64,000 bases of DNA from Cloacibacillus sp. An23 (GTDB taxonomy: Bacteria; Synergistota; Synergistia; Synergistales; Synergistaceae), in contig NZ_NFJQ01000012.1 of NCBI RefSeq assembly GCF_002159945.1, positions 62,001 to 126,000 on the forward strand, given 5' to 3'. This document shows positions 1 through 64,000 of the stretch, in pieces. Below the pieces are notes generated by a model. The model worked only from the letters and a program-made list of their open reading frames with translations, made no database searches and was not told the DNA's origin. The position numbers and the translations under genes were made by a program. Numbering within the stretch: position 1 is the stretch's first letter; every line of letters begins with the position of its first letter.

Positions 1-742
1 TGGAGGAAATTTCTGGCTTCGCCTTGTTCAGCAGGTAAAGGTTGTGTCGTTTGTTAAAAACGCGGCTTTCTGGGCTGTTCATATATTTGGCTCCGTCGCC
101 GTCGAGTATGCGGCCGCCGAAGCCGACGACGCGCCCGGTTATGCTGTATATAGGGAACATGACCCTTCCGCGGAATCTGTCGTAGCACCCGCCGCTGCGC
201 CCTACGAGCGCAAGTCCGCCCTCGACCGCCTGTTCGGCGGATATCCCCCTGCGCTTCAGGCTTCGCAGAAGCGAGTCCCAAGAGGTAGGCGCCCAGCCTA
301 TCTCGAAACGAACGGCGTCCGAGTGGGATATAGAGCGTCGCTCGAGGTATTTTCTCGCGGGCTCGCCTTCCGGCGCGTTCAGCGACTCCATGAAAAATTC
401 GAGAGCGGCTCTGTTGACGTCCGTCTTTGCGCGGCGCTCCGGCGAGGAGCCGTGGGTAGCAGACAGCGTGACGCCGGCTTTTTCGGCAAGCCGCTCGAGA
501 GCCTCCCTAAAACCGAGGTGTTCGCGCTCCATAATGAACGAAAATATGTCTCCGCCTTTGCCGCAGCCGAAGCAGTGAAAGGTCTGGCGGTCCGGCGAGA
601 CGCAGAAGGAGGGCGTTTTCTCGTTATGGAAGGGACAGCAGCCCCAATAGTTCTGTCCCTGCTTCTTGAGCTGAACGGATTCGGAGACGACGTCGACGAT
701 ATCAAGCTTTGATTTTATTTCACGGACATCGTCCGACGCCAT
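1..742 (-). CDS. dnaG: DNA primase DnaG, N-terminal part (3' end outside window)
   Basis: Synthesises RNA primers at the replication fork. About 247 codons are present and the frame runs off the left edge of the window. The N-terminal zinc-binding domain is clear: Cys36, His39, Cys57 and Cys60 in a CPFH...CFGC arrangement, followed by GGDIFSF. The start of the catalytic core follows, with [10 protein letters not shown] and the GFGGR motif. The chosen start is ATG at 742 ([16 protein letters not shown]), which matches the family N-terminus; the 97-base gap to hppA contains the hppA terminator. The TOPRIM domain and the helicase-interacting C-terminus lie outside the window. Confidence 0.95.
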
Positions 743-759
743 ACTCAAGCCCCCAGTGC

Positions 760-801
760 TTAAAAACAAGAAAATCAGAGGGAGAGCTTTACTCTCCCTC
801 T
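760..801 (-). terminator. Intrinsic terminator after hppA
   Basis: A perfect 10-bp inverted repeat (777-786 with 792-801, five-base loop) is followed on the minus strand by a T-rich tract. It lies 39 bases beyond the hppA stop codon and separates hppA from dnaG. Confidence 0.85.
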
Positions 802-839
802 AATCTATTATCACAGACTGCCTTGAATTTGTGGCGCTG

Positions 840-2798
840 TTACAGCGCGAAAAGAGGAGCCAAAACGGTGGCGACGACGGACATAAGCTTGATGAGTATG
901 TTGAGGCTCGGTCCAGCCGTATCCTTGAAGGGGTCGCCGACAGTGTCGCCGACTACCGCCGCCGCGTGCGCCGGGGTGCCCTTGCCGCCGAAGTTTCCGC
1001 TTTCGATGTATTTCTTGCCGTTGTCCCAGGCTCCGCCCGCGTTGGACATGAATATAGCCATCATGACGCCGGTGACTATGGAACCGCCGAGCATTCCGCC
1101 GAGAGCAGGAGCTCCGAGAACGAGGCCTACCACTATCGGAGCGAGGACCGCCATGAGACCGGGGACTATCATTTCGCGGAGTGCCGCGGCCGTGGAGATA
1201 TCGACGCAGCGCTCATACTCCGGGCGTCCAGTGCCTTCCATGATTCCGGGGATCTCTCTGAACTGGCGTCTGACTTCTTCGATCATTCTCTCAGCGGCGC
1301 GGCTTACGGCCTGGATGGAGAGGGCGCTGAAGAGGAAGGGCAGGAGTCCGCCGATGAAGAGGCCGACCATGACGTAGGGGTCTTTAAGGTCTATCGTGGT
1401 GAGGTTGGTCGCTTCGGCGTAAGCGACGAAGAGGGCGAGAGCCGTAAGGGCCGCGGAACCGATCGCAAGCCCCTTGCCGACCGCGGCGGTGGTGTTGCCG
1501 ACCGCGTCGAGGTTGTCGGTGATTTCTCTGACTTCATGGGGAAGCTCCGCCATTTCGGCGATGCCGCCGGCGTTGTCGGCTATCGGGCCGTAGGCGTCGA
1601 CGGAGAGGGCCATGCCGGTGATCGCGAGCATTCCGACCGCGGAGCAGGCGATGCCGTAGAGTCCGCCGAAAGCGTATCCGGCTATCGTAGCGACGCAGAC
1701 GAGTATGACGGGGATGGCAGTCGATTTCATTCCGACGCCGAGGCCGGCGAGGATATTGGTCGCGGCTCCGGTCTCGGAGGCTGCGGCTATCTCTTTGACG
1801 CTGCCGTAGTCGCCGGAGGTGTAATATTCAGTCGCCGCGCCTATCAGCAGGCCGCAGATGACGCCGGAAATGACAGCGACGAAGAGCGTCAGGTCGCCGA
1901 ACATCCAGTTCGTAAGGAAGTAAGCGCCGATTATCATGAAGAGTCCGGTCGAGCCGAGCCCTATCCTGAGCGCTTTCGCGGGGTCTCCGCCTTCCTTGAC
2001 TCTGACGAAGAACGTGCCGAGTATCGAGGATATGATTCCTATAGCGGAGAGAAGAAGCGGATAAAGGACTCCGCCCTCGTCCACCGCTATGGCTCCTATA
2101 GCCATAGCTGCGATTATAGAGTTGACGTACGATTCAAAGAGGTCGGCTCCCATGCCGGCGATGTCGCCGACGTTGTCTCCGACGTTGTCGGCTATGACGG
2201 CCGGGTTGCGCGGGTCGTCCTCGGGGATGCCCGCTTCGACCTTACCGACGAGGTCGGCTCCGACGTCCGCAGCCTTGGTGTAGATACCGCCGCCGACGCG
2301 CGCGAAGAGCGCTATCGAGCTGGCTCCGAATCCGAAGGCGGTGACGAGGTTGGCGTCTCTGAAGATGTAATACATGACGACGACACCGAGAAGCCCGACG
2401 CCGACGACCGTCATTCCCATGACGCTGCCGCCGGTGAAGGCGATCTTAAGAGCGCCGTTCATGCCGTGGGTGGCCGCGTAGGCCGTCTTGCCGTTGGACT
2501 TGGTAGCCACGCGCATTCCGACGTACCCGGTGAGGGCGCTGCAAATGGCTCCGCAGACGAAGCAGACGGCGCTGGCCGGGTCAATTTTCCACGCAAGTAG
2601 AGCGCCGACGATGATTACAAACGGTATCAAGGCTTTGTATTCTCTGTAGAGGAAGGCCATGGCTCCCCCCTGAATGATGCCGGACAGCTCATTCACACGC
2701 GCGTGATCGACCTTGAACGCGCTTATCTTGCCGGATGCGTACGCAGCGTATGCCAGCGCAAGCGCCCCGACCACTCCCGTTAACAACAGCATATTCAT
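840..2798 (-). CDS. hppA: Membrane-bound ion-pumping pyrophosphatase, K+-dependent type
   Basis: Hydrolyses cytoplasmic pyrophosphate and uses the energy to pump H+ and/or Na+ across the membrane. The 652 residues are close to the usual family length and carry many hydrophobic segments. The substrate-binding stretch [20 protein letters not shown] and the following [13 protein letters not shown] metal-binding motif are intact near residues 190-230. The sequence [10 protein letters not shown] has Ala where K+-independent enzymes have Lys, which by family knowledge indicates K+ dependence; whether the pumped ion is H+ or Na+ cannot be read here. ATG at 2798 follows an AAGGGGG ribosome-binding site. 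A strong promoter lies upstream and a terminator downstream, so this is a single-gene transcript. Confidence 0.96.
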
Positions 2799-2860
2799 CT
2801 CTGAATTGCCCCCTTGAAGGTTTTAATTATGCTTTCGGCTTCATCCTGAGCCGGTAAGCA

Positions 2861-2889
2861 ATTATATCGTTTGTGAACGCATTTATCAA
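2861..2889 (-). promoter_or_regulatory. Sigma-70-type promoter of hppA
   Basis: On the minus strand TTGATA (2884-2889) is separated by exactly 17 bases from a perfect TATAAT (2861-2866), about 60 bases before the hppA start. Confidence 0.75.
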
Positions 2890-2932
2890 CTGCCAAAAAG
2901 ACGATTGAGACGAGACTGCGGCGAAAGAAATT

Positions 2933-3574
2933 CTATTTTTTGATTTTACCGTCGATATACACGCGGACATTTTCGCCGCCGCTCTCTCCGCCTTTCAGCG
3001 CAGAGAGCATTCCCAGCACGCCGCCGCGTATGAAGTCGGCTATGAAATCCTTCATCGGAAGCGGCCTGTCCCCTATATAAATCTTCGCGCTGCGATAGGA
3101 GCCTCCGCGCACGGCCGCGGCCAAACGGCGCGCCATCTCCGGCTCGTCGCCCGCGCCGAAGCGAAGTTTCCCGTCGCCCGGCGCGCGTCTGTCGTAAACC
3201 ATAAAGACGCCCTTCACCGAGTCAGGGCGGCTTTCGCCGCTTTCGACCCATATTTTCGGAACTTCAAGATATTTCCCGCCCTCCAGCAGCACCACCTCGG
3301 CGTCTGGGAAATAACGCGACGCCACGGCCTCAGGCGAAATTTCGCCGGCACGGCGCTCCTCGACCGACAGGCCGTCGCTTCCCCAAAGCGCGGCGCGCAC
3401 GCCGAGCGACAATGCGCGTCCGCTGTCCGTGCCGCATGGGGAAAGGACGGATTCGGAGGTCCGCTTTATATATCCAGTCTCCACGCCCAGACGCGCAAGC
3501 TCCTCAAGCAGTTTCATGCAGAGCGTCGTCTTTCCGCTGTCTTTAAAGCCGGAAACCGCGAATATGCGAATCAT
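2933..3574 (-). CDS. mobB: MobB-like P-loop GTPase (molybdopterin-guanine dinucleotide synthesis protein B)
   Basis: MobB-type proteins bind GTP and assist MobA in attaching GMP to molybdopterin. The N-terminus carries a Walker A loop at residues 9-17 (GFKDSGKTT), followed by the YIKRTSE region where MobB family members place a conserved Lys. The protein has 213 residues; the second half (EVVLLEGGK) fits the family, while the C-terminal 60 residues are divergent. The ATG overlaps the stop of the upstream permease gene by four bases (ATGA), so the two are co-translated. No other molybdenum cofactor gene is in the window, so the pathway assignment rests on the family alone. Confidence 0.75.
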   Translation of the reverse strand: MIRIFAVSGFKDSGKTTLCMKLLEELARLGVETGYIKRTSESVLSPCGTDSGRALSLGVRAALWGSDGLSVEERRAGEISPEAVASRYFPDAEVVLLEGGKYLEVPKIWVESGESRPDSVKGVFMVYDRRAPGDGKLRFGAGDEPEMARRLAAAVRGGSYRSAKIYIGDRPLPMKDFIADFIRGGVLGMLSALKGGESGGENVRVYIDGKIKK

Positions 3575-4695
3575 TTATGGTCACCGTCCAAAATAGAATC
3601 CCAGTCGGAGCTCTTTACGATGTTGTGATAAATATCAAGCAGGAACATCCCGAGCGATAGAAGCAGCGGACCGACGAAGACGCCTATGAAGCCCCAGGCG
3701 TAGAGACCGCCGAAGAGGCCGATGAAGACCAGCAGCATGTGTATCTTGCTGCCCTCGGATATGAACATAGGCTTTATGACGTTGTCTATCGAGCTGACCA
3801 CGAGCAGCCCCCAAAGCAGCAGGATCACGCTGTTCGTCACGTCTTCGGAAAAAAGCAGCACGATTGCGCCGGGCAGCCAGATAGCAGGCGTGCCTACGAA
3901 CGGTATCATCGCCGTCATGAACATGCAGAAGCCGAAAAAGACGGGATGAGGCAGTCCGACGAACCACCATCCCGCTCCGCCGAGCACGCCCTGCACAGCC
4001 GCAGTCATGATTATCCCGCAGACCACCGCGCGCAGCATCACGGCCGTCCTCCTGATGAACCCGTTCCTCTCTTCAGACTTTAGCGGAAGAAGCTCGGAGG
4101 CGTAGCGTATCATCGCCTCGCCGTCACGTACGAGAAAGAACGACGTGATGGCCACGATAAGCATGAGAAAGAGAACTTTCAATATGCTTTCGAATATCTG
4201 GCTGGAAATCGTGCGCAGGAAGCGCGTAACGAGCTGCGCGCCGTTTCGCACGATGGCGTCGAGGATCGGCAGCTCTGTAATGAGGTCGAGCTCGTTCACA
4301 AAGCTCCCGAAGATCGGCACGCTTTTTATCATGGCTACGATGTCCTGATAAGAACCGGAAATGAGGCCGCTTTCCAGGATGTGGCGGCTTATCCGTATAC
4401 CCTCGCGCGTCACGAACATTGTGAGCAGCAGAAGCGGTATAGCGATAAATACGAGGATCACGCCAGTACTGATAGCAGCGGCGACGTTTTTATATTTTCC
4501 CTTGAGAAGCCTGTGATAGAGAAATTTATACAGCGGGTGCGCGAAGTACGAAAACAGTATGGACCACACCAGCGGTATCGCGAGCGGTTTTATGATATAC
4601 CAAGAGATGACTGCGAAGAACAAGAGCAGCAGCACGAAGGGGATGACGCTCGAACGTATCTTTTTTACCGCAAGCACATATCTTTTATCGGGCAT
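3571..4695 (-). CDS. AI-2E family (PerM/YdiK-like) membrane transporter
   Basis: Integral membrane protein of 374 residues with about eight hydrophobic segments, including a hydrophobic hairpin near residues 15-60 and a C-terminal block reading FVGTPAIWLPGAIVLL and LYAWGFIGVFVGPLLLSL, which are hallmarks of this family. Members export varied small molecules or ions; despite the family name, AI-2 transport is not implied. ATG at 4695 is preferred over ATG at 4710 because the GGAGGAG ribosome-binding site lies between them, six bases before 4695. Its stop overlaps the mobB start. Confidence 0.88.
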   Translation of the reverse strand: MPDKRYVLAVKKIRSSVIPFVLLLLFFAVISWYIIKPLAIPLVWSILFSYFAHPLYKFLYHRLLKGKYKNVAAAISTGVILVFIAIPLLLLTMFVTREGIRISRHILESGLISGSYQDIVAMIKSVPIFGSFVNELDLITELPILDAIVRNGAQLVTRFLRTISSQIFESILKVLFLMLIVAITSFFLVRDGEAMIRYASELLPLKSEERNGFIRRTAVMLRAVVCGIIMTAAVQGVLGGAGWWFVGLPHPVFFGFCMFMTAMIPFVGTPAIWLPGAIVLLFSEDVTNSVILLLWGLLVVSSIDNVIKPMFISEGSKIHMLLVFIGLFGGLYAWGFIGVFVGPLLLSLGMFLLDIYHNIVKSSDWDSILDGDHK

Positions 4696-4752
4696 CGAAA
4701 GCTCCTCCATACATAGCCGCCGGCGCCTGCGCCGCGTACTGTCTATGCCAAA

Positions 4753-4781
4753 ATGCTAACAGTCAAGCCGTTTATAGTCAA
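4753..4781 (-). promoter_or_regulatory. Probable promoter of the AI-2E permease-mobB unit
   Basis: Minus strand TTGACT (4776-4781), 17-base spacer, TAGCAT (4753-4758), upstream of the permease start. The -35 is good and the -10 moderate. Confidence 0.5.
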
Positions 4782-4810
4782 ATAACTTTTTCCCGGTCGA
4801 AATAAAGATA

Positions 4811-4837
4811 TAAAAAATCCCCCGCCGTGCGAGGGAT
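4811..4837 (-). terminator. Intrinsic terminator after tRNA-Cys
   Basis: A nine-bp stem (4829-4837 with 4817-4825, one G-U pair, three-base loop) is followed on the minus strand by TTTTTTAT. It lies 12 bases past the tRNA 3' end. Confidence 0.8.
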
Positions 4838-4849
4838 AATTCTTCAAGT

Positions 4850-4923
4850 TGGAGGCGGCACCCAGACTCGAACTGGGGATGAAGGATTTGCAGTCCTCTG
4901 CCTTACCACTTGGCTATGCCGCC
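4850..4923 (-). tRNA. tRNA-Cys (anticodon GCA)
   Basis: The minus strand folds into a 74-base cloverleaf: acceptor GGCGGCA/TGCCGCC, discriminator U, encoded CCA (4850-4852), T-arm with GTTCGAGTC, and anticodon loop CTGCAAA giving GCA. It has its own promoter and terminator. Confidence 0.96.
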
Positions 4924-4935
4924 TTGACGCAGGAA

Positions 4936-4964
4936 AGTATAGCAAGCGGCGGCCGATGTGTCAA
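4936..4964 (-). promoter_or_regulatory. Promoter of tRNA-Cys
   Basis: Consensus TTGACA (4959-4964), a 17-base spacer and TATACT (4936-4941) on the minus strand, ending 12 bases before the tRNA 5' end. Confidence 0.85.
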
Positions 4965-5082
4965 GGAAGCGCGTTTGATTCGCGTTTGTGTTTTTTTAAC
5001 ATGCAGCTGGGCCGCCGGCTGAGACAGGCGGCGGGATCCGCGCGCTCAGGCCGCGCGCCGTTATGGGCCGTTAGGGATAAGC

Positions 5083-5123
5083 GCACGCGCCGCGCGGAAG
5101 CGCGTGCCCCGCGTCACGCGGGG
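5083..5123. repeat. Two adjacent perfect inverted repeats in the GC-rich gap downstream of the recombinase
   Basis: GCACGCGC (5083-5090) is repeated inverted at 5100-5107, and CCCCGCG (5107-5113) is repeated inverted at 5117-5123 with a TCA loop. They lie in a 206-base gap between the tRNA-Cys promoter and the recombinase stop that holds no gene. There is no T-run, so this is not a typical terminator; a recombinase-binding role is conceivable but unproven. Confidence 0.5.
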
Positions 5124-5170
5124 GCGCCGCCGCGCCGCGCGCCACGGACGGCGCGCAGAGCTTCGTTCTG

Positions 5171-5779
5171 TCAGGCCGGCTGTTCGAGCGGCGTCTCTGA
5201 CGCCCAGCGCTTGAAGGTCATGTGGTCCACCCTGAGGCGGCGCGCCGCTTCGCGCGCGGAGATGGCGCCGCTCTTCCATTCGGCTTTCAGGCTTTCGAAT
5301 TCTCTCGGGCGCTCTTTCGGCCTGCGCCCGAGGTTGACGCCGCGTTCACGCGCCGCGGCTATTCCCTCGGCCTGGCGCTGGCGGATGAAGTTGCGTTCCG
5401 TCTCAGCGACGTAGCTCAGGAGCTGCAGCACGATGTCGGCGACGACTACGCCGGTCAGGTCGAGGCTCTGCCTCGTGTCGAGAAGCGGCATGTCGATGAC
5501 GACGATAGACACCTGCTTCTTCCGCGTGAGCATACGCCACTGCTCGAGGATCTCCGCGTAGTTGCGTCCGAGTCTGTCTATGCTTTTGACTACGAGCGTG
5601 TCCCCGCGCCGCAGCTTGCGCACGAGTCTTTTGTAGCCGCTTCGCTCAAAGTCCTTGCCGGACTGGCGGTCGAGTATGATGTTTTCTGTCGGGACGCCGT
5701 ATGCCAGCATCGCGGCGAGTTGACGGTCCTCGTTCTGTTCTTTCGTCGAGACCCTGATGTAGGCGTACTTTTTGCACAT
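5171..5779 (-). CDS. Serine recombinase (resolvase/invertase family)
   Basis: Small site-specific recombinase of 202 residues, the usual length for resolvases and invertases. The N-terminal catalytic domain has YAYIRVSTKEQNEDRQ with the nucleophile at Ser11, then DRQSGKDFERSGYKRL and DTLVVKSIDRLGRN containing the conserved Arg cluster. The C-terminus (about 155-195) is a helix-turn-helix with ISAREAARRLRVDHMTFKRW. ATG at 5779 follows GGGAGG by about nine bases; an in-frame extension further upstream lacks a site. It lies next to tRNA-Cys and is flanked by housekeeping genes, with no transposase or cargo, so it may be a remnant of a mobile element or act on a local invertible site. Confidence 0.9.
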   Translation of the reverse strand: MCKKYAYIRVSTKEQNEDRQLAAMLAYGVPTENIILDRQSGKDFERSGYKRLVRKLRRGDTLVVKSIDRLGRNYAEILEQWRMLTRKKQVSIVVIDMPLLDTRQSLDLTGVVVADIVLQLLSYVAETERNFIRQRQAEGIAAARERGVNLGRRPKERPREFESLKAEWKSGAISAREAARRLRVDHMTFKRWASETPLEQPA

Positions 5780-5852
5780 TTTCCGGTCCTCCCTGTGAGA
5801 AATGTGCTTTCTATTATGTTTATGCCGGCGCGGGAATGAATATCGAAAGCAG

Positions 5853-5890
5853 TAAAAAGGCGGCCCCGGCATTGTGAGCCGAAAGCCGCC
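5853..5890 (-). terminator. Terminator at the end of the def-to-deoA operon
   Basis: Minus-strand GGCGGC (5885-5890) pairs with GCCGCC (5859-5864) around an inner GC-rich stem and is followed by TTTTT. It lies 15 bases past the deoA stop. Confidence 0.8.
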
Positions 5891-5904
5891 GCGCGGTTCC
5901 GCCG

Positions 5905-7209
5905 TCAGTATATGACGTCTATGACGAGCTTAGGCTTCTCGGCCGTCTCGGATACCTTCCAGCAGCCGTCGAGACAGGCGAGGGCCTCAGGCAGCTTCGT
6001 ATCGTCTTTGCAGTATATCTCAATCAGCGGCGAGCCTTTTTCGACGCGGCCGCCTATCTTCGCCGCAAGGCGTATCGCGGCGGAGTGGTCTATCGCGTCG
6101 CCGAGCTTCATCCTTCCGCCGCCGAGGGCGCGCAGCGCTTCGCCCACCGGACGCGCGTGAAGCTCGGAGAGCACTCCGTCCCGTCCGCTTTTTATCACGG
6201 CGGCCTTCGGCGCGCGCGGCAGTATGTCTAGCGGCCTGTCTACGACGGCTGCATCGCCGCCCTGCGCCGCTATAATTTCCGCAAGCTTGTCGAGCGCCCT
6301 GCCGCTTTCTATGGCGCCGGCGGCGAGAGCGGCTCCCTCTTCTTTATCCTTTGCGACGCCTGAGGCTTCCAGCATCAGCGCGCAGAGCTCCACGCACAGC
6401 TCCGTCGTGTCGGCGGGGCCGCGTCCGCGCAGCACTTCGACCGCTTCATAGACTTCAGCCGCGTTGCCTACCCATTCGCCTAACGGCTGCTCCATGCCGG
6501 TTATCACGGCCGCCGCTTTTTTCCCGAATTTTTTGGAGAGGGCGACGAGCTCCTTCGCGAGCGCGCGGGCCTCAGCCTCCGTCTCCATGAAGGCTCCTCC
6601 GCCGCATTTTACGTCGAAGACGAAACCGGACGCTCCGCCGACGAGTTTTTTGCTTATTATGCTCGAGGCTACGAGCTGCACGGACGGGACGGTGCCCGTC
6701 ACGTCGCGCAGAGAGTAGAATTTTCCCTCTGCCGGCGCAAGGCGCAGCGAGTGTCCAGATATGGCGCAGCCTATTTTTTTCATCTGCGACGAAAATTCTT
6801 CCGGCGTCAGGTGCATACGCATTCCCGGGATGGATTCGAACTTGTCCACCGTTCCTCCGGTGAAGCCGAGGCCTGGCCCGGACAGCTTTGAAAGGCGCGC
6901 TCCGCAGGCCGCGGCGAGCGGCAGCAGGACGAGCGTCGTCTTGTCCCCCACCCCTCCTGTGCTGTGCTTGTCCACTACGTGCAGCTCGGGCGGGAAGGAG
7001 TATCTGTCGCCGGAATCGGCGAGCGCCTCGGTGAAGGATACTAGCTCGCCTTCGTCCAATCCGCGGAAGTAGACCGCCATAAGCCACGCCGCGCTCTGAT
7101 AATCCGGCACGGAGCCGTCCATCACGCCGCGGACGAAGCTCTGCAGCTCTTCGCGCGAATGGCTGCCGCCGTCGCGCTTTTTTTCTATGAAGTCTATCAT
7201 GCTGAGCAT
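5905..7209 (-). CDS. deoA: Pyrimidine-nucleoside (thymidine) phosphorylase
   Basis: Cleaves thymidine, deoxyuridine or uridine with phosphate to give the base and (deoxy)ribose-1-phosphate. The 434 residues match the family. Visible motifs are DKHSTGGVGDKTTL (phosphate-binding, near residue 80), KLSGPGLGFTGGTVDKFESI (the family signature near 107-126) and the C-terminal GDAIDHSAAIRLAAKIGG domain. Whether it is DeoA or the broader Pdp type cannot be decided by eye. It follows punA with a two-base gap, giving a nucleoside-salvage pair. ATG at 7209 is used; ATG at 7200 is the alternative and neither has a strong ribosome-binding site. Confidence 0.93.
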   Translation of the reverse strand: MLSMIDFIEKKRDGGSHSREELQSFVRGVMDGSVPDYQSAAWLMAVYFRGLDEGELVSFTEALADSGDRYSFPPELHVVDKHSTGGVGDKTTLVLLPLAAACGARLSKLSGPGLGFTGGTVDKFESIPGMRMHLTPEEFSSQMKKIGCAISGHSLRLAPAEGKFYSLRDVTGTVPSVQLVASSIISKKLVGGASGFVFDVKCGGGAFMETEAEARALAKELVALSKKFGKKAAAVITGMEQPLGEWVGNAAEVYEAVEVLRGRGPADTTELCVELCALMLEASGVAKDKEEGAALAAGAIESGRALDKLAEIIAAQGGDAAVVDRPLDILPRAPKAAVIKSGRDGVLSELHARPVGEALRALGGGRMKLGDAIDHSAAIRLAAKIGGRVEKGSPLIEIYCKDDTKLPEALACLDGCWKVSETAEKPKLVIDVIY

Positions 7210-7211
7210 TT

Positions 7212-8036
7212 TTACAGCTCGGCCTCCGACAGGAAGCGTTCAACGAGGCGCGCGACGCCGCCGCTGCATTTCACCATTATGTCGAGTACGTCCTCCTGCG
7301 TGAGCTTGTCGCTCGTGATGCCGGCGGCGTAGTTCGCGGCGCAGGATATGCCGAGGACACGTATCCCCATGTGATTCGCAGTCAGAACCTCAGGGACGGT
7401 GGACATGCCTACCATGTCCGCGCCTAGTATGCGCGCCATGCGCACCTCGGCGGGAGTCTCGAATGACGGCCCGCTGAAGGCTATGTAGACACCTTTTTTA
7501 AGCGTTATGTTTTCTTCACTCGCCGCACGTTCCAGAACCGATATGAATTTCTTGTCGTACGCCTCGCTCATGTCGGGGAAGCGCACGCCCCATTCGTCGT
7601 TGTTGACGCCGGCGAGCGGGTTGACGCCCATGAAGTTGATGTGGTCCTCTATCGCCGCTATCGTGCCGGGCGTAAAGTCCGCGTTTATGCCGCCGGAGGC
7701 GTTCGTCGCGACGAGAGCGCGGACGCCGAGGCAGCCGAGCACGCGCGTCGGGAATGTTACCTCCTGCATGTTGTAGCCCTCGTAATAATGTACGCGCCCC
7801 TGCATGACTGCGACGCGCTTTCCGCCGAGGCGGCCGAGGACGAGCCGTCCCGCGTGGCCCGGCGCGGTCGAGTGGGGCCAGTACGGTATTTCGCCGTAAG
7901 GAATGACCTCGGCCTCGTCTACGCGTTCCGCTATGCTGCCGAGTCCGGAGCCGAGTATCACGGCGGCCTCCGGCCTTACGGAGCTCTTTTTTTCGATGAA
8001 TTTCAGCGCTTCGTTGACTTTGTCCCAGTAATACAT
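7212..8036 (-). CDS. punA: Purine-nucleoside phosphorylase, trimeric type
   Basis: Phosphorolysis of inosine, guanosine and their deoxy forms. The 274 residues contain VILGSGLGSIAERV (near 26-39), the phosphate-site HYYEGY (near 83-88), ALVATNASGGIN and the purine-site region SEEN...AFSGPSFETPAEVRM with MVGMSTVPE, all hallmarks of the trimeric class rather than hexameric DeoD. ATG at 8036 is preceded by GGAGGAG. It lies between xerD (15-base gap) and deoA. Confidence 0.95.
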   Translation of the reverse strand: MYYWDKVNEALKFIEKKSSVRPEAAVILGSGLGSIAERVDEAEVIPYGEIPYWPHSTAPGHAGRLVLGRLGGKRVAVMQGRVHYYEGYNMQEVTFPTRVLGCLGVRALVATNASGGINADFTPGTIAAIEDHINFMGVNPLAGVNNDEWGVRFPDMSEAYDKKFISVLERAASEENITLKKGVYIAFSGPSFETPAEVRMARILGADMVGMSTVPEVLTANHMGIRVLGISCAANYAAGITSDKLTQEDVLDIMVKCSGGVARLVERFLSEAEL

Positions 8037-8051
8037 CGCGTCTCCTCCTTT

Positions 8052-8957
8052 TTATTTCGCGCGCGGATGGTATTTGTCGTAATAGTCGCGCAGGTTTAAG
8101 TCGAGATGGGTATATTTTTCTGTGGTCGTTATGGAGCTGTGTCCCAGAAGCTCCTGGAGCGTCCTCTGATCCATTCCGCCGCGCAGCAGGTGCGTGGCGA
8201 AGGTGTGGCGCAGCACGTGCGGATGGAGCCTTTTCGCCGGGACTCCCGCCGCGAGGCCGCGCTTGTGCAGGATGACCCACAGCGTCTCGCGGTGGAGCTG
8301 CCGCCCGCTGCGCGAGAGGAAAAGCCACTCCGCACCTTTCTTGTCCAGCGCAGGGCGGTATTCGCGTATATATTCGTCCACGACGCGGCGCACGGCTCCG
8401 ATGTACGGTATCACGCGCTCCTTGTCGCCTTTGCCGCGCGCGTATAATATGCCGCCGCCGGGGTCTAGGTCGCGGAGCCTCAGTCCGCACAGCTCCGAGG
8501 CGCGCATTCCGGCTCCGTAGGCCAGCTCTATGTAGGCGCGGTCGCGCTTGCCGAGCGGAGTGCCGTCCTCGCAGGCGTTTATTATTCTCTGGATTTCGTT
8601 CTCGTTGAGGATTTCCGGAAGCTTTTCCTCGCGCGCGCCGAGCGGCACGAGGCGCGGGGCCTTGTCGGTAACCCCGTCGTATTGGAGAAACTTGGCGAAT
8701 GAGCGCAGCACCGCGCCGAGGCGGTGGAGGGAGCTTTTTTTGCGTCCCTCTATACCGGCCTCCATCAGGAAGCGCGAAACCGCGTCCGGCGCGACGTCGA
8801 GCGGGTCGCGCGAATTACGCGAGCACCACGCCGTCCATATGGCGAGGTCGGAGAGATAGGCGCGTTTCGTGTTTTCGCTGCAGGCGCGCTCGAGCTTTAT
8901 GTAGTCGCCGAAACGTTCGGCGGTCCTTTCAACTTCCCCGCTTCCGCTCGGGTTCAT
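8052..8957 (-). CDS. xerD: Tyrosine recombinase XerD
   Basis: Resolves chromosome dimers at dif sites with a partner recombinase. The 301 residues comprise an N-terminal SAM-like core-binding domain (about 10-105) and a catalytic domain with the complete set Arg152, Lys176, His247, Arg250, His273 and the nucleophile Tyr282 (TEKYTHL). The start overlaps the upstream nudix stop by four bases (ATGA). The operon position (xerD next to nucleoside phosphorylases) resembles the B. subtilis xerD(ripX)-drm-punA order and favours XerD over XerC; XerC cannot be excluded. Confidence 0.92.
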   Translation of the reverse strand: MNPSGSGEVERTAERFGDYIKLERACSENTKRAYLSDLAIWTAWCSRNSRDPLDVAPDAVSRFLMEAGIEGRKKSSLHRLGAVLRSFAKFLQYDGVTDKAPRLVPLGAREEKLPEILNENEIQRIINACEDGTPLGKRDRAYIELAYGAGMRASELCGLRLRDLDPGGGILYARGKGDKERVIPYIGAVRRVVDEYIREYRPALDKKGAEWLFLSRSGRQLHRETLWVILHKRGLAAGVPAKRLHPHVLRHTFATHLLRGGMDQRTLQELLGHSSITTTEKYTHLDLNLRDYYDKYHPRAK

Positions 8958-9505
8958 CTTCCGCCCCGTCGCGCCGCCAGCCAGTAATAGGCGGCGAGGG
9001 TCTTTCCGTCGCGTATCGCGCCGCTGCGCACGAGCACGTCGAGCTCGTCGGGAAGAAAACGGCGCACCTTGATATATTCGTCCTCGTCCTCCGGAAGCTT
9101 CGATGCGGCAAGTTCGGCGGCGTAATAGAGCGTTATCTTCTCAGTTGTGAAACCGGGCGAAGAATACATCTCGGCTATTTTTTCAAGACGCCCCGGCCTG
9201 AGCCCTATCTCTTCCTGGAGCTCGCGCGCAGCCGTGCAGGCTGGATCTTCGCCGTCTTCGACGAGCCCGGCGGGAATTTCGTATATCTCAGCGTCTATCG
9301 CGTGGCGGTACTGCTTCACGAGATAGACGCCGCCGTCGGCGTCCTCGGCGAGCATCGCGACGGCCGGCCTGTGAAGCACGACTTCGCGTATTTTTTCCGA
9401 GCCGGATGGGAATTTGACCGTATCGACCCGGACGTCTATGATGCGCCCCTTATATGGAAATTCGCTTTTTACTATGTTGCGCAGCGGGTTCTTCGTCTCT
9501 TCCAT
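8954..9505 (-). CDS. nudF: NUDIX hydrolase, ADP-ribose pyrophosphatase type
   Basis: Likely hydrolyses ADP-ribose to AMP and ribose-5-phosphate. The 183 residues carry a perfect nudix box from Gly80 to Leu102 (G-x5-E86-x7-R94-E95-x2-E98-E99-x-G101). The preceding VYLVKQYRHAI and EIPAGLVEDGE are typical of ADP-ribose pyrophosphatases. ATG at 9505 with an AGGAGTG site is chosen; the frame is open further upstream but that part overlaps fmt on the same strand. The symbol is by similarity only. Confidence 0.88.
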   Translation of the reverse strand: MEETKNPLRNIVKSEFPYKGRIIDVRVDTVKFPSGSEKIREVVLHRPAVAMLAEDADGGVYLVKQYRHAIDAEIYEIPAGLVEDGEDPACTAARELQEEIGLRPGRLEKIAEMYSSPGFTTEKITLYYAAELAASKLPEDEDEYIKVRRFLPDELDVLVRSGAIRDGKTLAAYYWLAARRGGR

Positions 9506-9513
9506 TTTTATAG

Positions 9514-10449
9514 TCACTCCTGTTCGAGGCTTTCGCCCTCGTTCACGCGCAGGCCGCGCGCCCAGTCTTCGGCGCGCTGCGGCTTCTTGCCCTCGGGCTG
9601 CACCTCGGCGAGACGGAGAGCTCCTTCGCCGCAATAGACGCACGGCGCTCCGCCGTTCGTGAAGTAGGCGCCGGGCGCTCCGGAACCGGCGGCCGCTTCC
9701 GCCCTGTATATGCGGAGCCTCTTGCCGCGCACCATGCAGAAGACTCCGGGAGCCGCTCCGATGCCGCGGATTTTGTCCGCTATCCGGCGCGCCGGCTCGT
9801 TCCAGTCTATTCTGCCTTCGACCTTCTCTATCTTAGGAGCGTACGTCGCCACCGCGTCGTCCTGCGGCGTGAAGCGCCATTCCTCGGGCGGCACGTCGCA
9901 GAGGTAGTGAAGCAGAGTCTCCGAGCCGAGGCGCGCGGCCTTCTCCGCAAGCGACGCGAAGTCGTCCTCAGGCGCGATCTCAAGCTCCGGCTGCGCGAGT
10001 ATCGGGCCGGAGTCCATACCGGCGTCGAGGCGGAATACTGAAACAGCCGTGCTCGTCCGTCCGTCCATCAAAACGCGCTGAAGCGGCGCGGAACCGCGGT
10101 ATTCAGGAAGCTTCGAAGGATGGATGTTGAGACAGCCGTACCTCGCGGCCGAGAGCAGCGGCTCTTTTATAATATGTCCGAAGTCTATGACCAGCATCAC
10201 GTCGGGAGCGTTCGCCATTATCCATTCGACGCGCTCCGCGTCGGCGGAAAGACGCTCCGTCGTATAGGCCGGGATGCCAAGTTTCTGCGCGAGCTCCCAC
10301 ACGGGCGTGCTGCGCATCGCCAAGCCGCGCCCGGCGGCCTTCGGAGCGTTTGTCAGCACCCATTCCGGGCGGAAGCGCACGCTTATCAGCTCGAGGCATC
10401 GCGCAGCGAAGCGCCCCGAGCCGAGGAACGCCGCCGTGATATTACTCAT
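9514..10449 (-). CDS. fmt: Methionyl-tRNA formyltransferase
   Basis: Formylates initiator Met-tRNA using 10-formyl-THF. The 311 residues show FLGSGRFAARCLE at the N-terminus, LVIDFGHIIKEPLL, and the HPSKLPEYRGSAPLQ stretch containing the catalytic Asn-His and SLLP-like motif (NIHPSKLP), followed by DAGMDSGPIL. The C-terminal domain (about 205-311) binds tRNA. Its ATG overlaps the def stop by four bases, the classical def-fmt pair. Confidence 0.95.
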   Translation of the reverse strand: MSNITAAFLGSGRFAARCLELISVRFRPEWVLTNAPKAAGRGLAMRSTPVWELAQKLGIPAYTTERLSADAERVEWIMANAPDVMLVIDFGHIIKEPLLSAARYGCLNIHPSKLPEYRGSAPLQRVLMDGRTSTAVSVFRLDAGMDSGPILAQPELEIAPEDDFASLAEKAARLGSETLLHYLCDVPPEEWRFTPQDDAVATYAPKIEKVEGRIDWNEPARRIADKIRGIGAAPGVFCMVRGKRLRIYRAEAAAGSGAPGAYFTNGGAPCVYCGEGALRLAEVQPEGKKPQRAEDWARGLRVNEGESLEQE

Positions 10450-10940
10450 TTTTCTTCGGACGCGCGGCGCGCGATTTTTTTCTTCATGAACTGACGTTTG
10501 AGCGGCGATACGCGGTCTATCAGCAGCCGCCCGTTCAAGTGGTCTATCTCGTGCGAGAATACGCAGGCGATGAAGCCTTCCAGCTCCCGCGTGACGGTCT
10601 CGCCGTTCTCGTCGGCGTATTCGACCGTCATGCGCTCAGGCGACTCGACCTTCTCGTATATGCCCGGGAAGCTGAGACAGCCTTCCTCGTTTACTACGGA
10701 GCCTTCGGCGGAAAGCACCTTCGGGTTCACGAGCACATACTTGTCGTCCTTGTAGTCGATGACTATTACCTTCTTCGACACCCCGACCTGCGGGGCGGCG
10801 AGCCCTATGCCGTCGTTCGCGTACATCGTATCCCACATGTCCGCGACGAGCGTCTTCAGCTCGCCGTCGAAGACGGTCACCTCCTCCGTCTCCTCGCGGA
10901 GCACCGGGTTTGGATAAACACATATCGTCCTAAGGGCCAT
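10446..10940 (-). CDS. def: Peptide deformylase
   Basis: Removes the N-formyl group from nascent proteins. The 164 residues include all three motifs: GIGLAAPQ (44-51), EGCLS with the metal ligand Cys88, and HEIDH with His130, Glu131 and His134. ATG at 10940 follows GGGAGGT; the open frame extends 22 codons further without a site. First gene of the operon def-fmt-nudix-xerD-punA-deoA. Confidence 0.97.
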   Translation of the reverse strand: MALRTICVYPNPVLREETEEVTVFDGELKTLVADMWDTMYANDGIGLAAPQVGVSKKVIVIDYKDDKYVLVNPKVLSAEGSVVNEEGCLSFPGIYEKVESPERMTVEYADENGETVTRELEGFIACVFSHEIDHLNGRLLIDRVSPLKRQFMKKKIARRASEEK

Positions 10941-10977
10941 AAATTGACCTCCCGTCTCATTTTTCCGTTTCAGCGAT

Positions 10978-11006
10978 ATTCTAACGTAAAAAGCGCCCGC
11001 GCTCAA
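10978..11006 (-). promoter_or_regulatory. Probable promoter of the def operon, embedded in the rpsA terminator
   Basis: Minus strand TTGAGC (11001-11006), 17-base spacer, TAGAAT (10978-10983). The -35 element lies in the loop and descending arm of the rpsA terminator hairpin. Confidence 0.5.
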
Positions 11007-11025
11007 GGTAACTGGCGCGGGCGCT
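10987..11025 (-). terminator. Intrinsic terminator after rpsA
   Basis: A perfect 11-bp GC-rich inverted repeat (11015-11025 with 10992-11002) is followed by TTTTT on the minus strand, 26 bases past the rpsA stop. Confidence 0.85.
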
Positions 11026-11051
11026 GATTTTCGAGGCTTTATGCCTTTATG

Positions 11052-12620
11052 CTAGGCGTCTTCCCTTTCGCGGTTCTTGAGGAAGTCGCCGAGCGTGAAG
11101 TTCATCTCTTCCTGCGGGAGCTGGCTGTTGGAGCTCTCCTGTCTCCTGCGGTCGTCGGGGCGGCGGCGGCGCGGACGCTCGTCGCGTCTCGGCTGGTCGT
11201 CCATCTGGGCGAAGCGGTCGCGCTGCTCGTCGCGCGGCGCGCGCTTCACAGGCTCCTCGTGCGCGGGACGGAGGCTGAGGCGGATGCGGCGCTCGGTCGG
11301 GTTGACCTCAAGCACGCGGGCCGTGACTTCCTGTCCCTCGGTGAGGACGTCTCTCGGGTTCTCGACTCTCTGGTTCGAGAGCTGCGAGATGTGGATGAGC
11401 CCCTCGACGCCTTCCTCAAGCTCGACGAACGCGCCGAAGTCGGCGATACGGACTACCTTCACGGGAACTTCGGCGTCCTTCTGGTATTTCTCGGCGGCGT
11501 TCTTCCACGGGTCGTGGAGCTGCTTGTAGCCGAGGCTGATGCGCTTGCGGTCCTTATCCACGTCTATGATAGAGACTTCGACCTTCTGGCCCTTCTTGAG
11601 CACCTCTTTCGGGTGCTTGATGCGGGTCCAGCTGAGGTCGCCGATGTGGATGAGTCCTTCCACGCCGGGTTCTATTTCAACAAAAGCTCCGAAGTCTGTC
11701 AGGTTGGTGACGGTGCCTTCCGTCGTCTTTCCGGGCGTCCAGCGCTCGGCGACGGTCGTCCACGGATCGTCGAGGGTCTGGCGGATCGAGAGGGAGACGC
11801 GGTTGTTCTCCGTGTCGATGCCGATGACCTTGACTTTCACATGGTCGCCCTTGGCGACGATGTCTTTCGGCTTCGCGTTGCGCTGCCACGCGAGCTCGCT
11901 GATATGGACGAGGCCTTCCATCGCCCCGAGGTTGACGAAAACGCCGAAGGAAGTGATGCTGCTGACGTCGCCCTCAAGGACGTCGCCCTCGTGGACCTGC
12001 TCGTAGAAGGCCTGGCGCGTCTTTGAGAGTTCTTCTTCGATGAGGCTGCGGCGCGAGAAAACGAGGCGGCGTTTTCTGCGGTCTTTTTCAATGAGCTTGA
12101 CGGGGAATTCCTGTCCGACGAGATTGCCGGGGTTCACTCCGCGTCCTTCCTGCGTGAGGTGGGAGATGGGGATGAAGCCCTCTATCCCGCAGCAGTTTAC
12201 TATGAGCCCGCCCTTTACCTTGCGAAGCCCCTTGACGTTGATCGTCTCGTTGTTTTCCGCCTCTTCTTCGAGCTTATTCCAGCGCTCGTCAAATTCGCAG
12301 CGCCAGCGCGAGAGCCCGAGCTGGGCGTCCTCCCCCTGGCCGATGTTCGTTATCTGTACGCGGACTTTGTCGCCGTTAACGGGCTCGAGGGTCTCCTCCA
12401 CGAGCACGCGGTGGGTCCACTCTTTGCGCGGGAGGAATCCCTCGCACTTGTAGCCCACGTCTACGAGCCAGCCGTCCTCCTGTGTATCGACGACTGTCCC
12501 CTCGACGACCTTGCCGCGGTGGAAATCGCCCATCACATCGTACTGCTGCATCATTTCTTCCATCGTTTCTTCTTTTTCCTGCGTTTCGATTACGTCTTCG
12601 TTGTGAAGCTCGTCAACCAT
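11052..12620 (-). CDS. rpsA: 30S ribosomal protein S1
   Basis: RNA-binding ribosomal protein that helps recruit mRNA to the 30S subunit. The 522 residues hold five S1 (OB-fold) domains at roughly 36-105, 122-191, 211-281, 298-367 and 383-452; the last three have the canonical FGxFV...EGLxHIS pattern, while the first two are divergent. A charged Arg/Asp-rich tail (about 455-500) follows. The start is ATG at 12620, nine bases after AGGAGG; an ATG at 12629 overlaps that site and is too close. It follows ispH by 17 bases, an arrangement also common in Clostridia, where the two are sometimes fused. Confidence 0.95.
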   Translation of the reverse strand: MVDELHNEDVIETQEKEETMEEMMQQYDVMGDFHRGKVVEGTVVDTQEDGWLVDVGYKCEGFLPRKEWTHRVLVEETLEPVNGDKVRVQITNIGQGEDAQLGLSRWRCEFDERWNKLEEEAENNETINVKGLRKVKGGLIVNCCGIEGFIPISHLTQEGRGVNPGNLVGQEFPVKLIEKDRRKRRLVFSRRSLIEEELSKTRQAFYEQVHEGDVLEGDVSSITSFGVFVNLGAMEGLVHISELAWQRNAKPKDIVAKGDHVKVKVIGIDTENNRVSLSIRQTLDDPWTTVAERWTPGKTTEGTVTNLTDFGAFVEIEPGVEGLIHIGDLSWTRIKHPKEVLKKGQKVEVSIIDVDKDRKRISLGYKQLHDPWKNAAEKYQKDAEVPVKVVRIADFGAFVELEEGVEGLIHISQLSNQRVENPRDVLTEGQEVTARVLEVNPTERRIRLSLRPAHEEPVKRAPRDEQRDRFAQMDDQPRRDERPRRRRPDDRRRQESSNSQLPQEEMNFTLGDFLKNREREDA

Positions 12621-12637
12621 ACCCAACATCCTCCTGC

Positions 12638-13471
12638 TTACATCTTCTCTAATTTTTGAATAAGTTCTTTTATCAGCCAGTCAGGCGTGCTTCCGCCCGC
12701 GGCTATCCCTACTCTGCTCTTGTTTTGCAGCCACCTCCCGTCCAGCTCGCCCGCGTGCTCGACCCACAGAGAGGGCACTCCAGAAGCGGAGGCTATCTCC
12801 GCAAGCTTGCGCGTGTTGGCGCTGTTTCTTCCACCGAGGACTATTATCCCGTCCGCCTCTTCGGCGAGGCGGCAGACGGACTGCTGGCGAGCCAGCGTAG
12901 CCCGGCAGATCGTATTATAAACCTTTATCTCGGGAGACACGGATACGAACGCCGCGACGAGCTCCGAGAACGTCTCGACGCGCTGAGTCGTCTGGCTCAG
13001 CAGCCCGCACCTCCGTCCCTTAAGCCCCGGCGGTATATCTTCCGCCGAAGCAAGCACGTGCGCCTCCCCCGACGCATACCCCATGATTCCTTGTACTTCA
13101 GGATGCGCCGCGTTTCCTAATATTATCACGATATAGCCCTCTTGTGACAGAGATTTTGCCTTTTCCTGCGCCGTTTTTACAAAAGGGCATGTCCCGTCCA
13201 CCATCTTCGAGCTTTTGCGCCTCAGCGCGTCGAGCACCTCGGGGCGCACGCCGTGCGCGCGGACGAACGAGACCGCGCCGTCCGGCACCTCCTCCGGCGT
13301 TTCCACGACGACGAGCCCCATTTCCTTGAGCCGCGCTATCTCCTGAGGGTTGTGTATCGGGCTGCCGAGCGCGTAGACGCGCGACGACCGGCGCAGTTCC
13401 TCCTCGAGCGTCGTTATCGCGCGCTTGACGCCGAAGCAAAGCCCCGTCGGGTCGGCCGTTATGACCTTCAT
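12638..13471 (-). CDS. ispH: 4-hydroxy-3-methylbut-2-enyl diphosphate reductase
   Basis: Last step of the MEP isoprenoid pathway, making IPP and DMAPP with a [4Fe-4S] cluster. The 277 residues carry the three cluster-binding cysteines Cys12 (GLCFGV), Cys95 (DGTCPFV) and Cys189 (NTICRATLARQ), plus the conserved histidines in the GSPIHNP, RAHGV and AAHPEV motifs. The start ATG at 13471 overlaps the miaA stop (ATGA). Confidence 0.96.
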   Translation of the reverse strand: MKVITADPTGLCFGVKRAITTLEEELRRSSRVYALGSPIHNPQEIARLKEMGLVVVETPEEVPDGAVSFVRAHGVRPEVLDALRRKSSKMVDGTCPFVKTAQEKAKSLSQEGYIVIILGNAAHPEVQGIMGYASGEAHVLASAEDIPPGLKGRRCGLLSQTTQRVETFSELVAAFVSVSPEIKVYNTICRATLARQQSVCRLAEEADGIIVLGGRNSANTRKLAEIASASGVPSLWVEHAGELDGRWLQNKSRVGIAAGGSTPDWLIKELIQKLEKM

Positions 13472-14424
13472 GCGGCGTGCTCCCCGTTCAGATGCGCGAG
13501 GCAGAGCGGCACTGCGCGGCGCAGCGCCTCGGCCTTGGAGATCTCGTCGAAGTCGAACCACACCGCGGGCTCGAAGTGCTTGAACCACGTCGTCTGGCGG
13601 CGCGAGAAGGCTTTCGTCGAGCGTATGTCGCCCTCTATCGCCTCGAGGAAGGTACAGCGCCCCGCGAGATAGTCCACGAGCTCGCGGTAGCCGAAGCCCT
13701 GAAGCGCCGGCAGCGACGGCGAATAGCCGTTGTCGAGAAGCCACTTGACCTCCTCCGGGTAGCCGCTCGCGAACTGCTCCTTGACACGGCGCTCGATATT
13801 TTGATAAAGGTTCGCACGCAGCCGCGTCAGGCCGATGTAGAAAATGTCGTATGGAGATTCCATCTTGCGCTGCTCCCTGTACCACCAGCTCGCGGTCTTG
13901 CCCGTTATCCTGAAGATTTCAAGCGCGCGCATCGTGCGGACGGGGTCGTTCTGGTGTATCTTCGCCCCGGATTCCGGGTCAATCTCGAGCAGCTCGTCGT
14001 GCAGCGCGGCGAGGCCGCGTTCTTCTATCTCCGCGGCAAGCTGCGCGCGCACGGCCTCGTCCTTCGGAAGATCTTCCGAGAGCATGCCGGAGAGCGCGCG
14101 GTAGTAAAACGGAGTGCCGCCTATCAACAGAGGCGCGCGCCCACGCGCGATAATGCGCCGCGCCGCGCCGTCGGCGTCCTGCGCGAAGTCGGCGGCGGAA
14201 TATATCTCGTCGGGGTCGGCTATGTCTATCAGGTGATGGATTATCTCGCGCCGCACCTCGCGCGACACTTTGTCGGTGCCGACGTCGAGATAACGATAGA
14301 CCTGACGCGAGTCTACGGAAATGACCTCTGCGTTCAGCTCCTTCGCGAGCGACAGACTGAATTCCGTCTTTCCAACGGCTGTCGGCCCTATTATCGCAAT
14401 TACGGGAATTTTTTCTTTCGTCAT
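13468..14424 (-). CDS. miaA: tRNA dimethylallyltransferase
   Basis: Adds a dimethylallyl group to A37 of tRNAs reading UNN codons, using DMAPP supplied by the MEP pathway whose last enzyme (IspH) is encoded next door. The 318 residues have the P-loop GPTAVGKT (13-20), the DSRQVYRYLDVGT substrate loop (38-50), LLIGGTPFYYRAL, and the DPVRTMRALE motif. Overlaps of four bases with mutL upstream and ispH downstream indicate translational coupling. Confidence 0.96.
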   Translation of the reverse strand: MTKEKIPVIAIIGPTAVGKTEFSLSLAKELNAEVISVDSRQVYRYLDVGTDKVSREVRREIIHHLIDIADPDEIYSAADFAQDADGAARRIIARGRAPLLIGGTPFYYRALSGMLSEDLPKDEAVRAQLAAEIEERGLAALHDELLEIDPESGAKIHQNDPVRTMRALEIFRITGKTASWWYREQRKMESPYDIFYIGLTRLRANLYQNIERRVKEQFASGYPEEVKWLLDNGYSPSLPALQGFGYRELVDYLAGRCTFLEAIEGDIRSTKAFSRRQTTWFKHFEPAVWFDFDEISKAEALRRAVPLCLAHLNGEHAA

Positions 14425-16166
14425 CTTTCAAACCAGTCGCGTAATTTATTGTTTTCTATTATGAAGACAGTAGGCCTGCCGTGCGGGCAGGTGTACGGAG
14501 TCTCGCAGCGTTCGAGGCGGGCGAGCAGTTCGGCCGCCTCCTCGGGCTCGAAGCGCCGCCCGAGCTTCACGGCGTCGCGGCAGGCGAGCCGCGCCATGCG
14601 CCACCACACCTCGCGGTCGCGCTTCGTCTCGTCGCGCTCCGTCTCGATCCCGCGCAGCGCCGAGCGAAGCATATCGACGGGCGAAAGGTGTCCCTTGCCG
14701 CGTATCGCCGGCACCGCCGTCACCATTCCGTCCGCAGTCTCAAAACCGAGAGCCGCCAGCTCTTTTTCGTAAAGCGCCGCCTCGGGACGGACGGCGGCCG
14801 GAATCTCCATAGGAATGGTAAGTTTCTGCGTCGCGACGTTGTCCCTGAAGTTCTCGCAAATCTCCTCGAAAAGTATCCGCTCGTGCGCCGCGTGCGGGTC
14901 CATTATCGCGAGCGCCTCGGGGAAGTCAAATATCAGAAATCCCTCCGCGCTCTGGCCGATGTATCTCTTCCGCGACGCGAAGGCGGCCCCAGTCTGCGGC
15001 TCTGACTCATCGGCGGGGAAAAATATGCTCTCGACCGGCGAGGCGACGCGCGAAGCGAACGACGGCGCGGCCTTTTTCGAAACAAGGTTCCACGGCTCGG
15101 AGGCCGGCGAAAAATACGCCGGGGCCGCTGGCGCTGGCGGTTCGAAGGATGGCGGCTGTACGCCGCCAAGCGGCATCGACTGGGGCATGACGCCGCCGGC
15201 GGTTATCGAATGTCGCTGCGCATATACGGCCTTCGCGTTGTCGTAGACTATTTTGAAAATTTCCTGGCTTCTGCGGAAGCGTATCTCTTCCTTTGTCGGG
15301 TGAATGTTCACGTCTACGTCGTGAGGCGGCAGGTCTATCAGCACGGCCCACTCTCCGTAGGCCGCGCCCTCGGCGGCGGTCAGCGCCGCGCGCACCGCCG
15401 CGTCCTGCACGCGCCGCCCGTTGACGAAGAGCATCACGACGACGCGGCGCGAATCCGGTATCGGGTTCCACCATACGCGCGCGGAGAGCGGCCCCTGCGA
15501 AGAGCCGGAGAAGAATATCTTCGTCTGCTTTCCCCAGCGGCGCTCTATACACTCGTCAATGGAGGAAGCTCCGCCGTATTCGAGGATTTTCCGCCCCTCT
15601 TCCTGGACGCGGAATGAAACGTCGGGATGTATAAGCGCGTAGTCGTTGACTATCTGCACTATACGGCGCAGCTCCGCCGAGGAGCTTTTGAGGAATTTGC
15701 GCCGCGCGGGAAGGTTGAAGAAAAGATCGTCTATCTGTATCCGCGTCCCCGGCTTCGCGGGAGTCTCGGAATGCAGCGTGATATGACCGGCCTCGCAGCG
15801 AAGCAGACCGCCGGCATCAGCGCCGGCGGCGCGGCTGCGTATCTCCATGCGCGATACGGCCGCGACGCTCGCAAGCGCCTCGCCGCGATAGCCGAGAGTT
15901 GCGATATGTTCAAGATCTTCTAGCGAGCTTATCTTGCTCGTCGCGTAGCGTTCGACCGCGAGCGGCAGCTCCGCGAAGGCGATGCCGCAGCCGTCGTCCT
16001 CGATGACGAACGAGCTCTTGCCGCCCTGCTCGGTGTATATCGAAATGTTCCTTGCCCCGGCGTCGAGCGAGTTCTCGATAAGCTCCTTCGCGACCGAAGA
16101 AGGCCGCTCGATAACCTCCCCCGCCGCGATACGTGTTGAAATGTCAGGCGCAAGACGTTTGATCAT
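14421..16166 (-). CDS. mutL: DNA mismatch repair protein MutL
   Basis: Couples MutS mismatch recognition to strand incision. The 581 residues begin with a GHKL ATPase (Glu28, Asn32, DDGCGI near 57-62, GYRGEAL near 92-98) and a linker at about 320-395. The C-terminal domain has an endonuclease metal motif, Asp423 to Glu434 (DPHAAHERILFE), plus ACRDAVK (528-534) and CPHGRP (560-565), so it should nick DNA itself, as in MutH-lacking bacteria. It has its own promoter next to the lower-GC cassette that separates it from mutS. Confidence 0.96.
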   Translation of the reverse strand: MIKRLAPDISTRIAAGEVIERPSSVAKELIENSLDAGARNISIYTEQGGKSSFVIEDDGCGIAFAELPLAVERYATSKISSLEDLEHIATLGYRGEALASVAAVSRMEIRSRAAGADAGGLLRCEAGHITLHSETPAKPGTRIQIDDLFFNLPARRKFLKSSSAELRRIVQIVNDYALIHPDVSFRVQEEGRKILEYGGASSIDECIERRWGKQTKIFFSGSSQGPLSARVWWNPIPDSRRVVVMLFVNGRRVQDAAVRAALTAAEGAAYGEWAVLIDLPPHDVDVNIHPTKEEIRFRRSQEIFKIVYDNAKAVYAQRHSITAGGVMPQSMPLGGVQPPSFEPPAPAAPAYFSPASEPWNLVSKKAAPSFASRVASPVESIFFPADESEPQTGAAFASRKRYIGQSAEGFLIFDFPEALAIMDPHAAHERILFEEICENFRDNVATQKLTIPMEIPAAVRPEAALYEKELAALGFETADGMVTAVPAIRGKGHLSPVDMLRSALRGIETERDETKRDREVWWRMARLACRDAVKLGRRFEPEEAAELLARLERCETPYTCPHGRPTVFIIENNKLRDWFER

Positions 16167-16206
16167 TAGAAATAGGTGAAGACTCCTTTAAGACATCCAT
16201 TGTTAT

Positions 16207-16235
16207 ATTGTACCCGATTCGGAGAATTTTGTCCC
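16207..16235 (-). promoter_or_regulatory. Probable promoter of mutL-miaA-ispH-rpsA
   Basis: Minus strand GGGACA (16230-16235), 17-base spacer, TACAAT (16207-16212), about 40 bases before the mutL ATG. Confidence 0.5.
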
Positions 16236-16246
16236 TATCCGGCAGA

Positions 16247-17200
16247 TTATTCAGCAGATAAGCCGTCATCCAGCATCATCTCCATAAATTTCTTCATGGC
16301 AAACGTGAAATAAGCGCCCCTCCGATAGCTTATATATGTGTTTCGAACAACATAGTCGCTCTTGATTTTGTAAAAACAGACGCCTCCTGCTGCATCGTCA
16401 TGCTCAACAAGCCTGTTGCTGAGAATGGTTGCTCCAACGCCCATTTTAGTAAAATTATAAGATACTGACGACTGCTCCATTTCAAGCGATACGACAGGTG
16501 AGAATTTGCTTTCATGAAACAACAGGTTGACGCACTCGCGCAAATAATTCGCGTTGGAAAGCAGTATAAACGGGATTTCCTTAAATTCGCTCAGCAGAAC
16601 CTGCTTGTCATCGCCAACCCCGAAAATTCCGTCTCCAAGCTCGCCGTTTCGCAGGCGCTTCGAGCACAAAGACTCGTTGATTTCAAACGACGACGGCACG
16701 GCCAATATCAAACTTTCCCTGTCGCACACCTTCTGCTCATATATATGAGAATCATAGCGTCTGTTGGTAATCACAAAATCAAGCTCGCCCGAATCGAGTC
16801 CATATTTGTTGTGCAGCGTGTTCATCTCTACAATGCTGAGGCTAATATTCGGATATAATTTATGAAACTCAGCTATCTTCCGAGGAACGGCATAATCTAC
16901 CCCGAAGTTATGCCCGCCTATCGCAAGAGTGCCGTTTTGAAGAGACTGAGCGTCATTTAGGAATTGACCGATCCCGCACTCCAGTCGGCGTATTTGTTCC
17001 ACGGCGTGGATGTATTCGACGCCTAGCGGCGTCAGCGACAACGGGTTAGATTTCCTATTAAACAGCGGAGCGCCGAGACGTTCTTCCTCCTTTTTCACCA
17101 TGAGGCTGAGCGTCGACTGCGAAATAAACAGCTTATCCGCAGCTTTAGTAAAACTTTTCTCCTTGTGCACGGCGTAAACATATTCTCTGTATTCGAACAC
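16247..17200 (-). CDS. LysR family transcriptional regulator
   Basis: N-terminal winged helix-turn-helix (about 1-65: YAVHKEKSFTKAADKLFISQSTLS...GAPLFNR) and a periplasmic-binding-like effector domain (about 90-310). The likely start is GTG at 17200, seven bases after GGGGGA; it puts Phe17 of SFTKAA at the usual LysR position. ATG codons at 17233 and 17263 exist but lack a ribosome-binding site and would add an atypical extension into the promoter region. It is divergent from threonine aldolase, the usual layout for a LysR regulator and its target. G+C is low for the window (22 of 60 bases in 16801-16860), suggesting horizontal acquisition. Confidence 0.88.
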   Translation of the reverse strand: MFEYREYVYAVHKEKSFTKAADKLFISQSTLSLMVKKEEERLGAPLFNRKSNPLSLTPLGVEYIHAVEQIRRLECGIGQFLNDAQSLQNGTLAIGGHNFGVDYAVPRKIAEFHKLYPNISLSIVEMNTLHNKYGLDSGELDFVITNRRYDSHIYEQKVCDRESLILAVPSSFEINESLCSKRLRNGELGDGIFGVGDDKQVLLSEFKEIPFILLSNANYLRECVNLLFHESKFSPVVSLEMEQSSVSYNFTKMGVGATILSNRLVEHDDAAGGVCFYKIKSDYVVRNTYISYRRGAYFTFAMKKFMEMMLDDGLSAE

Positions 17201-17226
17201 ATGCAATCCCCCGCATAAGATTTCGT

Positions 17227-17290
17227 CAATCATATGATTATTGATATTTATCAATGTAAACATTTTATAATTTATATTTGATTATATCAA
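17227..17290. promoter_or_regulatory. Divergent control region with three inverted repeats
   Basis: Between the LysR gene and threonine aldolase gene lie AATCATATGATT (17228-17239), TTGATATTTATCAA (17241-17254) and TTGATTATATCAA (17278-17290). All are AT-rich dyads; the last two share TTGAT/ATCAA arms and resemble LysR-type T-N(n)-A sites. The rest of this AT-rich gap holds no gene. Confidence 0.55.
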
Positions 17291-17308
17291 TTCTCTGCGC
17301 TTTAATAT
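17278..17308 (+). promoter_or_regulatory. Possible promoter of the threonine aldolase-symporter unit
   Basis: TTGATT (17278-17283), 19-base spacer, TAATAT (17303-17308). The spacing is long, as is often seen for activator-dependent promoters; the -35 overlaps the third inverted repeat. Confidence 0.35.
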
Positions 17309-17352
17309 AGTAAAGGAATCGTTCTTATCAAAACTATTAAGGAGGCAACGGC

Positions 17353-18390
17353 ATGATTGATTTGAGAAGCGACACTCTGACACTGCCGGGCAGGGAGATG
17401 CTGGAGACCATTTTAACGGCGCCGTTAGGAGACTCCGGACGTCTCGACGCAGAAGGAAGAGGCGGTGATCCAACCGTCAACAGACTCGAAGAAATTGTTT
17501 GTGAAGCGACAGGCAAGGAACGCTCCCTCCTGCTGCCGTCCGGAACGATGGGAAACACAGTGTCACTGCTGACACACTGCGAGCCGAAGGATAAGGTTCT
17601 TATTGATACCATGCAGCACCTTTACAGAACTGAGAAGGTCTGCTTCGAGTCTCGTTTCGGTCAGCTAGAGCCGGTTTTCTACAATTTAACGCCAGGCGGC
17701 TATCCTAACGTCGATGAGATGGAATGCGCATTGAAGACTAACGACATTAAGCTTATATGTGTCGAAAACACCCACAACGGCGCAGGCGGCACCTTTATAC
17801 CTCTGGACGTGCTGAAAAAGGTGCGGAATCTTGCCGACCGCTTCGGAGTCCCGGTTCACATGGACGGAGCAAGGCTGTTCAACGCCTCTACGGCTTCTGG
17901 GATCTCAGTCAAGGAGATATGCTCTTACGCCGATACGGTTATGTTCTGTCTCTCGAAGGGCCTCGGCGCCCCAATCGGTTCGATGCTTTGCGGAAGCAGA
18001 GATTTTATCATTAAAGCAGCCCAGACGAGAAAGCTTATGGGCGGCGGCATGAGGCAGGCCGGCGTGTTCGCAACCTGCGGGATTTACGCGCTTAAGCATC
18101 AGGTCAAAGACCTGGCCGAGGACCACAGGAGGGCAAAGCAGTGCCTAGAGCTTCTGAAGGGCATGAAAAACATCCGCGTTCCTAAGGAGATACAGACCAA
18201 CATCATAATCCTAGACGTCGCCGGAAGCGGAAAGACGGCCGCAGACGTCGTTGAAGAGATAAAACGGCGCGGCGTTTGGCTGAGCGTTTCAAGCGAAACG
18301 CACGCGCGTATCGTATTCAGCAGGAACAACACTGACTCTCAGGTTTCGGAGGCAGCTTCGATTATCAGAGAGTATGATTCTTCACTGTAA
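17353..18390 (+). CDS. ltaE: Low-specificity L-threonine aldolase-like PLP enzyme
   Basis: Predicted to split L-threonine (or allo-threonine and related beta-hydroxy amino acids) into glycine and an aldehyde. The 345 residues follow the beta-eliminating lyase fold: MIDLRSDTLT at the N-terminus, AEGRGGDPTVNRLE, PSGTMGNTVS, VENTHNGAGG, HMDGARLFNA (Asp171) and the PLP lysine Lys202 in CLSKGLGAPIGS. AAGGAGG lies eight bases before the ATG. It is followed after 28 bases by a symporter gene, so uptake and cleavage of a hydroxy-amino acid is the likely job. Exact substrate is not readable. Confidence 0.88.
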   Translation: MIDLRSDTLTLPGREMLETILTAPLGDSGRLDAEGRGGDPTVNRLEEIVCEATGKERSLLLPSGTMGNTVSLLTHCEPKDKVLIDTMQHLYRTEKVCFESRFGQLEPVFYNLTPGGYPNVDEMECALKTNDIKLICVENTHNGAGGTFIPLDVLKKVRNLADRFGVPVHMDGARLFNASTASGISVKEICSYADTVMFCLSKGLGAPIGSMLCGSRDFIIKAAQTRKLMGGGMRQAGVFATCGIYALKHQVKDLAEDHRRAKQCLELLKGMKNIRVPKEIQTNIIILDVAGSGKTAADVVEEIKRRGVWLSVSSETHARIVFSRNNTDSQVSEAASIIREYDSSL

Positions 18391-18418
18391 ACTATAAACT
18401 GCAAAGGAGTGTTAAAAT

Positions 18419-19660
18419 ATGTCATCTGCTCCAGCTAAAAAGAAGCTTAACGGCGTGTATTTAAACATCGGAGCCATCGTTTTCGGCGCCATCATCGGAC
18501 TCTTACTGGGCGAGGCAGCATGCGAGCTGAAATTCGTAGGTACTATATGGCTTAATTGCATCAAGCTTATTATGATACCGCTGGTTCTCTGCATGGTCGT
18601 CATCTCAATAGGGAGCCAACAGGATCTGTCAAGCCTCGGCCGCGTCGCTACAAGAATTATCGCGTACTATATGGCGACCACTGTGATGGCTATCGTAATC
18701 GGACTTGCAGTTGCCTTCATCTTTAAACCAGGCGTAGGCTTCAGCGTGGCGATTGAAGGGGCTCAGGAAGCGGTCAAGACAGTATCGCTTAGTGTTCAAG
18801 ACTTTTTTACAAGTCTGTTCCCGTCGAATTTATTCAAGGCTTTAAGCACCGACGATGTTCTGGGGACGCTCGTCGTCGGAATAATGTTCGGCATAGCCAT
18901 TGTAAAAATCAAAGACACCGGCAAGAAACAGAAAGTTCTAGGCTGCTTCGAATCGCTTAATATCCTAATCAATGAATACCTCCGCATGGTAATCAATCTT
19001 TCGCCGATCGGCGTTCTATGCCTTATGGCGGATTCCTTTGGGAGGTACGGGCTTTCCGTATTCACGACTATGGCGAAATTTTTCGGGACGTTTTACGTCG
19101 GCCTCGCCGTTCAGGTGCTCTTAGTGTACGGCCTTTCGCTGCTCGTATTCGCGCACATGAATATTTTTAAATTTCTCCGCGATGCGACTCCGGTATGGTC
19201 GTTCACTATAGCTACATGCTCAAGCACCGCGAATATTCCAAACAGCATAAAAACGGCGCGCGAGGTATTCAAAGTTCCCGACAGTATTTCAAATTTTTCA
19301 ATACCGCTCGGTGCAACGCTCAATTATGACGGCCTCTGCATGGCTTTCAGCTGCGTCCTAATTACAGTCGCACAGATGAACGGTATTGTGTTCGGAACCG
19401 GAACGCTGATACATATCATACTAGTCGCGCTTCTGCTCTCAAGCTGCGGCAGCGGCATACCAGGCGGCGGTGTAGTGAAGATTATGATGATTCTCGGTAC
19501 GTTTGGACTTCCGACAGAGTTCGCCGGACTGCTCGCCGGGTTCTATAGGTTCTTCGACATGGGAATTACGACGGTCAACTGCCTCGGCGACCTCGTAGGC
19601 ACCGTCTGCGTAGCAAGAGCCGAGGAACGCAGGAATAAACGTCTAGGCGTCAGTCAGTAA
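18419..19660 (+). CDS. Dicarboxylate/amino acid:cation symporter (DAACS family)
   Basis: Secondary transporter of the glutamate-transporter fold, 413 residues with about eight membrane helices and two re-entrant hairpins. Family signatures are present in variant form: CSSTANIPNSIK for the Ser-rich HP1 loop, GATLNYDGLC for the NMDGT motif, SSCGSGIPGGG for HP2, and FFDMGITTVNCLGD for the last helix with its conserved Asp and Asn. Substrates in the family include glutamate, aspartate, C4-dicarboxylates, serine and threonine; co-transcription with threonine aldolase favours a serine/threonine-type substrate (inference). G+C is low (26 of 60 bases in 18961-19020). Confidence 0.9.
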   Translation: MSSAPAKKKLNGVYLNIGAIVFGAIIGLLLGEAACELKFVGTIWLNCIKLIMIPLVLCMVVISIGSQQDLSSLGRVATRIIAYYMATTVMAIVIGLAVAFIFKPGVGFSVAIEGAQEAVKTVSLSVQDFFTSLFPSNLFKALSTDDVLGTLVVGIMFGIAIVKIKDTGKKQKVLGCFESLNILINEYLRMVINLSPIGVLCLMADSFGRYGLSVFTTMAKFFGTFYVGLAVQVLLVYGLSLLVFAHMNIFKFLRDATPVWSFTIATCSSTANIPNSIKTAREVFKVPDSISNFSIPLGATLNYDGLCMAFSCVLITVAQMNGIVFGTGTLIHIILVALLLSSCGSGIPGGGVVKIMMILGTFGLPTEFAGLLAGFYRFFDMGITTVNCLGDLVGTVCVARAEERRNKRLGVSQ

Positions 19661-19685
19661 GTGCAATATTATTCGCTGTAACGCA

Positions 19686-19730
19686 AAGAGGCCGTTTTGC
19701 ACAACATGCAGAACGGGCCTCTTATTTTTA
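19686..19730 (+). terminator. Terminator at the end of the ltaE-symporter unit
   Basis: AAGAGGCC...TGCA at 19686-19701 pairs with 19707-19723 (one bulge, one G-U, five-base loop) and is followed by ATTTTTA on the plus strand. It lies between the converging symporter and mutS genes; the minus strand lacks a T-run. Confidence 0.8.
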
Positions 19731-19747
19731 CACAGGATGCCGGCAGG

Positions 19748-22309
19748 TTATTTGAACCCCAGCACCTTCCTGCTCTCCTCGCGCAGCCGCATCACGAGCT
19801 CGAGCGCGGCGAGCGGCGTCATGTTGTTCGGGTCGCAGGCCGCGAGTTCTTCAAGTATCGCCTCCTGGCGGACGTCGAAGAGCGTGAGCTGGTTCTGCGA
19901 CGCGTTTTTTACGTTCTCGTTGCGAGCTTCGCCTTTTTCTTCAAACTGCGCGAGAAGCTCCTGCGAGCGGCGCAGCACTGCGGACGGAACGCCCGCGAGG
20001 CGCGCGACCTCTATGCCGTAAGAGCGGTCGGACGGCGCTTCGATTATCTTGTGGAGGAAGACTATGCGTCCGGCGCTCTCGTCCACGCCCATGCTCAGGT
20101 TTACGATGCCGGGCAGAAGGTCGGCGAGCTGCGTCAGCTCGTGGTAGTGCGTCGCGAAAAGGACGCGCGGCTGCGCGTGTTCCTGTCCCTGTAAAAATTC
20201 TACGACCGACCACGCTATGCTGAGGCCGTCGTATGTGGAGGTGCCGCGGCCTACTTCGTCGAGGATTATCAGGCTTCTGTCGGTCGCGTGGCGCAGTATG
20301 TTCGCAGTCTCTACCATTTCGACCATGAAGGTGCTTTGTCCGCGCGCGAGCTCGTCGCGCGCGCCGATGCGCGTGAATACGCGGTCTACGAGGCCGATCT
20401 TCGCGCTCTCGGCCGGGACGAAGGAGCCCATGTGCGCCATTATCGCAATGAGCGCCGCTGTGCGCAGGTATGTTGACTTCCCCGCCATGTTCGGGCCGGT
20501 TATCAGCGCTATGCGACGCCCGTTTTCCGCACTGAAATTAAAGTCGTTCGGTGTGAAAGGATTTTTGCCGAGCGTCACTTCGATGACTGGATGGCGCGCG
20601 TTCTTGACGATGAAGTCTTTGCTCATGTCGAGCGCCGGGCGCGTGTAGCCGCGCTCTGCTGCGACGGAGGCGAGCGACAGCAGCACGTCGAGCGTCGAGA
20701 TGAAGTTCGCCGTGAGCTGCACGGCCCGCGACTCTTTCAGTATCTCGTCCACAAGCCCCGCGTAGATGCGCTCTTCTATCGCGAGTATTTCGCTTTCGGC
20801 TCGGAACATGTCGCGTTCGAAGCGTTTGAGCTCTTCCGTGATGAAGCGTTCGGCGTTGACGAGCGTCTGCTTGCGCACGTAGTCCATCGGCGCTCTCAAG
20901 GCTGCGGACTTAGGTATTTCTATGTAGTAGCCGAAGACTTTGTTGACCCCCGCTTTAAGGTTTTTTATTCCTGTGCGCTCGCGTTCGGTCTCTTCGAATT
21001 TCGCGAGCCACTCTGACGAGTGCGCGGCCTTGTCGCGCCATTCGTCAAGCTCCGCGTCGAAGCCCGCCCTTATCACGCCGCCGTCGCGCACGAATCGCGG
21101 AACGTCGTCCGCGACCGCAGCTTTGAGAAGAGAGGCGAGGCTTTCCGCCATATCGCCGGGCACTATGCGCGCGAGCGCCGGATAGCCAGAGACGAGAGCT
21201 GCAAGTTCGGGCACTGCGTTCAGCGTCGTACCGACGGACTGCACGTCGCTCGGAAGCCCCATTTTAAGCGTGAGGCGCGAGAGCGATTTGCCCATGTCGC
21301 GGCAGCGCGAGAGGAGCTCCGCAAGCTTCGCGCGGAGCGGCGCATCGCCAACGATGGTCTCTATCATGTCTTGGCGGCGCGATATTTCGTCGAGATCCTG
21401 GAGCGGCGAGGTTATCCATTCTTTAAGCATGCGCCGCCCCATCGGCGTGCGGCAGCGGTTGAGCACGCCGAAGAGCGTGGCGCCGCTTTTGTCCGCGAGC
21501 TCGAGGTTCGCCTGCGTGCTCTGGTCGAGGACGAGGTTTTCTTTCGGCAGCATCGGTATCAGAGAGGATATATTGCCGGCCTTGGAGAACTGCGTCTCTT
21601 CGAGGTATTTCACCGCAGCGGCGGCGGCTCCTGCGGCCAGGTCCCTGTCGTCGAGCCCCATCGAAGAGAGCGTCGCGATCTGCCATTTGCGGCAGAGCCA
21701 CGCCGCGCCCTGCTCCACGGCGAAATATCCTTTATCGCATTCCGTTACGCTGACTCCGCGCATGACCAGACCGGGGCAGTTCTTTTCAAAAAGTTCCCGC
21801 TGTCCTCGCCGGATCAGTATTTCGTCCGGCATGAAGGCTGTCAGCGCCGCCGTGCCGCCGTCAGATGCAAACGTCCCGGCGCGCAGCGTACCGCTCGCCG
21901 GTTCGAGAAGCGCGACGGCGGTCTGCTTTCCGTCGAACAGGCATGCCGCTATTCTGCCGCCCTCGTCGGAATTCTCCGGCAGCCACGTGCCGGGCGTGAC
22001 TATGCGAGTGACCTCGCGTTCAACGAGTCCTTTGCCGTCCGGCTCCGTCATCTGTTCGCATATAGCGACGCGGTAGCCCGCGGCAACAAGGCGTCCGAGG
22101 TACGAGTCGACAGAGTGGAACGGCACTCCCGCCATCGGTATCCTGTATTCGGTTTCTTTTGAACGCGATGTAAGCGCTATGTCCAGAACGGACGACGCCG
22201 TCTTCGCGTCGTCGAAGAACATTTCATAAAAATCTCCCATGCGGAAGAAGAGCAGGCAGTCAGGGTAGGCTTCTTTCCATTCGACGTACTGCTCCAGCAT
22301 GGGAGTCAT
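19748..22309 (-). CDS. mutS: DNA mismatch repair protein MutS
   Basis: Recognises base mismatches and small loops. The 853 residues have the usual MutS1 layout: mismatch-binding domain with the Phe-x-Glu motif (Phe27, Glu29 in GDFYEMF), connector, lever and clamp domains, and a C-terminal ABC-type ATPase with Walker A GPNMAGKST, QSTFMVEM, Walker B LIILDEVGRGTST and THYHEL. The start is ATG at 22309, preceded by AGGAGTG and giving the canonical MTPMLEQY; a TTG eight codons upstream has no site. It is the third gene after alaS and ruvX and ends facing the lower-GC cassette, on whose other side mutL lies. Confidence 0.97.
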   Translation of the reverse strand: MTPMLEQYVEWKEAYPDCLLFFRMGDFYEMFFDDAKTASSVLDIALTSRSKETEYRIPMAGVPFHSVDSYLGRLVAAGYRVAICEQMTEPDGKGLVEREVTRIVTPGTWLPENSDEGGRIAACLFDGKQTAVALLEPASGTLRAGTFASDGGTAALTAFMPDEILIRRGQRELFEKNCPGLVMRGVSVTECDKGYFAVEQGAAWLCRKWQIATLSSMGLDDRDLAAGAAAAAVKYLEETQFSKAGNISSLIPMLPKENLVLDQSTQANLELADKSGATLFGVLNRCRTPMGRRMLKEWITSPLQDLDEISRRQDMIETIVGDAPLRAKLAELLSRCRDMGKSLSRLTLKMGLPSDVQSVGTTLNAVPELAALVSGYPALARIVPGDMAESLASLLKAAVADDVPRFVRDGGVIRAGFDAELDEWRDKAAHSSEWLAKFEETERERTGIKNLKAGVNKVFGYYIEIPKSAALRAPMDYVRKQTLVNAERFITEELKRFERDMFRAESEILAIEERIYAGLVDEILKESRAVQLTANFISTLDVLLSLASVAAERGYTRPALDMSKDFIVKNARHPVIEVTLGKNPFTPNDFNFSAENGRRIALITGPNMAGKSTYLRTAALIAIMAHMGSFVPAESAKIGLVDRVFTRIGARDELARGQSTFMVEMVETANILRHATDRSLIILDEVGRGTSTYDGLSIAWSVVEFLQGQEHAQPRVLFATHYHELTQLADLLPGIVNLSMGVDESAGRIVFLHKIIEAPSDRSYGIEVARLAGVPSAVLRRSQELLAQFEEKGEARNENVKNASQNQLTLFDVRQEAILEELAACDPNNMTPLAALELVMRLREESRKVLGFK

Positions 22310-22335
22310 TTTCACTCCTGGCGGCAGTTCCAAAT

Positions 22336-22752
22336 TCAGATGTTCCTTCCGCTGTCTAGATAGCTTTGAAGCAGGAGCGTGGCGGCTATCTTATCGACTT
22401 TCTTTTTTCTGCCGCTGCGCGAGACGTCGGCCTCCAGAAGCGCCTGCTGAGCTATCGTGGTGGTGAAGCGCTCGTCCCAAAAGCGTATCTCGCATTCGGG
22501 GAAACGCTCCTTTATCTTGTCGGCCGTCGCGCGCATACGCTCAGCCTCCGGCCCCTCGCTTCCGTCGGTGCGGCGCGGCATTCCTACCAGAATTATAGGG
22601 CCGCCGTACTGCGAGACTATTTCTGAGAGCTCGGAGAGCCAGTCGCCGCGCGCGTTCAAAACGGCGGCCCCCTGGGCGAATACGCCCAAGGGGTCGCTGA
22701 CCGCAACTCCGATTCTGACGCTTCCTATATCGAGAGCTACGATTCTCCGCAT
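22336..22752 (-). CDS. ruvX: Holliday junction resolvase-like RuvX/YqgF (pre-16S rRNA nuclease)
   Basis: RNase H-fold nuclease of 138 residues, implicated in 16S rRNA 5'-end maturation. Conserved motifs are ALDIGSVRIGVAVSD (6-20) with the first catalytic Asp, LVGMPRRTDGSEGP (near 55), and DERFTT (near 93) with VDKIAATLLLQSYL at the C-terminus. The ATG shares one base with the alaS stop (TAATG), and mutS starts 26 bases downstream. Confidence 0.94.
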   Translation of the reverse strand: MRRIVALDIGSVRIGVAVSDPLGVFAQGAAVLNARGDWLSELSEIVSQYGGPIILVGMPRRTDGSEGPEAERMRATADKIKERFPECEIRFWDERFTTTIAQQALLEADVSRSGRKKKVDKIAATLLLQSYLDSGRNI

Positions 22753-25403
22753 TATTTTCCTTTTGTCATAAGCTCCTCGAATATTTTCGGTGCCGCCGCG
22801 AAGGCTTTGTCGAGCTTGTCGGCGCTCGGCGCTCCGCCCTGCGCGAGGGTCGGGCGTCCGCCGCCCTTGCCTCCGAGCTCGGCCGCGACCGCTTTCAGCA
22901 GCGCGCCGGCGTTGGCTCCAAGCTTGACGATGTTGTCGGAGGCCATCGCGGTCAGCGCGACGTTGCCTTCCGAGCCTACGCCGGCGAGCAGCATCATCGC
23001 GTTCGGGTATTTATTGCGTATCCTGTCGCCTATCTGGCGAAGCAGGTCGGGCGTGATGTTGTCGAACTTTTCGGCGATGAAGTCGACGCCGTTCACCGAC
23101 GCGACCGGTTTGACGCTGTTCTCTATCTCGGACATCGCGGCCTTGACCTGGAGCTCTCGGTTCTTGCGTTCGAGCACCTTCTTCTCGTCTACCATCGCTC
23201 CGACCCTGTCCATAAGCGAATCAAGGTCGCCGCCGACCATGGTGACGAGAGACATGACCGCCGTGCCGTAGGCCTGGAATAGCGGCAGGGCCTGCGTGCC
23301 GGCGACTGCGGTTATACGGCGGATGCCGGAGCCGATGCCCTCCTCGCGGATTATCTTGACCAGGCCGATTTCGCCGGTGTTCTTGACGTGCGTGCCGCCG
23401 CAGAGCTCGGTGGAGAAGTCGGAGATCCCCAGCACGCGCACCTCGTCTCCGTACTTTTCGTCGAACAGGGCGCGAGCGCCGGTCTTCTTCGCCTCTTCTA
23501 TAGGCATGACCCGCGTCGTGACCGGGCTGTTCTTCAGCACCTGCTCGTAGACGATGCGCTCCGCCTCGCGCAGCTCGTCGAGGCTGACGGGCGCGAAGTG
23601 GTTGAAGTCGAAGCGAAGGAACGTCGGCGTAACGAGCGAACCGGCCTGGCGGACGTGTTTGCCGAGGACGCGCGCGAGCGCCTCGTGCAGGAGGTGCGTC
23701 GCGGTGTGGTGGCGCTGTATGTCGGCGCGGCGCGCGGCGTCGATCTCCGCCGTCACGCGGGCGCCCGTTTTTATCGAGCCTTTCACGACTTTGCCTTTAT
23801 GTACGATGAGATCTGCGACTGGATATACCGTGTCGGAAACCTCGAAGACGGCTCCGTCCGCGGTAATCGTTCCGGTGTCGCCTACCTGTCCGCCCTTTTC
23901 GCCGTAGAACGGCGTGTTCGACAGAACTAGCTCCGCCTCTTCGCCCTCCGACGCGCTTTCGGCGAGCGCGCCGTTCATTATGACCGCCTTGACATCCGCC
24001 TCGCACTTTGTCTCGGTGTAGCCGCAGAACGGCGACGGCGCTATCTTGTCGGCGAGCTCGGTGTAGACGTTCTTGGAAATCACGCTGCTCGTCTGCTTGC
24101 TCGAGGCGCGCGCCCTCTCGCGCTGCTCCTCCATAGCGGCCTCGAAGCCGTCCTTGTCCACGGTGATGCCGCGCTCGCCGCACATCTCCTCCGTAAGCTC
24201 GAGCGGAAAGCCGAAGGTGTCGTAAAGCACGAAAGCCACGTCTCCGGGCAGCTCTTTTCCGCCGGCGGCCTCGACCTTCGCTATCTCGCTGTCCATGAGG
24301 TCGCTGCCCTGCGCGAGAGTGCGCGAGAAGCGTTCTTCTTCGGTGCTGAGCACCTGCTCTATGGCTGAGGCCTGCTCCACCAGCTCGTGGTACTCGTCGC
24401 CTATCGACTCGCGTACGACGGGAAGGAGCTCGGTGAGGAACGGCCTGTCGATACCCAGCAGCCTGCCGTAGCGCACGCAGCGCCTGATGAGGCGGCGGAG
24501 CACGTAGCCGCCGCCCTCGTTGGTCGGGAGTATGCCGTCGGCTATCATGAAGGCCGAGGCGCGGATATGGTCGGAGATGACCTTGACCGCCATGTCTTTC
24601 TTCGGGTCTTCGCCGTATTTTACGCCGACGAGCTCGCAGGCCTTGTCCATAATGGGACGGAAGAGGTCCGTTTCAAAGTCGTTCGGCACGCGCTGGACGA
24701 CGGAGGCAAGGCGCTCCAGCCCCATGCCGGTGTCTATGTTCTTGTGCGGGAGCGGCGTGAGGTTGCCGTTCTCGTCGCGGTTGTACTGCATGAAGACGAG
24801 GTTCCATATCTCGAGGTAGCGGTCGCAGTCGCATCCGACCGTGCAGGTAGGCTTGCCGCACGAGAACTCCGGCCCCTGGTCGTAGATTATCTCAGAGCAC
24901 GGCCCGCACGGCCCGACGGGGCCGGCCGCCCAGAAGTTGTCGTCCTCGCCGAGGCGGAATATCCTGTCGGCGGGGATGCCGACCTTGTTGTGCCAGATGT
25001 CGAAAGCTTCGTCGTCGTCAAGATAAATGGTGACGTAGAGGCGCTCGGGCTCTAGGCCGACGCGCTCGGTCAGGAACTCCCACGCCCACGGGATGACCTC
25101 GTTCTTGAAATAATCGCCGAAGCTGAAGTTGCCCAGCATTTCGAAGAAGGTGTGGTGGCGCGCAGTGCGGCCGACGTTCTCTATGTCGTTCGTGCGCACG
25201 CACTTCTGCGACGTAGTCGCCCTCGTCACCTCAGGAGTCTTGAGCCCGAGAAAATACGGCTTGAAAGGCACCATGCCCGCTATAGTAAAAAGAAGAGTCG
25301 GGTCGTCAGGCACCAGCGAAAAACTATGATAGCGCTTGCAGCCCTTCTCTTCGAAAAAGTTCAGAAAAAGTTCTCTTAATTCCTTCCCGCTCCTGCGTTC
25401 CAT
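22752..25403 (-). CDS. alaS: Alanyl-tRNA synthetase
   Basis: Charges tRNA-Ala and edits mischarged Ser/Gly. The 883 residues have an N-terminal class II catalytic core (TSQKCVRTNDIENVGRTARH, GNFSFGDYFK, GPCGPCSEI, NIDTGMGLERL), a tRNA-recognition middle, the editing domain with HHTATHLLHEAL zinc-type histidines and CGGTH near 660, and the C-Ala domain (GKGGGRPTLAQGG). Start ATG at 25403; a TTG eight codons upstream is less likely. A perfect TATAAT lies upstream at 25439-25444 on the minus strand but with no clear -35. First gene of alaS-ruvX-mutS. Confidence 0.97.
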   Translation of the reverse strand: MERRSGKELRELFLNFFEEKGCKRYHSFSLVPDDPTLLFTIAGMVPFKPYFLGLKTPEVTRATTSQKCVRTNDIENVGRTARHHTFFEMLGNFSFGDYFKNEVIPWAWEFLTERVGLEPERLYVTIYLDDDEAFDIWHNKVGIPADRIFRLGEDDNFWAAGPVGPCGPCSEIIYDQGPEFSCGKPTCTVGCDCDRYLEIWNLVFMQYNRDENGNLTPLPHKNIDTGMGLERLASVVQRVPNDFETDLFRPIMDKACELVGVKYGEDPKKDMAVKVISDHIRASAFMIADGILPTNEGGGYVLRRLIRRCVRYGRLLGIDRPFLTELLPVVRESIGDEYHELVEQASAIEQVLSTEEERFSRTLAQGSDLMDSEIAKVEAAGGKELPGDVAFVLYDTFGFPLELTEEMCGERGITVDKDGFEAAMEEQRERARASSKQTSSVISKNVYTELADKIAPSPFCGYTETKCEADVKAVIMNGALAESASEGEEAELVLSNTPFYGEKGGQVGDTGTITADGAVFEVSDTVYPVADLIVHKGKVVKGSIKTGARVTAEIDAARRADIQRHHTATHLLHEALARVLGKHVRQAGSLVTPTFLRFDFNHFAPVSLDELREAERIVYEQVLKNSPVTTRVMPIEEAKKTGARALFDEKYGDEVRVLGISDFSTELCGGTHVKNTGEIGLVKIIREEGIGSGIRRITAVAGTQALPLFQAYGTAVMSLVTMVGGDLDSLMDRVGAMVDEKKVLERKNRELQVKAAMSEIENSVKPVASVNGVDFIAEKFDNITPDLLRQIGDRIRNKYPNAMMLLAGVGSEGNVALTAMASDNIVKLGANAGALLKAVAAELGGKGGGRPTLAQGGAPSADKLDKAFAAAPKIFEELMTKGK

Positions 25404-25446
25404 AAAACAGCCCCCATTGATATTCAAACTAACGATATATTATAAA

Positions 25447-26061
25447 CTATTTGTTTTGAAAATGCGCGCCGAAATAAACCGGGCGCCCCGGCGCGGCGGC
25501 CCCGCGGCACTCGTAGACGAAGGCCGGCGGAATGTTCATCATCACGAAGCGAACGTCCACATTGCCGAAGATTTTTTCAAACGCGCCCTTCATGTGCAGC
25601 GAATACTGAAAGGCTACGAATATACCGTCCGGCGCCAGGCAGCGCGATATGCCGTCGACGACGGCGCCGGTCACCTCGCGCGGCAGCACGGTGAACGGCA
25701 GGCTGGAGACTATGAGGTCGGCCTTGTCTATGCCGCGCGCGCTCATCACTTCGGGAAGCCTGCGCGCGTCGTCGTATATCTCGAGTCCAGTTTCTCTGCT
25801 CAGCATGTCGCGCAGCTCTTTTTCTATCTCGAATACCAGCAGCTCGCTCCCTGGGGCCATGCGGTCGATTATAGCCCGCGTCATGACACCCGTGCCGGCG
25901 CCTAGCTCCGCTATCCTCGCCGCGCGTTTCCAGTCCACGTTGCACAGCATGGAGTCGACCAGCTGCGGCGAACTCGGCGTCACGCTTCCTATCGTGCGCG
26001 GCTCGGTCACGAATTTCTTTATGAATATCATCTTATCCTTTAGATTTTTATCGACCTGCAC
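25447..26061 (-). CDS. SAM-dependent methyltransferase, phospholipid N-methyltransferase-like
   Basis: Class I methyltransferase of 204 residues. Motif I is RIAELGAGTGVMTRAI (about 49-64), followed by LLVFEIEKEL for the acidic motif and LIVSSLPFTVLP for the post-motif. The N-terminal FIKKFVTEPRTIGSVTPSS is the pattern seen in PmtA-type phospholipid N-methyltransferases and relatives of KsgA. Substrate unproven. The listed start is GTG at 26061 with a weak GGGG site; ATG at 26031, with AAAGGAT just before it, is a good alternative. It stands 43 bases upstream of alaS with no clear terminator between. Confidence 0.78.
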   Translation of the reverse strand: MQVDKNLKDKMIFIKKFVTEPRTIGSVTPSSPQLVDSMLCNVDWKRAARIAELGAGTGVMTRAIIDRMAPGSELLVFEIEKELRDMLSRETGLEIYDDARRLPEVMSARGIDKADLIVSSLPFTVLPREVTGAVVDGISRCLAPDGIFVAFQYSLHMKGAFEKIFGNVDVRFVMMNIPPAFVYECRGAAAPGRPVYFGAHFQNK

Positions 26062-26115
26062 CTGAGGCGCACCCCACTTTGAATTTTATGAATAGAGGCC
26101 GAATCCGCGCGGCGC

Positions 26116-27039
26116 TCAGCGCGCGAAGACGCTCAGATATTTGTCGCCCCTGTCCGGCTGCACTGTGACGACGGCGCTGTCCTCGGGCAGAGAGGCCGCT
26201 GCTTTCAGCGCAGCGAAGACGTTCGCTCCCGTCGATATGCCGCTGAAAAGCCCCTCTTCCGAGGCGAGGGCGCGCGCCGTATCTACAGCGTCGCCGTCGC
26301 TCACGGTCATAAATTCGTCGATTTCGTCAACGGCGAGGCAGGCCGGGACGAAATTCGCGCCGATGCCTTGTATCGCGTGCTGGCCGGAGCGCCCCTGCGT
26401 GACGAGCGGGCTCGACGCCGGTTCGACCGCGACGACGCGCACGTCTGGGAATTTCTTCCGCAGAGCGCGTCCCACGCCCGTGACGGTGCCGCCTGTGCCG
26501 AACGACGCGACGAAGGCTGCGATTTTTTTACCTTCGGGAAGCTGCGCGAGTATCTCAGGCCCCGTGGTGAGCTCGTGCGCGAGCGGGTTGCCGGGGTTCG
26601 AGAACTGGTCGAGCATTACGGCGTCGGGGTTTTCAGCTAAAATTTCGCGAGCACGCTCGACGGCGGCGGCCATGCCTCCCTCCGCCGGCGTCAGCTCGAG
26701 CCTCGCGCCGAAGGCGGCGAGTACGGCGCGGCGCTCGACGGACATCGACTCAGGCATCGTAAGCACGACCGAGAGACCGAGCGCGCGTCCTAGAAGCGCC
26801 AGCCCGATTCCCGTGTTTCCGCTCGTCGGCTCTACGACGACGCTCCTTTCCGTGAGCGTCCCGTTTTTCTGCGCCTCGCGAAGCATCCCCCACGCGGCGC
26901 GGTCTTTTATCGAGCCTCCGGGGTTTCCGCCTTCGAGCTTTATCCACACCTCGGCCCCGCCGCTTCCTCGCTTCAGGCGGTACAGAGGCGTATTGCCGAC
27001 GAGCCGCATTATTTCGAGGCTGTCTATATCCCTAAGCAA
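26116..27039 (-). CDS. cysK: Cysteine synthase (O-acetylserine sulfhydrylase)
   Basis: PLP enzyme making cysteine from O-acetylserine and sulfide. The 307 residues match CysK length and carry LVGNTPLYRL, the PLP lysine Lys45 in PGGSIKDRAA, the substrate loop EPTSGNTGIGLAL, FVASFGTGGTVTG for phosphate binding, and GISTGANV. The start is an unusual TTG at 27039: AGGAGA lies about seven bases before it, and the first in-frame ATG would remove the start of the fold. It is followed upstream by a glutaredoxin-like gene with an 11-base gap, so the two are probably co-transcribed. Confidence 0.93.
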   Translation of the reverse strand: MLRDIDSLEIMRLVGNTPLYRLKRGSGGAEVWIKLEGGNPGGSIKDRAAWGMLREAQKNGTLTERSVVVEPTSGNTGIGLALLGRALGLSVVLTMPESMSVERRAVLAAFGARLELTPAEGGMAAAVERAREILAENPDAVMLDQFSNPGNPLAHELTTGPEILAQLPEGKKIAAFVASFGTGGTVTGVGRALRKKFPDVRVVAVEPASSPLVTQGRSGQHAIQGIGANFVPACLAVDEIDEFMTVSDGDAVDTARALASEEGLFSGISTGANVFAALKAAASLPEDSAVVTVQPDRGDKYLSVFAR

Positions 27040-27050
27040 GGCCGGTTCTC

Positions 27051-27314
27051 CTATCCGTTGTACGCGGCGGCGAAGACCTTCGCCACGTTCTCCTCCGTCG
27101 GAACGCCCTCGGCCATCTTCTCATCGCCTACGAAAAAGCACGGGACGTAGTAATAGTCGTAGTTGTCGGCGGTGGCGGGGTCCTTTTTCTCGTCTATCTT
27201 CGTGAAAGGCACTTCCTTGTATTCGGGATGCGCGGCCAAGAGCGACGCTATCATTTCGTCGGCGCGTTTGCAGTGCGGGCAGCCCTCGAACATGAACATC
27301 TTGATTTCTTTCAT
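27051..27314 (-). CDS. Glutaredoxin-like thioredoxin-fold protein
   Basis: Small redox protein of 87 residues with the active-site motif Cys12-Pro-His-Cys15 (FEGCPHCKRAD) and the cis-proline region YYVPCFFVGDEK. The typical glutaredoxin CPYC is altered to CPHC, which is more like DsbA-type sites. It precedes cysK by 11 bases. A role in thiol or sulfur metabolism is inferred from that linkage only. ATG at 27314. Confidence 0.88.
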   Translation of the reverse strand: MKEIKMFMFEGCPHCKRADEMIASLLAAHPEYKEVPFTKIDEKKDPATADNYDYYYVPCFFVGDEKMAEGVPTEENVAKVFAAAYNG

Positions 27315-27442
27315 TTTACGTCATTCCCTTCGATAGATTTCAGTTGTCTATTATATCCCGAACGCGCGATATAAGGAATGTTGCGCAAGGCCCCGCTCGG
27401 GGATAAAATCTGTTGAAGCTTTTAAGCTGGGAGGAATCGCGT

Positions 27443-28414
27443 ATGGCATATAAGATAAACGCGGCGGCGAGAGACCTGTTCTACAGCCGGAACGATCCGA
27501 AGGACCGCCGCCTCGGCGAGCTGATAGGGCGCGCCGCGATAGAGGAAGTGACGGACGGCACGGTGGCGATAATAGGCGTGCCGGAGGACCGGGGCATAAC
27601 GGCGAACAAGGGGCGCGCCGGCGCGGCGGCGGGGCCGGACGATATACGCCGCAGGCTATACAAGCTCACGCCGGGATTCAACTCAGACTTCATGAAGCTG
27701 CGCATCATAGACGCCGGAAACATAGACACGAAGGGGCTGACTCTGGCCGAGGTACACGAGGCCGAGACTGAGGCGGTCGCGGGGATAGTTTCGCGCGGCG
27801 GCATACCGATAGTGCTCGGCGGAGGGCACGACCTGACGTATCCCGGAGTAGCGGGGCTCGTCAAGGGCGCGGAGATCGGACGCGGCGGCATGGGGCTGAT
27901 CAACGTGGACGCCCACCTCGACGTTCGCAGCGACGAGAACGGGATAAACAGCGGAACGTCCTTCTACCGTGCGCTGACGCAGCTTCCGAACGGCGCGCTC
28001 TCGGGCGACGCCTTCGTAGAGTTCGGCATTCAGGAGCAATACAATTCGCCCTACTATTACAACTGGGTTCTCGAGCAGGGCGGGCACGTCGTCACGCTGC
28101 GCGAGGTCTCGGAGCGCGTCATGGAATTCTTCCTGCAGGCGCTCAACGCGGCCGGAAAGAACGGGCGCAGGATAGCGGTCTCGCTCGACATAGACGCCGT
28201 GCGCAGCACCGAGGCCCCCGGCGCTTCCGCCAGCAACCCCAGCGGCCTCAAAGCTCCGGAGCTGGACAAGATAGCCTATCTCGCGGGGCGCAGCGTAAAG
28301 GTAAGGTATCTGGACGTCATGGAGGTGTCGCCGCCGCTCGACGAGGATCATCGCACGGCGGCGCTCGCGGCCTCAGCCCTCTTCTCGTTCTTCAGAGGGC
28401 TCTGCGAGAGATAA
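27443..28414 (+). CDS. hutG: Formimidoylglutamase / arginase-family ureohydrolase
   Basis: Binuclear Mn enzyme of the ureohydrolase superfamily, 323 residues. Metal ligands are visible: GGGHD (His129, Asp130), NVDAHLD (Asp156, His158, Asp160) and SLDIDAVR. Family members include arginase, agmatinase and formimidoylglutamase; presence of HutD nearby favours formimidoylglutamase, the histidine-degradation step releasing glutamate and formamide, but hutH, hutU and hutI are absent from the window. ATG at 27443 follows GGGAGG; a TTG 10 codons upstream lacks a site. Confidence 0.85.
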   Translation: MAYKINAAARDLFYSRNDPKDRRLGELIGRAAIEEVTDGTVAIIGVPEDRGITANKGRAGAAAGPDDIRRRLYKLTPGFNSDFMKLRIIDAGNIDTKGLTLAEVHEAETEAVAGIVSRGGIPIVLGGGHDLTYPGVAGLVKGAEIGRGGMGLINVDAHLDVRSDENGINSGTSFYRALTQLPNGALSGDAFVEFGIQEQYNSPYYYNWVLEQGGHVVTLREVSERVMEFFLQALNAAGKNGRRIAVSLDIDAVRSTEAPGASASNPSGLKAPELDKIAYLAGRSVKVRYLDVMEVSPPLDEDHRTAALAASALFSFFRGLCER

Positions 28415-28429
28415 AACTTTTCACTGACG

Positions 28430-29074
28430 CTAGGGCCGAAGCTCCATCAAAAGCGCTTCGGCCGTTTTCATGTCCAGGGCGAAGCCGCCTTGAACCTCGG
28501 ACGAGAGGCCGATGCCGAGCCAGTGAGGCACCGGCGAGGAATATGCAAGCTCGAGCGCGGGAGGCGCCGGCAGAAGTCCGTTCCACCGCTCCGAGACGGC
28601 GAGCGCGGAGGCCAGCGCTGCAAAAGGTTCGTCAGGTATAGGACGGAAGGTCAGCGCGCCGAACGAGTTCCACATATTGACGAGGCCGAGCTCCATAAAA
28701 TCCGGCGAGCCGGAGAAAAACGGCGCTCCGAACTCGGCCTCCGCGAAAGCGGCGAAATCCCTGGCGCCGGACAATCCGCCTCCGGTGAAGAGCCGCGCCG
28801 CCTCCGCGACGAATGCGCGCCGCCCGGCGAAAGCGCAGCGGAAGCCGACAAACGCGGGAATTTCCTGCAATCCGCGGCGGACCGTGAAGAACGCCTCGAC
28901 TCCGATATTTTCGCCGCCGAAAGCGCCGAACCATTCCTCAAACGCGCAGCCGTCTTCTCCGCGCGAGAGCGCGGCGCACTCCTCCCAGCGCGACTCCGGG
29001 GCGAACTGCAGCTTCGTAACCGCGCCGCGCAAAAGGCGTGACGCGCGCAGAGGGCTAGCGCCAGACCTCGGCAT
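28430..29074 (-). CDS. Unknown protein, third gene of the DUF523-HutD unit
   Basis: No family recognised. The 214-residue product is soluble-looking, without signal peptide or membrane segment, rich in Ala, Phe and Gly, with short aromatic stretches such as EEWFGAFGGENIGVEAFFTV and LGLVNMWNSFGALTF. ATG at 29074 overlaps the end of hutD by 20 bases; ATG at 29101 would overlap more and also lacks a clear ribosome-binding site. Codon composition resembles its neighbours, and the opposite strand offers only an Arg/Glu-rich shadow, so a real gene is likely. Its last codons contain the hutG terminator hairpin. Confidence 0.6.
   Translation of the reverse strand: MPRSGASPLRASRLLRGAVTKLQFAPESRWEECAALSRGEDGCAFEEWFGAFGGENIGVEAFFTVRRGLQEIPAFVGFRCAFAGRRAFVAEAARLFTGGGLSGARDFAAFAEAEFGAPFFSGSPDFMELGLVNMWNSFGALTFRPIPDEPFAALASALAVSERWNGLLPAPPALELAYSSPVPHWLGIGLSSEVQGGFALDMKTAEALLMELRP
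28434..28468 (+). terminator. Terminator of hutG, inside the 3' end of the converging gene
   Basis: A perfect nine-bp inverted repeat, GGCCGAAGC (28434-28442) with GCTTCGGCC (28455-28463), is followed by GTTTTC on the plus strand, 19 bases past the hutG stop. It overlaps the last codons of the minus-strand gene at 28430. Confidence 0.7.
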
Positions 29075-29666
29075 ATACGGCGGGCACGCCTTCACCGTCA
29101 TGGCTCAGCGATATACGCGCCTCGCCCTCCGCAGCCGGCGAATATGAGAAAAGCAGAAAATCCCCCTTGTTAAGCAGGGCCTCGCGCTCCTCGCCGCCCG
29201 CTGAGCATTTCACGGCGAGACCGTCGCAGAGTGCGTATATCCCGCGCCAGTATTCCGAAGCTCCGCGCGCAGCTCCGGCTGCGCAGCAGCAGCCGTCCGT
29301 GCAGGCCGCCATCGCGCCGCCGTATCCGGCGGCGGTCATAAGATTGAAATCCACGCACCGCCCTACCGACACGGTCTCCCAACCGCCATCGAACTCGTCC
29401 GCCTCGGAGAGCGGCGTCATTTCGAGCGTGCGCGTCCCCTCGTGCGTAACCGTTATCCCGCCTTCGAGTATCATCAGCAGACGGCGTATGCCAGGAAGCG
29501 GAGTAAATACGGACTTTTCGTCCTCGACCACAGCCGTGCTTATGCGCCAGTCGAAACGCCTTGCGCCGTAGTCGGCCCCCTCGGGCCATATCGCGAGCTG
29601 CGTCGTCACGCCGCCGCTCCATCTGCTGCGGGACAGTTCATTGCTGCGCGTCACGGTTACTTTCAT
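29055..29666 (-). CDS. hutD: HutD family protein
   Basis: Double-stranded beta-helix (cupin-like) protein associated with histidine utilisation operons; in Pseudomonas HutD is proposed to limit hut expression. The 203 residues include TRSNELSRSRWSGGVTTQL and WRISTAVVEDEKSVFTPLPG, both family hallmarks, then RLLMILEGG and EFDGGW. ATG at 29666 follows GGAGGAG; the longer TTG start has none. The upstream DUF523 gene overlaps its start by 29 bases and the downstream unknown gene overlaps its end, so the three form one unit. Confidence 0.85.
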   Translation of the reverse strand: MKVTVTRSNELSRSRWSGGVTTQLAIWPEGADYGARRFDWRISTAVVEDEKSVFTPLPGIRRLLMILEGGITVTHEGTRTLEMTPLSEADEFDGGWETVSVGRCVDFNLMTAAGYGGAMAACTDGCCCAAGAARGASEYWRGIYALCDGLAVKCSAGGEEREALLNKGDFLLFSYSPAAEGEARISLSHDGEGVPAVYAEVWR

Positions 29667-30111
29667 TCTTGAACTCCTCCGTTTCAAACAATCCGTCTAT
29701 AGTCTCCTCGCTGAACACTTTCACGCCGTCCGCCATAAGAAGCGCCGCAGCAAGCCCCGCGCCCGGCACGACCCTGCCGCTGAAGCTGCCGTCGTAGACG
29801 GACGACGAACCGCACGACGGGCTCCGCTCCTTCAGCACGGCGCAGCGGCAGCCGGCGCGGCGAGCCGCCTCGAGCGTCCGGCGCGCTCCGAGCTCGAACT
29901 TCTCCGTCAGATCGCGCCCGTCGCGTCCGAACACGCGCCCGCCGGAAATTTCGCTCGGTTCGCGCGGAGACTCCAGACCTCCGAGCTTCTCCGGGCAGAC
30001 GGGCACAAGCTCGTGCTCATCCGCGAGAGCAGAGACGCGCGCGTCCGGCTTCGCGCCGCCGTCGTAGCGGCATTTGACGCCCAGCAGGCATGCGCTCACC
30101 AAAATTTTCAC
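29638..30111 (-). CDS. DUF523 family protein
   Basis: Cysteine-rich conserved protein of 157 residues with no established function. Family motifs: VSACLLGVKCRYDGG (Cys8, Cys14), VPVCPEKLGGLESPR and LKERSPSCGS. The start is GTG at 30111, eight bases after GGAGGG, giving MKILVSACLLG, the usual family N-terminus; an ATG far upstream would add 75 unrelated residues. It overlaps hutD by 29 bases and leads that short operon. Confidence 0.9.
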   Translation of the reverse strand: MKILVSACLLGVKCRYDGGAKPDARVSALADEHELVPVCPEKLGGLESPREPSEISGGRVFGRDGRDLTEKFELGARRTLEAARRAGCRCAVLKERSPSCGSSSVYDGSFSGRVVPGAGLAAALLMADGVKVFSEETIDGLFETEEFKNESNRDAQQ

Positions 30112-30530
30112 AGAAACATCCCTCCCGATGCGCAGCCTTCGTAATATGCGTAAAGCATAGCACCGAGGGGCGCTTTCGCCCAGACGCCGGTAAATACGCC
30201 CGATTACGCTCCGCGCGCCGCAGCGCTGAGAATAACCGCGGCGCTGCGGGAAGCCGGAAACGCGCGTCACGGCTCCGTACATTCCCGCTTCCTCCGTGTC
30301 GTGCAATACATGGAGCAAAATTTTACTTTTCCTCAAATTACAGATACAGACACTAAATTTTTGAAAATTTACAAATGTTAATAAAATGCCGTATGTTTTA
30401 TACTATATCTATAAACTATGCTTTGTGTTATACTCACAGCACCCGGGAGCTCCCGGCTGCGCGGACGGACCGCGTACGACTGGCGGCCTTTATGAAAAGG
30501 CGCGCCGCACGATAAAAGGAGATAATATAT
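30112..30530. other. Intergenic region between DUF523 and the HdeD-like gene, with one hairpin
   Basis: No gene is seen in these 419 bases. CCGCAGCGC (30218-30226) is repeated inverted as GCGCTGCGG (30241-30249). From about 30305 the DNA is strongly AT-rich and contains two TATACT sequences (for example 30399-30404) that may serve the plus-strand gene at 30531, without a convincing -35. Confidence 0.5.
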
Positions 30531-31091
30531 ATGTTATTCATGGGAAGATGTTCAAAAGAAGATTTCGCGAAAAACAAGAGACGGTTCTATCTCGTCGGGG
30601 CGATAATGCTCGTCCTCGGCTTCGTCTCGCTGTCGATGCCGCTGCTCGCGTCGTTCGCCGTCGAGACGATGATCGGCTGTCTGCTGATCGCCGCCGGCCT
30701 CGGCAGCGCCTTCGGCGCGTTCGGCGCGGTGCGCTCCGGAGACAGCCCGTGGCAGCAGGCCTTTATGGCAGTCATATCCATCGCGGCGGGCGTAATTTTC
30801 CTGACGCATCCGCTCGCCGGGGTGATGACTTTGAGCATGCTGCTCTCGGCGTATTTCCTCATCGACGGCGTGACGAAGGTCGTCGAGTACTTCCGCATAC
30901 GCGAGATAGGCGGTTCGCTCTGGATACTGCTCTCCGGACTGCTCGGAGTAGCGCTCGCCTTCATGATGTGGAACAACGTCATAACTGGCGCTTCAATGAT
31001 AGGCATAATGCTCGGAGTGGACCTCGTATTCAGCGGCGTCAGCTTCATCCTGCTCGGCCGCGGCTGCTCGAACATTTCAAAGAGAATATGA
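30531..31091 (+). CDS. HdeD / DUF308 family membrane protein
   Basis: Small integral membrane protein of 186 residues with six hydrophobic helices in three pairs, the pattern of HdeD-family acid-resistance membrane proteins (FYLVGAIMLVLGFVSLSMP, then MIGCLLIAAGLGSAFGAF and SAYFLIDGVTKVVEYF). Function in this organism is unknown. AGGAGATAATATAT precedes the ATG. It is a single-gene unit ended by a strong terminator. Confidence 0.85.
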   Translation: MLFMGRCSKEDFAKNKRRFYLVGAIMLVLGFVSLSMPLLASFAVETMIGCLLIAAGLGSAFGAFGAVRSGDSPWQQAFMAVISIAAGVIFLTHPLAGVMTLSMLLSAYFLIDGVTKVVEYFRIREIGGSLWILLSGLLGVALAFMMWNNVITGASMIGIMLGVDLVFSGVSFILLGRGCSNISKRI

Positions 31092-31118
31092 CGCACGGAA
31101 ACAAGGCAAACGATACTG

Positions 31119-31147
31119 AAAAAGCGGCGCGTTCGCGCCGCTTTTTT
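31119..31147 (+). terminator. Terminator of the HdeD-like gene
   Basis: AAAGCGGCGC (31121-31130), loop GTTC, GCGCCGCTTT (31135-31144), then TTT; flanking A and T runs make it symmetrical, so it may also stop the converging subtilase transcript. Confidence 0.9.
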
Positions 31148-31179
31148 ATTTCCTTTTTATTCCTTTGGAAAGAACAGCT

Positions 31180-31569
31180 CTAGTACGCCTTCGTTTTGTG
31201 CGGCTTCGGCAGGCTCATAATGTAATTTGGCGAAGCTCCGGCCACGCGCGGGTCTTTTTTCAGGCGCGCAAGAAGCTCTTCAGTTTCCATCTCTGAGCGG
31301 AAGGTCGCAGTCACGCACTCCGAGCTTTCATAGACGGGCGAGATATATACCGGCTCGGCCCCCGCGTCAGCCGCCACCTCGCGGCAGTACGCGGCGAAGA
31401 GGGCGCGCCGGTCATCCGATCTCCGTATTTCGTCAGGCACGCGGAGAAGGACTACGGCCTCGCCGTGGACGGACCTCGGCTTTCCGGCGCGAGAGGGCTG
31501 GGCGGCGCAGGCGGCGCACACGGCGAGTACGAGCGCAGCCGCAAGCAGAGCCGCAGCTGCTCTCGTCAT
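31180..31569 (-). CDS. Secreted protein resembling a stand-alone subtilase prodomain (inhibitor I9-like)
   Basis: Exported small protein of 129 residues: a signal peptide (about 1-25, AAALLAAALVLAVCAA) and then a domain whose pattern, HGEAVVLLRVPDE ... VTATFRSEMETEELLARLKK ... ASPNYIMSLP, parallels the propeptide of the adjacent subtilase (EGEAIVMLRQT ... ALARVRSTADESTDAFIERLR ... VMPNYIVRV). ATG at 31569 overlaps the subtilase stop (ATGA), so both are made together. The Cys residues near the signal do not form a clean lipobox. The sequence parallel is direct; a role as trans-acting inhibitor or folding helper is inference. Confidence 0.75.
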   Translation of the reverse strand: MTRAAAALLAAALVLAVCAACAAQPSRAGKPRSVHGEAVVLLRVPDEIRRSDDRRALFAAYCREVAADAGAEPVYISPVYESSECVTATFRSEMETEELLARLKKDPRVAGASPNYIMSLPKPHKTKAY

Positions 31570-33905
31570 TCGCCCGTCCGCCGCGCGCGCTTCCTCAGCG
31601 TGCGCGCGCAGCCCCACGCGAGCGGCGCAAGCAGCAGCGCCGCGGCGCCTGCGCCGGATGAACAGCCGCCACCGCCGTGCCGCGTCGTATCGCCGGCGCT
31701 TTCTCGCTCGTAGCGCACTATGGCGGCCGGGTCTGTTATCTTTCCGGCATCTCCGTCAAGGTCATATTCGCCGCCGTCCTTTATGTACAGAACGAGAAGG
31801 TACTTCTTTTCGGCGCTGAATGTGCCGGAGAATGCGGAGCCGTCAGCCTCGAATATATCGTACGAGCCGTCGGCCGCTTCCCCGCCCGCGCATCGCGCGT
31901 AGCCGAGGGCGCTGCCGTCTGGCTTCACCTTACAGACAGCGATGTCGGATATCCCGTTTCCGCCGCCGAACACGTCGCCGGAAACCGAGAAAGCCACGGC
32001 ACCGAGCCCGCCGGCAAGCTCTTCGCTCTCTGCGCTGAACACAGGAAACAGCGACACGCCGAACACATTACGCTCGCCGCCGAGCGACTCTACTGCCCCT
32101 TCAACCGTATCAGAAGCGAGATAAAGCCCTCCGTCCTCTTCAACGACATCGACGCCGGCAAACGCCTGCGGCAGCTCGTCTCTGCAGGCGACGAACTCTG
32201 CGGTCAGCGCGACGGCCCCCTCCTGAACCTTTTCGCCGGGCTCTGTCGGTTTCACATCGGTTTCTATCATCATGCCGCTCTTCCACGCGCCGTATGCGTC
32301 GAGCAGCCCGTAGGCCGAATAGCCGTCCTTAAGCACGGAGCCGTCCGCTCCGTCCAGTATCATCTGCTTTATCTCGCCCGCGCTCCTGTCCGGGAATATG
32401 GAGCACAGCAGCGCCGCGACGCCGGAGACGAACGGAGTCGCCATCGAGGTGCCGCTGTCGAAACAATAGCCGGTCGAGTCGTATGTCGCACCGTAGCCGA
32501 AGAGGCTGCTGAAACGGCATGTGCTGAGTATGTTTGACCCTGGGGCGAAAATGTCCACGTAACGCCCGGACGGGCTGTAGTTCGAGAAATAGGACATGGA
32601 GCCGTCAGAATCGCTGGCCCCTACGGTGATCGAGTTGTCAAAGCGGAACATCGCCGGCGTGTTTATCTGTCCCGTATAATCCTCTCTATCAATGCCGCTG
32701 TAGCCCGGGGCGTCCAGATCGACGCCCTCGTTCCCCGCGGCGATGCAGAGGAGTATCCCAGCGTCGCTCAGCTTCTTGAGCGCCGCCTCGTACGGAGACA
32801 TGATGTCTGATAAGGGGTCGTTCCAACTTCCGAGCGACATATTCGCGACGCGTATATTGACGCCGGCCTCCTTGGCTGCGATGATAAAGTCGACGGCGCG
32901 CATCTGGTCGGATATCAGCGAACCGTCACTCAGCGAACCTTCGTCCTCATAAACAGAAAAAACATTTACTGCGAGCAGCTTCACCTTCCAGTTGACGCCG
33001 GAGACGCCGGTCCCGTTATTGCCTACAGCTCCTATGATGCCGGCGACGTGCGTACCGTGGCCGGAGACGTCTCCGACGGCGCGCATCTCGTCCGTATCCT
33101 CGGAATAAATGTCTTCGGCTGCGGCGCCGTCCGTGTCTCCAGGCCCCACAGGCACTGCGATGAACTGGTAAAGATTTTCCCCGCCGTCATCTTCGTCGTC
33201 TTCCACATACGTGTGGAACCACGCGCCGTGGCTGCCGAAAAACGCCTCCGGGCTGAACTCCTCGTCCGCGGACATATTCGCCGCGATCCTCTCAAGAAGC
33301 GCCGCGTCGTCAAACGTATACATATTATCGGCAAGGTCCGGATGGTCGTATATTATGCCCGTGTCTATCACGGCTACGACGACATCATTGGACTCAGAGC
33401 CTGTGCCGTGCGTCCAAACGGACGGCATGTTGATGCGCGTGAGCCCCCATTGTTCTCTGTAGCGCTCATCGTTCGGGCATCTCTCACTGGCCGCCGAAAC
33501 CCGCACTATATAATTAGGCATGACGGAAACGACGTTAGGGTTGGCGCGCAGCCTCTCTATAAAAGCGTCCGTGCTTTCATCCGCGGTACTCCTGACGCGC
33601 GCGAGAGCGTATGTCTCTCCGTCCTTCGCCGTTTTCGCGGACGAAACGCCGGGTTTTCCGCCGCCCGGCGCGGAAACCGTGACGGGACGGAAATTCTGCA
33701 CTACTTCGGCTCCGAGCTCCCCTGCCAGAGCCTCCGCGGCGCTCGGCGAAGCGCTCTTCGCGGACGCGGCGTTTGACTGCGCGGCGGTCTGACGCAGCAT
33801 TACTATGGCTTCGCCCTCGACGCAGCGCGGAAGCTCCGCGAAAGCCGCAGAAACAGGCAGCAGTACGACGGCCGCCAGCAGTGTAAGAACATTTCTGATT
33901 CTCAT
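31566..33905 (-). CDS. Secreted S8 (subtilisin-like) serine peptidase with C-terminal sorting tail
   Basis: Exported protease of 779 residues: signal peptide (1-23, ends AAFA), I9-type prodomain (about 28-136), catalytic domain with Asp181 (VIDTG), His283 (GHGTHVAG), oxyanion Asn392 (AAGNEG) and Ser487 (GTSMATPF), then a 190-residue accessory region. The extreme C-terminus has HGGGGCSS, a hydrophobic helix and a basic cluster (RKRARR), like the sorting tails described for Synergistetes surface proteins. An acidic insert (about 234-275) separates Asp and His. ATG at 33905 follows AGAGGTG. The co-translated downstream gene encodes a prodomain-like protein. Confidence 0.93.
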   Translation of the reverse strand: MRIRNVLTLLAAVVLLPVSAAFAELPRCVEGEAIVMLRQTAAQSNAASAKSASPSAAEALAGELGAEVVQNFRPVTVSAPGGGKPGVSSAKTAKDGETYALARVRSTADESTDAFIERLRANPNVVSVMPNYIVRVSAASERCPNDERYREQWGLTRINMPSVWTHGTGSESNDVVVAVIDTGIIYDHPDLADNMYTFDDAALLERIAANMSADEEFSPEAFFGSHGAWFHTYVEDDEDDGGENLYQFIAVPVGPGDTDGAAAEDIYSEDTDEMRAVGDVSGHGTHVAGIIGAVGNNGTGVSGVNWKVKLLAVNVFSVYEDEGSLSDGSLISDQMRAVDFIIAAKEAGVNIRVANMSLGSWNDPLSDIMSPYEAALKKLSDAGILLCIAAGNEGVDLDAPGYSGIDREDYTGQINTPAMFRFDNSITVGASDSDGSMSYFSNYSPSGRYVDIFAPGSNILSTCRFSSLFGYGATYDSTGYCFDSGTSMATPFVSGVAALLCSIFPDRSAGEIKQMILDGADGSVLKDGYSAYGLLDAYGAWKSGMMIETDVKPTEPGEKVQEGAVALTAEFVACRDELPQAFAGVDVVEEDGGLYLASDTVEGAVESLGGERNVFGVSLFPVFSAESEELAGGLGAVAFSVSGDVFGGGNGISDIAVCKVKPDGSALGYARCAGGEAADGSYDIFEADGSAFSGTFSAEKKYLLVLYIKDGGEYDLDGDAGKITDPAAIVRYERESAGDTTRHGGGGCSSGAGAAALLLAPLAWGCARTLRKRARRTGE

Positions 33906-33953
33906 ATAGACACCTCTCACTCCATGCTCTCCTATATACCGAAAGTTATTTTT

Positions 33954-33959
33954 ATTATA
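33954..33959 (-). promoter_or_regulatory. Possible -10 element of the subtilase gene
   Basis: A perfect TATAAT on the minus strand about 50 bases before the ATG; no good -35 at the right distance. Confidence 0.35.
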
Positions 33960-34012
33960 CACGAAGTTTATTCTCAAGAATATATCTTTGAATCCCTTAT
34001 CGGCCCGCTCTC

Positions 34013-34041
34013 TTGACGCGGCGTGCGAAGACGTCTATAGT
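34013..34041 (+). promoter_or_regulatory. Promoter of the second LysR gene with an overlapping operator-like sequence
   Basis: TTGACG (34013-34018), 17-base spacer, TATAGT (34036-34041). The bases 34013-34024 (TTGACGCGGCGT) match 11 of 12 positions of the palindrome at 41382-41393 in front of the catabolic operon, suggesting that the regulator binds both and represses itself. Confidence 0.6.
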
Positions 34042-34141
34042 GTCGGTGGTTGTATGCGGAAGCCGGCGGCATATTTTTGTAATTCATTGCCAGCCCGGGT
34101 TCAATTTCTGCCGCGCGCTCCGCCGGCCGGGAGGCAAAAGC

Positions 34142-35101
34142 TTGGATATAACTTCCTTACATTATTTCAGAGAGCTCACGAAAGACTTCAACATGACGAA
34201 GACGGCGGGACGCCTGTACATATCGCCGCAGACGCTGAGCAACCATATACAGCGGCTGGAGAAATACTACGGGACGCCGCTGTTCACGAGAAAGCCGGCG
34301 CTGGCGCTCACTCTCGCCGGAGAGTTCGTGCTGTCGTTCGCGCAGACTATGGAGCACGAGAACGCGAAGCTGCGCGACATTCTGTCGGATATCAGCCAGT
34401 CGGAGCGCGGACTGATACGCTTCGGCACATCGGTGTCGCGTGGGAAGTACCTGATGTCCAGTATCGTTCCGAGGTTTTACGCGCGCTATCCGAAAGTCAA
34501 GGTAGAGTTCCACGACGGCGACACGCCGAGGCTTGAGGCACTCGTCCACGACGGCGACCTGGACTTCGCCGTGACGCTGGACGGCGCGAGCACCATCGAG
34601 CTGAAGCGCCGCAAGGTCTTCGACGACCAGGTGTACCTCTGCGTGCCCGACGCGCTGCTTGTTGAAAAATACGGAGAAGAGGCCGGGGATATAAAAAAGC
34701 GTTCCGAGGCAGGCGCGAAGATGCAGGACTTCCTCCGCCTGCCGTTTTCCATAATGTATAACCGGCTCGGCGAGCTGATGAGCGACTTCTTCATGCAGGA
34801 GGGCTGCGCGCCGGACGTGTGCTTTACCGGGACGCGCACATATCAGCCGCTCGAGCTAGCCAGCGCCGGCATCGCAGCGTGCTACGGCACTCATATGTGC
34901 ATGCTTGAAAACATGGACGCGATAGGCTCTGGAGTAAACATCTTCCCGCTCGTAGACAAGCAGGGCAGATACGTCTACCAATCGCTCTCATTTGTATGGA
35001 ATAAAGGATGGAAGCTGTCGAGCCACGCAAAATATTTTATGGAGCTTTTGACAGCCGAGACCGGCGAGCTGAAAAAATCTTCTCTGACGCGAATTATATA
35101 G
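34142..35101 (+). CDS. LysR family transcriptional regulator of the tct operon
   Basis: The 319 residues hold an N-terminal winged helix-turn-helix (about 1-62, FNMTKTAGRLYISPQTLSNH ... GTPLFTR) and an effector-binding domain (about 90-300). Start TTG at 34142 is seven bases after GGGAGG and gives LDITSLHYFRELT, the standard LysR N-terminus; the frame is open to 34013 but that stretch covers the promoter. It converges with the tct operon (84-base gap holding the operon terminator) and is probably its regulator, supported by the shared operator-like sequence. Confidence 0.9.
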   Translation: MDITSLHYFRELTKDFNMTKTAGRLYISPQTLSNHIQRLEKYYGTPLFTRKPALALTLAGEFVLSFAQTMEHENAKLRDILSDISQSERGLIRFGTSVSRGKYLMSSIVPRFYARYPKVKVEFHDGDTPRLEALVHDGDLDFAVTLDGASTIELKRRKVFDDQVYLCVPDALLVEKYGEEAGDIKKRSEAGAKMQDFLRLPFSIMYNRLGELMSDFFMQEGCAPDVCFTGTRTYQPLELASAGIAACYGTHMCMLENMDAIGSGVNIFPLVDKQGRYVYQSLSFVWNKGWKLSSHAKYFMELLTAETGELKKSSLTRII

Positions 35102-35127
35102 CGGGCCTCTCTGCGGCCACCGGACAT

Positions 35128-35162
35128 AAAAAAGCCGTCCGCGCGGCACAAACGCGGACGGC
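35128..35162 (-). terminator. Terminator of the aldolase-dehydrogenase-tct operon
   Basis: A perfect 10-bp inverted repeat (35153-35162 with 35134-35143) is followed by TTTTTT on the minus strand, 24 bases past the tctC stop. Confidence 0.85.
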
Positions 35163-35185
35163 GCAGTCACCTTGAACGCCGGTCG

Positions 35186-36172
35186 TTAATCAAGCTCCCA
35201 ACCGAAATATTTCGGCCCGATTTCTTTGAGCTCCTGCTCGGTTCTGTCGAGGTATTCCGTGTAGGCTTTGGCATCCATTATTTCGACGGCGATGCCCTGT
35301 CCGGCGAGCGCCTTCTGGAGCTCGGGGTTCTGGAATGCCTTCGTCAGCGCGTCTATTAGTACGGCCTGCTTTTCAGCGGGGACTTTGACGCTCGTCGCGA
35401 TGCCGCGTCCGCTGAAGTTGACTATCTCGACTCCGCACTCTTCTTTTATCGTCGGAATGTCGGGGTTCTGCGGGACGCGTTTCGACGCAGCCACGGCGAG
35501 GACTTTGACCTGTCCGGCCTTAAGAGGCGCGGTCGTTTCGCTGATGTCTATGCTGCAGATGTCGCTGTGTTTGCCGTAGAGGTTCGTCAGCGACTCGGAA
35601 GCGCCGTTGGTCGCGAGGTGTACGAACTGCGCGCCTTCGATGGAGTTCAGCTTCGCGATGAGCATACCGTCAGAGCCCGCTCCAGCCGTACCGGAGATGA
35701 GGATTTCGTTGTTCTTGCTGTACTCGACGAGCTCCTTAAATGTCTTGAAGCGGGTCTCGTCGGGGCGGCAGCAGATGACTTGGTAGTCGTTGGCGAAGTT
35801 GATGAGCGGCGCAAAGTCACGGTAGGTGTTGGTGCGTCCGGTCTCAGGGTTGACATATCCAGAGATGACCGCGGGGCACGAGAGCATTCCTATCGTCTGT
35901 CCGTCCGGGGCCGCGTTGAGGATGGCGTCGTATCCGATCCAGCCGCCGCCGCCAGGGATGTTAGTTACCGTCACAGGTACGCCGAGAATCTTCTCAAGTT
36001 CGGGCGCGAGCATACGGGCGCAGATGTCGTTGGCTCCGCCGGGTCCGTAGGCTACGATGAAGTTGATAGGACCGTCGGGGAATTTCGCGTCGGCCGCCAT
36101 AGCCTGTCCGCCCGCCAGGAAGAGCGCCGCTACGAGCGCGAGCGCAAACGCTTTGAAACCGCAATTTCTCAT
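35186..36172 (-). CDS. tctC: Tripartite tricarboxylate transporter, periplasmic substrate-binding protein (TctC family)
   Basis: Extracytoplasmic solute receptor, 328 residues. Signal peptide 1-26 (cleavage after AMA), then the Bug-family pattern FIVAYGPGGANDICARML and TVTNIPGGGGWIGYDAI that binds a carboxylate. It delivers a carboxylic acid to the TctA-TctB permease encoded just upstream (65-base gap). ATG at 36172 follows AGGAGG. The ligand cannot be read from sequence. Being last in the operon with its own spacing allows extra translation, as receptors are usually made in excess. Confidence 0.93.
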   Translation of the reverse strand: MRNCGFKAFALALVAALFLAGGQAMAADAKFPDGPINFIVAYGPGGANDICARMLAPELEKILGVPVTVTNIPGGGGWIGYDAILNAAPDGQTIGMLSCPAVISGYVNPETGRTNTYRDFAPLINFANDYQVICCRPDETRFKTFKELVEYSKNNEILISGTAGAGSDGMLIAKLNSIEGAQFVHLATNGASESLTNLYGKHSDICSIDISETTAPLKAGQVKVLAVAASKRVPQNPDIPTIKEECGVEIVNFSGRGIATSVKVPAEKQAVLIDALTKAFQNPELQKALAGQGIAVEIMDAKAYTEYLDRTEQELKEIGPKYFGWELD

Positions 36173-36237
36173 TACTCTCTACCTCCTGTATTTTTACCGC
36201 GCGGGGAATCCGCGCGGCGGCTTACAACAAAAGTTTT

Positions 36238-37746
36238 CTATATCTCGGACTCTTCGTCGCCGAGCTTTTCCTTTACCTTGGCCTGCGCGACGACGCCGGT
36301 GATCAGCGAGAGGGCGACGACAGCAAGAAGAACGACGCATATCGGGCGCGTGAATATCCTCAGCATATCGCCGCGGAACATCGTCATAGACTGGTCGATC
36401 GCGAGCTCGAGGTTGTCGCCGAGTATGAAGGTCAGAATCAGCGGAACCATCGGGAATCCCGCCATCTTCATGAAGTATCCGACGAAGCCGGCGACGATGA
36501 GCACGCCGATGTCGAATATGCTGTAGTTGACGCTGTAGACGCCGAGCAGGCAGACGATGACTATTATCGGGAAGAGAAGCCCGCCTGGGACTTTAGATAT
36601 CTGCGCCCATACGTTGGCGAGCGGCAAGTTCATAATGACGAGCAGAAGGTTGCCTAAGAACATGCTCGCGATGACGGGCCAGACTATCTCGGGATGCTCT
36701 GAGAAGAGCGTCGGCCCAGGCGCTACGCCGTGCATGATGAAGGCTCCCATGAGCATCGCCATAGCGGGAGAGGTCGGGATGCCGAGCGTGAACATCGGTA
36801 TCAGCGAGCCGCCGCAGAAGGCGTTGTTCGCCGTCTCCGGCCCCGCGACGCCCTCGATGACGCCCGTGCCGAACTTCTCGGGGTGCTTCGAAATCTTCTT
36901 TTCAAGCGAGTAGCTCATTACGGTAGGAATCGAAGAACCGCAGCCCGGTATCAGCCCCATGAAGAAGCCGAGGAAGCTTCCGCGCAGTATGGACTTGATG
37001 ACTATCGGCCACTCGTCGCGGTGCGGCAGCATGCTGTCGATCTTCGCGACGCTGTGCTTCACCGTCATATCCTGCGCGAAGTTCGAGAATATTTCGGTAA
37101 GCGCGTATGCTCCCATCGTAACTGCGATAAATTCGATGCCGCTGATGAGGTTCGTATTGCCGAAGGCGTAGCGTATAGTGCCGTTGAACGGGTCTACGCC
37201 AATCGTCGATATGACTAGGCCGAATACGGCGGACATAAGCCCCATGACGACCGAACGCCCGAGAAGGCATATAACGAGCGAGAGGCCCATCAGTATCAGG
37301 CAGAGGAACTCAGGCGGGCCGAACTTCAGCGCCTGGCTAGCGATGAGCGGGCCGAATAAAATGAGGCCGAAGAGCGCGATGAGGCCGCCGATGAAGGAAC
37401 CTATCGCCGCGACGCCGAGCGCCGCTCCCGCGCGCCCCTTCTGGCTCAGCGGGTATCCGTCAAGGCACGTTATGACGGAGGCCGTCTCGCCGGGCGTATT
37501 GATAAGCACGGAGGTTATCGTTCCGCCGTACATGGCTCCGTAGTATATACCGGCGAGCATGATTATCGACTCCGTCGGCGTCATCGCGAACGTCAGCGGC
37601 AGAAGTATCGCAGTACCGGCGGTTGGCCCGAGGCCCGGAAGCACTCCGACGAGCATTCCGAAGACGACGCCTATCGTGCAGTACAGAATGTTGAATCCGC
37701 TTCCTACGCTGATAAATCCGTCAATAAGATATGATAGATTTTCCAT
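36238..37746 (-). CDS. tctA: Tripartite tricarboxylate transporter, large permease subunit (TctA family)
   Basis: Membrane permease of 502 residues with about 11-12 helices. The family signature GVLPGLGPTAGTAILLPLTF (near 34-53) and the repeated half FMGLIPGCGSSIPTVMSY (near 265) form the inverted-repeat substrate site; YGGTITSVLINTPGE is also typical. Works with TctB and TctC. ATG at 37746; 44 bases separate it from tctB. Confidence 0.95.
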   Translation of the reverse strand: MENLSYLIDGFISVGSGFNILYCTIGVVFGMLVGVLPGLGPTAGTAILLPLTFAMTPTESIIMLAGIYYGAMYGGTITSVLINTPGETASVITCLDGYPLSQKGRAGAALGVAAIGSFIGGLIALFGLILFGPLIASQALKFGPPEFLCLILMGLSLVICLLGRSVVMGLMSAVFGLVISTIGVDPFNGTIRYAFGNTNLISGIEFIAVTMGAYALTEIFSNFAQDMTVKHSVAKIDSMLPHRDEWPIVIKSILRGSFLGFFMGLIPGCGSSIPTVMSYSLEKKISKHPEKFGTGVIEGVAGPETANNAFCGGSLIPMFTLGIPTSPAMAMLMGAFIMHGVAPGPTLFSEHPEIVWPVIASMFLGNLLLVIMNLPLANVWAQISKVPGGLLFPIIVIVCLLGVYSVNYSIFDIGVLIVAGFVGYFMKMAGFPMVPLILTFILGDNLELAIDQSMTMFRGDMLRIFTRPICVVLLAVVALSLITGVVAQAKVKEKLGDEESEI

Positions 37747-37790
37747 GTGTCGTATCCTATCCTTTCAATAACGTAATTCCAAGCGGCGTA

Positions 37791-38258
37791 TTACCAGCCG
37801 AATTTGTTCAGCGGCACTTGGACCTGCAGAAGCACCTTGAATACGAAGAAACACACCAGAGCCGTGATTATGCCGAACGGGACGGCGTATTTCCATTTTC
37901 CGGTGCCGCGCTGGAAGAGCGCTATCATGAGCAGAGATCCGGCTGTAAGGAATCCGAGAAATTTGACGAAAACCAAAAAGAAAACCAAACCGCCCCAGCA
38001 TACGAAGAGGTTCGTCCTCGCCGTCTTGTCTTTCGGAAGCACCTTGTCCATCGTGATGCCGTCGCGCTTCAAAGACTGGACGAAGGCGATTATCGACAAG
38101 ACGAGCAGTATGCCGCCGATCCAGCGGGGAATGAATCCAGGGCCGGGCGCGTACTTGCCGCTCCAGTAGCGCAGCCCCATCGCTATATACAGATACCATG
38201 CGGAGAATAAGACGAAACAGCCGTTGACGACCGTCGCCAGCTTAATCTTCTTCATCAT
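37791..38258 (-). CDS. tctB: Tripartite tricarboxylate transporter, small permease subunit (TctB family)
   Basis: Four-helix membrane protein of 155 residues, the usual TctB size, with SGKYAPGPGFIPRWIGGILL, the family's most conserved loop. ATG at 38258 overlaps the upstream dehydrogenase stop by four bases and lies nine bases after GAAGGTGG; ATG at 38267 is too close to that site. Sequence is variable in this family, so the call leans on helices plus context. Confidence 0.9.
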   Translation of the reverse strand: MMKKIKLATVVNGCFVLFSAWYLYIAMGLRYWSGKYAPGPGFIPRWIGGILLVLSIIAFVQSLKRDGITMDKVLPKDKTARTNLFVCWGGLVFFLVFVKFLGFLTAGSLLMIALFQRGTGKWKYAVPFGIITALVCFFVFKVLLQVQVPLNKFGW

Positions 38259-39289
38259 ATAGAGCATCCACCTTCACACATTGCATTTTTGATATCACAG
38301 ACGACGGACTCGGGTATCTCGATCGTCTCTTCTGATTTTGCAAACAGACGGTTTTCTATCTCCCCGGGGATCAGAATTTCATCAACGCCAGGGCGTCTGC
38401 GCGAAGCCTTGAGCTCGTCGAACCACGCCTCGGCGCGCGCCTCAAAGAGCTTGACGTCCGTCAGCTTGTCTATGCGCACGAGCCAGAAGAAGTGCCCGGT
38501 GCCGGCGGCCGCGGAGCATCCGTACATGGACTCGGACTCGTGGCTGAGCTTGCCGCCGGAGAGCAGGCCGCACAGAACGTCCGTAGCCATCGCGAGGCCG
38601 TAGCCCTTGTGCCATCCCATCGGGAGCAGGCCGCCGAGCACTGCCTTCGCCGCGTCGGTCGTATCGTTTCCGTCGGCGTCCATCGCCCAGCCAAGCGGTA
38701 TCTCTTTGCCCTCCCTGGCGTAAAGCCGTATCTTTCCCTTCGCTGCGGCGCTCGTCGCGCAGTCTATCGTGAAGTCGCCGTACTTTCCGGCGGGGAAAGA
38801 GAAGGAGAAAGGGTTCGTGCCGAGCATCGGCTCAATCCCGCCGTAGGGCGGCACGCTCGGGCCGGCGTTCGACGTCGCGAAGGCCGCGTAGCCGCGTTCC
38901 GCCGCCATCCTCGTATAATAACCGGCAGCGCCGAAATGGTTGCTCGCGCGGATGAACGCGAAGACGCCTCCGATCTCGAGCGCCAGCTCCATGCACTTTT
39001 CCAGCGTGCGCATCGCGACTATCTGCCCGAGGCCGTTGTCCCCGTCTACGCTGAGAAGACAGCCGAAACGCTCAGTCCTTATCTCGGGCTTCGGATTAAC
39101 GAGTCCCTTTTTCAGCCTTTCGGCGTACTGGACGAGGCGCACGACGCCGTGCGACGATATGCCGCGGGCGTCGGCGTCTATAAGCGAAGCCGCCACGGTA
39201 CGGGCGTCCTCTTCGGGCACGCCGTACATAGCGAGCAGCTTGGACGATAATTCAAAGAGCTCTTTTTTATTTACTTTGACTTTCGCCAT
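38255..39289 (-). CDS. Malate/L-lactate (Ldh2/ComC-type) NAD(P)-dependent 2-hydroxyacid dehydrogenase
   Basis: Oxidises or reduces a 2-hydroxy acid; relatives act on malate, ureidoglycolate, 2,3-diketogulonate and (R)-3-sulfolactate. The 344 residues have the family pattern DARGISSHGVVRLVQY (with the catalytic His near 48), VRASNHFGAAGYY-like FIRASNHFGAAGYYTRMA, PPYGGIEPMLGTNPFSFSFP and GWHKGYGLAMATDVLCGLLSG. This fold is unrelated to the Rossmann dehydrogenase encoded 24 bases upstream, so the operon has two dehydrogenases likely of opposite stereochemistry. Substrate unknown. Confidence 0.88.
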   Translation of the reverse strand: MAKVKVNKKELFELSSKLLAMYGVPEEDARTVAASLIDADARGISSHGVVRLVQYAERLKKGLVNPKPEIRTERFGCLLSVDGDNGLGQIVAMRTLEKCMELALEIGGVFAFIRASNHFGAAGYYTRMAAERGYAAFATSNAGPSVPPYGGIEPMLGTNPFSFSFPAGKYGDFTIDCATSAAAKGKIRLYAREGKEIPLGWAMDADGNDTTDAAKAVLGGLLPMGWHKGYGLAMATDVLCGLLSGGKLSHESESMYGCSAAAGTGHFFWLVRIDKLTDVKLFEARAEAWFDELKASRRRPGVDEILIPGEIENRLFAKSEETIEIPESVVCDIKNAMCEGGCSI

Positions 39290-39313
39290 GAACGACCGTC
39301 TCCGTAATCCCGT

Positions 39314-40267
39314 CTACGCCAGAAACTCTTTGTTGACCGTATGATCCAGCTCTCCGGTCTCGCAGAATTTCTTTATCGCTTCGGATATCGCCGGAACCAT
39401 CTCTTCGGCGAGGTCGTTCGACGTGCCGCCGACGTGAGGCGTTATGACGACGTTGTCGAAGTCCTTCAGCGGGTTCGACGCCAAATCTTCGTTTTCCACG
39501 CAGTCGAGCCCGGCGCCTCCGAGCTTTCCGGCGGATACGGCCTCCGCAAGCGCTTCGTCGTCTATCAGCCCGCCTCTCGCCGTATTGACTATTACCGCGT
39601 TCGGCTTCATGCGTGCGAGCTCGCCTCTGCCTATCATGTGGCGAGTGCCGTCGAGAAGCGGAACATGGATCGAAACGACGTCCGCGCTCTCAAGCAGCTC
39701 CTCGAGCGTCACGAATCTCATGCCGTAGGCCTTCTCCGTATCCTCCGGCAGGCGGAATACGTCGTAGTAGACGACTTCGGCGCCGAGGGCCTGGACTATT
39801 TTAGCGACGCGCCGGCCGATGTTGCCTCCGCCGATTATGCCGACTTTTTTGTGGTTCAGCGTCGCGGAACGCTTTGCGTAGGTGTTTCTGTCCCAGACGC
39901 CCGCGCGGCACTGCCTTGCGTTGGCGTCGATGCGGCGGTTGACTGAGAGCATCAGGCCGACGGCGAGCTCAGCGACGGCGTAGGAGTTTACGCCCGGCGT
40001 GTTTGCTACCTTCACGCCGCGCTTTCCGGCGGCTTCGATGTCTACTGAATCATACCCCGCGCCCCAGCGTATGACGGCTTTCAGCGCGCTTTTGTCCGCG
40101 AGCGTCTTTTCAGGAGTCTTGAGCACGCGGACCACGACGATCTCGCAGTCCGTGACCGCATCGTACTGCTCCTGCGTCTCGGCGGTGTATATATCGTGTC
40201 CCGGAAGCATGGCGCGGAACTTGTCCGCCGTACCTTCGGGATACGTGCCCGCCAGCAGAATCTTCAT
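39314..40267 (-). CDS. D-isomer-specific 2-hydroxyacid dehydrogenase (SerA-like)
   Basis: NAD-dependent 2-hydroxyacid dehydrogenase, 317 residues, formate/glycerate dehydrogenase fold. Nucleotide motif VGIIGGGNIGRRVAKIV (about 142-158), the catalytic trio Arg in NTARGGLIDD, Glu in DCVENEDL and His in ITPHVGGTS. It lacks the C-terminal ACT domain of long SerA, so a catabolic or serine-unrelated role is likely. It starts two bases after the aldolase stop and shares its operon. Confidence 0.9.
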   Translation of the reverse strand: MKILLAGTYPEGTADKFRAMLPGHDIYTAETQEQYDAVTDCEIVVVRVLKTPEKTLADKSALKAVIRWGAGYDSVDIEAAGKRGVKVANTPGVNSYAVAELAVGLMLSVNRRIDANARQCRAGVWDRNTYAKRSATLNHKKVGIIGGGNIGRRVAKIVQALGAEVVYYDVFRLPEDTEKAYGMRFVTLEELLESADVVSIHVPLLDGTRHMIGRGELARMKPNAVIVNTARGGLIDDEALAEAVSAGKLGGAGLDCVENEDLASNPLKDFDNVVITPHVGGTSNDLAEEMVPAISEAIKKFCETGELDHTVNKEFLA

Positions 40268-40269
40268 GG

Positions 40270-41268
40270 CTACCTGTTCTCCTTGAGCTTCTCGGCCGTC
40301 TCGCGCATGAGCGCCTCCGACGGTGACTTTCTGTCTACCGCGGATACGGCTACTATAAGGCGCTTAACGTCCACGCCGTACTCTGCGGCGACCGCCTTGA
40401 AAGTCTTGACGAACGATGAATGGCATCCGCTGAATCCGAGGATGAGGTCGAGCGGTTTTATCGGCGTATGGTAGCCGTGCTTCTCCATCGCGGGGACGAG
40501 CTCGCTCTCGAGGAAGTTCAGCAGCCCGTAGAAATCGACGTGGTCGTTCTTCCCAGCCTTCTCGGCGAGCGCAACGGCTATCTCGGTCGCGAGGTTGCCG
40601 GCGCTGCGCGCCATGCCGAGCAGGCCGCAGTCGAGCACGTCTACGTCGTTGTGCATCGCTGCGACGGCGTTGGCCGCGGCCATGCCGAGGTTGTTGTGGC
40701 AGTGGAAGCCGACCGGGATCGAAATATTATCCTTCAGCGCGCGCACATACTCTCCGGCCTCGTCGGGAAGCATGCAGCCCGCCGAGTCCATTATCGTGAC
40801 TTCATCGACGCCGTGCGCCTGAAGATCGGCGCATTCCTTCGCAAGGCAGGAAGGGCTGAGGAGGTAGGCCTTCATCAGAGAGTAGCGGCACTTGAGGTTC
40901 TCGGACTTTACGGCGCCGATGACCTCGTAATACTTCGAGCCGTCGCCAGCGTCCGCCCCGACGCGGAGGAAGGTCAGCCCCTGCGACGCGGCGTACTTGA
41001 CGTTTTCCCTCTTATAGCGCTTCGCGTTAAGGAACATCCCTATCTCGGCCCTCTTCATATAGGGCTGGGCCATTTCGAGATATTCCTTGTCGCTGACGGG
41101 CGACGGAAAGCCAAGCTCCTCCGCTCCGAGCCCCTTCGCGTTGCCGTACTCTATGATCGAGACTCCGTTCTCCACGAGCCCCTTCAGCATCATAGCTGTA
41201 AGGTCGGCCGGGAAGCCGTTGCCTACGACATTGGCTCCGTCCCGCAGCGTACAGTCCATAATTTTCAT
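40270..41268 (-). CDS. DRE-TIM metallolyase, 4-hydroxy-2-oxovalerate aldolase-like
   Basis: Predicted to cleave a 4-hydroxy-2-oxo acid into pyruvate and an aldehyde or oxo acid, or a related C-C bond. The 332 residues start with MKIMDCTLRDGANVVGNGF (Arg9, Asp10), the family metal motif, and have GFHCHNNLGMAAANAVAA with two metal-binding histidines and DCGLLGMARSAGNLATE. Close in size to MhpE/DmpG, but the acetaldehyde dehydrogenase partner is missing. Start ATG at 41268 after GAGGAG; a TTG eight codons upstream is unlikely. First gene of the operon. Confidence 0.82.
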   Translation of the reverse strand: MKIMDCTLRDGANVVGNGFPADLTAMMLKGLVENGVSIIEYGNAKGLGAEELGFPSPVSDKEYLEMAQPYMKRAEIGMFLNAKRYKRENVKYAASQGLTFLRVGADAGDGSKYYEVIGAVKSENLKCRYSLMKAYLLSPSCLAKECADLQAHGVDEVTIMDSAGCMLPDEAGEYVRALKDNISIPVGFHCHNNLGMAAANAVAAMHNDVDVLDCGLLGMARSAGNLATEIAVALAEKAGKNDHVDFYGLLNFLESELVPAMEKHGYHTPIKPLDLILGFSGCHSSFVKTFKAVAAEYGVDVKRLIVAVSAVDRKSPSEALMRETAEKLKENR

Positions 41269-41341
41269 GACTAAGAACTCCTCTCTATTCAACTTTCGTC
41301 ATTTGTTTCACACAGGTTCAGGGCTTCAACTCTCTTACTTT

Positions 41342-41370
41342 TTTATAAAATAATTGCAAAGAAAAGGCAA
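41342..41370 (-). promoter_or_regulatory. Promoter of the aldolase-dehydrogenase-tct operon
   Basis: Minus strand TTGCCT (41365-41370), 17-base spacer, TATAAA (41342-41347), about 75 bases before the aldolase start. Confidence 0.65.
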
Positions 41371-41380
41371 ACAACGACTT

Positions 41381-41397
41381 TTTGACGCCGCGTCAAA
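41381..41397. promoter_or_regulatory. Operator-like perfect palindrome upstream of the tct operon promoter
   Basis: TTTGACG-CCG-CGTCAAA, centred roughly 54 bases before the predicted transcription start, the usual place for a LysR recognition site. A near copy overlaps the promoter of the LysR gene at the other end of the operon. Confidence 0.65.
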
Positions 41398-41443
41398 TAA
41401 ACTTTGGATGATATGATATGTTTTCACGATACATCAAAGCTCA

Positions 41444-41478
41444 CGCGCCAGCGCGGCTTTTGCCGCGCTTCCGGCGCG
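41444..41478. repeat. Long GC-rich hairpin in the leader region of the 41638 gene
   Basis: CGCGCC and AGCGCGGC (41444-41457), TTTT loop, then GCCGCGCT and GGCGCG (to 41478) form 14 paired bases with one three-base bulge. No T-run follows, so it is not a simple terminator. The rest of the gap to 41638 holds no gene; a TATAAT at 41581-41586 could serve the plus-strand gene. Confidence 0.55.
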
Positions 41479-41637
41479 CGCAGCGGAAGCCGAAAACCGC
41501 CTCGGGCCGTCTTTTTTACGTGGTTCCGCCGATTTTTACCGGAACAGATTTACAAAAGGCGCGCCGGATTGAATTTGGCATATAATAAGCGGACGGGAAA
41601 AAGCCGCACGCTATGCGGCGCAAGGAGGGTATATAAA

Positions 41638-42420
41638 ATGGGACTCGATATTTACGCCGGGACGCTGACGCGATACTACTCGCACGATTGGAAGACCGCG
41701 GTGCAGCAGTGGGCCGAAAAGAACGGATTTAAATGCGAAATGGTGCGGCCGGGCGGCGGCGCAGAGGACGAAGAGGTTATGTCAAAAGACGAAATACGCG
41801 GCGCCGTCGAGGCGTGGCGCGACGGCCTGCTCGGCGCGCTTGAACGCGGCGGCGCACCGTGCGAGCCGTGGTCCGAGGACGACGAAAAACCATATTTCAC
41901 GGACAAGCCGGACTGGGACGCCTATAACGCGCTGATGCTCTTTGAAGCCTGCACCCTTCTTCACAGACCGCTTCCCGAGGCTTTTCCGCGCCGCGCGGCC
42001 TATCGGGACGTTATCGCGCTGAACGATGAAGAAGAGGAAAAGCTCCGCGGGCTAGAGATAGCGGGCGGCGTCGAGTGGTGGCTGCCTATCGAGGAACCTT
42101 TCAGCTTCACGGGCTGGCTTCCCACGGAAGACGAGAAAACAATCTCGACCGCAGGCGCGCTGCTCTCTGAACTTGAGCAGTTGAACGAAGCGACCTGGAA
42201 TGCGGACGAAGAGGAAATACTGCGCTGGAAGGACACGGAAGGCGCGCCCGCAGAGGTCGTGATATCCGACGACGGAAAGCTCGTCAGTACGGGCGAAGAA
42301 ATCCCCGACACTTATGACCCAGCAGCGGCGGAGTCGCTTGCGAAGTTCGCCTTCTCCATCTTCTACCAGGCGGCGAAATTTTCGCTGAAAAACCGCGTGC
42401 CGGTGCTGCTTGACTATTAA
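41638..42420 (+). CDS. Conserved hypothetical protein (MGLDIYAGTLTRYYS type)
   Basis: Function unknown. The 260 residues start with MGLDIYAGTLTRYYSHDWKT, a pattern I associate with a family of uncharacterised bacterial proteins. It is acidic (runs of Glu and Asp near 45, 80 and 125), with no signal peptide or membrane helix, so probably cytoplasmic. AAGGAGGG lies 8 bases before the ATG; the frame is open upstream to 41404 but without support. Single-gene unit between two divergent or convergent operons, ended by the terminator at 42654. Confidence 0.8.
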   Translation: MGLDIYAGTLTRYYSHDWKTAVQQWAEKNGFKCEMVRPGGGAEDEEVMSKDEIRGAVEAWRDGLLGALERGGAPCEPWSEDDEKPYFTDKPDWDAYNALMLFEACTLLHRPLPEAFPRRAAYRDVIALNDEEEEKLRGLEIAGGVEWWLPIEEPFSFTGWLPTEDEKTISTAGALLSELEQLNEATWNADEEEILRWKDTEGAPAEVVISDDGKLVSTGEEIPDTYDPAAAESLAKFAFSIFYQAAKFSLKNRVPVLLDY

Positions 42421-42653
42421 CATTAACGGGATTTTTTCATGAACGGCGCGGAGCTGAGCGAAATCGCCGCCGAGGCCGGCGGCTTCGCGTCACAAAAGAT
42501 GTTCATACTGATCCGGCGCGTGGGGAAGAGACGGCGGCGCTCTATACCTACGGGTGCTGCGCGGCGGCGCATTTCGTTTCTCCGGCGGAGTCGAATCGAG
42601 GCAGGAGTCCGCGCCGGGAGCGCAGCGCCTAAAGGTACGGACGAACGGAAAAT
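42421..42653. other. Gap without a convincing gene
   Basis: An ATG at 42439 opens a short plus-strand frame whose first 27 codons look protein-like, then turn Arg-rich and run into the terminator and the next gene. A shift of frame near 42497 gives another 45 sensible codons to a TAA, so this may be a decayed gene, but no family was recognised. Confidence 0.3.
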
Positions 42654-42690
42654 AAAAAATCCCAGCGTTTATCGGCGCGGGGATTTTTTT
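42654..42690. terminator. Bidirectional terminator
   Basis: AAAAAATCCC-A-GCG (42654-42667) pairs with CGC-G-GGGATTTTTTT (42676-42690). T-runs occur on both strands, so it can end the plus-strand 41638 gene and the long minus-strand envelope operon. Confidence 0.85.
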
Positions 42691-42725
42691 GCCTTTTTCG
42701 TAAATTTCGCGCAGCGCGCTTCGCG

Positions 42726-43715
42726 TTACTTTTTCTTCGGCACGCCGTCGTCAGTCAGAGCGAGCATCTCCGGGACTGTGACGAAGCGCAGCGGAAGCTC
42801 TTTATAGCGCGCGTTCAGTTCTTCGAGGAAGGCAACTGTCGAGGGGCGGAAATGGCAGATTATGAGCAGAGCGCCGCGTTTCTGCGCGTTGCGCGCTAGT
42901 TCGTCGAAGCGCTTCGCAATGACGGCTTTGTCCGAAGAGTTGTCGAGGAAGCCCCGGTTCTGCAGCGCGGGCACTCCCGCTTTCAGCGCCGTGTCGTATG
43001 CGGCGCTTTTGCCCGTCGTGCGGCTGTCCACGAATACGAGCCCGCGGCTTTTCAGCACTTCCATGAGCGGGCGCATGAGCTCGGCGCTCTCTGTCGCGCG
43101 CGAGCCGCGGTGGTTGTTGAGCCCAACGGCCCCGGGCAGGGAGTCGAGCGCTTTCTCGGTCTTGGCGCGTACGTCTGCGGCGGACATTCCGCGCCCGATT
43201 ATGAATTTTCCCGTTTCCGAATCTTTGTCCGCCTGAGCCTGCATAGGCATATGTACGATGTAAGGCACCGACTTTGAGGCCGCCAATTCGGCCGTCTCCT
43301 TAGAGTAGGGGCGGTATGGGATTATCGCCCACGTCGTCGGAATGTCGAGAGCCGCGACTCTTTTCGTTAAGTTCATCTGGCTGCCGCCGTCGTCTATGAC
43401 GATGGCGAGAAGCGCCTTGCCGTCGTCGGGGCCGCCGCCGGAGGCAGGCATGGCGTCATTCGCGGGCTGCGGCTGTTCCGCGGGGAGGCCGTCGTCGGCC
43501 GAGACTACTATGACCTCGCGCGACGGCGGCTCAGGCTCGGGGGCCGGAAGCTGCGCGACCTCGGCCGGCGCGGCTTCGCGCTCCGCGACCTTGGAGTAGC
43601 GTCCCTGGTTGTTGAGCGCGACGGCGTAGACAGCCGCCGCTACCGCGAGAAGCAGCAGCGCCAGCGCTACGCGCAGCCTGCGTTTACCCTTCGTTCTTTT
43701 GTAATGCTTAGCCAA
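42726..43715 (-). CDS. Divergent polysaccharide deacetylase family protein
   Basis: Membrane-anchored, periplasmic NodB-fold protein of 329 residues: basic N-terminus, one transmembrane helix (about 14-34), a Pro/Glu-rich linker to about 95, and a domain with LLAIVIDDGGSQMNLTKRV, TWAIIPYRPYS, VHMPMQAQ, GLNNHRGSRATES and LVFVDSRTTGKS, typical of the divergent deacetylase group (YibQ-like). Substrate unknown, possibly peptidoglycan or another envelope glycan. The start is TTG at 43715 with GGGAGAT before it. Last gene of the 12-gene envelope operon, 18 bases after ctpA. Confidence 0.87.
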   Translation of the reverse strand: MAKHYKRTKGKRRLRVALALLLLAVAAAVYAVALNNQGRYSKVAEREAAPAEVAQLPAPEPEPPSREVIVVSADDGLPAEQPQPANDAMPASGGGPDDGKALLAIVIDDGGSQMNLTKRVAALDIPTTWAIIPYRPYSKETAELAASKSVPYIVHMPMQAQADKDSETGKFIIGRGMSAADVRAKTEKALDSLPGAVGLNNHRGSRATESAELMRPLMEVLKSRGLVFVDSRTTGKSAAYDTALKAGVPALQNRGFLDNSSDKAVIAKRFDELARNAQKRGALLIICHFRPSTVAFLEELNARYKELPLRFVTVPEMLALTDDGVPKKK

Positions 43716-43733
43716 CTGAGGCCATCTCCCGTT

Positions 43734-44939
43734 TTATTTTTTCTCTTTCAGCTTATCTTTGAGGACGGCGAGCGCTTTCTGGAACTGCTTGTCGTCCTTC
43801 TTGTTCTTCATCGGCTCTCCCGCGACCGTCACGTCCGGCGTTAGTCCCTTGTGGTCTATCACGAAGCCGGAGGGCGTGTGGTAGCGCGCTATCGTCACAT
43901 ATATGCCGGAGCCGTCGGGCAGGTTGAAGAGCGTCTGCACGGAGCCCTTGCCGAAGGTCTTCGTCCCGACTATCGTGCCTCGCTTGTGATCCTTTATCGC
44001 GCCCGCGAATATCTCCGAGGCGCTCGCGCTTCCCTCGTTGACGAGTACGACGAGCGGCAGGTCGTTCGCCAGCCCTGGCTTCGCGTAGAGAGTGTCGTTC
44101 GCGCGCTCGAAGCGCCCCTTCATGCCGACGACGACCCCCTCCGGGATGAAGCGCGAGGTCACGTCCACGCAGACGTCGAGTAGGCCGCCGGGGTTGTTGC
44201 GGAGGTCCATTATCACGCCTTTGGCGTTTTTGGACATCGCGGCGTCCAACGCCGCCTTCAGCTCCTCGTCGGTCTTTAGGTTGAAGTGGTTGAGCTTTAT
44301 GTAGGCGACTCCCCCTTCGAGCATTTCAAGGCGTACCGTCTTGATTTTGATGATTTCGCGCACTATTTTGACCGGTATCAGCTTCGCTTCGTCCTTGCGG
44401 CGTATCTGCAGCGTCACAGAGGTTCCGGGCTCGCCGCGCAGCATCTTCACTATCTCGTTGCTGTCCATGCCGAAGACCATTTTGTCGTCTACCTTGATTA
44501 TCTCGTCGAGCGGCTTGATGCCGGCGCGGTCGGCCGGCGTGCCCTCTATCGGGGCTATGACGGTCGTGCGCCCGTCGCGGTTGGCCATATAGATGCCGAG
44601 GCCGCCGTATTCGCCCTCTATCTCCATGTTCTCCTCGGCCAGCGCTTCCGGGTCTACGAAGCGGGTGTACGGGTCGTCTATCGAGGCGACGAGGCCGCGC
44701 AGCGCGCCGTAGTACATCTTCGTGTCGTCTATCTTGCCTTTTTGATCTCCGTCAACCTGATAGGTCGAGAGTGCGAGCTTCACCTGCTTTATTATCGCAA
44801 GCTGCTGCGGCGTGAAAGGAAGGCTCCTCTCCCAGTCGGCGCCGACAGCCTGCGGTATGCTGTAGAGCGATACGCAGAGCAGCGCCCCGATAAATATCCC
44901 CGTGACCAGGTGCAGTATTTTCGATTTCAATATCTTCAC
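43734..44939 (-). CDS. ctpA: Carboxyl-terminal processing protease (S41 family)
   Basis: Periplasmic serine protease of 401 residues: N-terminal signal or anchor helix (about 8-32), S41 N-terminal region, PDZ domain (about 108-190), and catalytic domain with the Ser306/Lys331 dyad (NEGSASASEIFAGA and GTKTFGKGSVQ). Relatives trim penicillin-binding proteins, lipoproteins or cell-wall hydrolases. Placement 20 bases after the M23 peptidase gene suggests control of that hydrolase or other septal proteins (inference). The start is GTG at 44939; spacing to AAAGG is short, so TTG at 44927 is possible. Confidence 0.93.
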   Translation of the reverse strand: MKILKSKILHLVTGIFIGALLCVSLYSIPQAVGADWERSLPFTPQQLAIIKQVKLALSTYQVDGDQKGKIDDTKMYYGALRGLVASIDDPYTRFVDPEALAEENMEIEGEYGGLGIYMANRDGRTTVIAPIEGTPADRAGIKPLDEIIKVDDKMVFGMDSNEIVKMLRGEPGTSVTLQIRRKDEAKLIPVKIVREIIKIKTVRLEMLEGGVAYIKLNHFNLKTDEELKAALDAAMSKNAKGVIMDLRNNPGGLLDVCVDVTSRFIPEGVVVGMKGRFERANDTLYAKPGLANDLPLVVLVNEGSASASEIFAGAIKDHKRGTIVGTKTFGKGSVQTLFNLPDGSGIYVTIARYHTPSGFVIDHKGLTPDVTVAGEPMKNKKDDKQFQKALAVLKDKLKEKK

Positions 44940-44959
44940 TTACCTTTCCGAAGGCGGAG

Positions 44960-46189
44960 TTACTTCAAATATTTCATCGGGTTGACGGCGTCGCCGTTGA
45001 CCCTTACTTCAAAATGGAGGTGGTTGCCCGTCGCCACGCCGGTCGCTCCTACGCGGCCTATCACCGTCTGGCGCGTGACTTTTGCGTTTTCGCTCGTCTC
45101 TATCTTCGAGAGATGGGCGTAGACCGTCGTAAGGTTCGCGCCGTGGTCGATGATGACGACCTGCCCGTAGCCGCGCATCCATCCGGTGTAGAGCACTTCG
45201 CCCGGGTCGGCGGCCTTGACCGGCGTGCCCTTGGGCGCTGCTATGTCCAGCCCTGTATGCGTTATCTTCGTCTTGAACGTCGGGTGGACGCGCGTCCCGA
45301 ACTGGCTCGTTATCTTCCCCTGTATCGGCCATGCGAGCCGTCCGCCTTTGTAGTAGACCGGCGTCGGCGCGACCGGCTTTCCTTCCTTGCGCTTCGCCGC
45401 GTCGGCTTTCGCCTTAAGCTCCTGCTTCTGTTTGAGAAGCTTCTTTATCGCCGCCTGCATCTCCTGCGATGCTTTCTTGAGCTCTTCCTGCTCGGCGAGG
45501 AACAGCTTCTTATCCTTGCGCACCTTGGCCAACACTGCGCTGCGCTCGTCGGCGGCTGACTTAAGCTCCTTGTTCTGCTTCGCTAGGTCGGCGTTCTGAT
45601 CCTTGAGCGTGCTGTGCTCCTTGCGGAGCTCCTCCTGCGTCATCGTGAGACGGCGCTTCTGCTCCGTCAGATAGTTTATGAGCTGCCTGTCCTGCTCAGC
45701 GATCTTGCCGAGAAGATAGGAGTTGGCCAGCGCGTCCTCGGCCCCGCGCGACGACATCAGCAGGTTGAACTCCGCGACCCCGCCGTATTTGTAAATGCTG
45801 ACGAGCCTCTTCTCGAGTATCTTCTGCGCTGCGGCTATGTCGTTGTTCATCTTTTTTATGTCGGCGTCGAGCGTGAAGATGTTCTTCTTGACTTTCTGCA
45901 TTTTAAGGCTCACGATGTTGACGCGCTGCTGCGTGACGGTTATCTTCTGGCTCAGCGCGTTGAGCTGGTTAGTCACGCTTTTTTCTCGCTTCGCAGTCTC
46001 CGAGAGCTTCTTCTGGTTCTGCGAGATCTGCTTCTGTATCTTGTCGAACTCGCGCTCCTGCTGTTTTATCTGCGCGTCTATGTCCGACTGGGATTTCGCG
46101 GCCGCCAGCGCCGCGGCTCCCGTGAAAAGTATGGAGCAGGCCGCCAGCGCCGCCGTGATTTTCATCCGCATGTTTTTAGCCTTCGTCAC
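44960..46189 (-). CDS. envC: EnvC-like M23 peptidase with coiled coil
   Basis: Periplasmic murein hydrolase or hydrolase activator, 409 residues: signal peptide (to about 30, ALAAA), long coiled coil (about 33-275), then an M23/LytM domain from about 295. Unlike E. coli EnvC, metal ligands look intact: HTGLD for the HxxxD motif and GNHLHFEV for HxH, so it may cut peptidoglycan directly. It is 14 bases after ftsX; FtsEX commonly controls such a coiled-coil hydrolase across the membrane. GTG at 46189 is listed; ATG at 46171 with AAGG eight bases before it is an alternative. Confidence 0.92.
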   Translation of the reverse strand: MTKAKNMRMKITAALAACSILFTGAAALAAAKSQSDIDAQIKQQEREFDKIQKQISQNQKKLSETAKREKSVTNQLNALSQKITVTQQRVNIVSLKMQKVKKNIFTLDADIKKMNNDIAAAQKILEKRLVSIYKYGGVAEFNLLMSSRGAEDALANSYLLGKIAEQDRQLINYLTEQKRRLTMTQEELRKEHSTLKDQNADLAKQNKELKSAADERSAVLAKVRKDKKLFLAEQEELKKASQEMQAAIKKLLKQKQELKAKADAAKRKEGKPVAPTPVYYKGGRLAWPIQGKITSQFGTRVHPTFKTKITHTGLDIAAPKGTPVKAADPGEVLYTGWMRGYGQVVIIDHGANLTTVYAHLSKIETSENAKVTRQTVIGRVGATGVATGNHLHFEVRVNGDAVNPMKYLK

Positions 46190-46203
46190 GGTAGTCTGCC
46201 TCG

Positions 46204-47088
46204 CTACAGCGGCTTCGAGGCCTTCCTGATGAACTTCTCCACAGCAATGAGGCTCGCGATAAGGCTCACGACCGCACCGCAGCAGATGAGCATGATAAAG
46301 AGGTTCGCCAGGACGCGCTTCGAGTCTATGAACGTTATGAAGGGCAGCATGTCGCGCAGCCGTTCGAGAGCGCTCAGGTACGAATAGCCAAGCGCCGTTG
46401 AAGCGGCGAGCGCGCCGAAGAAGCCGAGGATGAAGCCCTGTATGACGAACGGGAACGCCACGTAGGTGGATGTGGCCCCGACCTTCATCATCACGTCTAT
46501 TTCCTCGGCCCTGGAATAGACTGAGATCCTTATCGTGTTGAAGAGCACCACGCCGCTGGCCGTGAGAGCGACCGCGAGCATGATTATCGAGAATTTCTCG
46601 ACGAACGACGAGAGCTTCGACAGCTTTTCCGCGACATGGCCGGCGTAGACGATATCCTCGATCTCTGCGACGGAGCCGAGCCGCCCCGCGACGTCGGAGA
46701 CCTGCGAGGCTTTCGAGACGTGTATCTCGAGGCTCGAAGGCAGAGGGTTCTCTCCGAGGAGCGTCACGGCGTCGGCCTGGTTGCCTAGGCGAGCGCGCAG
46801 CCGCTCGAGCGCGGTCTCCTTCGTGATCATCGTCACGCGCTCTACGCCGCTTATACGGCGCACTGCCGCGGCGGCCTTTTCAAGCTCCGCGTCGGGCTTG
46901 AGGTACGCTTGTATCGAGAGCTGGTTCTCCATGTTTCCGATAACGCTTCTGATGTTCAGGATAAAGAGCATCGTCGCGCCTACGACGAAGAACACCGCCA
47001 TAGCAGTGAAGATAGTGAGAAGGCTCATGCCGAAGTGCCGCCATATCAGCCTCCAGCCGTCGCGCATTATATATTTAATACGTGCCAT
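46204..47088 (-). CDS. ftsX: Cell division protein FtsX
   Basis: Membrane partner of the FtsE ATPase, 294 residues: cytoplasmic N-terminus, TM1 (about 22-44), a large extracytoplasmic loop (about 45-165) that contacts the hydrolase, then three C-terminal helices (about 170, 217 and 265). GATSTYVAFPFVIQGFILGF is the typical FtsX helix. Its start overlaps ftsE by 14 bases. Confidence 0.95.
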   Translation of the reverse strand: MARIKYIMRDGWRLIWRHFGMSLLTIFTAMAVFFVVGATMLFILNIRSVIGNMENQLSIQAYLKPDAELEKAAAAVRRISGVERVTMITKETALERLRARLGNQADAVTLLGENPLPSSLEIHVSKASQVSDVAGRLGSVAEIEDIVYAGHVAEKLSKLSSFVEKFSIIMLAVALTASGVVLFNTIRISVYSRAEEIDVMMKVGATSTYVAFPFVIQGFILGFFGALAASTALGYSYLSALERLRDMLPFITFIDSKRVLANLFIMLICCGAVVSLIASLIAVEKFIRKASKPL

Positions 47089-47770
47089 CGCCCTCGTACC
47101 CCCCGTCCTTCTCGTCGCGGATTATGCGCCCGCGTCTTATCTCTACGACGCGGTGGCGGTAGGTGTCCACGATGAATTGATTGTGCGTCGCCATCAGCAC
47201 GGTCGTGCCGGCGGCGTTGATTTCGAAGAGAAGCTGCATGATCTCGTCCGCCGTGTGGTTGTCGAGGTTGCCCGTCGGCTCGTCGGCGAGTATGAGCGAA
47301 GGCTCGTTGACTATCGCGCGGGCTATGGCGAGGCGCTGCTGCTCGCCGCCCGACATCTGCGGCGGCAGAAGCATGCGTCTGCGCCATATTCCCACGGTCT
47401 TGAGCGCATCCTCGACGCGCTCGGCTATCTCGCGCGACGGAACGCCCATCACTTCGAGCACGAAAGCGACGTTCTCAAAGGCCGTCATGTTCGGAAGCAG
47501 GCAGAAATCCTGGAAGATCACGCCGACGTCGCGGCGGAACATAGCGAGCTCGAAGCGTCCCATCTTGCGCAGCGCGTGCCCCCCTACGCTGATGTGCCCG
47601 CGCGTCGGGACGACCTCGCGGAAGATGCAGCGCATCAGCGTCGTCTTGCCGGAGCCGGTCTCGCCTACCAGGTACACGAACTCGCCGCTTTCTATGTCGA
47701 GATATACGTCCTCCAGAGCCACGATGTCCGGCTCGAATATTTTGGAGACGCCGGAAAACCTTATATCCAT
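47075..47770 (-). CDS. ftsE: Cell division ATP-binding protein FtsE
   Basis: ABC-type ATPase of 231 residues: Walker A GETGSGKTT (36-44), Q-loop FQDFCLLPNMT, signature MSGGEQQRLAIARA, Walker B LILADEPTGNLD and switch His in ATHNQ. With FtsX it regulates septal peptidoglycan hydrolysis. GGAGG precedes ATG at 47770. Upstream, four bases away, ends the transketolase C-like gene, which is not a usual ftsE neighbour. Confidence 0.95.
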   Translation of the reverse strand: MDIRFSGVSKIFEPDIVALEDVYLDIESGEFVYLVGETGSGKTTLMRCIFREVVPTRGHISVGGHALRKMGRFELAMFRRDVGVIFQDFCLLPNMTAFENVAFVLEVMGVPSREIAERVEDALKTVGIWRRRMLLPPQMSGGEQQRLAIARAIVNEPSLILADEPTGNLDNHTADEIMQLLFEINAAGTTVLMATHNQFIVDTYRHRVVEIRRGRIIRDEKDGGYEGDGTY

Positions 47771-47774
47771 CGGC

Positions 47775-48722
47775 CTACCTCCTGCGCAGCGCCCACACCT
47801 GGGCCGCAGCGTCCACTATCTCGTTCCAGGTGAGGCCGTAGTATTCGCGCAGCTCCTCCGGCGTGCCGCTGCTGATGAACTCGTCGGGCAGCGAAACGGA
47901 ACGCAGCGGAACAGGATAGGTGCGTCCGAGACATTCCGCCGCCGCTCCGAATAGGCCGCCGGCGCCGCAGTGCTCCTCAGCGGTGACGCAGCAGCCCGTC
48001 CTGCGGACGGACGAGAGCAGCGCCTGCTCAGGGAAAGGCTTGAGGCAGTAGCAGTCTATGACCTCCGCGCCGATGTTCTGGCGTTCGAGCCGCTCGGCGG
48101 CCTCGAGCGCGCGGCTCACCATTATGCCGCAGGCGCATATAGTCACGTCGGCCCCCTCGCGCAGTATGCGGGCTCCGCCGAGCCTGAATATCTCGCCGGA
48201 CTGATTTTCAAACTCCGGCGCAGGCGCGCGCCCCAGCCTTATATAAAGCGGAGCGCCGTCGGTCTCCGCCCCCTCTACTATGCCCGTCAGCGACAGAACG
48301 TCGGAGGGGACGAACAAGTTCATCCCCGGTATCGTCCTGACAAGCGCGATGTCCGAGGGCAGCATGCCGGCCGCTCCGTCCTGCGCGAGCGACAGCCCGC
48401 CGTCAACCGCGACTATGCGGACTGGCAGCGACGGCATGGCAACGGCTTCGCGTATATGCTGGTAGCTTCCGCCGAGGAGCCCCGCCGCCCGTCCGAGCAC
48501 CCACGGGCGTTTTCCCGCAAGGGCGAGCCCGGCGGCGCTGAGAATTGCGGAATGCGCGTCGGCGCATGACGAAATTATCTTGTCCTCCGGTATTTCGCGC
48601 AGCGCGCCGCAGTCGGGCACGTCTTTCGCGACAAGCAGCGCGAAGTCGTCGCGTTCGCGCGCGTACCGGGCTATAATGCCGCAGAATGCCTCGAAGGTAG
48701 AGGCCGTTTTATTTATATTCAC
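47775..48722 (-). CDS. Transketolase C-terminal-subunit-like protein with altered active site
   Basis: The 315 residues follow the PYR and C-terminal domains of split transketolases (AAGLALAGKRPWVL, SYQHIREAV, LPVRIVAVDGGLSLAQDGAAG, PSDVLSLTGIVEGA, YIRLGRAPAPEF). The catalytic Glu of the canonical AEQ motif is missing (SCADAHSA here), and the His after DGPT is replaced (DGAAGM). Thiamine-diphosphate catalysis is therefore doubtful. Start GTG at 48722 has GGAGG nine bases before it. It overlaps the N-like partner by 14 bases and precedes ftsE by four, inside the envelope operon. Function unknown. Confidence 0.82.
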   Translation of the reverse strand: MNINKTASTFEAFCGIIARYARERDDFALLVAKDVPDCGALREIPEDKIISSCADAHSAILSAAGLALAGKRPWVLGRAAGLLGGSYQHIREAVAMPSLPVRIVAVDGGLSLAQDGAAGMLPSDIALVRTIPGMNLFVPSDVLSLTGIVEGAETDGAPLYIRLGRAPAPEFENQSGEIFRLGGARILREGADVTICACGIMVSRALEAAERLERQNIGAEVIDCYCLKPFPEQALLSSVRRTGCCVTAEEHCGAGGLFGAAAECLGRTYPVPLRSVSLPDEFISSGTPEELREYYGLTWNEIVDAAAQVWALRRR

Positions 48723-49506
48723 TAGATCTTACCTCCAATTCCTCGAGCGCCATGTCGAGCTCGCCGAGGCTGAGCGAGTGCGGCTCGCCCTGCCGTCCCG
48801 CGCCTATCGACGAGATGGCGAAGCCGCCGTCCGCGCGCACTGCGAGAGCTTTCGGAGCCCCGCGAGAAAAATCAAAAGAGCCGCACGCGCCCTCAAGCGC
48901 GGCGAAATCCCCGCCGGCTGCACGGCGCGTCTCCCATCCCTCAGGGAGCGCGCCGCCGTCCATATCTCCGCCGCAGAGTATTATCATAAAAAGATTGGGT
49001 ATATCGAGCTTCGCGGCGCGGCACGTTTCCTCGGCGAACTCATCGGAGCGAAGAGCCTCGTCCGAAACGACGAAAGCGACGCGCGGGCGAAAACGCCGAG
49101 ACGCTAGCTCGCGCGCGAGGGAAGCGGCCATCGCGAGCGACGGCTGCACAGTAAGGCATGGCGCGTCCATCCCCGGTATCCGCCGGAAATCGGGATGAGC
49201 CTGAAGCATCGCGCCGAGCCGCCTGTAGTGCCACAGATGCTCACGCTCGAAAAATCCGCGTCTTGCAAGAGCGGCGTAGAGCGCGGGAACGGCCTCGGGC
49301 ATCCCGAGCACGAAACGGTCTCTGTCGCCGCGCTCCGGCTCGGACGGTATGAGCACAAGCTCCTCCCAGTAAAGGTAGACGAGCAACCCCGCGGCGGCGA
49401 GCGGCGTCTCGTACGGGCCGGAGCGCGCCATGCCTACCATGCGCAATATATCCTTGCGGACCTCGGACGTTATGCTTTTGAGTTCTTCGATTCTAGTATT
49501 GTCCAT
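48709..49506 (-). CDS. Transketolase N-terminal-subunit-like protein lacking the thiamine-diphosphate motif
   Basis: The 265 residues align by pattern to split-transketolase N-subunits (LKSITSEVRKDILRMV, DRDRFVLGMPEAVPALYAALARRGFF, PRVAFVVSDEALRSDEFAEETCRAAKLDIPN). The diagnostic residues are gone: SGHPGG is SGPYET, SKGHAS is LGMPEA, the GDGE...N cofactor motif is SDEA...GG, and the Gly-rich TGSLGQG is TVQPSLA. A catalytic transketolase role is unlikely; a structural or binding role is possible. ATG at 49506; no strong ribosome-binding site, but the start overlaps csaB by 14 bases, which suggests coupling. Confidence 0.78.
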   Translation of the reverse strand: MDNTRIEELKSITSEVRKDILRMVGMARSGPYETPLAAAGLLVYLYWEELVLIPSEPERGDRDRFVLGMPEAVPALYAALARRGFFEREHLWHYRRLGAMLQAHPDFRRIPGMDAPCLTVQPSLAMAASLARELASRRFRPRVAFVVSDEALRSDEFAEETCRAAKLDIPNLFMIILCGGDMDGGALPEGWETRRAAGGDFAALEGACGSFDFSRGAPKALAVRADGGFAISSIGAGRQGEPHSLSLGELDMALEELEVRSSEYK

Positions 49507-50509
49507 TTGCGACGCCGCACGCAGAGTGCAGCCCCTCCGAGAAAATTTCATAGACGGCGGCCGCCCCGCGCGCCGCTGAGGCGGCGGTGAGAGGCGGCGA
49601 CAGCGCCGGAACGCCGCCGTCCGTCAGAGCTATATTATAGCGCATACAGAAGCCGGCGACCTTAGGATCGTATGAACATCCGGCGAGCGGAAGGCCGGAG
49701 AGTGAAGAAAGTATCAGAAAATGAAGCCTCATGCCTATGGCTCCCGAGGCGCGCGACGCGACGGCGTGAAAATCCTCTTTCGACGAAACCACGGCAATGT
49801 CTGAAAGCTTTACAAGCCCGCTTGAGGCGAGGCGCTCGAGCTCCGCCGCGTCCTCGTCAGACAGAGCGACGCCCATGATCTCGCGCCCGGATTTGTCCGC
49901 AAGCTTCATGCAGCTTCCGGCTGCCTCCTCCGCCAGCGCGCGGTGGCCCGGACGCGCGTTGAAAAGCAGGAAGGGGCCGCAGCCGTCCACCCGCTCCACG
50001 GGCAGCGACATCACAAGATCAGGCGACAGCGACGCTCGCAGCCCCATTGAAGCGAGCAGCGAAAGCGAGCCTGCGTCGCGCACGCCTATGTGGCAGCAAG
50101 ACGAAAAGGCCGCGCGCGTGAGTGCGAGCGGAACGCGGCCGCGCAGCGGCCCCGCCGACTGCCCTTCGGCCCACACCTTAAGGCCGAGCAGCCGCGCGAC
50201 GCGCACAGCCGCGTAATAATAGAAGCACGAGCGCGCGCTGGTGGAATCCTGAAAAAGTCCGCCGCCGCCGAGAAGCAGCGTCGTGCTCGCGGAACAGGCG
50301 CGGCGCAGCTCGCGCAGACTCCAGCGGCTGAAAGAGCGGACGCCGTATTTCTCCTCGCTCAAGCGCGGGTCCGCCGAAAGCACGGCGGCGCGTTCCCTGG
50401 GAACGCCGCACGACTCCAGCAGTCTCAGCGACGCTTCGCATAGAAGCTCGTCGCCGAGGTTGCCGAAGCCGTAATATCCGAGAAGAAGGACGTCGAACTC
50501 TTTCTTCAA
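49493..50509 (-). CDS. csaB: Polysaccharide pyruvyl transferase CsaB
   Basis: Adds pyruvate ketals to a cell-wall polysaccharide, the modification recognised by SLH domains that anchor S-layer and surface proteins. The 338 residues show GYYGFGNLGDELL (near 11-23), LLLGGGGLFQDSTS, LGLKVWAEGQSAGPL, GVRDAGSLSLL and GMRLHFLILSSLSGLPLAG, all family hallmarks. The start is TTG at 50509, about 11 bases after AAGG and six bases after the DUF5693 stop. Confidence 0.92.
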   Translation of the reverse strand: MKKEFDVLLLGYYGFGNLGDELLCEASLRLLESCGVPRERAAVLSADPRLSEEKYGVRSFSRWSLRELRRACSASTTLLLGGGGLFQDSTSARSCFYYYAAVRVARLLGLKVWAEGQSAGPLRGRVPLALTRAAFSSCCHIGVRDAGSLSLLASMGLRASLSPDLVMSLPVERVDGCGPFLLFNARPGHRALAEEAAGSCMKLADKSGREIMGVALSDEDAAELERLASSGLVKLSDIAVVSSKEDFHAVASRASGAIGMRLHFLILSSLSGLPLAGCSYDPKVAGFCMRYNIALTDGGVPALSPPLTAASAARGAAAVYEIFSEGLHSACGVANGQY

Positions 50510-50515
50510 AGCGAC

Positions 50516-52420
50516 TTAAAGCCTTATGCCAGCCGCCCTGCGCAGCCTCGGCAGCAGAAGGCCCAGCGCCGCAGCGCAGACCGCGCCGATCAGAAGGCCG
50601 AGCCACCAGCCGTTGAGCGTGCGTATCACGCTCAGATAGAGAGGCGTGTGGAAATGGCAGAAGGTGTTGACCGCGGAACAGAAAGCTAGCGCCGCGGCGA
50701 GGCGCAGAACCTCGCGGTAGTACGGGATGAGCCCTTTGCGCACCGTGAACCAGTAGAGAACCAGCGCCGGGTAGCCGATCATAAATTCCTTCGTGCGCGG
50801 CCTCACGACGAGCAGATTTTCAATGAAATCGCGGAATGCGACCTCCCATCCGGGAACGTTAGAGACGTTGCCGCTGCGCAGCGCCATCACGAGAGCGCCG
50901 AGCATGACGACGCCGAGCAGCGCCAACTCCGTCCACAGCGGCGAACGGCGCATGACCTCGACGAAGCCTTCTGGGTGAACGCGCCGTTTCATGTCGTGTA
51001 CGAAGATGAGGACGAGCGGCAGCAGAAGCGTCAGTTTGACGCCGGAGAAAGGCGTCAGACGAAGCGCAGCGGCTGAGGTGCCGTAGAACGAAGCGACGGA
51101 CAGGCCGCCGGCCGCGACTATGAGCAGCGACGACACGGCGCCGCGGACACGTTCGCGCGAGCTCTCAAGAGCGCACAGCGCAGCCTCCGTCGCGACGAGC
51201 GCGCCGCACACGCCTCCGAGAAGCCGCGCCGCAGCGGACGAATACCAGAGCGCGCCGCCGAGCGCCGCCGACGCGGCGAAAAGCAGCAGAGCCGACGTCG
51301 CAGGCACCGGAAGCTTATCGCTGCCGTTCATGCGCGAGGCGTATGACCACAAAGTAAAGACGATGCATATCCCGCACGCGAAAGCGCCGGCGAGAGGCGC
51401 CGGCCATGACGGAAGGGGCTCCGGCCAGCCGAGCGCGTAGCCGCGCGCTTCCAGAGCCTTCTTGTAGCCGCCGAGGTCGGCGAGGAAGACGTCGAGCCGT
51501 CCGCCCATCTGCAAGTCGTAGGGATGCACCATGACGAGCCGTATCGAGCGCTCATGCACGGCGCGGACATAGCGGTCGGTTATCGTCGGGCGGCTTATGT
51601 TCCGCGAAATTATCTCCTCTTTAGTGAGACTGTGCATCGGGATGACGAGACCGCCGAGCGCTCTGGAAAGCGCCGGGACGCCTATCTGCCGCACGAACTC
51701 GACCTGAGAGAGTGTGATTCCCTTGCCGCGCATGACGGAGGCGAGCGGACGCACGTCTGGATAACCGGCGAGAATCGCGCCTGCCGGAATAATATTTCTA
51801 ATCTGGGGATACTCTGAAGTCAGCCAGTCTATGGCCTCGGCGGTATCGGCTCCGGACGAAGGCGTGCACGGTCCGGGGCGGAAGAGCGCGTTCACGCCGT
51901 TCGCGCGGCAGAACTCGAGAGCGGCGAAATCAGGCACGAAAGAGGAACTCTTAAACTCCTCGACGGTGCCGGGCAAGAACACGCGCACGCCGCCGTCAGC
52001 CGTTTCCGTAAAGCTTACGTTCGGGAGCTTGTGCTCAAGATATGCGCGCAGCCGCTCCGCGTACGGGAAGCCCTTGCCCCACGCAAGCACGGCCCGCGGC
52101 GCGGAGCCGTCCGGCTTCTCGCCGAACGACGAGGCCGTGCCGAAGCGCAGGCCGAGCGGCGAATACATTGCGATCTCGTCGCCCGTGAACTCGGATACCG
52201 CCGCGCCCATAACTCCGGCGGCGTTGACTGCGCTCCATACATCCGCCGCCGTCCGTCCGCTCTGATAGGCGAGCGAGGCTATCTCGCGGCTGTCGGCGAC
52301 GAAGGCCGCCGTCCTGCCGCCCTTCTCGGCGTCGAGCCGTGAGGAAAGCCCGTAAAAGGCGAGAGCCGCGGCGACGGCGAGCGCCGCATACAACAAAACG
52401 TGCTTATTTACGCTTCTCAT
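50516..52420 (-). CDS. DUF5693 family multi-spanning membrane protein
   Basis: Large membrane protein of 634 residues, next to csaB as is often seen for this family. N-terminal helix (about 8-25), an extracytoplasmic domain (about 35-340) with MVHPYDLQMGG and QVEFVRQIGVPAL, then 8-9 helices to the C-terminus (NTFCHFHTPLYLSVIRTLNGWW). Function unestablished; the csaB linkage suggests a role in making or exporting the pyruvylated polymer (inference). ATG overlaps the maf stop by four bases. Confidence 0.87.
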   Translation of the reverse strand: MRSVNKHVLLYAALAVAAALAFYGLSSRLDAEKGGRTAAFVADSREIASLAYQSGRTAADVWSAVNAAGVMGAAVSEFTGDEIAMYSPLGLRFGTASSFGEKPDGSAPRAVLAWGKGFPYAERLRAYLEHKLPNVSFTETADGGVRVFLPGTVEEFKSSSFVPDFAALEFCRANGVNALFRPGPCTPSSGADTAEAIDWLTSEYPQIRNIIPAGAILAGYPDVRPLASVMRGKGITLSQVEFVRQIGVPALSRALGGLVIPMHSLTKEEIISRNISRPTITDRYVRAVHERSIRLVMVHPYDLQMGGRLDVFLADLGGYKKALEARGYALGWPEPLPSWPAPLAGAFACGICIVFTLWSYASRMNGSDKLPVPATSALLLFAASAALGGALWYSSAAARLLGGVCGALVATEAALCALESSRERVRGAVSSLLIVAAGGLSVASFYGTSAAALRLTPFSGVKLTLLLPLVLIFVHDMKRRVHPEGFVEVMRRSPLWTELALLGVVMLGALVMALRSGNVSNVPGWEVAFRDFIENLLVVRPRTKEFMIGYPALVLYWFTVRKGLIPYYREVLRLAAALAFCSAVNTFCHFHTPLYLSVIRTLNGWWLGLLIGAVCAAALGLLLPRLRRAAGIRL

Positions 52421-53013
52421 AGTTCATTCCCCCACTGCGAGGCGAGCGAGACGCCCATACCGGCGAACATGCGGCTGAGCAGGAAGAGCGGAAGCCCCAC
52501 AACGTTGAAATAGCAGCCGTCGATGTGCCGTGCGAGCAGAGTCCCGCGCCCCTGTATCGCGTACGCGCCGGCCTTATCCATACTTTCGCCGCACGCCACG
52601 TACGCGGCTATCTCATCCTCCGTCAGCTCGCGGAAAGTCACCTTAGTCTCTTCCGCATCAGACATGCTTCCGCCGTCAGGAGATATAAGGGCGACGCCGG
52701 TAAACACGGAATGAACCGCTCCCGAAAGGCGGCGCAGCATCGCAGCCGCGCAGACCCCGTCCCTGGGTTTGCCGAGCACGGCCCCGTCTATCGAAACGAC
52801 CGTGTCCGCGCCTATTACCCATTCGCCGGGGAAACGCGATGCGACCTCCGAGGCCTTTTCAAAGGCGAGGCGCTTGACCATAACGGCGGGTTCCTCGCCG
52901 TCTATTATTTTTTCAACCACGCGCGGCGGTTCTACGCGAAAGCTCCATCCGAGCCCGGCAAGAAGCTCGCGCCGCCTGGGGCTGCCCGACGCAAGTACGA
53001 TGTTTTTTATCAT
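52417..53013 (-). CDS. maf: Maf-like nucleoside triphosphate pyrophosphatase
   Basis: House-cleaning NTP pyrophosphatase (dTTP/UTP or modified nucleotides) linked to septum control in Bacillus. The 198 residues carry LASGSPRRRELL (7-18), VIGADTVVSIDG with the catalytic Asp, LGKPRD and YAIQGRG. Overlaps of four bases with DUF4321 upstream and DUF5693 downstream. Confidence 0.94.
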   Translation of the reverse strand: MIKNIVLASGSPRRRELLAGLGWSFRVEPPRVVEKIIDGEEPAVMVKRLAFEKASEVASRFPGEWVIGADTVVSIDGAVLGKPRDGVCAAAMLRRLSGAVHSVFTGVALISPDGGSMSDAEETKVTFRELTEDEIAAYVACGESMDKAGAYAIQGRGTLLARHIDGCYFNVVGLPLFLLSRMFAGMGVSLASQWGNEL

Positions 53014-53258
53014 CTCGTTATCACTATCCCCGCCGCCGCGCCGATCACCGTTCCGAGATTAAGCTTGAGCGCGAATAAAAACCCGAGCCGCACCATCAGA
53101 AGGTCTATCTCGCGCACGTCTATGGTAAAATCGACGATATTTGAAAAAAGCAGCGACGTAGCCGAAAACCGCTGAAGAAAGAGGCCCAGCCACGTTCCTA
53201 GTATCATGCAGAGCAGAATAACGCCCCAGCGTAAGGAAGCGCTTTTTACCAGCGCCAT
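53010..53258 (-). CDS. DUF4321 family small membrane protein
   Basis: The 82 residues have two hydrophobic helices (about 10-28 and 58-80) around a short loop (FTIDVREIDLLMVRLGF) that is the family's signature. Function unknown. Often found beside maf and mre-type genes. ATG at 53258 follows GGGGATGG, one base past the uppP stop. Confidence 0.85.
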   Translation of the reverse strand: MALVKSASLRWGVILLCMILGTWLGLFLQRFSATSLLFSNIVDFTIDVREIDLLMVRLGFLFALKLNLGTVIGAAAGIVITR

Positions 53259-53259
53259 G

Positions 53260-54069
53260 CTACCATCCCCCCATGAAGGTAAGAATCACCGAAAGTCCGC
53301 CGACCGCGAGGCAGTAGACGCCGAAGTACCACCACTTCGACGCGATGACGAGCCGCTTTAGCAGGCAGAGCGACAGCAGGCCGCTGACGAAAGAGCAGGC
53401 TGCGCCGGCGAGCCAGCCCTCCGGCAGAGTAGATACAAAGCTGTCCCAGCCGCCGAACTCGAGCGCCTGCACGCAGGTCGCGCCGATTATCGCCGGGATT
53501 GAGAGCAGAAAGGAAAAACGGAAGGCTTCTTCCTTTGAAAGGCCGGACAAAAGCCCTGCGATGATCGTGGAGCCGGAGCGCGATATGCCGGGCATTACGG
53601 CGATTCCCTGGACGACTCCGACGATGAGGCCGTTTTTCAGCCCGACCTTGCCGCCGCGGTCGCGTATCCTGCACGAAAACAGAAGAAAAGCCCCCGTTAT
53701 GAGAAGGAACGCGCCGACCGCCATCGAATTGAGCGACGCCTCTTCCGATATATTCTTGAGCCCCATGCCGATGGCCCCGGTCACAGCGGTGCCGAGGACG
53801 ACGGCCCAGCCGACCCGCCACCCGGGCTTAGAACGCGCCTCGCCGCCGGCGAAGCCGCGGCACCATTCGACGAACAGCCCGCATATATCGCGTGAAAAAA
53901 ATATCACCGTGGCGAGCGTCGTCGAGACATGCAGCACAAGGTCGTAGTTGAGCGGCGGCATCTCCATGCCGAGGAATATCTTCGCGAGGGCCAGATGCCC
54001 GGAGCTGCTGACCGGAAGAAACTCAGTAAGGCCCTGGACGAGGCCGAGAATCACCGTATCCGTATTCAT
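53260..54069 (-). CDS. uppP: Undecaprenyl-diphosphatase
   Basis: Recycles the lipid carrier undecaprenyl pyrophosphate used for peptidoglycan and wall polymers. The 269 residues carry LTEFLPVSSSGHLAL (14-28) and PGISRSGSTI (near 160), the two catalytic motifs of the BacA type, and about eight helices. First gene of the envelope operon; 114 bases separate it from RNase J with no clear terminator, so read-through is possible. Confidence 0.96.
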   Translation of the reverse strand: MNTDTVILGLVQGLTEFLPVSSSGHLALAKIFLGMEMPPLNYDLVLHVSTTLATVIFFSRDICGLFVEWCRGFAGGEARSKPGWRVGWAVVLGTAVTGAIGMGLKNISEEASLNSMAVGAFLLITGAFLLFSCRIRDRGGKVGLKNGLIVGVVQGIAVMPGISRSGSTIIAGLLSGLSKEEAFRFSFLLSIPAIIGATCVQALEFGGWDSFVSTLPEGWLAGAACSFVSGLLSLCLLKRLVIASKWWYFGVYCLAVGGLSVILTFMGGW

Positions 54070-54183
54070 TTTTCGATCTTACCTCTTGCTTCTAAATTAT
54101 TCTCACACCGGCGCGAAAAACGCACGGTACGCCGCCGCCGGTTACTGCGCGGGGCCGGTAGAAATTATATATCCTTCTCCGCT

Positions 54184-55893
54184 CTAAATATACGTTATAA
54201 GCGGGATTATAGTCGGATAATTGCGCGAGCTCCGCGAAAAGACCTCGCGTATCCTCTTGCGTATCTCCGTCGGCAGAGTCTCGCGCTTCGCCCCCGGCGT
54301 GCGGGCGAACTGCGCTACCGCAGTCCGCACCGCGTTCTCAAGCTCGCCGAAGGTGCTGCCGTCGTCAGCCGAATAGACGCTGCCGCGCGTCTGTATCTGA
54401 ATCGGAGCGGCGGGACGCAGCGAGCCGTCGAGCACGACGGATATGACGACGAGGCCGTTCTCCGCCATTTCGCGCCGCTCGCGCAGAATGCTGCCCTCGA
54501 ACTCGCCGAGGACGACGCCGTCGATGAGCACCGGCCCGGCCTGCACGCGGCCTATGACCTCAGCCTTGCGGCTGTCCGCGAAGCGGAGCTGATCTCCGTT
54601 TTGGAGTATAAAGACGTTCTTCGCCGCGACGCCCATCTCTCGCGCAAGCTGCGCGTGGCGCACGAGGTGACGGTACTCTCCGTGGCACGGTACGAAGAAC
54701 TTCGGCCGCGTCAGGCTGAACATCAGCATAAGCTCGTTGCGTGAGGCGTGGCCGGAGACGTGTATCTTCTCCTCGCGCTCGTATATGACCTCCGCGCCGC
54801 AGGCGAAGAGCCTGTTCACCGTCTGGCTTACGAGCTTCTCGTTGCCCGGTATAGGCGTCGCGGAGATGATAACCAGATCCTTGGGGCCGAGCTTCACCTG
54901 CCGGTGGGCCCCGCGGCTCATAAGCACTAGCCCGGAAAACGGCTCGCCCTGGCTGCCTGTCGTGAGGATCACGACGTGGTTGTCCGGCATATGCTCCGCG
55001 TCCTGCGCCGAAACTATCAGGCCGTCCGGCACGTCCAGGTAGCCGAGCTGCGCCGCAAGCTCCACGTTCGCGGTCATACTGCGCCCGACCAGCACGGCCT
55101 TGCGGTTGAAGCGCGCCGCCGTCGCCAAAATCATCTGCGTCCTGTTAAGGTTGCTGGCGAAGGTCGCGATTATGATGCGCCTGTCCTTGTAAAGCCGGAA
55201 GAAACGCTCGAAGGTCTGCCCTATGACTTTCTCGGAGGGCGTCGAGCCCGGACGCTCGACGTTTGTCGAGTCGGACATAAGAAGCAGGACCCCCTCGTCG
55301 CCGAGACGCGCCAGCGTGCTGTAATCCGGCCTGTTGCCGTCGGAGGGCGTCGGATCGAATTTGAAGTCGCCGGTGTGCACCACGACGCCGAGCGGCGTGT
55401 GTATCGCGAGCGCGAACGCGTCCGGTATAGAGTGGCAGAGCTGTATGAACTCCACCTCGAAGCACCCCGCGGTCACCCTGTCTCCGGGCGAAACGTAGCG
55501 GTAATCGGGCGTGTATCCCGTATGCGCGTCTACCATCTTGTTCTCGATAAGGCCGCCGGCGAGGCGCGAGCAGTAGACCGGCACGTCGAGTCTCGGCAGC
55601 ACGAAGGGCAGAGCGCCGATGTGGTCCTCGTGCCCGTGGGTTATGAATATCGCCCTTATCTTGGATTTGTTCTCTATCAGATATTCGATGTCGGGAATGA
55701 CGAAATCTATCCCGAGCATATCCTCCTCGGGAAACTTCAGCCCGCAGTCTACGATTATGAAATCGTCTCCGCAGCGGAATACCGTGAGATTTTTCCCTAT
55801 TTCTCCCATTCCGCCGAGCGGACAAACGGTCAGCTCGGGTTTTCTCTTCATCCGCCTCCGCGCGGAGGCTCTCTTATTTTCGGATTCGGCCAT
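54184..55893 (-). CDS. rnj: Ribonuclease J
   Basis: 5'-exo and endoribonuclease for RNA maturation and decay. The 569 residues have the metallo-beta-lactamase fold with ITHGHEDHIGALP (His86, His88, Asp90, His91), HTGDFKFDP, the beta-CASP domain with LLMSDSTNVERPG and TTGSQGEPFSGL, and a C-terminal domain with SGHASRNEL and FVPCHGEYRHL. The start is ATG at 55893 after AAGGAG; a longer frame to 55938 has no site. Confidence 0.95.
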   Translation of the reverse strand: MAESENKRASARRRMKRKPELTVCPLGGMGEIGKNLTVFRCGDDFIIVDCGLKFPEEDMLGIDFVIPDIEYLIENKSKIRAIFITHGHEDHIGALPFVLPRLDVPVYCSRLAGGLIENKMVDAHTGYTPDYRYVSPGDRVTAGCFEVEFIQLCHSIPDAFALAIHTPLGVVVHTGDFKFDPTPSDGNRPDYSTLARLGDEGVLLLMSDSTNVERPGSTPSEKVIGQTFERFFRLYKDRRIIIATFASNLNRTQMILATAARFNRKAVLVGRSMTANVELAAQLGYLDVPDGLIVSAQDAEHMPDNHVVILTTGSQGEPFSGLVLMSRGAHRQVKLGPKDLVIISATPIPGNEKLVSQTVNRLFACGAEVIYEREEKIHVSGHASRNELMLMFSLTRPKFFVPCHGEYRHLVRHAQLAREMGVAAKNVFILQNGDQLRFADSRKAEVIGRVQAGPVLIDGVVLGEFEGSILRERREMAENGLVVISVVLDGSLRPAAPIQIQTRGSVYSADDGSTFGELENAVRTAVAQFARTPGAKRETLPTEIRKRIREVFSRSSRNYPTIIPLITYI

Positions 55894-55990
55894 AAGCACA
55901 ACTCCTTCCACGATATATCCTATCACGTCGCGCGGCATTGGGCTATCGTTAAAGCGGCGCTTCGCGGGCTATCGCGCAAGAACCTTCGAA

Positions 55991-56021
55991 AAAGCGCGCG
56001 CCGGCGACGGGCGCGCGCTTT
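55991..56021 (-). terminator. Second of two tandem terminators after the iron-alcohol dehydrogenase gene
   Basis: AAAGCGCGCGCC pairs with GGCGCGCGCTT across 55991-56021, followed by TTTTTC on the minus strand. Confidence 0.75.
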
Positions 56022-56023
56022 GC

Positions 56024-56064
56024 AAAAAAAAGAGCTCCGGCAGGACTGCGTCCGCAGAGCTCTT
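56024..56064 (-). terminator. First of two tandem terminators after the iron-alcohol dehydrogenase gene
   Basis: AGAGCTC...GAGCTCT arms (56057-56064 with 56031-56038) with an inner imperfect stem, followed by eight T on the minus strand. It lies about 28 bases past the stop. Confidence 0.8.
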
Positions 56065-56091
56065 TTATCCTATTCGTGATTCGCGCGCGGT

Positions 56092-57156
56092 TTACTTCTG
56101 AAGCGCCTCGAGTTCCATAACGCCGTCTATGAGCATCTGCTGCGTCACTTCGTATGGATAGACGCGCACGTCGATTCCCTGGAGCGCCTTTTCTGTCGCG
56201 GCGGGCAGATCTTCGACGGTCACGTCGATGTCGGCGAGGCGCGTCGGCAGCCCTATGGATTTGTTGAAGGCGAGCACGCGGTCGCGTTCTTCGTACTGCT
56301 TGTCCACGGTGAGCATGACGAGTATGCCGTAGGAGACTATCTCTCCGTGCAGATGATGGTTGGCCTCTATCGCGGGAAGTATCGTGAATCCGTTGTAGAG
56401 CGCGTGAGCCATGCCGGTCGTATAGTCTACCTGCACGAAGTTGGAGACGAAGCCGGTCGATACGATTATCGCGAGCACGACTTCGGTGAGCTCGTCGCTG
56501 ACGCGGTGTTCCTCGCAGTCGGTCATCGCCTGGCGTCCCCAGCGTATTATCGGCGCGGCGCACATGGTGCTGAGCGCTATGCCCATCGCGTCGGAGTGGC
56601 ACGGCGTGTCGTTGCGCGAGGAAATGGTGCACTCGTAGTGCTTCGCCATCGTGTCGCCCATTCCGGCCCAGAGGTATCTGACAGGGGCGTTGGCTATTAT
56701 CTCTGTGTCGATGAAGATGTGGTTCGGCGGGATCTTCGAGAACGAATATTCGCGCAGACTCCCGTCGGGATGATAGACGATGCCTAGGCTAGTGCAGGCG
56801 GCGCAGGTCGAGGCTATCGTCGGGAAGGTGAAGAACGGCTTCTTCGTGTCGTGCGCAAGCACCTTGCAGGCGTCGATGGCCTTTCCGCCGCCGACGGCGA
56901 AGATCATGTCCGCGCCGGCCGCCTTCGGGCGCAGCATCTCGACGTTCTCGAGCGAAGCCTCGCCGCCGTACCAGTGTACGCCGGCAACCTCAAGCTTGGA
57001 GCCCTCTATCGCCTTGAGTATTTTATCCTTCGCCGCGGCGAGAGCCTTCTCGCCTCCTATTATCACGACTTTCTTTCCGTACTGTTCGCATACTCCCGCT
57101 ATGTCGTCGTAGGCATCCGTGCCTACGGTGTATCCCGGAAACATCGTCCTCTGCAT
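56092..57156 (-). CDS. Iron-containing alcohol dehydrogenase, glycerol dehydrogenase-like
   Basis: NAD-dependent polyol or alcohol dehydrogenase, 354 residues. Features are the nucleotide-binding FAVGGGKAIDACKVLA (near 86-101), FPTIASTCAACTSLG, and metal ligands in LWAGMGDTMAKHYE (Asp), TTGMAHALYNG (His) and HGEIVSYG (His). It resembles GldA-type enzymes, but the substrate is not readable. It lies 65 bases downstream of the YkvI-type transporter and so is probably under the same T-box. ATG at 57156 with AAAGGAG at long spacing. Confidence 0.87.
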   Translation of the reverse strand: MQRTMFPGYTVGTDAYDDIAGVCEQYGKKVVIIGGEKALAAAKDKILKAIEGSKLEVAGVHWYGGEASLENVEMLRPKAAGADMIFAVGGGKAIDACKVLAHDTKKPFFTFPTIASTCAACTSLGIVYHPDGSLREYSFSKIPPNHIFIDTEIIANAPVRYLWAGMGDTMAKHYECTISSRNDTPCHSDAMGIALSTMCAAPIIRWGRQAMTDCEEHRVSDELTEVVLAIIVSTGFVSNFVQVDYTTGMAHALYNGFTILPAIEANHHLHGEIVSYGILVMLTVDKQYEERDRVLAFNKSIGLPTRLADIDVTVEDLPAATEKALQGIDVRVYPYEVTQQMLIDGVMELEALQK

Positions 57157-57221
57157 TATAAAATTCTGCTCCTTTCGTACTGATCCGTTTTATTTTAAAT
57201 TTCAGCGGTTTGCGCGCCGCG

Positions 57222-58421
57222 TTACTTCGCCGCGCGCACAGGCTCGCCTGTTATCTTCGCTGCCGCCGTCGCCGCTTCAGCGCTGTGCTCCATGTACCAG
57301 CGGCGGTTCTTATAAACTCCGACAGTCAGGAACGGTACCACGACTGCGATGATCCCGAGGTAGCCGCAGTAGCCGTAGCCGTATTTGATGATGTTCGTCA
57401 GTCCCATCATGGATATGCTCATCGAGAGCACGATGATGAAGGCTGAGACTATAGCTCCGCGCACCGGGGCAGACTTGATCCCGCTGAAGACCGGATGGCT
57501 CTCAAATCGCGCGACGAAGCCGAAAATCGTCGTGACGGCGGTCGATATGAGGCAGAGCAGCAGGCATACGCCGTAGACCACAGTAAGGACGCTTATGTTC
57601 ATCACGCCGCATATCGTCAGCGTCGGGATGACGCTCCCGTTTTCTATCCCGCTGTAGACGCTGTGCCATGAGAGCAGCATGAACACAGAAAGGACCAGCG
57701 CCGCCGTGTTCAGCGCGAAGGATATCCACATCGACTTAGCGCAGTCCTCGCGCGTCTTCATTATCGTGCCGCAGGCTACCATCGTCGGCAGCGTCACGCA
57801 TTGAAAGCCAGCATAGACGAATGCGTTGAACACGGCCTCCGGGACGTTGCTGAAGCCGTTGCTGCCGAAATCGGCGAGCATGACAGACATCACGGAGCTG
57901 TCGCTCTTATATATGCCGACCGCGTATATCGTAACGGCCGTAACCAGTATCGCGAGCCCCATGTAGGTCGAGGCCGCGCGCACGACGCCCGCGCCGAAAA
58001 TCGTAAGCAGCAGAACGAGCGCGCCAACCGAGACGACGCCTATGTAATAGTTCAGGCCGAAGTAAACGGCGAGCGCGGAAGCCGCGCCGGATATGGCCGC
58101 CGCGACAGCCATCAGCACCATGATATAGAAGAATATCTCGAAAAGCCACACAAGCTTGTCGAACGGATGATAAAGAGCCTCGAAAAGCTGCTTGTGGTTA
58201 GTGAGGCCGCGCGAGTTATACATCACCATAGCCTGCCGCATGGTGAGCGTTAGCAGCAGCATCGCAAGCACTGCCGACAGCACCCCGGCCCATCCGAGGT
58301 ATACGTAGTAGGTGTTAGCCTGGTTGCCTGTGGCGAAGCCGCCGCCCGCGTGGGCCGAGAACAGTACCGCCCCCACAGAGAAGGCGGCGAAGAATGACGC
58401 TTTGGGACTTACGTTTTTCAT
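57222..58421 (-). CDS. YkvI-family membrane transporter
   Basis: Amino-acid/polyamine/organocation-like transporter of 399 residues with 10-11 helices. The N-terminal helix SFFAAFSVGAVLFSAHAGGGFATGNQ carries an unwound Gly-rich segment typical of this fold; YAGFQCVTLPTM and the C-terminal LTNIIKYGYGYCGYLG are also family-like. A T-box leader upstream means expression responds to an uncharged tRNA, so an amino acid or derivative is the likely substrate. ATG at 58421 after AGGAGG. Confidence 0.87.
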   Translation of the reverse strand: MKNVSPKASFFAAFSVGAVLFSAHAGGGFATGNQANTYYVYLGWAGVLSAVLAMLLLTLTMRQAMVMYNSRGLTNHKQLFEALYHPFDKLVWLFEIFFYIMVLMAVAAAISGAASALAVYFGLNYYIGVVSVGALVLLLTIFGAGVVRAASTYMGLAILVTAVTIYAVGIYKSDSSVMSVMLADFGSNGFSNVPEAVFNAFVYAGFQCVTLPTMVACGTIMKTREDCAKSMWISFALNTAALVLSVFMLLSWHSVYSGIENGSVIPTLTICGVMNISVLTVVYGVCLLLCLISTAVTTIFGFVARFESHPVFSGIKSAPVRGAIVSAFIIVLSMSISMMGLTNIIKYGYGYCGYLGIIAVVVPFLTVGVYKNRRWYMEHSAEAATAAAKITGEPVRAAK

Positions 58422-58462
58422 TATGTTTCCTCCTGCCGTTGATGTTCGTCCCGGCATCGGGG

Positions 58463-58747
58463 AATAAAAAAATCCTTTCGTCCCCTCTGCCTTAACACAG
58501 AAGAGACGAAAGGATCAAGCCTTCCGCGGTACCACTCTTCTTCGTCCCACGATACGGGACGCGCTCAGCGAGGCACTATCATGCCTCCGCCCTGTGACGG
58601 GAGCGCCCGTCCGCGCCTACTCGCTTCCTTCGGCGCGGCTGCTGCTACAGCGAGTTCCCCGGTTCCGCCGTCTTGATGCCTCGCACCTACCGGCATTTCT
58701 CTGAAAGCACTTTCCCGGCTACTACTCTGCGTCATCGCATTTCAAGC
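58463..58747 (-). promoter_or_regulatory. T-box riboswitch controlling the YkvI-type transporter
   Basis: The minus-strand leader contains Stem I with a GCGATGA kink-turn, AGAGTAGTA, an apical GGTGCGAG loop closed by ATGCC/GGCAT; a GTCCC/GGGAC stem; the T-box AGAGTGGTACCGCGG (58524-58538); and a terminator (58473-58515) with a long T-run. The specifier is ambiguous: GAA is followed by CCG (Pro) or, further on, GAA by CTC (Leu). Confidence 0.92.
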
Positions 58748-58754
58748 GTGAGCA

Positions 58755-58783
58755 AGAATAGCAAACATAGAATGAAATGTCAA
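58755..58783 (-). promoter_or_regulatory. Promoter of the T-box transcript
   Basis: Perfect TTGACA (58778-58783), 17-base spacer, TATTCT (58755-58760) on the minus strand. Confidence 0.8.
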
Positions 58784-58823
58784 GAACAAAACTTACATAT
58801 TTTCATTGCGATGCTGAAATATG

Positions 58824-58852
58824 AAAAAGCGGCCGGACGCGAGCCCGGCCGC
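58824..58852 (-). terminator. Terminator of the DUF1538-P-II unit
   Basis: GCGGCCGG pairs with CCGGCCGC (58845-58852 and 58829-58836), then TTTTT on the minus strand, 27 bases past the stop. Confidence 0.88.
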
Positions 58853-58878
58853 TCTGCTTATCTGTATCGGCGAAAGTT

Positions 58879-59577
58879 CTACAGTTTTGAGAACCCCGCG
58901 ATGCGCTCGACCGGAAGCGCGAATGCTATAGCCTTGGCGTCGGTCTCCGGCCCCGCCTTGTCTATTATCGCGCGCACGATGGATTCCTCAGAATCCTTGC
59001 TGACTACGATATAGATCATCTCTTTTTCTTCGGCTATAGTAAGGCCGAAGAATTTCGCCATGCGGCCCGCGGTGCCCTTGGCGTGAATGACGGTACCGCC
59101 GCGCGCCCCGGCCTCTCTCGCCGCGTCCATGACCATGTCGACGCAGCCCTTCTCCGCAATCGTCACCACCAACGAATACCTCATATCATCCACCCTCTTT
59201 CTGAAATCTTCGTTCAATCCGGCTCCCGGCACATATTCGGCGTTCGACGCCCCGGCTATCGACTCGACCGGGAGCATGACGGCGACTCCCTCGTTCGGCG
59301 CGTCTATGCGCATCTCGGAGACGAGGCCGTCCATGATGCCGTTCGCCGTATCCGAACCGCACAGGCAGCATATCACTTGGCGCGCTTTCTTCTCAAGCCC
59401 CCAGAGGCTGAGCATCTTTTTCTGCGCCGTTCCTTCACATAAATAGCTGTAGACCAGGTTCGCCCCGCGGCGGCGGCAGAACTCCGCGTAATCGTCGCTG
59501 CGCTCGCGCTGGACGACGGACAGGACGAAATTGAGGCCGCGGGCGTCGTGTTCGCGTAAATCTGCGGCGTTCGTCAT
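58879..59577 (-). CDS. Protein with two P-II-like domains
   Basis: The 232 residues comprise two similar halves (about 12-112 and 130-232), each a P-II (GlnB)-like ferredoxin fold: LNFVLSVVQRERSDDYAEFC ... LPVESIAGASNAE, and YSLVVTIAEKGCVDMVMDAA ... LPVERIAGFSKL. GTVIHAKGT in the second half resembles the GlnB loop region. It overlaps the DUF1538 membrane protein gene by four bases; such pairs suggest a regulatory subunit for the membrane protein, as GlnB/GlnK for AmtB (inference). Confidence 0.8.
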   Translation of the reverse strand: MTNAADLREHDARGLNFVLSVVQRERSDDYAEFCRRRGANLVYSYLCEGTAQKKMLSLWGLEKKARQVICCLCGSDTANGIMDGLVSEMRIDAPNEGVAVMLPVESIAGASNAEYVPGAGLNEDFRKRVDDMRYSLVVTIAEKGCVDMVMDAAREAGARGGTVIHAKGTAGRMAKFFGLTIAEEKEMIYIVVSKDSEESIVRAIIDKAGPETDAKAIAFALPVERIAGFSKL

Positions 59578-61073
59578 ATCTTATTCTCCTTTTTCTTAAC
59601 GGCGGACATTCCGCGCACATAAAGCAGGCCGAGAAGCTGTATCGTTATAAGCGGCGTCATGGCGACCATCGCGACCACGCCGAAAGCGTCCTGCGTGACG
59701 TTGCCTCCGACCGCGGTGCACAGCCCCATCGCGAGAGGCATAAGGAATGTCGCCGTCATAGCGCCGGAGGCGACGCCGCCTGAGTCGAATGCGATCGCAG
59801 TGAATATCGTCGGGACGAAGAAAGTAAGTATAAGCGCTATGGCGTACCCCGGCACGATGAGCCAGAGCAGCGGCAGCCCGGTCAGTATGCGAAGCATCGC
59901 GAGGCCGACAGAGACCGCGATGCCTATAGAAAGGCTTACGCGCAGCGCCTTGCCTGGAATCGCGCCGGCCGTCACTTCGAGCACCTGCTTGCCGAGCACG
60001 TGGACGGCTGGTTCGGCCTGCACTATAAAGTAGCCGATGACCATTCCGATCGGCACGATGATCCAGTTGTATTCGAGAGCGCCGATGAGCTGGCCTATAT
60101 AATTGCCTACCGGAAGGAATCCGGCGTTGACCCCCGTGAGGAATGTTACGAGGCCGATATAGGTATAGAGTATCCCTATCACTATCTGCAAAAGCTCCGC
60201 CCCTTTGAGGTGAAGCTTAAACACCTGGAATACCGCGAAGAAGATTATTATCGGCGTCAGGGCGAGAGCCACCTCGTGGAAGAAACGCGGGAACTCGTGC
60301 GCAAAGAGCTTCCAGAGTTCCAGCGAATCGGCTATCTCCGGCACGACGACCGGCGTGTAGCTGCTTCCGCCGCCCGGGTAGACCATGCCTAGCAGCATGA
60401 CGGCGAGTATCGGCCCGATAGATCCTATGGCGACGAGGCCGAAGCTGTCGTTCTGCGCGTCGCTGTCGCTTCTGGAGGATGCGACGCCGACGCCGAGCGC
60501 GATTATGAACGGGACGGTCATCGGCCCCGTCGTCACCCCGCCGGAGTCGAATGCCACGCCGATATAGTCGGGAGGCATGAAGAACGCCAGCAGGATTATA
60601 AGTACGTAGAAGAACACGAACATCTTCCGCAGCGGAACGCCGAGGAATATCCTGAGCATCGCGACGCTGAGGAAAACGCCGACGCCGAGCGCGACCGCGC
60701 CGATTATCACCGCGTAAGGGATGCTCGGCACCTGTCCCGCCAAAACCTGAAGGTCCGGCTCGGATACGGTTATGAACGTTCCGACGAGAAAGCTGATAAA
60801 GAGAATGAACCATAGGCTGCGGCTTTTGGTGACCGCAGAGCCGATGTAGCCTCCGATCGGAGTCATCGCCATATCGACGCCGATGGTGAAAAAGCCCATG
60901 CCGACTATAAGCAGGATGGAGCCGAAAACGAACGCGAGAAGCGCGCCGACCGGCACAGGGATGAACGCGAAGCAAATCGCAAAAACAATGGCCACAACCG
61001 GCAGAGTAGACTTCAGCGACTCCTCCAGCTTGGCCATGAGGATGGTGTTGTCAAGCCCAAGTTTTTTCAACAT
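59574..61073 (-). CDS. DUF1538 family membrane protein (internal duplication)
   Basis: Transporter-like protein of 499 residues with 12 or more helices in two homologous halves: IGVAFDSGGVTTGPMTVPF near 175 and TAIAFDSGGVASGAMTATF near 430 are the repeated signature, and FLVGTFITVSEPDLQVL and FIVQAEPAVHVLGKQV another repeated pair. Substrate unknown. ATG at 61073 with only a weak site. It overlaps its P-II-like partner by four bases. Confidence 0.88.
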   Translation of the reverse strand: MLKKLGLDNTILMAKLEESLKSTLPVVAIVFAICFAFIPVPVGALLAFVFGSILLIVGMGFFTIGVDMAMTPIGGYIGSAVTKSRSLWFILFISFLVGTFITVSEPDLQVLAGQVPSIPYAVIIGAVALGVGVFLSVAMLRIFLGVPLRKMFVFFYVLIILLAFFMPPDYIGVAFDSGGVTTGPMTVPFIIALGVGVASSRSDSDAQNDSFGLVAIGSIGPILAVMLLGMVYPGGGSSYTPVVVPEIADSLELWKLFAHEFPRFFHEVALALTPIIIFFAVFQVFKLHLKGAELLQIVIGILYTYIGLVTFLTGVNAGFLPVGNYIGQLIGALEYNWIIVPIGMVIGYFIVQAEPAVHVLGKQVLEVTAGAIPGKALRVSLSIGIAVSVGLAMLRILTGLPLLWLIVPGYAIALILTFFVPTIFTAIAFDSGGVASGAMTATFLMPLAMGLCTAVGGNVTQDAFGVVAMVAMTPLITIQLLGLLYVRGMSAVKKKENKI

Positions 61074-61212
61074 TTTCCGCTCTTACGAAGCCCCGGGCAA
61101 AATGCTGCATTTGAACCAACGCCTCGCTCTCCTTTCTTCAAAATGGGTGAGACTCAGAACCCGCGAAAGCGCCGCAAGCTTTCGCATATAATAATATGGG
61201 GAGTGTGATAAG

Positions 61213-61289
61213 TGGCGCGTCTGTGGGGATTCGAACCCCAGACCTTCGCCTCCGGAGGGCGGCACTCTATCCAGCTGAGCTACAGACGC
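61213..61289 (-). tRNA. tRNA-Arg (anticodon CCG)
   Basis: A 77-base cloverleaf on the minus strand with acceptor GCGTCTG/CAGACGC, encoded CCA (61213-61215), GGTTCGAATCC T-arm and anticodon loop CTCCGGA giving CCG. The outermost anticodon-stem pair is a C-A mismatch. A TATACT -10 lies at 61307-61312. Confidence 0.95.
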
Positions 61290-61342
61290 GCGTACGCACT
61301 CCTTGAAGTATAGCATATTTGGAAAGGAGCCGCTATATAAAT

Positions 61343-61798
61343 ATGGACGACGGTTTTTACATGAGGGAGGCGCTTGCCGAGGCGGAGGCGGCGATGCGCG
61401 AAGGTGAAATTCCGGTGGGAGCGGTCGTAGTGCACGGCGGAGAGATAATCGGCCGAGGGCGCAACGCTCGGGCCGCGCGAAATTCCCCGCTCGCGCACGC
61501 AGAGATCGAGGCCGTACGGGCGGCGGCGAAAAATTTGAATTCGTGGCGCTTCGACGGCTGCGCCATATACGTTACGCTCGAGCCGTGCGTCATGTGCGCG
61601 GGAGCGCTCGTGCAGTGCCGCATGGGGCGCGTGGTCTTCGGCGCGAAGGACCCGAAGGCCGGCGGATGCGTCTCGCTCTACGAAATTACGCGCGACCCGC
61701 GTATGTACCACCGCTGCCGCGTGACAGGCGGAGTACTGGCCGGCGAGTGCGCGGCTCTGCTGTTCGAGTTCTTCGCCGCAAAGCGCAGAAAAGCGTAA
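61343..61798 (+). CDS. tadA: tRNA-specific adenosine-34 deaminase
   Basis: Converts A34 to inosine in tRNA-Arg(ACG). The 151 residues carry the zinc/catalytic motifs HAE (SPLAHAEIEAV, near 52) and PCVMC (LEPCVMCAGALVQCRMGRVVFGA, near 82-86). Start ATG at 61343, 14 bases after AAAGGAG; a TTG eight codons upstream has no better site. It sits between tRNA-Arg and tRNA-Ser. Confidence 0.95.
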   Translation: MDDGFYMREALAEAEAAMREGEIPVGAVVVHGGEIIGRGRNARAARNSPLAHAEIEAVRAAAKNLNSWRFDGCAIYVTLEPCVMCAGALVQCRMGRVVFGAKDPKAGGCVSLYEITRDPRMYHRCRVTGGVLAGECAALLFEFFAAKRRKA

Positions 61799-61887
61799 AA
61801 ATCATTTCGCGTCGGGCGCGCGGCGCTTTTCCGGCGCGGGGCGGCGGACGCCGCGCTGAGGAAAACGGAGCGAACCGCCTCCGTGCT

Positions 61888-61916
61888 TTGACATCGGGCG
61901 CGCAATAGGCTATAAT
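61888..61916 (+). promoter_or_regulatory. Consensus promoter of tRNA-Ser
   Basis: Perfect TTGACA (61888-61893), 17-base spacer, perfect TATAAT (61911-61916), 16 bases before the tRNA. Confidence 0.92.
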
Positions 61917-61932
61917 GCTTCGCGTCCAGTGC

Positions 61933-62024
61933 GGAGAGGTGTCTGAGCGGTCGAAGGAGCTCGCCTGGAAAGTGAGTGAGGGGGTCAAACTCCTCCATGG
62001 GTTCAAATCCCATCCTCTCCGCCA
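61933..62024 (+). tRNA. tRNA-Ser (anticodon GGA)
   Basis: A 92-base class II tRNA: acceptor GGAGAGG/CCTCTCC, discriminator G, encoded CCA (62022-62024), a long variable arm (GAGTGAGGGGGTCAAACTCC region), and anticodon loop CTGGAAA giving GGA. A T-run follows directly. Confidence 0.96.
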
Positions 62025-62174
62025 TTTTTTATGCTTTTTCCCCGATTTCCCCAAAATTTCACACGAATGCGTCAAGAGAAGCGCCGGCTTCGGTATGGGG
62101 GTGCTCCAGGCCGTTACGGCGGCGCGCGGCATATACGTGCGTAACAGTCATCTGAGAGGCGCGGCTTCCGGCAT

Positions 62175-62204
62175 GAAAAAAGCCCCGTGTCCGCGCGGGG
62201 CTTT
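62175..62204 (-). terminator. Terminator of the MFS-aldolase unit
   Basis: AGCCCCG (62196-62202 read on the minus strand with 62181-62187) hairpin followed by TTTTTT on the minus strand, about 30 bases past the aldolase stop. Confidence 0.85.
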
Positions 62205-62232
62205 CGCTTCGTCGCAAGTTCTTCGCGCGTCC

Positions 62233-62874
62233 CTATCTCTGACCGTAGCGGCGCGACATATCTTCCGCCTCGATTTGTATCTCTTCCGGCTTAAGCTTCA
62301 CGCCGCCGCCGCGCAGTGCGGTCAGGAAGTAGATTTGCGCGAATATCTCGAGCATTTCGCATTTCGCCGCGGCCTCGGCCAGCGACGAGCCGGCGCATAG
62401 CGCGCCGTGGTTCGCGAGCAGGACGCCCGAGCCGGAGCCGAGCGCCAGCGCCGCGTGTTCGGCCAGTTTCCGCGTGCCGATGGGCGCGTATTCGGCGCAC
62501 GGTATCTCGCCGCCGAAGAGCACGGCCTGGTTGTCGGTCAGCACCGGCAGCGGCTCGCGCAGCGCGGCAGCGGCTGTCGCGTAGACTGAGTGCGTGTGAA
62601 TGACCGCCTTCACGTCGGGGCGGCGGCGGTATATCTCCGCGTGCAGCTCGCGCTCCACCGACGGCTTGCGCCCGCCTTCGAGCGGCCGCCCGTCAAGCGA
62701 GAGCACCGGCAGGTCGTCCGGCGTCAGGGCGCCGTAGCCCATGCCGCTGGGCGTTATTATCATTCCGCGCGCGCAGCGGACGCTGAAGTTACCGCCCGTG
62801 CCCTGCACGAGCCCTTTTGCGAGCATCTCGCGCGCCGTCCGTATTATTTCGAGCTTCGCCGCCTGTTCGTCCAT
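62233..62874 (-). CDS. Class II aldolase/adducin family protein (FucA-like)
   Basis: Zinc-dependent aldolase or epimerase, 213 residues, the usual FucA/AraD size. Visible: GTGGNFSVR phosphate loop (26-34), TPSGMGYG, Glu74 (SVEREL), zinc ligands His93 and His95 (VIHTHSVYAT) and a third His in LLANHGALC. Likely substrate is a sugar phosphate such as fuculose- or methylthioribulose-phosphate, not determinable here. The ATG shares one base with the MFS stop (TAATG). Confidence 0.9.
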   Translation of the reverse strand: MDEQAAKLEIIRTAREMLAKGLVQGTGGNFSVRCARGMIITPSGMGYGALTPDDLPVLSLDGRPLEGGRKPSVERELHAEIYRRRPDVKAVIHTHSVYATAAAALREPLPVLTDNQAVLFGGEIPCAEYAPIGTRKLAEHAALALGSGSGVLLANHGALCAGSSLAEAAAKCEMLEIFAQIYFLTALRGGGVKLKPEEIQIEAEDMSRRYGQR

Positions 62875-64000
62875 TATGCCGCCTCCTGTGATTTTTTGTC
62901 CGCCTTCGTCTTAGCGAGCTTCAGCGTAAGCGGGAGCATTAACAGGTTGATGAAGGCCATAGAGAGAAATACGCCGTTTATCGACATGCCGGCCGCTATC
63001 ATCGCGGACATCAGAGCCGCGGCGCAGACCATGAAGAGCGAGTCTATTATGTTGAGCGAGGCTATCGTGCGCGCCATGTGCGTCTCGGGCGTAAGGTGCT
63101 GCATCAGCGCGTACATCGGTATGCTGTAGAGGCCTCCGCTGGCGGCTATCAGGAACATCGAGAGAATCACGAGCCACGAGCGTCCCGCGGCAAGAAATTC
63201 GCGCACGCCGGCGAGCGCGCCGCCGGATGCGCCGGAGGGGCTCACGATGTAGAGCATCACGATGAATACGCTTATCGCAACGAGGCTCGCGGGGACGTAC
63301 CTGCCGCTGACGCGCCCGCCGAGCAGTCTGTTGCAGAAGGTGGCGCCCGAGCCTATGCCGACGGTGAAGACTACGAGGAACAGCGTCGAGACCTGTTCGT
63401 CGCCGCCGACTATGTCTTTGGCGTAGGAGGGGAACTGCGCGAGGAACACGGACCCGAGGAACCAGAACCAGCTTATCCCGATTATCGACATGAAGACGGG
63501 ACGGTTCGGCACAGGATATGTGATGAGCCGCCACGTCGAGCGGAAGAGGTTGCGGTCTATGCGGAGCCCTGGCGACGAAGCCGGCAGCACCGGAATGAAG
63601 CGGCTCGCGAGATACCCCGCCGCCGCGACTCCGACGACCCCCGCCGCGATGTACCAGCGGCCGAGCGGCGACATTATGAGCAGGCCGCCGCAGAGCGTTC
63701 CCGTCAGTATCGCGACGTTCGTCCCCGCGTTGACGAGGCCGTTGCCGGCGACGAGCTCGTCTTCGCGCAGGAGCTGCGGCAGCACGCTGTATTTGAGCGG
63801 GCCGAAGAAGGTGGACTGCGTCCCCATGAGGAAGAGCAGCGCGATGAGCCACCACATCTGAACGTAGTGGAAGGCCGCCGCGGTCAGGACCATCAAAATT
63901 ATCTCGGCGAGCTTGATTATACGGATGAGCCGCGATTTTTCGTACTTGTCAGAAATCTGCCCGGCGAGCGACGAAAAGAGGAAGAAGGGCAGGATGAAGA
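62874..64000 (-). CDS. LplT-like MFS transporter, partial (5' end outside window)
   Basis: Major facilitator permease; at least 375 codons are visible and the frame continues off the right edge. The visible N-terminal end, PFFLFSSLAGQISDKYEKSRLI, is the loop 2-3 motif typical of the lysophospholipid transporter LplT and the MFS half of Aas-type proteins, followed by GPLKYSVLPQLL and NGLVNAGTNVAIL. About ten helices remain, and the C-terminus ends without an acyltransferase domain. An internal ATG at 63896 is not the start, because conserved family sequence continues upstream of it. Confidence 0.85.
   Translation of the reverse strand, partial: FILPFFLFSSLAGQISDKYEKSRLIRIIKLAEIILMVLTAAAFHYVQMWWLIALLFLMGTQSTFFGPLKYSVLPQLLREDELVAGNGLVNAGTNVAILTGTLCGGLLIMSPLGRWYIAAGVVGVAAAGYLASRFIPVLPASSPGLRIDRNLFRSTWRLITYPVPNRPVFMSIIGISWFWFLGSVFLAQFPSYAKDIVGGDEQVSTLFLVVFTVGIGSGATFCNRLLGGRVSGRYVPASLVAISVFIVMLYIVSPSGASGGALAGVREFLAAGRSWLVILSMFLIAASGGLYSIPMYALMQHLTPETHMARTIASLNIIDSLFMVCAAALMSAMIAAGMSINGVFLSMAFINLLMLPLTLKLAKTKADKKSQEAA

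Follow-up and report, generated by a model that had tools for sequence, protein, structure and literature searches.

Our results indicate that two adjacent genes, tkN and tkC, in a 64,000-nucleotide stretch of Synergistota DNA (hereafter the window) encode a split transketolase that has turned into a pseudoenzyme, a status that is well supported. The pair has likely acquired a new function that involves no catalysis and centres on the C-terminal domain of the C subunit. On balance we lean towards the reading that the pair was repurposed from the transketolase of a csaB-ftsEX operon, and that its C-terminal domain now serves as a docking partner, with FtsE or the FtsEX complex as the likeliest counterpart. 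The naming of FtsEX as the partner is itself tentative, and co-expression could be enough to explain the gene order.

The N subunit gene, tkN (48709..49506, minus strand, 265 amino acids, Pfam Transketolase_N), encodes the degenerate counterpart of the thiamine-diphosphate-binding PP domain and has an alternative in-frame ATG further upstream, at 49551. Its neighbor tkC (47775..48722, minus strand, 315 amino acids, GTG start) encodes a degenerate C subunit with Pyr and Transketolase_C domains. Both frames are uninterrupted. They overlap each other by 14 bases, and tkN overlaps csaB by another 14, as an earlier note on this DNA had stated; the overlap it also claimed between tkC and ftsE turned out to be a gap of 4 bases after the tkC stop. 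The end of tkC, reading CGC AGG AGG TAG, holds the Shine-Dalgarno sequence of ftsE: the AGGAGG (47778..47783, minus strand) lies within the final two Arg codons, 7 bases from the ftsE ATG at 47770.

The surrounding operon, on the same strand, is one of division and envelope genes. The cell-division ABC ATPase gene ftsE (47075..47770; NCBIfam TIGR02673, 261 bits, slightly below the cut-off of 265) and ftsX, for a cell-division permease-like protein (46204..47088; Pfam FtsX_ECD 3e-14, FtsX 7e-9), are followed 3' by genes for an EnvC/PcsB-like M23 peptidase (44960..46189; Pfam Peptidase_M23 5e-34, CC_PcsB 6e-6), likely the hydrolase or activator that FtsEX controls, a CtpA-like S41 carboxy-terminal protease (43734..44939; Pfam Peptidase_S41 1e-55, PDZ) and a divergent polysaccharide deacetylase (42726..43715; Pfam Polysacc_deac_2 6e-66). 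On the other side lies csaB, for a polysaccharide pyruvyl transferase (49493..50509; NCBIfam TIGR03609, 218 bits, above cut-off), preceded along the strand by genes for RNase J, a BacA/UppP protein, maf and, nearest as listed, a DUF5693 membrane protein (50516..52420; Pfam PF18949 5e-131). This last gene is a conserved upstream neighbor: most of the Synergistota loci that extend far enough have it beside csaB. The window also contains a T-box leader at 58499-58744 on the minus strand (105.7 bits against a cut-off of 93).

The fold has been kept while the active site has gone. The best solved relatives of tkN and tkC are 6yak chain AAA (phmmer, 5e-28) and 6yaj (1.7e-56, PDB sequence search), respectively. 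Pfam recognizes Transketolase_C (4e-30) and Transket_pyr (6e-10) in tkC, and Transketolase_N in tkN (2e-8, covering the first third only). Foldseek comparisons of the predicted structures, which are single-chain AlphaFold models with a mean pLDDT of 83.7 for tkN and 82.5 for tkC, gave TM scores of 0.84 to 6yak and 0.87 to 6yaj. Both chains are accordingly homologous in sequence and fold to split-gene transketolase over their length, and the transketolase backbone that the earlier note had read in the two subunits is real. The low-confidence stretches of the models include tkN 103-107 and tkC 113-121, which by alignment are the active-site loops LQxHP and DGxxH. Neither chain reached the cut-off of the NCBIfam transketolase equivalogs (C chain, 139 bits against 488; N chain, 66.5 bits), but these models describe one-chain enzymes, so that a split chain could hardly do so.

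Thiamine diphosphate contacts were taken from the solved split transketolase (PMC7661550), and 12 of the positions could be placed in our alignments. The window species has one of them left, Asp148, whereas Lys68, His70, Gly117, Leu119, Gly149, Glu150, Asn178, Leu180, Ile53C, Glu55C and Phe80C are all replaced. Four of 13 catalytic columns remain, two of eight in tkN and two of five in tkC. The alignment bears out the earlier observation that SDEA replaces GDGE in the N-like subunit, with the correction that the Asp of GDG persists (S-D-E-A), and that the Asn is missing from the following DxN column, where a Gly stands in its place; the metal- and diphosphate-binding motif GDG...N is thus absent. 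The His residues of SGHPGG and KGH are also gone, as had been noted, with SGPYET for SGHPGG and GMPEAV for SKGHAS. In the C-like subunit ADAH occupies the AEQ stretch, the column of the catalytic Glu (ChTK-C Glu55, aminopyrimidine activation) being Ala, and DGAAG lacks the His; the Glu is retained in 12 of the 33 rows of the window family, f1. One His had been overlooked: that of LQxHP survives in the window N subunit. Among the substrate-channel His residues (EcTktA H26, H66, H100, H261, H461 and H473), the H100 equivalent alone remains. By sequence the window species has no usable cofactor site, and its pair very probably lacks transketolase activity. The window genome encodes DXS and a 664-aa transketolase elsewhere, so that its central metabolism could do without the pair.

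Association with ftsEX is a property of the whole phylum, which was identified as Synergistota from named matches. Each of 188 genomes was searched with the tkC profile, FtsX_ECD, CsaB and Transketolase_N, and 97 pair-bearing loci, falling into families f1-f11, were read. The order csaB-tkN-tkC-ftsE-ftsX is ancestral in Synergistota. In 96 of the 97 loci tkC adjoins ftsE, and the remaining locus ends at a contig edge; all 54 named Synergistota loci have tkC together with ftsE and ftsX, and three matches outside the phylum are intact transketolases without ftsEX. Wherever the contig is long enough csaB lies 5' of tkN, save in one f6 subclade in which csaB has been relocated, or split off by a gap or insert, and the pair has stayed with ftsEX. 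At locus L110 (G146) a long same-strand frame (1201-2778) is inserted between csaB and the pair, which still adjoins ftsE. The survey of linkage that the earlier note had called for thus gives a phylum-wide answer, and the linkage to ftsEX expected of an FtsEX partner is found across the clade.

Loss of the pair is, however, not accompanied by loss of ftsEX: ftsX is present in 115 of 116 good genomes, many of them without the pair. Where the pair is missing, csaB abuts ftsE (L129, L131, L132), a short spacer lies between the two (L130), or ftsEX is located elsewhere (L133, L142). Persistence of ftsEX in these lineages, and likewise at L134 and L128, implies that the role of the pair is dispensable rather than essential. 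The role in division or wall synthesis that had been proposed for it is thus a putative one, and the pair can disappear while ftsEX persists. Pair loss is caught in progress at L134 (G022, 2600-3250), where deletions have left short out-of-frame pieces, a fresh pseudogene with an intact 3' tail, in which the final EIVHNVVQVWAMRRR stretch and AGGAGG still precede ftsE. At L128 (G057, 2637-3293, family f12) a degenerate N-subunit-like frame of about 218 aa lies between csaB and ftsE with no C subunit, a remnant that is an independent degeneration. The FtsE+FtsX branches of the pair-less genomes G003, G015, G044 and G169 (L132, L129, L130 and L131) tend to be long, which may reflect the general fast evolution of reduced genomes. 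Faster FtsEX evolution without the pair was considered and set aside, since FtsEX/CsaB ratios are up in G003 and G015 but unclear in G044, and saturation confounds them; the FtsE columns that differ in pair-less genomes were few and chosen post hoc.

The phylum preserves both ends of the transition. In f11, the deepest family with the pair, 13 of 13 catalytic columns are present in the three complete rows, at the same operon position, and in the near-complete genomes G054 and G056 the operon pair is the sole Transketolase_N (PF00456) protein. Their other Transket_pyr proteins are one of DXS size and two of 327-337 aa, the latter taken, by size and score, as oxo-acid dehydrogenase beta chains. 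The ten other families, the window genome included, usually have a separate full-length transketolase of about 650 aa. Sites are retained to very different extents among these families: up to 12 of 13 in f3, f6 (g30) and f10 (g56, g57), and 0-7 in f1, where no replacement set is shared and two genomes (G014, G046) have none of the 13 left. As a separate observation, the genomes of the f11 loci L124, L125 and L126 (G054, G056 and G055) appear to have a split transketolase only. Carboxydothermus was termed unique among bacteria in this respect in the 2020 paper on its enzyme; the f11 Synergistota seem to provide another example.

In the tkC tree the operon pairs of f1-f10 form one clade, with f11 between this clade and the catalytic paralogues. 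On the FtsE+FtsX tree most catalytic columns change state 9-17 times (5 for G114), whereas the H261 column shows a single change, which separates f11 from all other families; this pattern indicates a single origin followed by many separate losses. Change counts alone cannot separate gain from loss, but loss is the sensible direction, since the motifs are common to f11, the paralogues and the solved enzyme. The coordinated loss in both partners that the earlier note had envisaged gives way to many independent ones. Catalytic scores of the N and C subunits correlate (Spearman 0.70), and an on-tree test for co-loss beyond shared ancestry was without power. Close homologues with GDGE and AEQ had been named as evidence that the changes were sequencing variants. 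Such motifs are indeed retained at the same operon position in f11, f3 and parts of f6 and f10, but these relatives are more distant, and they mark the start of a graded series and do not speak for sequencing variants. Similar losses in dozens of other genomes exclude chance, as well as sequencing or assembly error.

Free decay is ruled out by the substitution rates. Comparison of closely related species (Nei-Gojobori) mostly gives dN/dS values of 0.05-0.23 for tkN as well as tkC, similar to or below csaB and above ftsE; values for very close pairs (e.g. L013/L014, L073/L081, L114/L115) are noisy and sometimes higher. The ratio near 1 that would have spoken for decay was not seen, and the intact frames are under strong purifying selection. 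Repurposing fits better than free decay with the combination of residue loss, purifying selection, ftsEX linkage and a new pattern of conservation.

This pattern places the constraint on the C-terminal domain. Catalytic split pairs have mean identities of 54% (PP), 49% (Pyr) and 45% (C-terminal domain), whereas the corresponding figures are 44%, 38% and 68% in f1. In f3+f10, in which most active sites are present, they are 56%, 55% and 72%, and the constraint therefore preceded active-site loss. Within tkC, dN of the C-terminal domain is generally 2-7 times below that of Pyr, with dS generally alike in both parts (although some pairs have a C-terminal dS reduced by as much as about two-fold), which argues that the constraint acts on amino acids. 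Clearly lowered dS is limited to the last 15 codons, in keeping with the ribosome binding site there. Residues derived in f1-f10, and different in f11, include Q215 (92/92), W310 (88/92) and R313 (92/92), which are fixed or nearly so. A WxxRRR tail, likewise derived, hardly varies; the Arg codons in it double as the ftsE Shine-Dalgarno sequence, which weakens the RRR as a pure protein signal. However, part of f6 encodes the RRR by codons other than AGGAGG, so the tail also seems to be selected as protein. Cys244-Cys245, which at first looked derived, is weakened as a mark of the new role, since split transketolases with an intact active site from other phyla (Methanomassiliicoccales, a Chitinophagia MAG) have TGCC too; these loci were retrieved by a pattern containing TGCC, and no frequency is implied.

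The same observations bear on other explanations. The two-domain pocket architecture retained in the AlphaFold models, and the part of the pocket kept in intermediate lineages, would suit a ligand sensor, in which a sugar phosphate or another small molecule is bound but not converted and the metabolic state is signalled to FtsEX or CsaB. Elsewhere there are precedents for metabolic enzymes that act on division. We nevertheless regard such sensing as unlikely: pocket columns vary widely within f1, the pocket loops are modelled with low confidence, and no new invariant pocket set was found, whereas the C-terminal domain is strongly conserved. It is very unlikely that the pair is still an enzyme that now catalyses a different reaction, with or without thiamine, in the metabolism of envelope sugars or pyruvyl groups beside csaB. 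The families with up to 12 sites may, from their residues, be active, and csaB does encode an envelope-modifying enzyme; the window family, however, has few sites and no common replacements, the metal and diphosphate ligands are gone, and where csaB moved off in the f6 subclade the pair stayed with ftsEX.

The pair could also be a useless leftover locked in its operon, the 3' end giving ftsE its ribosome binding site, the frames coupling translation, and the conservation reflecting slow decay. This would account for the AGGAGG inside the last codons of tkC, the lowered dS there, the graded erosion of catalytic residues, and the case of G022, in which deletions have spared little except the 3' tail and some short fragments. 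We find it quite unlikely, as dN/dS is far under 1 along both genes and the whole C-terminal domain is the most conserved part, at the amino-acid level and with ordinary dS. In the f6 subclade, moreover, the RRR with non-Shine-Dalgarno codons occurs where the ftsE start is some 44-90 bases off (e.g. L106, L109, L110, L118, L122), and pair-less genomes that place csaB close to ftsE indicate that coupling needs no pair.

Under the docking explanation that we prefer, the csaB-ftsEX operon of early Synergistota would have contained the genes of an ordinary split-gene transketolase (alpha2-beta2). On the lineage to f1-f10 the Transketolase_C domain and C-terminal tail came under new, strong constraint at the amino-acid level, and the His loop of the N subunit (EcTktA H261) was lost. 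Where there is a full-length transketolase elsewhere, the remaining active-site residues disappeared bit by bit in independent losses, which went furthest in Synergistaceae, the family of the window. The subunits would have kept the fold and assembly of the solved split transketolase without binding thiamine diphosphate, and the non-catalytic heterotetramer would present its paired C-terminal domains to a partner. The partner would most likely be cytoplasmic FtsE or the FtsEX complex, and the pair might tune FtsEX signalling to the neighboring M23 hydrolase. Somewhat more speculatively, a housekeeping transketolase may have become a dedicated cytoplasmic FtsEX regulator, which gained divisome docking while active and was kept for this second role once another transketolase had taken over catalysis, with living intermediates across the phylum.

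Transketolase is a textbook metabolic enzyme, but its C-terminal domain has, to our knowledge, no settled function. Neither pseudoenzymes nor split transketolases are new as kinds. In the literature that we searched, no publication connects FtsEX or Synergistota with a pair of this kind, and to judge by it a transketolase pseudoenzyme that occupies the ftsEX operon across a phylum is undescribed; since few subscription papers were covered, this absence is weak evidence. In Synergistota an old metabolic enzyme appears to have given up catalysis, lineage by lineage, and to have become a partner of the machinery for division or the envelope. The phylum offers the full series, from an intact sole enzyme to a complete pseudoenzyme at one fixed locus, with selection shifting onto the C-terminal domain. 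The route from enzyme to non-catalytic partner is thereby made testable, as is the question whether Synergistota have a cytoplasmic FtsEX regulator. It also follows that annotations of "transketolase" in Synergistota genomes can be wrong.

The docking idea rests on a homologous domain, that of pyruvate dehydrogenase E1-beta, whose C-terminal domain docks E2 and sets a precedent for its use as a docking surface. The homologous Transketolase_C domain of E1-beta (PDB 1W85, E1 with the E2 binding domain) is among the structural matches of tkC; E1 is catalytic and docks E2, whereas no E2-like partner of the window pair is known. With the split-gene transketolase of Carboxydothermus hydrogenoformans (PDB 6YAK, 6YAJ; PMC7661550) the window pair has in common the division of the fold over two chains, but that enzyme is active with all cofactor contacts present, whereas the pair keeps a single contact and sits in an ftsEX operon. 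Among the partners named for FtsEX in the abstracts of PMC11627006 and PMC7468199 there is no transketolase-fold protein. As in the systems of FtsEX with EnvC or PcsB treated there, ftsE, ftsX and a gene for an M23 coiled-coil protein are adjacent here.
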